22,571 bases of DNA. Origin: a virus. Position numbers and translations under genes: made by a program. Below the pieces are notes generated by a model that ran no database searches, was not told where the DNA came from, and saw nothing but the letters and a program-made list of their open reading frames with translations. Below, piece after piece: positions 1-22,571 of this stretch. How positions within the stretch are numbered: the first letter of the stretch is position 1; every line of letters begins with the position of its first letter. Location: the IMG/VR virus record IMGVR_UViG_3300031607_000023, positions 1 through 22,571 of that record. The stretch is one strand, 5' to 3'.

Positions 1-203
1 CATAACCATATCGAATATTCCCCAGACTTATAATCCCAATCGCCTTGCAAATCCCAAACCAACAGCGCTACCATATCCGGCAGGGCTGCGATAAATGAGT
101 CTGTGGCTGCACGAGCGTATTCAGCGCGCGTGCCTTTTTCGTCGTACACCTTGTTGATAGCGTCGAGGGCTACGGCCGCAATCTTGTCTCGTAGGTTATC
201 CAT
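1..203 (-). CDS. Partial phage protein: RDKIA/IAALPD N-terminal domain followed by a PLVW-type domain
   Basis: The gene starts at 203 on the minus strand and runs off the left edge, so only about 67 residues are seen. The start has a GGAG Shine-Dalgarno site about 9 bases upstream and lies one base after the stop of the gene before it. The protein begins MDNLRDKIAAVALDAI, contains FIAALPDMVALLVWDLQ and continues GDWDYKSGEYSIWL. The first part resembles the product of 9859-10149 (MRDKMAGII and IADAIIAALPD). The LVW stretch resembles the start of the C-terminal domain of the genes at 5999 and 7732 (VKPLVW). I know this combination from rhodobacterial phage proteins of unknown function. No catalytic motif is visible, and the missing C-terminus prevents a firm family call. 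Confidence 0.75.
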   Translation of the reverse strand, partial: MDNLRDKIAAVALDAINKVYDEKGTRAEYARAATDSFIAALPDMVALLVWDLQGDWDYKSGEYSIWL

Positions 204-204
204 A

Positions 205-414
205 TCAGTCTCCAATCTCGCCGCATGTGTCGCAGTATGCGGCCCATCCAGCATCTCTCATGACGCCCCCACATGGCTTGGGCTTATACCCGCGCGGTGC
301 GTCCTCGTCGGGTTCCTCGTATCGCCCGCATGTTTCGCCTTCCTCGGTGCCGGGTTCTTGGCGGCCCTCGTCTGGGCCTTCTAGCTTCCATTCATCATAT
401 CCGGTGATATTCAT
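205..414 (-). CDS. Small acidic Cys-containing protein, unknown function
   Basis: This codes for 69 residues, very rich in Glu, Asp and Gly. The C-terminal part has a CG pair (KPKPCGG) and a CDTCGEIGD tail, so a small metal-binding knuckle is possible but only one clear CxxC is present. The start ATG has AGGAG about 8 bases upstream and overlaps the stop of the 26-codon ORF before it by ATGA. The stop lies one base before the next start at 203, so it is translated as part of the leftward operon. I do not recognise the family. A zinc-ribbon-like role is only inference from the Cys pattern. Confidence 0.65.
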   Translation of the reverse strand: MNITGYDEWKLEGPDEGRQEPGTEEGETCGRYEEPDEDAPRGYKPKPCGGVMRDAGWAAYCDTCGEIGD

Positions 415-491
415 GCCTTAGCTCCTGTGAGGGCCGCAACGACTGCGGCTGCGTGGTAGGTGTCTAGCGCCTCGGTGTTTGCGCATCGCAT
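411..491 (-). CDS. 26-residue micro-ORF in the leftward operon
   Basis: The ORF encodes MRCANTEALDTYHAAAVVAA followed by LTGAKA and stops with TGA. A GGAGG site with the spacer ATGATACA precedes the ATG, and the stop overlaps the ATG of the next gene by ATGA, which is the same coupling used by its neighbours. The predicted peptide is Ala-rich and could form a short helix. I do not recognise it. It may be a real small protein or a leader that couples translation of the gene at 414. Confidence 0.5.
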   Translation of the reverse strand: MRCANTEALDTYHAAAVVAALTGAKA

Positions 492-507
492 TGTATCATC
501 CTCCAAT

Positions 508-681
508 CTAGCCGTGTGTCCAGTCTACCCATGCAATAAAGTTGTCGTGGCTGCATTTTTTGCACTCCACGCGAATAAACCTATCGCCGCGTGCGGTGAC
601 TTCATTAGCGCACGCAAGCGCCTGCGACTTCACGGCATTCAGTGTTGAGCCAGTGAACGCTTCTGTTTGTAGCTTCTTCAT
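508..681 (-). CDS. Small CxxC protein, unknown function
   Basis: The chosen start is ATG at 681, because GGAGG lies 8 bases upstream; the longer reading from a TTG at 693 would include the Shine-Dalgarno site itself. The 57-residue protein begins MKKLQTEAFTGSTLNAVKSQ and ends with RFIRVECKKCSHDNFIAWVD and a few more residues. The central part looks helical. The CKKCSHDNFIAW part has the look of half a zinc ribbon in phage proteins of unknown role. Its stop codon is built into the repeated start cassette of the next ORF (TAGATTGGAGG). Confidence 0.6.
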   Translation of the reverse strand: MKKLQTEAFTGSTLNAVKSQALACANEVTARGDRFIRVECKKCSHDNFIAWVDWTHG

Positions 682-721
682 GTCATCCTCCAATCATTGC
701 CAGCGTAAAGCCGGTGAATAG

Positions 722-946
722 CTAAGACATCGCCCACGTCAGCAGCGCCAGGATAAGCACGGCAAGCACGCCGGATATTATCAGCGTTGGGCCGCTGGTA
801 TCAAGCCACGTTGGTTCATCGTAAAGGTCAAAGCGGTCTAGCTTTACGTCCACCTCCGCCGGGCTAAACCATGCGTTGAGGTCATCGCGGGTGGTAAACT
901 CTGGCAGCGTGTCGTCTGCGTAGTCTAGGGGCTGTTTGCGTGCCAT
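722..946 (-). CDS. Small C-terminally anchored membrane protein
   Basis: The protein has 74 residues. Residues 1-51 are polar and acidic (MARKQPLDYADDTLPEF onwards). Residues about 52-72 form one strong hydrophobic segment (PTLIISGVLAVLILALLTWA), so the protein is likely held in the inner membrane by its C-terminus with the acidic part in the cytoplasm. The ATG has AGGA close upstream and overlaps the TAA of the 38-codon ORF before it (TAATG), which shows translational coupling. I do not recognise a family. A role in membrane association during early infection is possible but unproven. Confidence 0.65.
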   Translation of the reverse strand: MARKQPLDYADDTLPEFTTRDDLNAWFSPAEVDVKLDRFDLYDEPTWLDTSGPTLIISGVLAVLILALLTWAMS

Positions 947-1062
947 TATTCCTGATGCTCCAATATTGTGTGCGCTACGTTGCCAAGCGCTTTGATGATG
1001 ACCGGCGCGACAGCGGCGCCAATGGCTAGGCCAAGGATGCCGGGGAGGATGTATCGGGTCAT
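946..1062 (-). CDS. 38-residue hydrophobic small protein
   Basis: The reading is MTRYILPGILGLAIGAAVAP followed by VIIKALGNVAHTILEHQE and a TAA stop. Residues about 5-23 form a Gly/Ala/Ile-rich membrane segment, and the C-terminus is amphipathic. The start overlaps the stop of the gene at 1059-1337 by ATGA, and the stop overlaps the next ATG by TAATG. Such exact coupling on both sides is the main reason to accept so short a gene. It lies next to another single-span membrane protein, so the two might act together. No family is recognised. Confidence 0.6.
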   Translation of the reverse strand: MTRYILPGILGLAIGAAVAPVIIKALGNVAHTILEHQE

Positions 1063-1337
1063 GGCTTGTCCTCTGCTAAAGCGGCGCGGGCATTATCCCA
1101 TGTCCGCTCAATGCGGTCTTGATACATCTCTCCGCCAAATGGGCTGTAGTTGTCATTTAAATCCATCAGAGCGGCTAACGCGTCCCGCAGCCGCTTCACC
1201 TCAGCGCTTAGCGCATCGTGCAAATCTTTGCGCACGTAGCCCACGCCATCATCACCAGACTTGTAGTAGTTCTCGCGCCATTCGTCGGACACATGGCCCT
1301 TGCAGTGAATGAGGTTGATGCGTTCGGGACCAATCAT
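1059..1337 (-). CDS. Small coiled-coil phage protein, unknown function
   Basis: The protein has 92 residues. After an N-terminal part with MIGPERINLIHCKGHVSDEW, residues 37-60 (RKDLHDALSAEVKRLRDALA onward) form a clear heptad-like helix. A second helix with Trp follows near the end (RTWDNARAALAEDKP). The ATG has GGAGG at -8 and overlaps the stop of the upstream gene by ATGA; its own stop overlaps the next gene in the same way. Proteins with this short helical layout are common in accessory regions of rhodobacterial phages, but no function is known to me. Confidence 0.65.
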   Translation of the reverse strand: MIGPERINLIHCKGHVSDEWRENYYKSGDDGVGYVRKDLHDALSAEVKRLRDALAALMDLNDNYSPFGGEMYQDRIERTWDNARAALAEDKP

Positions 1338-1579
1338 GACCGCGCCTCCAGACGTGCCTTAACGACGATGACTGCATAAGCGGTTACGTCCAACATAAGG
1401 CCGACTCCTGTAGTTATAGGGGGCGTGCAGTAGAACACTCTGGCCTTCCAGCCTTTTTCTATTGCAGCGCCGTAGTCGTCGCAAGCGTCGCTAAATGATC
1501 CGTTGTCGCCTGCGTTTTTTCCTGGGAATCCGTCAGACCCGAAATCTGTCAGCGTTTGGTAGTATGGTTGAACAATCAT
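1334..1579 (-). CDS. First gene of the leftward operon, hypothetical protein
   Basis: The start chosen is ATG at 1579, with GGGAGAGA placed 5-6 bases upstream; a TTG at 1639 would give a longer form but lies inside the candidate promoter. The 81-residue protein begins MIVQPYYQTLTDFGSDGFPG, has a Gly/Asn/Asp-rich middle and ends in a fairly hydrophobic stretch (GVGLMLDVTAYAVIVVKA). The first half looks like a short sensor-like or RNA-binding fold, but no motif supports a function. It is the promoter-proximal gene of the minus-strand group. Confidence 0.6.
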   Translation of the reverse strand: MIVQPYYQTLTDFGSDGFPGKNAGDNGSFSDACDDYGAAIEKGWKARVFYCTPPITTGVGLMLDVTAYAVIVVKARLEARS

Positions 1580-1610
1580 CGTGTCTCTCCCGTTTGCGTT
1601 TCGGTGCCTC

Positions 1611-1639
1611 ATACTGGCATGGTATATATACCTAGTCAA
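1611..1639 (-). promoter_or_regulatory. Candidate sigma70-type promoter for the leftward operon
   Basis: On the minus strand TTGACT (1639-1634) is followed after 17 bases by CAGTAT (1616-1611). The -35 element matches the consensus at five of six positions and the -10 element at three of six. The expected start is near 1604, about 25 bases before the ATG at 1579. A perfect palindrome fills most of the spacer. Confidence 0.45.
1621..1632. promoter_or_regulatory. Perfect 12-bp palindrome, candidate operator
   Basis: GGTATATATACC is its own reverse complement. It lies between the -35 and -10 elements of the leftward promoter candidate, where a bound protein would block RNA polymerase. The adjacent ribbon-helix-helix gene is an obvious candidate for its ligand. 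That link is inference. Confidence 0.5.
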
Positions 1640-1656
1640 GCGCTAAATCAGATGTT

Positions 1657-1672
1657 GCGTATAGACTTACGC
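1657..1672. repeat. Short inverted repeat upstream of the RHH gene
   Basis: GCGTA and TACGC are separated by TAGACT, 18 bases before the ATG at 1690. It could be a second operator or chance; the arms are only 5 bp. Confidence 0.25.
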
Positions 1673-1689
1673 CATGCTAAATGTTGCCC

Positions 1690-1851
1690 ATGAACAAAAC
1701 AAAACTCAAGACCTTTAAGGTCGAACCCGACGTAGACGCCAGAATTACTGAGGCGCTACGCCTTGGAAATCGGTCCCTGTCTGACATATGCCGCGATGCG
1801 CTAATGCGCTACGTGCGGCGCGTAGAGAAGGAGCAAAGCAATGGGACGTAG
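1690..1851 (+). CDS. Ribbon-helix-helix (CopG/Arc-like) DNA-binding protein
   Basis: The ORF gives 53 residues starting MNKTKLKTFKVEPDVDARIT and continuing with LGNRSLSDICRDALMRYVRR. This is the typical RHH layout: a short basic beta strand (KLKTFKV), a helix (PDVDARITEALRLG), a turn with SLSD, and a second helix (ICRDALMRYVRRVEKEQ). An in-frame ATG at 1681 would add three residues. Neither start has a clear Shine-Dalgarno site, so the start is uncertain. It is the first plus-strand gene and overlaps the nuclease gene that follows. RHH proteins of this size bind palindromic operators as dimers, and a perfect palindrome lies 58 bases upstream of the start. Confidence 0.75.
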   Translation: MNKTKLKTFKVEPDVDARITEALRLGNRSLSDICRDALMRYVRRVEKEQSNGT

Positions 1852-2146
1852 AGCATCAGCAGTAGACGCCAATCAGGCCGTGATAGTCGCGGCGCTAAGA
1901 ACCGCAGGGGCATCCGTGGAGCTATTACACAGCGTCGGCAAGGGCTGCCCAGACATACTGATAGGGTATAAGGGCAGCAACATTCTCGCGGAGATCAAGG
2001 ACGGGTCTAAGGTGCCAAGCGCGCAGAAGCTAACCAGCTTTCAGGTAGGCTGGCACGAGGCATGGCGGGGCCAGGTTGACACGGTAAACAGCATACCCGC
2101 CGCGCTGGACCTTATCGGCATCAAGATGCGCGGAACAATTAGCTAG
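1841..2146 (+). CDS. VRR-NUC-like PD-(D/E)XK nuclease
   Basis: The 101-residue protein has the arrangement of small phage VRR-NUC nucleases: an N-terminal helix (DANQAVIVAALRTAGA), then GKGCPDILIGYKG with Asp38, and AEIKDGSK with Glu51 and Lys53, giving the PD...ExK active site. A C-terminal part (FQVGWHEAWRGQVDTVNS) completes the fold. Members of this group act on branched or double-stranded DNA and need a divalent metal; the substrate here is unknown. The gene overlaps the RHH gene by 11 bases and is followed 10 bases later by the ERF gene, so it probably works in phage recombination. The motifs support the family well; the precise activity is inferred. Confidence 0.75.
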   Translation: MGRRASAVDANQAVIVAALRTAGASVELLHSVGKGCPDILIGYKGSNILAEIKDGSKVPSAQKLTSFQVGWHEAWRGQVDTVNSIPAALDLIGIKMRGTIS

Positions 2147-2161
2147 GAGAGATACAATGAC
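2146..2161 (+). repeat. Repeated ribosome-binding cassette, copy 1
   Basis: GGAGAGATACAATGAC contains the Shine-Dalgarno site and start of the ERF gene. The same 16 bases occur at 7721-7736 in front of the second PLVW-domain gene. A near copy (GGGAGAGACACGATGA) starts the minus-strand gene at 1579. Confidence 0.8.
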
Positions 2162-2891
2162 TACTACCAAACAAGACGACACGCCAATGCAGGTTGTGCT
2201 CCCAGACCACACCAGCATATATGCAGCGATTGCGGCCTCGGCGCGCGAGGTTCGCGTTATCGGCAAGTCAGAGCGCAACAAGTTTGACGGCTACGACTTC
2301 GCCAGCATCGACAAATTCCTAATGTTGGTAAACCCAATTTGCGGGCGCAACGGCCTGTTCCCAATCATTGCACAGCGAGAGGTGGAATTTTACGACAACG
2401 TAAACTCCAAGGGCGGAAAGTCAGTTTGGGCGCGGTTCTTCTTCGATGTAACCTTATATCATAGCACAGGCCAAACGCTTGGCCCCGTCAACATGATGGT
2501 TGCTGTCCCAATGAACGGCGCACAAACTAGCGGATCTGCGCAAAGCTACGCGCTCAAGCAGTTCTTTCGGTCAACGTTGATGATTCCAACCGGCGATAAA
2601 GACGACGCAGACTTGAACGCAACGGAAACGCACCGATCGACGCCGCCCGCTGCGGCTAAGCCCCAGACGGTAACGCCTGACCAGTACATCAAGCTGCGCG
2701 ACACAGCCGAAGCCGCTGGCGTTCCCGCTGAGAAGATTTGCGCCGCCTACGAAGCGCCGTCATTTGAGCAGTTTCCGGCAGACGCCTACAATAGCGCAAT
2801 GTCACGGCTGCAACTAACCCTTGACGGGTTAAAGACAGCAACGCCTGCCGCAGACCTAGACGGCGATTCAATTCCATATGAGGGGAAATAA
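2157..2891 (+). CDS. erf: ERF-family single-strand annealing recombinase
   Basis: The protein has 244 residues. The ERF core covers about residues 18-150: an N-terminal helix (IYAAIAASAREVRVIGKSER), the FDGYDFASIDKFL part, and the family hallmark SGSAQSYALKQFFRSTLMI at 125-143, followed by PTGDKDDAD. The C-terminal third is Ala/Pro/Thr-rich and then helical, a typical protein-protein tail. ERF proteins form rings that anneal complementary single strands during phage recombination or genome circularisation. The gene follows the nuclease gene by 10 bases and is followed after one base by the coiled-coil gene, an arrangement known from other phages. The start has GGAGAGA at good spacing. Confidence 0.9.
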   Translation: MTTTKQDDTPMQVVLPDHTSIYAAIAASAREVRVIGKSERNKFDGYDFASIDKFLMLVNPICGRNGLFPIIAQREVEFYDNVNSKGGKSVWARFFFDVTLYHSTGQTLGPVNMMVAVPMNGAQTSGSAQSYALKQFFRSTLMIPTGDKDDADLNATETHRSTPPAAAKPQTVTPDQYIKLRDTAEAAGVPAEKICAAYEAPSFEQFPADAYNSAMSRLQLTLDGLKTATPAADLDGDSIPYEGK

Positions 2892-2892
2892 T

Positions 2893-3579
2893 ATGACACC
2901 TGCACTAAAGGGCCACAACAACCCACCTTGCCCGATTGAAGAGGTTGTCGCAGAATTTGACGCGGTTATTTCTGAGGCTACAAATTGGACGGACGGAGAG
3001 CCAGCCACGGACAAGGCCGGGATGCTGGCAGTAGATGCTGTTCTCAAGGAGTTCAAAACCTACAAATCGGCGCTGGTCAAGGCAGGCAAAGAGCGCACCG
3101 ACCCGCTGCACAAGTCATGGAAGGCCGAGGTCGCCGCCGTTAAGGTTTACACCGACGACGCTGACCGGCTTCAATCCTCACTGGTGGCATCTGTTGCGCC
3201 ATTTAAAGCCAAGCTGGCCGCCGACGAAAAGGAGGCGCAGCGTCTAGCGTGGGAGGAAACAAACCGCCTGCGCCGTGAGGCTGAAGCCATAGCCGCAAAA
3301 GCCAATGCCTCTGATGTTGATGCACAGCGCGCGGTTGCTGCCGCCAAGCAGGCCGCTATGGACGCCGAGGCCGCGACCAAGACGCAGGCCAAGGAGGGCG
3401 TTAAGGGGATGCGCAAGGTCCAGCGCCATGCAATTGAGGACCACCGCGCCGCGCTGCACTGGATTGCCAAAAATGACGGCGATGCAATGACAGCGTTTGT
3501 TGATGACTATGTGCGCCGCAATTATAAAACCAGCGTCATTGATGGCGTTAAGGTTTGGGAAGAGCGCGAGGCATACTGA
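2893..3579 (+). CDS. Coiled-coil protein linked to the ERF gene
   Basis: The start at 2893 is chosen because GAGGGG lies 7 bases upstream; an in-frame ATG at 2878 lies inside the ERF gene and the Shine-Dalgarno site. The 228-residue protein begins MTPALKGHNNPPCPIEEVVA. It then has a WTDGEPATDKAGMLAVDA section, a basic helical section with KERTDPLHKSWKAEVAAV, and a long Ala/Lys/Glu-rich coiled coil at about residues 95-180. The C-terminal part (HWIAKNDGDAMTAFVDDYVR) looks globular. The same gene pair, GHNNPP protein and annealing protein, is common in rhodobacterial phages. Its role is unknown; helping or regulating the annealing protein is inference from gene order. Confidence 0.75.
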   Translation: MTPALKGHNNPPCPIEEVVAEFDAVISEATNWTDGEPATDKAGMLAVDAVLKEFKTYKSALVKAGKERTDPLHKSWKAEVAAVKVYTDDADRLQSSLVASVAPFKAKLAADEKEAQRLAWEETNRLRREAEAIAAKANASDVDAQRAVAAAKQAAMDAEAATKTQAKEGVKGMRKVQRHAIEDHRAALHWIAKNDGDAMTAFVDDYVRRNYKTSVIDGVKVWEEREAY

Positions 3580-3755
3580 TGCGCCCAATCGACTGGCCCA
3601 TAAACCTCATGCACCGCGCCGCGACTTTAGACGAGTTGCGGCGCATATGGCAGAACGAAATCAAGCCGGAACACCAGCGCGAGCCGGAAGTTACCGCAAA
3701 CAGGAATATTTGCAAGATTAAGCTCGAAAGGGCGAGGGATTACCCCAATGGATAA
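3579..3755 (+). CDS. Small basic phage protein, unknown function
   Basis: The start at 3579 overlaps the stop of the gene before it (TGATG-type overlap), giving 58 residues. The sequence begins MRPIDWPINLMHRAATLDEL and continues with a charged helix (RRIWQNEIKPEHQREPEV). No zinc or catalytic motif is visible. The end overlaps the next gene by 8 bases. I do not recognise the family; position suggests a replication or recombination accessory role. Confidence 0.55.
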   Translation: MRPIDWPINLMHRAATLDELRRIWQNEIKPEHQREPEVTANRNICKIKLERARDYPNG

Positions 3756-4155
3756 GCCGCCACCGATACTAGTGCAGATGACGCCGCACGGCCTAAAACC
3801 ATACGACCGACACAGCGAGGGGCTAATGGCCGGAGCGGTCAACGGGCAAGTCTTTACCGCCAAGCCGCGCAAGGGCCGCTCACTGCCCCGCAACGGCGCA
3901 TATTGGGGGGGTCTAAACGCTGCCGTAGCCGCAACTGACGCTTGGCCTACTGCATCCCACCTGCACAACGACCTAAAGCGTCTGTGCGGCTATGTCGATG
4001 TGTATTACAACCCGCTGACCAAGCGCGACGAGGTGCGCGTACAGTCAACCAGCTTCGAGCGGATGTCGGAGCAGGAGTTCGCGGCCTATTTTACCCTGGC
4101 GCAGATGAAGTTCATCCAGGTGATGGGTTTTGACGCATGGCTGCAAAGAGAATGA
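3748..4155 (+). CDS. DUF1367-like phage protein (tentative)
   Basis: The protein has 135 residues. After a short N-terminal part it contains TAKPRKGRSLPRNGAYWGGL, a helix (NAAVAATDAWPTASHLHNDL) and then LKRLCGYVDVYYNPLTK and a C-terminal helix with FAAYFTLAQMKFIQVMGFD. The order basic/aromatic R..N..Y/F, LH..LK, G-Y/V strand and final helix resembles DUF1367/NinB-type phage proteins, some of which help recombination, but the match is by eye only. The start overlaps the previous gene, and its end overlaps the methyltransferase-like gene by 19 bases. It may well be part of the recombination module. Confidence 0.5.
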   Translation: MDKPPPILVQMTPHGLKPYDRHSEGLMAGAVNGQVFTAKPRKGRSLPRNGAYWGGLNAAVAATDAWPTASHLHNDLKRLCGYVDVYYNPLTKRDEVRVQSTSFERMSEQEFAAYFTLAQMKFIQVMGFDAWLQRE

Positions 4156-4721
4156 GGGTTTTAGTCGCTTGTGAATATTCAGGCCGCGTGCGCGATGCTT
4201 TTGCCGCGCTGGGCCATGACGCGTGGTCGTGCGATATCCTGCCTACTGACGCGCCAGGGCGGCACTACCACGGCGACGTTAGACCAATCCTGCGCCAGCC
4301 TTGGGATTTAGTTATTGCCCACCCACCTTGCACGAGACTATGCAATTCCGGCGTGCGTTGGCTTGCTGAGCGCGACCTATGGGCCGACATGAGGGACGGC
4401 GCCGAGTTTTTTCTTGCATGCCTAAATGCTAATGCGCCTTGCGTCGCCGTGGAAAATCCCGTTATGCACAAATACGCGCGTGACATTATTTGACGCGGAC
4501 CTGATTTCACTGTCCAGCCTTGGCAGTTTGGCGACCCGGCAAAGAAACGTACCTGCTTCTGGACGCGCGGGCTGCCTGCATTAACGCCGACAAGTGACAT
4601 GACCGCCGCCGATGCGCGCGCAGATTGTCACTTAGCGCCACCTGGCCCGAACAGGTGGAAGGTTCGCAGCACAACCTACCAAGGCATTGCCAACGCTATC
4701 GCAAGGCAGTGGTCGCAATGA
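4137..4721 (+). pseudogene. C5-cytosine-methyltransferase-like gene with an in-frame TGA
   Basis: The first part (4137-4493) encodes 118 residues: MRVLVACEYSGRVRDAF (SAM-binding strand and loop), AWSCDILPTD, WDLVIAHPPCTRLCNSG with the PPC typical of C5-methyltransferase-like proteins, and VAVENPVMHKYARDII. A TGA at 4491-4493 stops it. The same frame then continues RGPDFTVQPWQFGDPAKKRT and CFWTRGLPAL and ends with a TGA at 4719-4721. These are family features normally joined to the first half, and the second stop overlaps the ATG of the next gene by ATGA. So the full ancestral gene was about 194 codons and a single base change interrupts it. Nonsense mutation, readthrough, or an assembly error are all possible. 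The start could also be 4152. Confidence 0.75.
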
Positions 4722-5059
4722 AGCGCACGCCCTTCACGTCTAAGCCAAAGCGTATGCCCCAGCAGTCGCCCAAGAAGCGCGCTTACAGGGCATCTAAGGC
4801 AGGCGCGGAGGCCATGCGTCACATGGGTAGGGTGAAGGCGCTAGACTGCGTGTGCTGCGGCGCTCAGGGGCCAAGCGAGGCGCATCATTGCAGATCCGAC
4901 GGCATGGCCCGCGATGACCTAAAGACGATTCCCCTTTGCTATGAGTGCCACAGGGGCGTTACTGGCTATCACCTTGCCAAAGCGTCGTGGCATGACCGGC
5001 ACGGGCGCGACTATGAGTTTCTGCCGCTGGTCCAACGCCTGCTAGGGCTGAGCGACTAA
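4718..5059 (+). CDS. HNH-like zinc nuclease (Ref/DUF968-like)
   Basis: The start at 4718 overlaps the end of the interrupted methyltransferase frame by ATGA. The 113-residue product has a basic N-terminus (MKRTPFTSKPKRMPQQSPKK), then CVCCGAQGPSEAHHC, then DDLKTIPLCYECHRGVTGYH. The CxxC, HH, CxxCH and final H positions match the HNH/treble-clef layout of Ref or DUF968-type phage proteins; phage P1 Ref is a known DNA-cutting recombination enhancer of this kind. Nearby ERF and nuclease genes fit a recombination role. A Holliday-junction or homing activity cannot be excluded, but the short length argues against a homing enzyme. Confidence 0.7.
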   Translation: MKRTPFTSKPKRMPQQSPKKRAYRASKAGAEAMRHMGRVKALDCVCCGAQGPSEAHHCRSDGMARDDLKTIPLCYECHRGVTGYHLAKASWHDRHGRDYEFLPLVQRLLGLSD

Positions 5060-5078
5060 ACAATCAAGGAGACGGACA

Positions 5079-5840
5079 ATGACAAAAGACCGCGAGGAAT
5101 GGCTCGTTGCAAACGTACCCGGCGTAAAGCGCGCGCGGGTTATAGGCGGCTGTGAGCTACTGCAGGGTAACTGCTTAGAGATTATGCCGGGGCTGGGGAC
5201 GGTTGACGCAGTTGTGACGGACGTTCCATACGGGATAAGCCAAAAATCAGGCGGTTTGCGGCGATTAGATTATGGAAAATGGGACGGCAAAACTGCAACA
5301 TCAGTAGCGTTGGCCGCTATGGCTGCGGTTGAAAACGTCCCAAGCGTTACTGCTTGGTGCGATTGGCGTCAACTATTAAAAATTGCTGAGGCTTTGCCCG
5401 GCCGATCTGAAAGACCTTTGACTTGGTCTAAGCCAAACCCGCCAGTCTTAAACGGGCAAAGGCTTTTTTTGTCCGCAACCGAACACGCATTTTATGGAAA
5501 AAAATCGGGCGCTTGGTTTTCTGGCGGATGCATAAAATCTTATTGGTTGGGGCCGCCACCGCCTGACAGGCAGCACCCAACTCAAAAGCCAGAATGGCTA
5601 ATGAAACAATGCGTTCAAGCGACCGTTTCTCCTACAAGCGTTTGCTTAGATCCATTCATGGGCAGCGGCACAACCCTAGTTGCGTGCGCTAAGCTAGGCC
5701 GCAAGGGCATAGGCATAGAGCTAGACCCTGAATACTTTGACATAGCCTGCAAGCGCGTAGAGGATGCGTACCGGCAAGCGGATCTGTTTGTAGAGCAGCC
5801 TGCATACGAGCCGCCAACGCAGGGCGGGTTTGAAATGTAG
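5079..5840 (+). CDS. Beta-class DNA amino-methyltransferase (N6-adenine or N4-cytosine)
   Basis: The protein has 253 residues. The catalytic motif IV comes first, as VVTDVPYGI with Asp48-Val49-Pro50-Tyr51, and the SAM-binding motif I comes near the C-terminus, as LDPFMGSGTTLVACAKLG at 190-207, with an adjoining GIGIELDPEYFDIA. The order IV then I marks the beta class (PF01555 type). HPTQKPEWLMKQ before motif I is also typical. It would transfer a methyl group from SAM to an exocyclic amino group in a specific site, probably protecting phage DNA from host restriction. No partner endonuclease is adjacent. The DVPY in place of the usual DPPY is unusual. Start: AAGGAG lies 12 bases before the ATG. 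Confidence 0.88.
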   Translation: MTKDREEWLVANVPGVKRARVIGGCELLQGNCLEIMPGLGTVDAVVTDVPYGISQKSGGLRRLDYGKWDGKTATSVALAAMAAVENVPSVTAWCDWRQLLKIAEALPGRSERPLTWSKPNPPVLNGQRLFLSATEHAFYGKKSGAWFSGGCIKSYWLGPPPPDRQHPTQKPEWLMKQCVQATVSPTSVCLDPFMGSGTTLVACAKLGRKGIGIELDPEYFDIACKRVEDAYRQADLFVEQPAYEPPTQGGFEM

Positions 5841-5861
5841 CCTGCTTAAAAACAGCGAAGA

Positions 5862-5884
5862 CCCGCCAGATTATTCCTGACGGG
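5862..5884 (+). terminator. Hairpin after the methyltransferase gene, possible terminator
   Basis: CCCGCCAG and CTGACGGG pair over eight positions with one mismatch and a 7-base loop, 21 bases after the stop. The downstream sequence (CCTTGCAATTTT) has only a late T run, so an intrinsic terminator is possible but not strong. Confidence 0.4.
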
Positions 5885-5886
5885 CC

Positions 5887-5915
5887 TTGCAATTTTGCCT
5901 TGGGGAGGCGATAAC
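5887..5915 (+). promoter_or_regulatory. Weak candidate promoter upstream of the Lar-like gene
   Basis: TTGCAA (5887-5892) and GATAAC (5910-5915) are spaced by 17 bases; each matches the sigma70 consensus at four of six positions. It follows the hairpin directly and lies 84 bases before the ATG at 5999. Confidence 0.3.
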
Positions 5916-5998
5916 ATAAGCACGACTAAATGCTAGGCTCATGATACATTGCGGGGGCGTAATGTGCAAGTGGCTTAGCCTCAACATAAGAGGCGACC

Positions 5999-6403
5999 AT
6001 GAATAATCCAGAATTAAAGCCATGCCCGTTTTGCGGCGGTGTACCATATCTTGCGAATGTTGCTATGGCTGGCTGTTCGTATGTAGTTTGTACCGACTGC
6101 CGTATGCAATCTGACGACGGCAGCCGCAACCGCGTTGTAAATAAGTGGAACACCCGCGCCGCGCCCAAGGTCAAGCCGCTGGTGTGGAAGAATCCATTCT
6201 GCACAGAAGGCTCCGCTGCGGTTTCTTTTGGAATATATTATTTTATGTGGGATGAGGAAGTGCAATCTTTGTATGGTTCTCTTGAGCTTGGTGAATGTGA
6301 AAATCCGATTATTTTAGATCCATCTAATTGCGCGTCTGCCCAAGAGGTGATGGCCGTATGCCAAGCCGATTACGAGCGCCGTATACTTGACGCGCTAGAA
6401 TGA
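5999..6403 (+). CDS. Lar-like zinc ribbon fused to a PLVW domain
   Basis: Residues 4-54 form a Lar-type restriction-alleviation zinc ribbon: LKPCPFCGG with Cys9 and Cys12, VCTDC with Cys31 and Cys34, and NKWNTRA. Lar of Rac-type prophages reduces host type I restriction and increases modification. Residues 55-134 are a separate domain starting APKVKPLVW and ending QADYERRILDALE, which is shared with the gene at 7732-8091. The two genes have 37 identical bases at the domain junction (6151-6187). GAGG precedes the ATG, and the stop overlaps the DUF1376 gene by ATGA. Zinc ribbon and anti-restriction role rest on motif recognition; the PLVW domain has no function known to me. Confidence 0.75.
   Translation: MNNPELKPCPFCGGVPYLANVAMAGCSYVVCTDCRMQSDDGSRNRVVNKWNTRAAPKVKPLVWKNPFCTEGSAAVSFGIYYFMWDEEVQSLYGSLELGECENPIILDPSNCASAQEVMAVCQADYERRILDALE
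6151..6187 (+). repeat. 37-bp direct repeat, copy 1
   Basis: These 37 bases, encoding the linker and TRAAPKVKPLVW, are identical to 7812-7848. The 3' ends of both genes share a further exact 20-base block (6378-6397 and 8066-8085 approximately), while the middles differ strongly. Confidence 0.9.
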
Positions 6404-7152
6404 GCAAAGCCCCTTCAATGCCTATGTATTGGGACGCATACCTTGCGGACACCACCCACCTCACTACAGAGGAACACGGCGCCTATTTGCTGCTACTGGC
6501 GGCGATGTGGCGGCGCAACGGCGTGGTCCCTGATAACGACAGGGACAATGCAAGAATACTTGGCCTGACCGTTGCCAAGTGGAAGCGAACTAAGGCGCGG
6601 CTTTTGCAGTTTCTTGTCGTAAAAGATGGCAACATTACGCAGAAAAAGCTGTTGGAAATTTGGGAAAACACGCAAGAAAAAATTGCAGTCAACGCCGCAA
6701 ATGGTGCTAAAGGTGGACGTGCGGCCGCAAGCAAAATCAAAGACTTAAGCCAAGCGAACGCTGCTAATCCGGTTAAGCCAAAATCTACCATACCAGAACC
6801 AGAGCCAGAACCAATAGAAAGAGATGCTAAAGCATCTACAAAAAAACCGCCTGCCAAGCGGGGAATCTGCATCCCTGACAACTGGGCGCCGAACGATGTA
6901 AACATAGATCACGCCAACTCTAAGCAATTTACAGATGAGGAGATCCGCAATGAAGCAGATAAATTCAGAGACCACCACCTCGCTAAAGGCACCGCATCAA
7001 AAGACTGGAACGCAAGCTGGCGAACGTGGATTGCAAACTCAATCAAGTACGGCAATCGCGGCAACTCAGGCAATCGCAACGCCGACGCCACTTCACGCGC
7101 AATCGCTTTCGCAGGAGCAGCTAGACGCACACCGAGCGAAGATAGCTTTTGA
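6400..7152 (+). CDS. DUF1376-domain replication protein
   Basis: The protein has 250 residues. The N-terminal DUF1376 domain (about 5-90) is clear from PMYWDAYLADTTHLTTEEHG, AYLLLLAAMWRRNGVVPDND and the following winged-helix-like part. A Gly/Ala-rich and PEPEPEP linker follows at about 100-145. The C-terminal part, PDNWAPNDVNIDHANSKQ and DWNASWRTWIAN, resembles the tail seen in DnaT- or helicase-loader-like phage initiators. Such proteins are usually placed in phage replication modules and thought to recruit the host helicase. The C-terminus is co-encoded with the start of the next gene over 203 bases. A DnaA box in the gap downstream supports a replication role. Confidence 0.8.
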   Translation: MSKAPSMPMYWDAYLADTTHLTTEEHGAYLLLLAAMWRRNGVVPDNDRDNARILGLTVAKWKRTKARLLQFLVVKDGNITQKKLLEIWENTQEKIAVNAANGAKGGRAAASKIKDLSQANAANPVKPKSTIPEPEPEPIERDAKASTKKPPAKRGICIPDNWAPNDVNIDHANSKQFTDEEIRNEADKFRDHHLAKGTASKDWNASWRTWIANSIKYGNRGNSGNRNADATSRAIAFAGAARRTPSEDSF

Positions 7153-7492
7153 TGTTGAAATAATCATGGACGGATATTGGGACCGGCAGCCGCCAGCGCA
7201 CGTCAAGGCTGGCATCCTGGCAGACTGGGCCGACGCGCTGCAAGACTGGTTGCCTGAGCAGATCCTCTATGCCCTTCGAAAGTGGCGCAGCGAGTTCCCC
7301 AGCAAGAAACCCAATCCCGGCCACATCATTGGCATTCTAAAGCAGCTTAGGGGCCGCGCAGAAGCGCAGAGGCAACCCAAGGCCACACCAGCCGAGCCAG
7401 AGCGCGTCCGCGTATCAGCCGAGCGGGCGCAGGCCATGTCTGACGAGGTGGCATCAACGATGCGTAAGTTTGGCGCAAAAGATGCAAATTAG
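6950..7492 (+). CDS. Replication-module protein overlapping the DUF1376 gene
   Basis: The chosen ATG at 6950 has GAGGAG 7 bases upstream and gives 180 residues. The first about 67 residues lie in another frame of the upstream gene and are Ser/Thr/Gln/Ala-rich. The conserved-looking part begins LSQEQLDAHRAKIAFDVEI and continues ILADWADALQDWLPEQILYA and KKPNPGHIIGILKQLRG. I associate this ADWxDALxDW...PxKKPNPGH pattern with a protein that follows DUF1376 genes in rhodobacterial phages; function unknown, helicase loader or partner is a guess. An alternative start at ATG 7166 would remove the overlap but cut the first conserved helix. Confidence 0.7.
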   Translation: MKQINSETTTSLKAPHQKTGTQAGERGLQTQSSTAIAATQAIATPTPLHAQSLSQEQLDAHRAKIAFDVEIIMDGYWDRQPPAHVKAGILADWADALQDWLPEQILYALRKWRSEFPSKKPNPGHIIGILKQLRGRAEAQRQPKATPAEPERVRVSAERAQAMSDEVASTMRKFGAKDAN

Positions 7493-7513
7493 CGCTTGCA
7501 TACCGCCACGTAG

Positions 7514-7522
7514 TGTGGATAA
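7514..7522 (-). promoter_or_regulatory. Perfect DnaA box
   Basis: The plus strand reads TGTGGATAA, so the minus strand reads TTATCCACA, the consensus DnaA-binding 9-mer. I saw no second perfect copy in this gap, so a chance match is possible. Confidence 0.5.
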
Positions 7523-7560
7523 GTAGGCGGGCGAATAGCTTAATATGAGAGCAATAGTTT

Positions 7561-7573
7561 AACACTAGCACAC
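7561..7573 (+). repeat. 13-bp direct repeat, copy 1
   Basis: AACACTAGCACAC recurs at 7706-7718. The second copy is followed directly by the ribosome-binding cassette of the gene at 7732; the first is followed by TGGAAACCAAATG and a three-codon ORF. This looks like a duplicated 5' gene boundary, one of them a relic. Confidence 0.7.
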
Positions 7574-7670
7574 TGGAAACCAAATGCGCCTGTAAGCCGA
7601 CGCGGTTGTTTCGGAAAAGAAGGCTTTTATTTTATACAAACAAACCGCCTCTGTGTGCGGATTAAAAAGC

Positions 7671-7700
7671 CCCTTGCTAATCCCAAAAAGATAGCAAGGG
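7671..7700. terminator. 9-bp hairpin in the candidate origin gap
   Basis: CCCTTGCTA and TAGCAAGGG pair perfectly around a 12-base loop. On the plus strand no T run follows. On the minus strand the stem is followed closely by CTTTTTAAT, so it would work only as a leftward terminator, but no minus-strand gene is nearby. Confidence 0.3.
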
Positions 7701-7705
7701 CAACC

Positions 7706-7718
7706 AACACTAGCACAC
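7706..7718 (+). repeat. 13-bp direct repeat, copy 2
   Basis: This is the second AACACTAGCACAC, just upstream of the Shine-Dalgarno site of the gene at 7732. Confidence 0.7.
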
Positions 7719-7720
7719 AT

Positions 7721-7736
7721 GGAGAGATACAATGAC
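7721..7736 (+). repeat. Repeated ribosome-binding cassette, copy 2
   Basis: This is identical over 16 bases to 2146-2161 and contains the start codon of the following gene. Confidence 0.8.
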
Positions 7737-8091
7737 AATCCACCGCGCCGTAGTTCTTCCTTCTGGTTTTCACAATACGGGCAAACTTGTAACGCATAAC
7801 GACCACCTAAGCACCCGCGCCGCGCCCAAGGTCAAGCCGCTGGTGTGGTCGCAGACAACGGACACGAAAAAATATGGCTTTCCTCGTCGCCGGTGGAGGG
7901 GCTTGGCTGGTTTGGGTGTTCAATATGTTATATGGGACTATGACAGGAGCGAAGCGGACCGCGTAGATGGCTGGTTCCTTGTTGGAGGCTTATCAACGTT
8001 CATCTTAGGCAGTAGGCACGACACCTTAAACCATGCTAAAGCCGCAGCCCAAGCCGACTACGACCGCCGTATACTTGACGCGCTGGAATGA
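7732..8091 (+). CDS. PLVW-domain protein without the Lar zinc ribbon
   Basis: The protein has 119 residues. Residues 1-26 (MTIHRAVVLPSGFHNTGKLV onward) do not resemble the zinc ribbon of the gene at 5999. From STRAAPKVKPLVW on, the protein is a homologue of that gene's C-terminal domain, ending KAAAQADYDRRILDALE. The shared DNA blocks at the junction and the 3' end are identical, but the domain centre differs (QYVIWDYDRSEADRVDGWFL versus the other copy). The gene probably arose by duplication or recombination at the repeats. Its stop overlaps the next gene by ATGA. Function unknown. Confidence 0.7.
   Translation: MTIHRAVVLPSGFHNTGKLVTHNDHLSTRAAPKVKPLVWSQTTDTKKYGFPRRRWRGLAGLGVQYVIWDYDRSEADRVDGWFLVGGLSTFILGSRHDTLNHAKAAAQADYDRRILDALE
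7812..7848 (+). repeat. 37-bp direct repeat, copy 2
   Basis: This is identical to 6151-6187 and marks the 5' limit of the domain shared between the two genes. Confidence 0.9.
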
Positions 8092-8270
8092 CTGACGCCC
8101 CAGAAGCCCTAGCTAACGCCTGCATAGGCTTCGCTGTATCATGGGCCGCTACATACTGGGTGCTAGGCTACAGCCCTGCGCAGAGCATTTTGGTGACAAG
8201 CATGTTCTTCGGCCTATCGTTCGGCAGGTCATGGGCGGTTCGCGCAATATTCAGGAGGTACAAAAAATGA
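8088..8270 (+). CDS. Small two-span membrane protein (DUF7220-like)
   Basis: The protein has 60 residues: MTDAPEALANACIGFAVSWA, then ATYWVLGYSPAQSILVTSMF and FGLSFGRSWAVRAIFRRYKK. Two hydrophobic segments (about 9-28 and 33-47) are followed by a basic Arg/Lys-rich end with S-RSW-RR-F, which resembles the short DUF7220-type phage membrane proteins. The basic tail suggests both ends face the cytoplasm. The start overlaps the gene before, and the stop overlaps the gene after, both by ATGA. Role unknown. Confidence 0.65.
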   Translation: MTDAPEALANACIGFAVSWAATYWVLGYSPAQSILVTSMFFGLSFGRSWAVRAIFRRYKK

Positions 8271-8686
8271 CTAGCCCATTTTTAGACAGTTTAACACCCG
8301 ACCAAACTACCATGCATGACGCTCTTTGCGATAGCGCTCGGTTAGCTGGATACCGCGAGGGGGTTAACGCAGAAGTTAAATCCTTTTACAGCGGGAAGCC
8401 GCGACCAGTCTATGAAGGTGGGCATCTAGCCGGATTTAAGAAAGCGCGGCAGCGGATTGCTCAATCAAATAAAGAGCCTAACCCATTGGAACAACCCACC
8501 ACACTTGCAGCCCTTAAGGCGCGCTACTACGCAGACCGCCGGTCAATGATAGAGGCGCAAGCCGCTGCTGGGCTTACGCAGACGCAGGCCGCCCGAAAGC
8601 TGGGCGTAGGCCGCACGGCGCTAAACAACATCATCAAACGCACGGGCATATACTGGCCCTATAGTAAGCAAGGAGTACGAACATGA
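8267..8686 (+). CDS. Helix-turn-helix DNA-binding protein
   Basis: The start at 8267 has AGGAGG 8 bases upstream and overlaps the previous stop, giving 139 residues. The N-terminal half (MTSPFLDSLTPDQTTMHDAL, GYREGVNAEVKSFYSGK) is of unknown fold. The C-terminal part has a helix-turn-helix: MIEAQAAAGLTQTQAARKLG followed by VGRTALNNIIKRTGIYW. Short proteins with this R-x-G-I-x-W end after an HTH are common in phages. It likely binds DNA; whether it regulates transcription is inferred. Its stop overlaps the GapR-like gene by ATGA. Confidence 0.65.
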   Translation: MTSPFLDSLTPDQTTMHDALCDSARLAGYREGVNAEVKSFYSGKPRPVYEGGHLAGFKKARQRIAQSNKEPNPLEQPTTLAALKARYYADRRSMIEAQAAAGLTQTQAARKLGVGRTALNNIIKRTGIYWPYSKQGVRT

Positions 8687-8934
8687 GCGACGAAACATAC
8701 AAGGCAAGCAATGCCGAACTGCGCCAGATTGTCGAGCGCATTGAGCGTCAACAGGCTGAAAAAGACGACGCTACTGAGGCGATGAAAGAAGTTTACGCGG
8801 AAGCAAAGGCGCGCGGCTACGATTCCGGCGTTTTGCGCAAGGTGGTAGCACGCCGCAAGCGCCAGGCTGATGACTTGGCCGAAGAAGAGGCCATTCTCGA
8901 CCTGTACGAAACAGCACTTAAGGGGAGCATTTAA
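8683..8934 (+). CDS. GapR-like DUF2312 protein
   Basis: The protein has 83 residues and matches the DUF2312/GapR layout throughout: AELRQIVERIERQQAEKDDA, then MKEVYAEAKARGYDSGVLRK, then VVARRKRQADDLAEEEAILD and LYETALKG. Cellular GapR of Caulobacter is a nucleoid protein that binds overtwisted DNA ahead of replication forks and is largely confined to alphaproteobacteria. The phage copy probably binds DNA in the same coiled-coil manner. AAGGAG precedes the start. The neighbouring SSB-like gene begins one base after its stop, which supports a replication-linked role. Confidence in the family is high; the exact function in infection is inferred. Confidence 0.9.
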   Translation: MSDETYKASNAELRQIVERIERQQAEKDDATEAMKEVYAEAKARGYDSGVLRKVVARRKRQADDLAEEEAILDLYETALKGSI

Positions 8935-8935
8935 G

Positions 8936-9262
8936 ATGGTTAAGCGTTTAGTGGCAAAAACAGGCCAATACGAAAAAGACGGTCAGACCAAGGGCCGGTA
9001 CACCGAGGTGGGCATTATCATGAGCAACGACAAGGGCGAGTATTGCCTCTTAGACCCTGCAATCAACCTGGCTGGCATCCTTCTACAGCAGCAGGCACTT
9101 GCGGCGCAGACGGGCGGGCGCAGCGGCGATAAGGTCATGGTGTCAATCTTTGAAAGTGAAAACGGCGGCGGCGGTCAACAGCGGCAGTCAAACAACAGCG
9201 GATCCGGGGCGGGCGGCAGCGTCAACTCTGGGCGGGATATGGACCAAGACATTCCCTTTTGA
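8936..9262 (+). CDS. SSB-like single-stranded DNA-binding protein
   Basis: The start at 8936 has AGGGGAG about 9 bases upstream. The 108-residue product has a short beta-rich N-terminal domain (VKRLVAKTGQYEKDGQTKGR, YTEVGIIMSNDKGEYCLLDP, then GDKVMVSIFE), a Gly/Ser/Asn/Gln-rich linker from about residue 80, and ends DMDQDIPF. The DIPF end after a flexible linker is the classic C-terminal tip by which bacterial SSB binds partner proteins. The N-terminal domain does not show the usual SSB signature, so it is either a divergent OB fold or a separate phage type. The place next to GapR-like and replication genes fits. Confidence 0.65.
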   Translation: MVKRLVAKTGQYEKDGQTKGRYTEVGIIMSNDKGEYCLLDPAINLAGILLQQQALAAQTGGRSGDKVMVSIFESENGGGGQQRQSNNSGSGAGGSVNSGRDMDQDIPF

Positions 9263-9290
9263 CATTGCCTTTATTATTAGCTTAGGGTAA

Positions 9291-9340
9291 GGTTAAGGGG
9301 CCAGATGCAAACGCTCGTAACGATTGTATCTGGCCTAACC
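9291..9340. repeat. Inverted repeat between SSB-like and HNH genes
   Basis: GGTTA, three unpaired bases, then GGCCAGAT-G-CAA on the left pair with TTG-T-ATCTGGCCTAACC on the right, with one G-T pair. The loop is about 13 bases. No T run follows, so it is more likely a processing site, operator or insertion border than an intrinsic terminator. Confidence 0.5.
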
Positions 9341-9364
9341 ACCAAGCCGGAGGAAGGGCTTTAA

Positions 9365-9862
9365 ATGGCTAAAATATCAATACCACCTGTTGGCGGGCCT
9401 TACCAATGCAATCTATGCAAAGAAACTTTGGGTGCCGCCAAATTCTACGGTTCAAACCTATCTCGCTGCAAAGAATGTGTTAAAAAAACAGTTCGTGCGA
9501 ACCGTGAAGCAAACATTAATTACTACAGAAATTATGATCGGAGGCGGTACCGAGACAATGAGCACAGACAAATTGCTGCCCGCAAATCCGCAATTTCTGA
9601 AGCAGGAATATCGGGGCGCAAAAGGTACAGTGAAAAGATTAAGGGAGCGCCAATAAAAAAAGCAAGAACCGCAATCGGGAATGCATTGCGGAGTGGAAAG
9701 ATAACAAAAGCAGATGCATGTTTTTTTTGTCACAAAGATTGCGCCCTTCAAGCGCATCATTCAGATTATTCACGCCCTTTAGACGTTTTTTGGCTTTGCG
9801 CGTCGTGCCACGGCAAACTGCACACAATAAATGGCGATTTTCTCAAGGATTCTAAATCATGA
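9365..9862 (+). CDS. HNH homing-type endonuclease with N-terminal zinc finger
   Basis: The protein has 165 residues. Cys15, Cys18, Cys35 and Cys38 (QCNLCKE, RCKEC) form an N-terminal zinc finger. A basic region rich in Arg, Lys and Tyr follows (NREANINYYRNYDRRRYRDN). The C-terminal HNH domain has CFFCHKDC, LQAHHSDYSRPLDVFWLC and ASCHGKLH, with Cys119, Cys122, His131, His132, Cys145, Cys148 and His153. Free-standing enzymes of this type are often mobile within phage genomes. The local sequence is richer in A and T than its neighbours. GGAGGAAGGG precedes the ATG, lying between AAGCC and GGCTT that could pair and hide it. Confidence 0.8.
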   Translation: MAKISIPPVGGPYQCNLCKETLGAAKFYGSNLSRCKECVKKTVRANREANINYYRNYDRRRYRDNEHRQIAARKSAISEAGISGRKRYSEKIKGAPIKKARTAIGNALRSGKITKADACFFCHKDCALQAHHSDYSRPLDVFWLCASCHGKLHTINGDFLKDSKS

Positions 9863-10149
9863 CCAATGACACAATGCGGGATAAAATGGCGGGTATCATT
9901 TCAAATAACGCTGGATATCATATTGATGGACGCGAGGACAAAATTGCCGACGCCATCATCGCAGCCTTGCCCGACCATGTAAGATGGGCCGCTGAACAAT
10001 GGCACATGGAAGTTGCAAACCGTCCGCTTATAAACATCCATAGGCGCACTCTTGACGATACTTGGCGTAAGGTTATTAAGCACCACGGAGGAGACGACGT
10101 TTTCTTGTGCGGCCCAAAACATGACGATCTTGTAGAGGCCAAGCCATGA
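9859..10149 (+). CDS. Phage protein with RDKIA/IAALPD domain
   Basis: The protein has 96 residues: MTNDTMRDKMAGIISNNAGY, then DKIADAIIAALPDHVRWAAE, then a Trp/His-rich C-terminal part (TWRKVIKHHGGDDVFLCG). The first half resembles the partial gene at 1-203 and is a recurring N-terminal module in rhodobacterial phage proteins, here without the PLVW domain. The start overlaps the HNH gene's stop by ATGA, and its stop overlaps the next gene in the same way. No enzymatic motif is visible; function unknown. Confidence 0.65.
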   Translation: MTNDTMRDKMAGIISNNAGYHIDGREDKIADAIIAALPDHVRWAAEQWHMEVANRPLINIHRRTLDDTWRKVIKHHGGDDVFLCGPKHDDLVEAKP

Positions 10150-10685
10150 CCAGCAACCCAATCATCCTAGACCTAGGGCCAGCAGCCGAGGCCATCCACG
10201 CTATCATGGCAAAGGATAACCGATGGCGTAATGTTGATGACCTGACGCTGGCGACAAAGCTGCCGCGGGACACGATTAAAAACATGCTGCACCGAATGGT
10301 CAAGGCTCATGTGATTACGATTAATCGTGTTGAGGCGTGCGGGACCAAGGAGTCAATTTATCAGTCAGAAAAGCACATGGCCGCGCCCAACATTCAGTGC
10401 AATGAGGATGCTTGGGTTGCCCATATGCCAATGGCGGGCATTAGGTCTACTCGACCCATTGGGCCAGTCAAGGACCGCGTTCGGGATCGAAGCGCCATAG
10501 AGGAGCGCAAGGAGTTTATCTTGCAAGCGCTCAAGGACATCGGCCCTATCAGCGTTGCGGGGCTAAGCAAGACGATTCCGCACATCAAAGAGGGTTACAT
10601 CGCTGAGCAGCTTTACCGGCTAAGGTCGCAGGGGCTGGTGGCATACGGCGGGCAGAGAAATTCGGCAATATGGGAGGCTTTGTGA
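10146..10685 (+). CDS. Protein with two winged-helix-like DNA-binding domains
   Basis: The protein has 179 residues. The N-terminal domain (about 12-70) has AIHAIMAKDNRWRNVDDLTL, ATKLPRDTIKNMLHRMVKAH and the VITINRVE wing. A linker with HMPMAGIRSTRPIGP follows. The C-terminal domain (about 115-178) has RKEFILQALKDIGPISVAGL, SKTIPHIKEGYIAEQLYRLR and the wing GLVAYGGQRNSAIW. Both fit winged-helix folds used in transcription regulators and replication initiators. It may be a regulator of the middle or late genes, but no target site is identified. It overlaps both neighbours by a few bases. Confidence 0.65.
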   Translation: MTSNPIILDLGPAAEAIHAIMAKDNRWRNVDDLTLATKLPRDTIKNMLHRMVKAHVITINRVEACGTKESIYQSEKHMAAPNIQCNEDAWVAHMPMAGIRSTRPIGPVKDRVRDRSAIEERKEFILQALKDIGPISVAGLSKTIPHIKEGYIAEQLYRLRSQGLVAYGGQRNSAIWEAL

Positions 10686-11020
10686 TGGCATACGATAAGC
10701 AGGCGTTGGAAACGTTGTTGGCTAAGGTGGTTTTAGGTAACGTCCTTGCTTTAGATTTAATTGATGCGCTGGGTATGCACCCGACAGAAGCGTCATCAAT
10801 TAAGGGCGGCTCAATGGACTCAGCTTTTGCGTTGCTTGAATCCGAATTGTCGGGGTGGCTATATTGGGGCGGATATTCTACCGGCGTGCCGCGAATTTTT
10901 TACTATGTTTGGCACCCTGATGCTGAATGGGAGCAATACAAAGGACGCGCTAACAATCCGTGCCATTCTCTTTTAGAGGCAATTCTTCGCGCCCTTATAG
11001 CACAAGAGGACACCCAATGA
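10685..11020 (+). CDS. Hypothetical phage protein, Trp/Tyr-rich
   Basis: The start at 10685 overlaps the previous stop (TGATG). The 111-residue protein has an N-terminal helix (MAYDKQALETLLAKVVLGNV), the segment MDSAFALLESELSGWLYWGG, an aromatic stretch (RIFYYVWHPDAEWEQYKGRA) and a final helix (LLEAILRALIAQEDTQ). I recall proteins with a GWxY..G...V/W motif followed by A.AILRALIAQ as a widespread phage family of unknown function. The end overlaps the next frame by ATGA. No catalytic motif is visible. Confidence 0.6.
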   Translation: MAYDKQALETLLAKVVLGNVLALDLIDALGMHPTEASSIKGGSMDSAFALLESELSGWLYWGGYSTGVPRIFYYVWHPDAEWEQYKGRANNPCHSLLEAILRALIAQEDTQ

Positions 11021-11262
11021 CCAACACAACAGACCCTTATGCGCACGCGGAAAATCTGCGTCAAATGTCAAGACAACTAGACTTAATTCAGTGCTAAATT
11101 GTGCTGCAAGCCGCTGATGCTCTCACTGCCGCGCTTGACAGCGCAGACAAGGCTAAGATGGATGGATATAGGGAGGGAGTTCGCGCTTGCGCTTTAATTT
11201 CAAGGTCGCCACGGGATGCCTTTGATATGCTAGACTTCCTTGCAGGGGATCCAACCACATGA
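11017..11262 (+). pseudogene. Short phage gene interrupted by an in-frame TAA
   Basis: The frame opens at ATG 11017 (ATGA overlap with the gene before) and reads MTNTTDPYAHAENLRQMSRQ and LDLIQC to a TAA at 11095-11097. The same frame then continues IVLQAADALTAALDSADKAK and MDGYREGVRACALISRS and ends in a TGA that overlaps the ATG of the gene at 11259 by ATGA. The coupling at both ends indicates one 81-codon ancestral gene with a single stop in the middle. A GTG at 11101, directly after the stop, could allow restart to give the C-terminal part. Helical content is high; function unknown. Confidence 0.65.
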
Positions 11263-11513
11263 CCGCCCCTACATACGCAGAGTGCCACGCAGCAGGCATG
11301 ACCCGCCAGGAGTGCGCAACAGCAACGGGCAAGGTGTACACTAGTGTTTACAATTGGGAGAACAGGAGCGGCCTAAAATTCAAGCAGTCATACATCAGGG
11401 CCAAGGATATTCCAGAAGCCAAGCGCGCAGAGTATCACGAGCTATTGAGTTCTGGGATGTACCGGCGGCATGAGGTTCTGGAGATATTAGGGCTTGAGTA
11501 TTTAGCCAGCTAG
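11259..11513 (+). CDS. Small helix-turn-helix protein
   Basis: The protein has 84 residues: MTAPTYAECHAAGMTRQECA, then TATGKVYTSVYNWENRSGLK, then a basic/charged part with AKDIPEAKRAEYHELLSSGM and RHEVLEILGLEYLA. The A.GMTR.E.A..TGK...SVYNW section is an HTH with a recognition helix, and the last part may form a second HTH. The next two tiny genes after the methyltransferase are of a similar kind. Probably a phage DNA-binding protein; target unknown. Confidence 0.6.
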   Translation: MTAPTYAECHAAGMTRQECATATGKVYTSVYNWENRSGLKFKQSYIRAKDIPEAKRAEYHELLSSGMYRRHEVLEILGLEYLAS

Positions 11514-11555
11514 GCGCAGGGTGGTGACGGAAACTTAACATGAGGGAGATATGAG

Positions 11556-12041
11556 ATGGCATTTTATGAAAAGCAAGGTGAAACAGATGAATGGTACACG
11601 CCAGCTTATATTTTTGATGCTTTAGGTGTTTCATTTAATTTAGACGTAGCTTGCCCGCCAGAAGGCCCCCGCCACGTGCCTGCCGACAAATACTTTAGCG
11701 ATAAAGCGCTGGACCAGGAATGGTTTGGTATGGTGTGGATGAACCCACCATTTGGCCACCAGTCTACCAAGCGGCAATGGCTGGGAAAGTTTTTTAAACA
11801 TGGGTGTGGAATTGCATTGTTGCCTGACAGAACTTCTGCGCCGTGGTGGCAAGAGTTTGCTCCTTTGGCACACGCTATTTTGTTTGTCGCGCCTAAAATT
11901 AAGTTTGAGCGACCAGACGGAACGCGCGGCGAGCAACCAGGGACTGGGACCACTCTTTTTGCAGTAGGGCAACCCGCTACTGACGCATTAATCCAAGCGT
12001 CTTGTTTGGGACAATCATTTAGACCAATAACGCGCAAGTAA
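11556..12041 (+). CDS. Phage N6-adenine DNA methyltransferase (Dam type)
   Basis: The protein has 161 residues and matches the phage Dam family (PF05869-type): DEWYTPAYIFDALG at the N-terminus, NLDVACPPEG (SAM site region), and VWMNPPFGH with Asn63-Pro64-Pro65-Phe66 as the catalytic motif IV. The C-terminal strands include GIALLPDRTSAPWWQEF and FVAPKIKFERPDG. It would methylate adenine in short sites, probably GATC as in the family, and protect phage DNA from restriction or alter replication timing. GAGGGAGAT lies just upstream of the ATG. The gene is free-standing, with no endonuclease nearby. Confidence 0.88.
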   Translation: MAFYEKQGETDEWYTPAYIFDALGVSFNLDVACPPEGPRHVPADKYFSDKALDQEWFGMVWMNPPFGHQSTKRQWLGKFFKHGCGIALLPDRTSAPWWQEFAPLAHAILFVAPKIKFERPDGTRGEQPGTGTTLFAVGQPATDALIQASCLGQSFRPITRK

Positions 12042-12066
12042 ACTGAACATAAAAGGGAGCAAGTCA

Positions 12067-12219
12067 ATGACACCTGATATGATGGACCAGATAGAGCGCG
12101 CCAAGGCAGCCCAGCACAAGGGCGCCACACCAGCGCAGATGACAGCCGCAGGCATTCCGTCAGCAGCCGTGCTATACGTAACCCAGGGGAAGGTAGACCA
12201 ATGCACCATAAGACAATAA
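12067..12219 (+). CDS. 50-residue HTH-like small protein
   Basis: The ORF reads MTPDMMDQIERAKAAQHKGA, TPAQMTAAGIPSAAVLYVTQ and GKVDQCTIRQ. GGGAG lies 7-8 bases before the ATG. The section GATPAQMTAAGIPSAAVLYV is shaped like a helix-turn-helix. The end overlaps the next gene by 19 bases. Its size and place between two HTH-type genes support a small DNA-binding role, but no family is recognised. Confidence 0.5.
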   Translation: MTPDMMDQIERAKAAQHKGATPAQMTAAGIPSAAVLYVTQGKVDQCTIRQ

Positions 12220-12443
12220 CGCAAGCGGCCAACGATTTTCGGATATGGCAGGCAGGAAACTCGGTAAAGTGGGATTGTACGTTAGCTGAAATTGCGGAGG
12301 AGGTTAAATTAACCCCCGTTACTGTTTCTTCGACATGCAAGCGACGCGGTTGGAGAACAAACCAATTGCAACGTGCCAATGGCAGGCACGGCACGTATGG
12401 GGTTGATGTTGCGATGCGCACGCCACATGGTCTGACGCGATAG
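12201..12443 (+). CDS. Small helix-turn-helix protein, last early gene
   Basis: The protein has 80 residues. MHHKTITQAANDFRIWQAGN is followed by the HTH (CTLAEIAEEVKLTPVTVSST) and then CKRRGWRTNQLQRANGRHGT, a basic C-terminal arm. GGGGAAGG precedes the ATG at 9-10 bases. The HTH followed by R-R-G-W resembles the ends of the other HTH proteins in this region. It is the last gene before the 523-bp gene-free region with the strong promoter, so a role in switching to late transcription is possible but only inferred. Confidence 0.6.
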   Translation: MHHKTITQAANDFRIWQAGNSVKWDCTLAEIAEEVKLTPVTVSSTCKRRGWRTNQLQRANGRHGTYGVDVAMRTPHGLTR

Positions 12444-12447
12444 CCGC

Positions 12448-12475
12448 TTGACATAGGGCGCGAATAGAATATTAT
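12448..12475 (+). promoter_or_regulatory. Strong sigma70-like promoter
   Basis: TTGACA (12448-12453) is a perfect -35 element. TATTAT (12470-12475) matches the -10 consensus at five of six positions, with a 16-bp spacer. The predicted start is near 12482. It is the best promoter in the window and points to the terminase and head genes. Confidence 0.7.
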
Positions 12476-12486
12476 TTAGAGAATAC

Positions 12487-12524
12487 ACCCGGCCAGCCTC
12501 TCAACGATGCGCACCTGGCCGGGT
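12487..12524 (+). ncRNA. 5' hairpin of the late transcript or small RNA
   Basis: ACCCGGCCAG and CTGGCCGGGT pair perfectly over 10 bp with an 18-base loop. The stem begins about 5 bases after the expected transcription start. No T run follows, so termination is unlikely. It may stabilise the 5' end of the late message, act as an RNA-protein site, or belong to a small RNA. The type is a guess; only the fold is seen. Confidence 0.35.
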
Positions 12525-12534
12525 TACTACAATA

Positions 12535-12548
12535 CCGCCCTTTGGTGG
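12535..12548. repeat. CTTT-loop hairpin, copy 1
   Basis: CCGCC-CTTT-GGTGG can fold into 5 pairs including one G-T. A sister element, CTGCC-CTTT-GGCGG, lies at 12826-12839. The differing bases keep pairing in both. Confidence 0.3.
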
Positions 12549-12825
12549 GTAAAGGTAAACGTCAATTAGGTGCGGTCGCTCAAACCTCTTGACACTTTAT
12601 CCTCCTAAGCGCGTTGCTTAAACTATTGCGGCTATTCTCCCAAGGCCAAGCTAACAGCACACTCTGACTGGCGAGTATAGCCAGCGCACAGGCGGCGGAG
12701 GCGGGTTTTATCAGCCCTATCACCGCAGACGGGAAACGGCGTTACTTTCCTGGCGCATGGACCCGTTACCCACTTGATGCAAGCGCCGGAAGAGCGTAGC
12801 GTAGCGTCGTGGTGTAGGTTACAAG

Positions 12826-12839
12826 CTGCCCTTTGGCGG
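12826..12839. repeat. CTTT-loop hairpin, copy 2
   Basis: CTGCC-CTTT-GGCGG folds like the copy at 12535-12548. Its GCCCTT part could instead pair with AAGGGC at 12891-12896, crossing the 12838/12904 stem and giving a pseudoknot. Confidence 0.3.
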
Positions 12840-12966
12840 TGATTGTTTTTCTCAGCGACCAATTCTCACGAGTTGGCGTATGCCACCTGGAAGGGCGCAT
12901 CTTACAATCACCCCCTAACGGCACAGCGCTCTACTTGATACCAAGGCCAGATAGGCATACAATAGC

Positions 12967-13152
12967 ATGATGATATTCGAGCTGACAGATATGGATTTTG
13001 TGCGGTCGGCGATTTACAATGCGCTGGCTGAGGGCGTGTCTCTTGATGACGTTGGTCGCATGTCCCTCTATGCCGAGACACCAGAGGCGCTAGACGCAGC
13101 GGTTAACATTTTCATCCTGTCTATGCCAGAAGTTGAGCGAGTGCCAGAATGA
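12967..13152 (+). CDS. Small acidic protein before the terminase
   Basis: The protein has 61 residues: MMIFELTDMDFVRSAIYNAL, AEGVSLDDVGRMSLYAETPE, then ALDAAVNIFILSMPEVERVP and E. It is acidic and helical with no recognised motif. The ATG could be 12967 or 12970; no clear Shine-Dalgarno site is present. The stop overlaps the terminase small-subunit gene by ATGA, so translation of the two is coupled. It may be part of packaging, by position only. Confidence 0.6.
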   Translation: MMIFELTDMDFVRSAIYNALAEGVSLDDVGRMSLYAETPEALDAAVNIFILSMPEVERVPE

Positions 13153-13541
13153 GTGGTAGGCCGACCAAATACAATCCCAAGCATTGTAAAGCTGTAGTCC
13201 CGTACATGGAGCAGGGTTATAGTGTAACTGCATTTGCAGGATATCTGGGCGTATCGCGCTCAACCGTCTATTTATGGATGGAAGAGCATCCAGAATTTTC
13301 GGACGCCATAAAGCAAGGTATGGCAGCAAGCGCAATATGGTGGGAGGACTGCCTGCGCAATGTAGCCCTTAAGGGAGAAGGCAATGCGACAGCAGCTATC
13401 TTTGGCCTTAAGAACCGCGTTGCTGATGATTGGCGGGATAAGCGCGAAGTTGACAACACGTCCAGCGATGGCAGCATGGCGACTAAGCCTAACGTGATTG
13501 AGTTTATATCGCCGCAGGTTAGTGATGAAAGCAACGATTGA
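13149..13541 (+). CDS. terS: Terminase small subunit
   Basis: The protein has 130 residues. It starts SGRPTKYNPKHCKAVVPYME, contains a helix-turn-helix (SVTAFAGYLGVSRSTVYLWM), then EEHPEFSDAIKQGMAASAIW and NATAAIFGLKNRVADDWRDK, the usual layout of small terminase subunits that bind the packaging site and direct the large subunit. The C-terminal tail (SDGSMATKPNVIEFISPQVS) is the likely partner-binding end. The gene overlaps the large subunit gene by 17 bases. Its position after the 523-bp gap fits a nearby cos or pac site. Confidence 0.88.
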   Translation: MSGRPTKYNPKHCKAVVPYMEQGYSVTAFAGYLGVSRSTVYLWMEEHPEFSDAIKQGMAASAIWWEDCLRNVALKGEGNATAAIFGLKNRVADDWRDKREVDNTSSDGSMATKPNVIEFISPQVSDESND

Positions 13542-14757
13542 AGAAATACCCAAGATCACTGCTAACTTCGCCAAGCCAGCTAGAACGCGGGTATTCAAGG
13601 GCGGTAGAGGCGGTGGCCGCACAACGGGGCTTGCGAAGAGGTCTGCCCTACGTGTTTTCCAACTGGCGGAAATGGGCGTCGAGGGTGTATTCCTAGCATC
13701 GCGCGAACACCTCAACAGCCTAGACGAAAGCAGCATGGAGGAAATCAAGGCGGCCATTCGGTCTGAGCCGTGGTTGCTTGCATATTTTGACGTTGGCGAA
13801 AAATACATCCGCACTAAGAACCGCCGTATATCGTATGCCTTTGCTGGCCTGCGACATAACCTCGACAGCATCAAGTCTAAGGCACGCATCATTGGCAACT
13901 GGACCGATGAAGCGGAAAGCGTGTCAGACGTTGCATGGCGCAAGCTAATCCCAACGATCCGTCAAGAAGGCGACGGGTGGACCGCAGAGAACTGGGTAAG
14001 CTACAACCCCGAGAGCGCCGAAAGCGCCACGCACCGGCGGTTTATAGATGGCGGCGGGGATGATTGCATCGTTACTGACCTGTCGTGGCAGGATAACCCG
14101 TGGTTCCCTGACATCCTAAACAAGCAGCGGCTTGAGGATAAACGGCTTCGCGCCGATACCTATGACCACGTATGGGAGGGCGGGTTCCTTACCATTACGG
14201 AAGCCCAAATATTCAAGGGCAAATATGAGCTACTTGAATTCAAGCCTGGGCATAATTGGGATGGCCCGTATCAAGGCGTTGACTTCGGCTTTGCGCAAGA
14301 TCCGACAGCGGCCAGCAGAGTCTGGATCTATGACCGCAAGCTATGGGTCGAGTATGAGGCGGGCAAGGTCGGGCTGGAATTAGACGACACAGCCGACTTT
14401 ATCTGCGACCGCATACCAGACTTCGCCGCGTATGTTTCACGGGCCGACAGCGCGCGCCCAGAGAGTATCAGCTACCTTAAGCGCCACGGCCTGGCCCGAA
14501 TGGCGAGCGTAAAGAAATGGCCGGGCAGCGTTGAAGACGGCATATCGTTCATGAAATCGTTTGAGCGAATTGTCATTCATCCTCGCTGCACTAGCACCGC
14601 GCGCGAATTTAGGTTATATAGTTACAAGGTTGATCGCAATTCAGGGGATATCATGCCCATAATTGTTGATGCGAACAATCACTACATTGATGAAATTCGG
14701 TACGCACTTGCGCCGATGATCCAAGCCAAGACGGCGCCACGAATAAGGACGCTCTAA
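13525..14757 (+). CDS. terL: Terminase large subunit (PBSX/Terminase_3 type)
   Basis: The start at ATG 13525 gives 410 residues; a longer upstream start would add nine. The ATPase part has a Walker A-like FKGGRGGGRTTGLAKR at 24-39, with Arg32 at the invariant lysine position, and ARIIGNWTDEAESVSD as the Walker B-type strand with DEAE. The C-terminal nuclease has Asp in YQGVDFGFAQDPTA, Asp in YVSRADSARPESI and Asp in HYIDEIRYALAP. It powers DNA entry into the prohead and cuts concatemers. The nuclease residues are all there; the Walker A replacement is unusual. It overlaps terS and is followed after one base by the portal gene. Confidence 0.92.
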   Translation: MKATIEEIPKITANFAKPARTRVFKGGRGGGRTTGLAKRSALRVFQLAEMGVEGVFLASREHLNSLDESSMEEIKAAIRSEPWLLAYFDVGEKYIRTKNRRISYAFAGLRHNLDSIKSKARIIGNWTDEAESVSDVAWRKLIPTIRQEGDGWTAENWVSYNPESAESATHRRFIDGGGDDCIVTDLSWQDNPWFPDILNKQRLEDKRLRADTYDHVWEGGFLTITEAQIFKGKYELLEFKPGHNWDGPYQGVDFGFAQDPTAASRVWIYDRKLWVEYEAGKVGLELDDTADFICDRIPDFAAYVSRADSARPESISYLKRHGLARMASVKKWPGSVEDGISFMKSFERIVIHPRCTSTAREFRLYSYKVDRNSGDIMPIIVDANNHYIDEIRYALAPMIQAKTAPRIRTL

Positions 14758-14758
14758 T

Positions 14759-16054
14759 ATGCGGTTTCTAGGTGTGAACATCACGCGCGGCCAGGTGGCT
14801 ACTGAGGCCAAGGAAAGCGCTGTAGGCGGGTCTATGGTGCTTAACCCCGGCCAGCCGGTGTGGATGGACCGAAACTATAAAACATTCGCCAATGAAGGCT
14901 ATCAGAAAAATGTGGTGGTCAACCGCTGCGTGGCTTCCATAGCTGAGGCGATCGCTTCTGTGCCTCTAACGTACTTTCGGGGTGATGCTGAGGTGCTAGA
15001 GACGCCTCTTAGCGCGCTTATGACCAACCCAAACCCGATGGAAACGTATGCGGACTACGTGCAAGCTGTAGTCGGCTACCTGCTTATTTCGGGCAACACG
15101 TATCAGGAGGGCGTTACCGCGTCCGGTGCCGAGGTTAAGGAGCTATATGCGCTGAGACCTGACCGCATGAAAGTAATCGCGGGTGCTAATGGCTTGCCCC
15201 AAGGCTATTGCTATGAAGTCGGGGGCCGTAAAACAACATGGGAAGTTGACGTCCCCGCCGGTATCGTGCCGGTCTATCACACAAAGCTGTTTAACCCGAT
15301 TGATGACTTCTATGGCCTAGCCCCTATTGAGTCGGGCGCATATGCAATCGACGTGCATAATCAGGCGATGGGCTACCTGCAGGCGCTATTGCAAAACAGC
15401 GCGCGCCCCTCTGGTGCCTTGGTGGCAAAGGACGGCGAAACCTTATCTGAAGAAAATTACAACCGGCTCAAGACGCAGATGGAAGAACAATACCAAGGCA
15501 GCGCAAATGCTGGCCGCCCCATGCTGTTAGAGGGCGGTCTAGACTGGAAGCAGATGGGAATGTCGCCTGTTGATCTTGAAATAATTGAGACTAAGAACAG
15601 CGCAGCGCGTGATATATGCTTGGCCTTTGGCGTGCCTCCCATGCTGATTGGCCTGCCAGGCGATAACACCTATGCGAACTACGCTGAAGCGCGCCTAGCG
15701 TTTTGGGAGGATACTGTCATTCCGCTGCTAACGCGCATTATTGGCGACTGGCAGACATGGCTTGCCGGTCCTGTTGGCCTTACGATTAAGCCCAACTTGG
15801 ATGGAATTCCGGCTATCGTTGAACGTCGTGCGGTTCTCTGGGCATCATTGCAGGACAGCAAGGTGCTGACCGTGAATGAAAAGCGCGAGGCAATGGGCTA
15901 TGAGCCATACTCGGGCGGCGACGTGATCTATATCGGTATGGGCGAGGTGCCTATGGGCGAAACGTTTGGCGCTGGTGACTTGCCTGATGTTGACGCTAAG
16001 GCGTTGGCTGAGATTGCTGGCTACACAACACGCAAGGTGGTGCCGATTAAGTGA
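14759..16054 (+). CDS. HK97-type portal protein
   Basis: The protein has 431 residues. Recognisable portal parts include VNRCVASIAEAIASVPL near the N-terminus, LMTNPNPMETYADYVQAVVG, YLLISGNTYQEGV, LYALRPDRMKV, a GLAPIESGAYAIDVHNQAMG segment, and NSAARDICLAFGVPPMLIGL followed by NYAEARLAFWEDTVIPLL. This order is that of HK97-family portals, which form the dodecameric gate in one capsid vertex and hold the terminase and then the tail. Length is typical. It overlaps the next gene's GTG start by four bases. Confidence 0.92.
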   Translation: MRFLGVNITRGQVATEAKESAVGGSMVLNPGQPVWMDRNYKTFANEGYQKNVVVNRCVASIAEAIASVPLTYFRGDAEVLETPLSALMTNPNPMETYADYVQAVVGYLLISGNTYQEGVTASGAEVKELYALRPDRMKVIAGANGLPQGYCYEVGGRKTTWEVDVPAGIVPVYHTKLFNPIDDFYGLAPIESGAYAIDVHNQAMGYLQALLQNSARPSGALVAKDGETLSEENYNRLKTQMEEQYQGSANAGRPMLLEGGLDWKQMGMSPVDLEIIETKNSAARDICLAFGVPPMLIGLPGDNTYANYAEARLAFWEDTVIPLLTRIIGDWQTWLAGPVGLTIKPNLDGIPAIVERRAVLWASLQDSKVLTVNEKREAMGYEPYSGGDVIYIGMGEVPMGETFGAGDLPDVDAKALAEIAGYTTRKVVPIK

Positions 16055-16869
16055 AGTACTTGCTGGATAGCAAGCCAGAGCGGGAGGCTGCACGTCAGCG
16101 GGCGCTACTAGGTGCGCTTGAGCGCAAGTATGCCCCTATTGTGCGCGGCGAAATAGGCAGAGCGTCTGACATGATGGCTATGACCTACGCAGCAACAGGC
16201 AACGCCCCTACGCTGGTAGATAACCACCAGATAGAGCTTAAGCGCCTCTTTGAGGAAATGACCGGCGCGGCAATCACTGCATTCGGTGGGCGCATCGTCA
16301 ATCAAGGCAAGAGCATGGGGCTAATACTTGAGGTAAAGTCATTTGCCGAGTTCTTCCAGCGCTTGGTTCTGCAATACATCAACCTTGAAAGTATGCGCCG
16401 CCGGATCACGTTCATATCGGAAACGACGCGCAATGATATTGTGGCTGAAATTGTCAGGGGCCAGAGCGAAGGCTTGGGCGTTGAAGCCATTGCACGGCTG
16501 ATTAACCTACGCATCCCGGTTATATCACGCAGGCGCGGAGCATTGATTGCGCGAACTGAAACGCACGGGGCGGCTAACTTCGGCGCGGACCAGGCCGCAC
16601 GGTCAACAGGCCTAGACATGCGAAAGCGCTGGATAGCTGTAGAAGATCCACGCACGCGCGACTTCGGCGAAGGCGATGGGGTTGTGGACGCGTTCAATCA
16701 TCGCAGCATGGACGGGCAGATTGTAGACATGGACCAGCCGTTTAAGATGCCGTCACGTCGGTTTGGCACGCTGGATGCTATGTTTCCCGGCGATCCAGAG
16801 CTACCGGCAGGGGCAACAATTAACTGCCGCTGCGCCATTGCCCACACGGTTAAGGGCTTTGAAGATTAA
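16051..16869 (+). CDS. Head morphogenesis protein (SPP1 gp7/Mu F-like)
   Basis: The start is GTG at 16051, overlapping the portal stop. The protein has 272 residues. The N-terminal part is helical. The C-terminal part has the family pattern: IARTETHGAANFGADQAARS, KRWIAVEDPRTRD, HRSMDGQIVDMDQPF, and then DPELPAGATINCRCAIAHTV. The His/Cys endings (NCRC) and MDGQ motif are typical of the PF04233 phage Mu gpF/SPP1 gp7 family. Such proteins bind the portal and are incorporated in low copy in the head. Place after the portal agrees. Confidence 0.88.
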   Translation: MKYLLDSKPEREAARQRALLGALERKYAPIVRGEIGRASDMMAMTYAATGNAPTLVDNHQIELKRLFEEMTGAAITAFGGRIVNQGKSMGLILEVKSFAEFFQRLVLQYINLESMRRRITFISETTRNDIVAEIVRGQSEGLGVEAIARLINLRIPVISRRRGALIARTETHGAANFGADQAARSTGLDMRKRWIAVEDPRTRDFGEGDGVVDAFNHRSMDGQIVDMDQPFKMPSRRFGTLDAMFPGDPELPAGATINCRCAIAHTVKGFED

Positions 16870-16875
16870 CCCTCT

Positions 16876-16904
16876 TTGCATATTTGCAATTCGTGTGATA
16901 TAAC
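16876..16904 (+). promoter_or_regulatory. Internal late promoter with extended -10
   Basis: TTGCAT (16876-16881), 17 bases, then TATAAC (16899-16904), which has TGA just before it (TGATATAAC), an extended -10. It lies in a 67-bp gap in an otherwise overlapping head operon, and precedes the protease and capsid genes. Confidence 0.55.
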
Positions 16905-16906
16905 GT

Positions 16907-16922
16907 TTGCAAAGTTGCAAAG
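16907..16922 (+). repeat. Tandem 8-bp repeat at the transcription start
   Basis: TTGCAAAG is repeated twice without gap. Two more TTGCA units lie at 16876 and 16884, also 8 bases apart, so the promoter is flanked by two pairs of the same word. This is operator-like. Confidence 0.5.
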
Positions 16923-16936
16923 TAGGCTGCGCACAC

Positions 16937-17590
16937 ATGCACATGAAATACCTAAACGCCGCGCTAGAGATTAAGCGGGAGCCTGATGAAGATGGCATCA
17001 TTGAGGGATACGCTAGTGTCTTTGATGTAGTCGACAATGGCATGGACGTTATCGAGCGCGGTGCGTTTGCCAAGTCGTTGGGCACGGGCCGCAAGGTCAA
17101 GATGCTTTGGCAGCACTCTATGCAAGATCCCATCGGCGTTTGGGATGAAATTGCAGAGGACGAGCGCGGGCTACGTGTCAAGGGCCGCATCCTTAAGGAA
17201 GTGCAGAAGGGCCGCGAGGCTCAGGCGCTCTACAAAGCTGGCGCGATGGATAGCCTGTCGATTGGTTACGTTGCTAAGGAAGCAATGGCCGAGGGCAATG
17301 GCCGCGTGCGCCGCATGACGGAGATTGATCTATACGAGATCAGCCTGGTTACTATCCCAATGCTAGACGAGGCGATTGCGTCCGTCAAAAGCATCAAAAC
17401 AATACGTGAATTCGAGAAAGCCTTGCGGGATGTTGGGTTTTCTCAGAAGGAGTCAAAGGCCATTGCGGCTGACGGCTTCAAAGGTCTTGCCAATCATCGG
17501 GACGATGTAGTCGGCGATATGGACCAAGCGGGCGCGATTGCCCTCATGGATCAAATCAAAAACTTAACGGAGCGTTTTAATGTCCGATGA
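16937..17590 (+). CDS. HK97-type prohead protease
   Basis: The ATG at 16937 gives 217 residues (16943 would give two fewer). The S78/HK97 prohead protease pattern is clear: KYLNAALEIKREPDEDGIIE, EGYASVFDVVDNGMDVIERG, KMLWQHSMQDPIGVWDE with catalytic His60, GAMDSLSIGYVAKE with Ser108, and IDLYEISLVTIPMLDEA. It would cut the N-terminal delta domain from the capsid protein after shell assembly. The C-terminal extension (residues about 150-217) is helical and longer than the catalytic core. The end overlaps the capsid gene by 11 bases. Confidence 0.92.
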   Translation: MHMKYLNAALEIKREPDEDGIIEGYASVFDVVDNGMDVIERGAFAKSLGTGRKVKMLWQHSMQDPIGVWDEIAEDERGLRVKGRILKEVQKGREAQALYKAGAMDSLSIGYVAKEAMAEGNGRVRRMTEIDLYEISLVTIPMLDEAIASVKSIKTIREFEKALRDVGFSQKESKAIAADGFKGLANHRDDVVGDMDQAGAIALMDQIKNLTERFNVR

Positions 17591-18887
17591 AATCAATCTG
17601 AGCGAAGTCGCTAAGGCGGTTGCTGGTATCAACACCGGGTTCGAGGAGTTCAAAGCCGCCAATGACGAGCGGCTGAAAGAAATCGAATCTAAGGGCGCCG
17701 CAGACCCACTGCTGGACGCCAAGCTGATTAAGATCGAAGGCGACCTGACCAAAGCGCAGGAAGTTGCTGACAAGGCTGTCCTGGCGGCCAAGCGGCGCGA
17801 GCGGTTCTCGACCGATTCCAATGGTCAAGAGATTGACATGGAAGCCAAGGCGGATCGCTTTTCGCTCGAGCTTAAGCACGCTGTGGGCCGGTCACCTGTC
17901 GAAATGAAGGCGGCCAACGTTGCGGAATATTCGGCGGCATACAAGAGCCTGCTGCGCGCCAACTTCGACAAGGACATGATTAGCGACGTGGAGCGCAAAA
18001 CGTTGTCGGTCGGTCAAGACAGTGCGGGCGGATACTACGTCTATCCCGACATGACCGGGCGCATCGTTTCTAAGGTGTTCGAAACGTCGCCTATGCGCGC
18101 CTATGCGTCTGTCGTGGCGATCGGCACCGACTCGTTGGAGGGCTACTACGACAACGAAGAGGTCGGCTTTGGCTGGGTCGCTGAGCAAGAGGCGCGCCCC
18201 GCTACAGCTACACCTGCATCCGGCAAGTATCGCATCCCGGTGCATGAGATGTATGCAATGCCCGACGCTTCGCAGTCGGTGCTGGACGATGCGCTGATCG
18301 ACCTTGAATCGTGGCTTGACGGCAAGATCAGTGACAAGTTCGCCCGCGCCGAAGCTACTGCCTTTGTTACTGGCAGCGGTGTAGATAAGCCTCGCGGCTT
18401 CCTGTCTTACCCGGCTGGAACCGACCTGACGAACAGTGTTGAGCAAGTTAACACAGGCGTAAACGGTGGCTTCGCTGCCGCACCCAACGGCGGCGATGTG
18501 CTTATTACGGCTCTCTATGGCCTTAAGGCTCAGTACAAGGCCAACGCTGTTTGGTTTATGAACCGCACGACTGCCGCCCTTACGCGCAAGCTGAAGGACA
18601 GCGACGGTTCCTATATCTGGTCGCCAGGCATCGCAGCGGGTCAGCCTGCTACCCTGCTGGGCTATCCGGTTGCCTCGTTTGAGGACATGCCCAGCCCGGC
18701 GACAGGTTCGTTGTCAATTACTGTCGGCGACATGCGCCAAGCGTATCAGATTGTTGACCGCATGGGCATTCGGATGCTGCGTGACCCGTTCACCGCCAAG
18801 CCCAAGATCCTGTTTTACGCCACTAAGCGTACAGGCGGCGCCATGATTAACGGCGAAGCGATTAAGACGATCGCATTCAAGGCATAA
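17580..18887 (+). CDS. HK97-fold major capsid protein
   Basis: The protein has 435 residues. The N-terminal part (1-105) is highly charged and helical (IEGDLTKAQEVADKAVLAAK), fitting a scaffold-like delta domain removed by the upstream protease. The core starts about SVGQDSAGGYYVYPDMTGRI and contains WVAEQEARPATATPASGKYR, KYRIPVHEMYAMPDASQSVL, DKFARAEATAFVTGSGVDKP and RGFLSYPAGTDL, and the end has LGYPVASFEDMPSPATGSLS and RMGIRMLRDPFTAKPKILFY. This is the standard HK97-type layout. It is followed by a hairpin and the decoration-like gene. Confidence 0.95.
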   Translation: MSDEINLSEVAKAVAGINTGFEEFKAANDERLKEIESKGAADPLLDAKLIKIEGDLTKAQEVADKAVLAAKRRERFSTDSNGQEIDMEAKADRFSLELKHAVGRSPVEMKAANVAEYSAAYKSLLRANFDKDMISDVERKTLSVGQDSAGGYYVYPDMTGRIVSKVFETSPMRAYASVVAIGTDSLEGYYDNEEVGFGWVAEQEARPATATPASGKYRIPVHEMYAMPDASQSVLDDALIDLESWLDGKISDKFARAEATAFVTGSGVDKPRGFLSYPAGTDLTNSVEQVNTGVNGGFAAAPNGGDVLITALYGLKAQYKANAVWFMNRTTAALTRKLKDSDGSYIWSPGIAAGQPATLLGYPVASFEDMPSPATGSLSITVGDMRQAYQIVDRMGIRMLRDPFTAKPKILFYATKRTGGAMINGEAIKTIAFKA

Positions 18888-18894
18888 TCACTTG

Positions 18895-18930
18895 GCGGGG
18901 CTGTAATGGCCTCGCCTATTCTCGCCCCGT
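18895..18930. repeat. Hairpin between capsid and decoration-like genes
   Basis: CGGGGC and GCCCCG pair with a 22-base loop that itself has GGC/GCC parts. There is no T run after it. A shorter, stronger hairpin with the same arms occurs at 19421-19444. Confidence 0.45.
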
Positions 18931-18968
18931 GATCCTGCTGGGCATCACACGCTGAAGGAGTAAATCAA

Positions 18969-19412
18969 ATGCGTGACATTATTGCAAACATGGTAACGGT
19001 GGACCTTTCCACTGACACACTCGACGGCAATACGCCCAATCAATCCACGTGGCTTGATATGCTGGGCTTTGACGGCGCGGCAATTGAATTGCTGACCAAC
19101 GCGGTCACTGATGCTGGTGACGGCGACGGCTTCACCGCCACATTGCAGCACAGCGACACGACTGCGACTGCAGATGCGGTTACTGTTCCCGTTCTGGAAA
19201 CCACCACCGGCGCTAATTCGCTTCAGGTGACTTCTGATGCGTCTGACAACATTGTCGTCGGCGTCTTGGGCTACAACGGCAACAAGCGCTATCTGCGGCT
19301 GAACTATGTCGGCACAACAGGCACTGATGCAATTGTCCGCACAATGGCACGCCTTGGCAAACCGCACGTTGCACCGACTACCTACGTCGGCACCGCCATA
19401 GCCGCTACCTGA
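18969..19412 (+). CDS. Head decoration-like protein
   Basis: The protein has 147 residues and begins MRDIIANMVTVDLSTDTLDG. It is rich in Thr, Ala, Gly and Asp with alternating beta-type strands (GDGFTATLQHSDTTATADAV, DNIVVGVLGYNGNKRYLRLN) and almost no Lys. The Asn/Gly/Tyr-Leu-Arg-Leu end of each repeat looks like a beta-sandwich. The place directly after the major capsid gene is typical for decoration or head-stabilising proteins. It may also be a small virion protein of another role. GAAGGAG precedes the ATG. Confidence 0.55.
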   Translation: MRDIIANMVTVDLSTDTLDGNTPNQSTWLDMLGFDGAAIELLTNAVTDAGDGDGFTATLQHSDTTATADAVTVPVLETTTGANSLQVTSDASDNIVVGVLGYNGNKRYLRLNYVGTTGTDAIVRTMARLGKPHVAPTTYVGTAIAAT

Positions 19413-19420
19413 TTTTAGCA

Positions 19421-19444
19421 GCGGGGCTGGTTAGCTGGCCCCGT
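19421..19444. repeat. Strong TTAG-loop hairpin
   Basis: GCGGGGCTGG and CTGGCCCCGT pair over ten positions (three G-T type pairs) with loop TTAG. It lies between two head genes and is not followed by T residues. Possible RNA processing or pausing site. Confidence 0.55.
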
Positions 19445-19468
19445 CACTAAAACCAGAAGGGGTATATC

Positions 19469-19702
19469 ATGGCGGTTCAAGCCAAAATTACACTGGCTTT
19501 AGGGTACCGCTGCGCACCTAATGGCGTTTTCGTGGAGACGTTTCCAGTCGGATCGGTTGTATCTGGGCAGGTTGCTGAATGGGCGCTTGCTGATAAGGCA
19601 GCAGCCCGCTTGTTTGATCCGCGCGCTGAGGCTAAAGTAATCACACAAGTCGAAACCAAATCGCCTTCCAAGCGCGGAAGGCCACGGAAGGACAAGAGAT
19701 GA
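19469..19702 (+). CDS. Small head-region protein with an AT-hook-like tail
   Basis: The protein has 77 residues. The body (MAVQAKITLALGYRCAPNGV, FVETFPVGSVVSGQVAEWAL, ADKAAARLFDPRAEAKVITQ) has no recognised motif. The C-terminus, SPSKRGRPRKDKR, has the AT-hook core RGRPRK, which in other proteins binds the minor groove of A/T-rich DNA. AGAAGGGG precedes the ATG. Its position between decoration and connector genes would fit a virion protein that touches the packaged DNA, but that is inference. The last bases overlap the next gene by ATGA. Confidence 0.6.
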   Translation: MAVQAKITLALGYRCAPNGVFVETFPVGSVVSGQVAEWALADKAAARLFDPRAEAKVITQVETKSPSKRGRPRKDKR

Positions 19703-19896
19703 AAGTTGCAACGGTTAATGTAAAAGGTCGTGGGGAATTCTATTCTGAGGTGACACTTTCCCCGCCCAAAGAAACCCTTCAAGAGGCTATGCCAAAAGAC
19801 GTTAACCCCGATTCTATTGATTGGTATTCTATGCGCGTGGTTTGTGGTCCCATTCAGAATCTTAAATCTCAATCGCGGCAGGCCACGGAAGGCTAA
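19699..19896 (+). CDS. Small hypothetical head-region protein
   Basis: The protein has 65 residues: MKVATVNVKGRGEFYSEVTL, then SPPKETLQEAMPKDVNPDSI and DWYSMRVVCGPIQNLKSQSR. The start overlaps the stop of the gene before (ATGA), and the next gene begins 3 bases after its stop. No motif is visible. Slightly more A/T than neighbours. A head-tail accessory role is possible from position alone. Confidence 0.6.
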   Translation: MKVATVNVKGRGEFYSEVTLSPPKETLQEAMPKDVNPDSIDWYSMRVVCGPIQNLKSQSRQATEG

Positions 19897-19899
19897 ATA

Positions 19900-20577
19900 A
19901 TGACGCTACGCCCAGCCAAGTTGCTGTATCAGTATCGAGGCCATAAGCAAACCACCGCGCCTAGCGTTGAGCCTGTCACTGCGGCTGAGCTTCGCACACA
20001 CCTGCGCGAAACGGCTACTGGCCTGCCAGATACCGAAGCCGAGGGATATATCGCGGAGGCGCGGGAATACATCGAAGAACAGACCGGGATTGCGCTAATT
20101 ACGCAGACCTGGTTGATGGCGTTAGACCGCTGGCCTTCAGGTCAGGAACCTTGGTGGAGTGGTACACGGCAAGGTGCAATCTCTAAGCTTGCTGGGCCTA
20201 GTCGTGAGGTCAGGTTGCCGCGTTACCCGCTGCAAAGCATTGATAGCGTGACTGTCTATGACGAGGCCAGCAACGCAACGGTCGTCAGTGTTGCCGCAAC
20301 ATTTGACGTTGATACATACCAGACGCCCGGCAGGCTCACGCTGAAATCTAGCGCCACATGGCCGGTTGCCTTGCGCGACACAAACGGCGTGGAGGTATCG
20401 TATATCTCAGGCTACGGCGATGCGGCAACTGACGTCCCGGCGGCTATTAGGGGCGCGGTAAGGCGCATGGCAGGCTACCACTACGCTAACAGGGGCGATG
20501 GGTGCGGCGTTGGCAATGCCTACACTATGAGCGGCGCTGAAACGGCCATGCGGGCCTATATGGTCGCGCGGATATAA
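19900..20577 (+). CDS. Head-tail connector protein (phiE125 gp8/HK97 gp6-like)
   Basis: The protein has 225 residues. The typical connector start is seen as PVTAAELRTHLRE, followed by EAEGYIAEAREYIEEQTGIA and LITQTWLMALDRWP. The middle has REVRLPRYPLQSIDSVTVYD, and the C-terminal part has GVEVSYISGYGDAATDVPAA, IRGAVRRMAGYHYANRG. These match the phage phiE125 gp8/gp6-like head-tail connector pattern also found in gene transfer agents; the helical parts form a ring below the portal. AAGG precedes the start. It is followed by a second beta-rich gene. Confidence 0.85.
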   Translation: MTLRPAKLLYQYRGHKQTTAPSVEPVTAAELRTHLRETATGLPDTEAEGYIAEAREYIEEQTGIALITQTWLMALDRWPSGQEPWWSGTRQGAISKLAGPSREVRLPRYPLQSIDSVTVYDEASNATVVSVAATFDVDTYQTPGRLTLKSSATWPVALRDTNGVEVSYISGYGDAATDVPAAIRGAVRRMAGYHYANRGDGCGVGNAYTMSGAETAMRAYMVARI

Positions 20578-20610
20578 CGCATCGCTGATGCAAACTGAGA
20601 AGGTACTAAA

Positions 20611-20955
20611 ATGGCTGAAATCGCATACACCCTTACGACCACTGACAAAGGCGACGCGCTCATTGTCTGGCCTAGCGTCACTGAGGCCGACACGTTTCAA
20701 ATGTATGAGCTTGATAGCGCGGTATCGGAAATCAGCGTGCATATCAAAGGCACATTCGGCGGGGCAACGGTTATCGTGACCGGATCTAATCACGCTGGCA
20801 CTACTGGCCCAACGCTTGAGCAGATTGGCAATTCGGCGGCGTCTACTACTACCGAGGATCTGTTTTCTATCCTTGACCGCCCGCTTGAGATTACGCCGAG
20901 CGCAAGCAGCGGCTCTTCGCAGAGCGTGTCAATCTACATGATGGTGCGCAACTAA
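20611..20955 (+). CDS. Beta-rich virion protein, decoration-like
   Basis: The protein has 114 residues: MAEIAYTLTTTDKGDALIVW, PSVTEADTFQMYELDSAVSE, ISVHIKGTFGGATVIVTGSN and later LDRPLEITPSASSGSSQSVS. The KGTFGGATVxVTGSN part is a pattern I know from small beta-sandwich proteins in phage head-tail regions. No catalytic residues stand out. Start has GAAGG about 8 bases upstream. The end overlaps the next gene's ATG by one base. Role as decoration or head-tail accessory is inferred. Confidence 0.6.
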   Translation: MAEIAYTLTTTDKGDALIVWPSVTEADTFQMYELDSAVSEISVHIKGTFGGATVIVTGSNHAGTTGPTLEQIGNSAASTTTEDLFSILDRPLEITPSASSGSSQSVSIYMMVRN

Positions 20956-22187
20956 TGAACCGCCTGCGTCAAAGGCGTCTACGGTTTGGCGGTGGGTTTT
21001 CCCCGCTATCGCTATTTGCTGGCGGCGCGGAAGGCGCATGGTTTGACCCGTCCGACCTGACCACGCTGTTTCAGGACGCAGCAGGCACCACGCCTGTAAC
21101 GACCTCAGGGCAGCCCGTTGGACTAATGTTTGATAAAAGCAAGGGGCTAGTGCTGGGGCCGGAGTTAATAACCAACGGGACGTTTCCCGTTAATGTTGCT
21201 GGCTGGTCTACCGCTGGGGGTTTGTCGGGCCAAGTAAGAGACACAATTATTTTTCCATCCGGTGGAATATTAATCACCTCTAACGGAAGTCTAGGGTCGT
21301 TTACATCTCAAACCTTAACAGGACTTGTAGTGGGCCAAACGTATCAGGTCGCCTGTAACGCCTATACACCCGGAACAAATGCCGGAACAGACACAGCAAC
21401 AATCGGAACGCAAAACGCAAGTTTTAATTTGCAAGGGACAGCGCTTAAACCGGGACGGGACGTTGTGCAAAACCTTTCAATAGTTTTTGTTGCAAGCGGG
21501 GCGTCGCAAGATATTTATTTGTCTGTTGTATCGTCTAACCTTTCGAGGTGGGGAAACAACGGCTCTGAGTCTTACTTTGACAACATTTCTGTCCGCGAAC
21601 TCCCCGGCAACCACGCCACTCAGGCCACAGGCGCAGCGCGCCCGACATACACCGAGGGCAGCGGGCTGGCGTGGCTGGCGTTTGATGGCACCGGTGACGC
21701 TATGGCGACGGGCAATATCGACTTTACTGGCACAGAAAAGATTAACGTCTTTGCGAGTGTAAGAAAACTGTCAGACGCAGGTGTTGGGATGATTGCAGAG
21801 CTTGCTACTGGGACCGAGTTTTTTATGGCTGGTCCGCAATACGTCGGGCAACCAGATTACAGCTTCAGAAGCACGGGCAGCATTGGGGTTGAAGCCCTTA
21901 TCTCAGGTTTTTCCGCCCCGACAACAGATGTGATTACTGGTATCGGCGATATTGCAGGGGACAGCGTATCAATTCGCGTCAACGGCGCCCTGCGGACTAC
22001 TAACACTGGCGATCAAGGGTCGGGTAACTTTTCCAATTCTCCAATTTTTATTGGGGCAAGGAATCAAAGTAGTTTCTTCTTTACGGGCAATTTATACGGC
22101 TTTGTAGCCCGTGGCGCTCTATCAACTGCTGCCGAAATTGCAGCAACAGAAGCCTACCTTGCCGCTAAATCTGGCGTTACACTATGA
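20955..22187 (+). CDS. Lectin-like virion protein with an inserted CBM-like domain
   Basis: The protein has 410 residues. The N-terminal section is GAWFDPSDLTTLFQDAAGTT and PVGLMFDKSKGLVLG. From about residue 72 to 218 lies a beta-sandwich-like insert that begins PELITNGTFPVNVAGWS and ends SYFDNISVRELPGN, a carbohydrate-binding-module-like pattern. The section NHATQATGAARPTYTEG then leads into a concanavalin-like region (LAWLAFDGTGDAMATGNIDF, TEKINVFASVRK, GNFSNSPIFIGARNQ, FFFTGNLYGFVARGALSTAA, TEAYLAAKSGVTL). Such proteins occur in rhodobacterial phages and probably form a receptor- or glycan-binding virion part. The bases of the insert are richer in A and T than the flanks. Confidence 0.7.
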   Translation: MNRLRQRRLRFGGGFSPLSLFAGGAEGAWFDPSDLTTLFQDAAGTTPVTTSGQPVGLMFDKSKGLVLGPELITNGTFPVNVAGWSTAGGLSGQVRDTIIFPSGGILITSNGSLGSFTSQTLTGLVVGQTYQVACNAYTPGTNAGTDTATIGTQNASFNLQGTALKPGRDVVQNLSIVFVASGASQDIYLSVVSSNLSRWGNNGSESYFDNISVRELPGNHATQATGAARPTYTEGSGLAWLAFDGTGDAMATGNIDFTGTEKINVFASVRKLSDAGVGMIAELATGTEFFMAGPQYVGQPDYSFRSTGSIGVEALISGFSAPTTDVITGIGDIAGDSVSIRVNGALRTTNTGDQGSGNFSNSPIFIGARNQSSFFFTGNLYGFVARGALSTAAEIAATEAYLAAKSGVTL

Positions 22188-22561
22188 GAATATCCATAGC
22201 CTGCCCCGCTGCTTTACGCGCTGACGCTAACCACTACGCAATGGTATTGGGCTACGGCCCCGCTGATGCCAGAACATACGGCGCGGCGTCTTGGCAGGAC
22301 GCAGGCGGCAACCTATACGCCTGCGCTTCATTGCTGGTCGGCGCATCCTTCACGACCGTTGCACAAGACACGCTGACACGCCCAACGTGGGACGCTGACA
22401 GCATCATAGACATGGCGGCGGCTAACCGTGCGCAAGCGGCGCTAGTGTTTTCTGGTGCGCCTGTAACGGCCATGCCTGATAAGCTAACCGCCTGCGTAGG
22501 TGACAATGCGCTGGCGGTGTTGGCCGCAATGGGCCTAACGCGGGTTGAGGCGGAGCCGTAA
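22184..22561 (+). CDS. Hypothetical protein after the lectin-like gene
   Basis: The protein has 125 residues: MRISIACPAALRADANHYAM, VLGYGPADARTYGAASWQDA, GGNLYACASLLVGASFTTVA and later ANRAQAALVFSGAPVTAMPD. It is Ala-rich with mixed strands and helices, and no recognised motif. The start overlaps the lectin-like gene stop by ATGA. I have seen this type next to lectin-like proteins in rhodobacterial phages, and it may be a virion component, but no function is known to me. Confidence 0.6.
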   Translation: MRISIACPAALRADANHYAMVLGYGPADARTYGAASWQDAGGNLYACASLLVGASFTTVAQDTLTRPTWDADSIIDMAAANRAQAALVFSGAPVTAMPDKLTACVGDNALAVLAAMGLTRVEAEP

Positions 22562-22571
22562 TGCAGACCTT
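22561..22571 (+). CDS. Start of the next late gene, cut by the window edge
   Basis: ATGCAGACCTT begins in a TAATG overlap with the preceding stop, the same coupling as other genes here. Only three codons and two bases are visible, so nothing can be said about the product. Confidence 0.35.

Follow-up and report, generated by a model that had tools for sequence, protein, structure and literature searches.

AbiF (Abi_2/AbiD/F), the HEPN ribonuclease of an abortive-infection system, is held to be the protein from which type VI (Cas13) CRISPR descends. The C. difficile antitoxin RNA RCd22, which contains two abiF motifs, binds AbiF directly and thereby neutralizes it both in cis and in trans (PMC12373285), and the structure of a PbAbiF-RNA complex is available as 8VZ6 (PMC12737573). 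RNA mimicry by phages is already established: the pseudo-ToxI of phage PhiTE imitates the antitoxin RNA of a system that acts by abortive infection (PMC3475682), and RNA anti-CRISPRs (Racrs) are solitary defence RNA motifs, often located right after a promoter, that stand without effector genes (PMC10651486). An abiF small RNA has been reported in the lytic cyanophage S-CREM1, where it is also solitary, with no Abi_2 in the record; its authors did not propose an anti-AbiF function (PMC9964418), and a 2025 review regards its role as unconfirmed (PMC12197685). In the openly accessible literature searched, we found no paper proposing solitary abiF RNAs as AbiF inhibitors.

The locus analysed here lies in a stretch of 22,571 bp, hereafter the window, that makes up an entire IMG/VR virus record, and it carries a short hairpin that resembles the abiF RNA family RF03085 (AbiFr/RCd22) in its fold, its 15-nt core and a full-length match to the model. 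Unlike the operons of this family, it has no abiF gene after the RNA and no terminator 3' of it. It differs from PhiTE in the toxin family concerned, which there is ToxN, and in wild-type PhiTE the locus gains activity only through expansion of its repeats (PMC3475682). Racrs mimic CRISPR repeats instead, and the survey that described them found none for type VI (Cas13) (PMC10651486). The S-CREM1 RNA, in contrast to that of the window, is situated in a tRNA cluster.

The hairpin is found in the longest gap on the window's gene map, a 523-bp interval (12444-12966) between an ORF ending at 12443 and another starting at 12967. The second-longest gap is 239 bp, so the initial annotation was right to call this the only long one. 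It had also credited the gap with the best promoter in the window, and indeed no promoter-like site other than the predicted promoter reaches 11 of 12 matches, where Markov sequences of equal size average 0.2. Likewise confirmed was the perfect 10-bp hairpin reported just behind the expected start: its arms, ACCCGGCCAG and CTGGCCGGGT, begin 5-6 nt past that start and form the only perfect stem of at least 10 bp with a loop of 3-20 nt in the window (chance, 0.2). The ~440 nt that follow are free of genes on the map, and the terminase genes lie downstream, as had been described.

Table 1 Features of the gap and of the genes following it, in window coordinates.
Feature	Position	Strand	Evidence or remark
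Predicted sigma-70 promoter, TTGACA-16-TATTAT	12448..12475	+	11/12 matches; expected start near 12482
abiF-type hairpin RNA, 10-bp stem, 18-nt loop	12487..12524	+	RF03085; z -4.1
Conserved core GCCTCTCAACGATGC	12496..12510	+	Identical to family consensus and bacterial AbiF antitoxin RNAs
Rest of gap	12525..12966	+	Gene-free; nothing reaches an Rfam family cut-off
Second promoter-like site, TTGATA-17-TACAAT	12935..12963	+	10/12 matches; directly ahead of first late ORF
61-aa ORF, no family	12967..13152	+	First late ORF
Terminase small subunit, terS	13149..13541	+	phrog_309, E 2.3e-31
Terminase large subunit, terL	13498..14757	+	Terminase_3 / Terminase_3C

At the curated Rfam cut-offs the window yielded no match. 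With an E-value threshold, Rfam's own RF03085 model aligned to the hairpin over its full length (model positions 1-37) with 30.5 bits; the E-value was 0.0023 for 801 bp and 1.5e-5 for the whole record. This score is under the gathering score of 37 bits, which is a curation threshold and not a defining feature of abiF RNA. In the alignment all 15 contiguous core bases (GCCUCUCAACGAUGC) match the consensus. The same core is present in the antitoxin hairpin of a bacterial locus (L207) whose AbiF protein matches chain A of PDB 8VZ6 with 613.6 bits across 300 residues. Counted from the predicted start, the first 49 nt fold with z = -4.1.

The window hairpin departs from the RF03085 members at two points, its stem being longer (an uninterrupted 10 bp) and the pair adjoining the core being A.G, where most members of the family have a Watson-Crick pair. 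The minimum-energy fold is the long stem in place of the family's inner helix of three pairs beside the core. A purine-purine pair also occurs beside genuine toxins: G.A adjoins the core, together with a similar stem, in 5 of 67 AbiF operons. Among the Coriobacteriia operons with a purine-purine pair, the RNA of L232 scores 29.6 bits and those of L236, L243 and L312 do not appear in the match list, and the window hairpin thus scores above the RNAs of four genuine AbiF operons of similar stem subtype. Phage contig L420, in which no Abi_2 was detected, has the same A.G form on a stem (CCCTCAG/CTGAGGG) that differs from that of the window (CCCGGCCAG/CTGGCCGGG) yet is complementary. The sub-threshold score could suggest a resemblance by chance, which we consider very improbable: by chance the window would hold the 15-nt core only 6e-5 times, and the core falls together with the sole perfect 10-bp stem and the best promoter, at a spacing as in AbiF operons. 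The -10 element ends 21 nt ahead of the core; among bacterial AbiF operons whose -10 can be recognized, a distance of 19-23 nt is the commonest. Taken together, the hairpin at 12487-12524 is, judged by its sequence, an abiF RNA (RF03085). A T-run directly 3' of the hairpin, seen in 58 of 66 AbiF operons, is missing at this place in the window, so that the transcript would either undergo processing or continue into the late operon.

We then compared loci of this RNA in bacteria and viruses. Bacterial genomes and virus contigs were each searched for the exact-core pattern GCCTCTCAACGATGCNCA; at least 120 stretches matched in each set, and 120 of each served as samples. An AbiF profile was built from 39 ORFs adjoining bacterial hairpins, two of which were confirmed as Pfam Abi_2. 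Among the matches listed, an AbiF ORF was present at 70 of the 120 bacterial loci, nearly always overlapping the hairpin or directly after it, and at none of the 120 viral loci (Fisher p 8e-28). When entire records were searched with Pfam Abi_2, none was found in the window's record, in those of the 120 viral loci listed, which can be fragments, or in the full records of 12 annotated phages. AbiF is not missing from virus collections, since 129 AbiF-coding viral stretches were recovered, and this cannot explain the absence of the toxin at viral core loci. The exact core was detected in 2 of the best 80 of these stretches, indicating that our method is able to see the RNA-toxin pair, and a near match to the core just upstream of AbiF in 5 of the best 80.

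Overall, a recognizable abiF core within about 250 bp upstream was observed in only 7 of the best 80 AbiF-bearing viral contigs (L340-L419), and the existence of other classes of AbiF antitoxin RNA is therefore probable. Conversely, eight Bacteroidales loci (L204, L206, L214, L235, L248, L313, L314 and L317) have textbook abiF RNAs and no AbiF gene found downstream, and the ORFs next to them share no common family. Such loci may hold stand-alone chromosomal antitoxins, belong to prophages, have decayed or involve a different effector.

Solitary abiF RNAs recur in phages of many kinds. Scores above the RF03085 cut-off were obtained in the T7-like Aeromonas phages PZL-Ah8, PT2 and T7-Ah, in Rhizobium phage RHEph21 and Salicola phage CGphi29, in mycobacteriophages Thibault and Schatzie, and in cyanophages S-CREM1 and S-SZBM1; Rhizobium phage Pasto has only a match below the cut-off (30.3 bits). 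BLAST matches in Caulobacter phage RW and Pseudanabaena phage Pan2 were set aside as they had no Rfam confirmation. In the annotated phages the RNAs are located between structural genes, within tRNA clusters or ahead of terminases. Among the matches listed, a tRNA gene lies within 30 bp at 37 of 109 distinct viral loci, compared with 1 of 119 bacterial loci, and abiF RNAs thus seem to be carried along within tRNA clusters of phages. The tRNA-adjoining viral RNAs include L005, L008 and L012 as well as those of S-CREM1 and S-SZBM1 (L326, L331).

The gene after the RNA is variable among the viral loci listed (L002-L121), the commonest being an HNH endonuclease. An HNH gene next to a solitary abiF RNA is reminiscent of the homing endonucleases that amplify anti-defence loci (PMC13096335). 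In Mycobacterium phage Thibault, a sub-threshold match to DUF3800-IV RNA (L333, 3881-3962; 42.9 bits) adjoins a tRNA in the genome region that also holds the abiF RNA.

Across these loci the RNA shows signs of being maintained. The core-flanking pair is Watson-Crick in 110 of the 120 viral loci listed and takes the forms TA, CG, AT and GC, that is, it covaries. An outer stem of at least 6 bp is formed by 79 of 101 distinct viral hairpins, compared with 25% when 5' and 3' flanks were mixed between phages; removal of duplicates was the only correction for kinship in this count. The covarying pair and the maintained stems indicate that the solitary phage RNAs appear to be kept as RNAs. The same data bear on whether the window hairpin is a functionless remnant of a complete AbiF system that lost its toxin gene. 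A core identical to that of AbiF antitoxins, with the toxin gene absent, would fit such decay. However, no AbiF remnant was found in any of the six frames of the gap, which dismisses an AbiF pseudogene there, or elsewhere in the window; the toxin ORF is absent from all 120 viral loci listed; and solitary copies with covarying stems persist across many phages, including compact T7-like ones. We therefore regard a remnant as quite unlikely. With no Abi_2 and no remnant in its record, the window locus is not an AbiF toxin-antitoxin system.

The position of the hairpin ahead of the terminase genes called for closer comparison. In the window, in CGphi29 and in contig G053 the abiF RNA lies 0.8-1.5 kb ahead of terL, and at several other viral loci a terminase follows within 2.5 kb. 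CGphi29 (HQ634153; L325, 2643-3449) shares the window's architecture: an abiF RNA of 50.1 bits lies in a gap of ~800 bp that immediately precedes terS (phrog_309) and terL, with no similarity between the two gaps outside the hairpin. Such an arrangement, with the hairpin just past the promoter and ~640 bp ahead of terS on the same strand, would suit the 5' part of a structured late-mRNA leader acting in cis, for example in antitermination or in the stability of the terminase operon. This is unlikely, however, because in other, unrelated phages the RNA is found beside tRNA, HNH, capsid and scaffold genes as well as terminases, because the window's relatives with terL up to 88% identical have no abiF RNA, and because the sequence of its loop matches an antitoxin RNA that binds protein. 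Packaging sites are often upstream of terS in such phages, and the gap, possibly with the hairpin, could be a cos/pac site recognized by terS; its location and its weak repeats agree with this. As a role for the hairpin a packaging signal is made unlikely by the varied neighbours and by the absence from the terL relatives, and since members of the hairpin family also occur in AbiF operons of bacteria and, in other phages, at a distance from terminases, we consider the cos/pac reading, as far as it concerns the hairpin, very improbable. Of the three readings offered by the initial annotation, the independent small RNA is thus the best supported, through the RF03085 match; as functions of the hairpin the late leader lacks support and the packaging site is unlikely. 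The same hairpin beside varied genes, missing from close terL relatives, is the pattern of an accessory trans-acting RNA rather than of a terminase cis element.

It is quite probable that this phage carries an abiF RNA as an antitoxin mimic, comparable to pseudo-ToxI and the Racrs, that would block AbiF abortive infection. The window has an RNA resembling the antitoxin and lacks the toxin, as expected of a mimic; the RNA family identity, the toxin absence and the recurrence of the solitary state were computed here, the activity of abiF RNA in trans is published (PMC12373285), and expression during infection, an AbiF in the host and inhibition by the window's copy are inferred. The solitary RNA would be transcribed from its own predicted promoter, with a start about 6 nt ahead of the hairpin. 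In an infected cell with an AbiF system, the phage RNA would be made and would fold like the antitoxin AbiFr. It could then bind free or newly released AbiF, and the bound RNase would stay off, so that abortive infection would fail. The relatives of the window's capsid include phages of Alphaproteobacteria, and AbiF operons with an abiF RNA were identified in Alphaproteobacteria (L223, L228, L255, L266, L279 and L321).

A related effect is said, going by the title of a report by Rince et al. from 2000 (cited in PMC12737573), to exist in lactococcal phages, a region of phage sk1 protecting phage 712 from AbiF. We found no recognizable abiF RNA in phages sk1 and 712, and the sk1 protection of 712 is therefore not explained by an abiF RNA.

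More generally, it is fairly likely that solitary abiF RNAs are widespread, unrecognized RNA inhibitors of AbiF ("RNA anti-Abi") that phages infecting many different hosts have each picked up on their own, in many cases within tRNA clusters, and that amount to the RNA anti-CRISPR trick aimed at the ancestor of Cas13. If so, phages would commonly disarm AbiF by an RNA of ~40 nt that is invisible to gene callers, and roles for phage small RNAs of unknown function would be explained. It would also help to predict which phages overcome AbiF-positive strains, provide evidence for an antiphage role of AbiF in nature and add the AbiF/Cas13 lineage to ToxIN and CRISPR as systems subject to RNA mimicry. 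This reading of the solitary RNAs is open to direct testing in isolated Aeromonas, Rhizobium and mycobacteriophages.

The remaining ~440 nt of the gap contain weak repeats only, with no Rfam match reaching any family cut-off in 12525-12966, and outside the hairpin showed no similarity to the terL relatives. The entire 485-nt leader is not more folded than shuffled sequences (z = -1.15); a large structured RNA spanning the whole gap was rejected on this ground and for want of an Rfam family. A CRISPR-DR57 match at 12531-12566 (13.7 bits, E 9.5) was dismissed as noise. This part is possibly a transcribed leader of the late operon, a packaging site or both. In the gap region, promoter-like sites with 9/12 matches are no more frequent than expected by chance. 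If the first late ORF were transcribed from the weak second promoter-like site (12935-12963), it would be leaderless, since the expected start coincides with its ATGATG. Portal, protease and capsid genes follow terL, and the window also encodes two DNA methyltransferases (5079-5840 and 11556-12041; phrog_67 and Dam/phrog_111), which possibly protect it from restriction.
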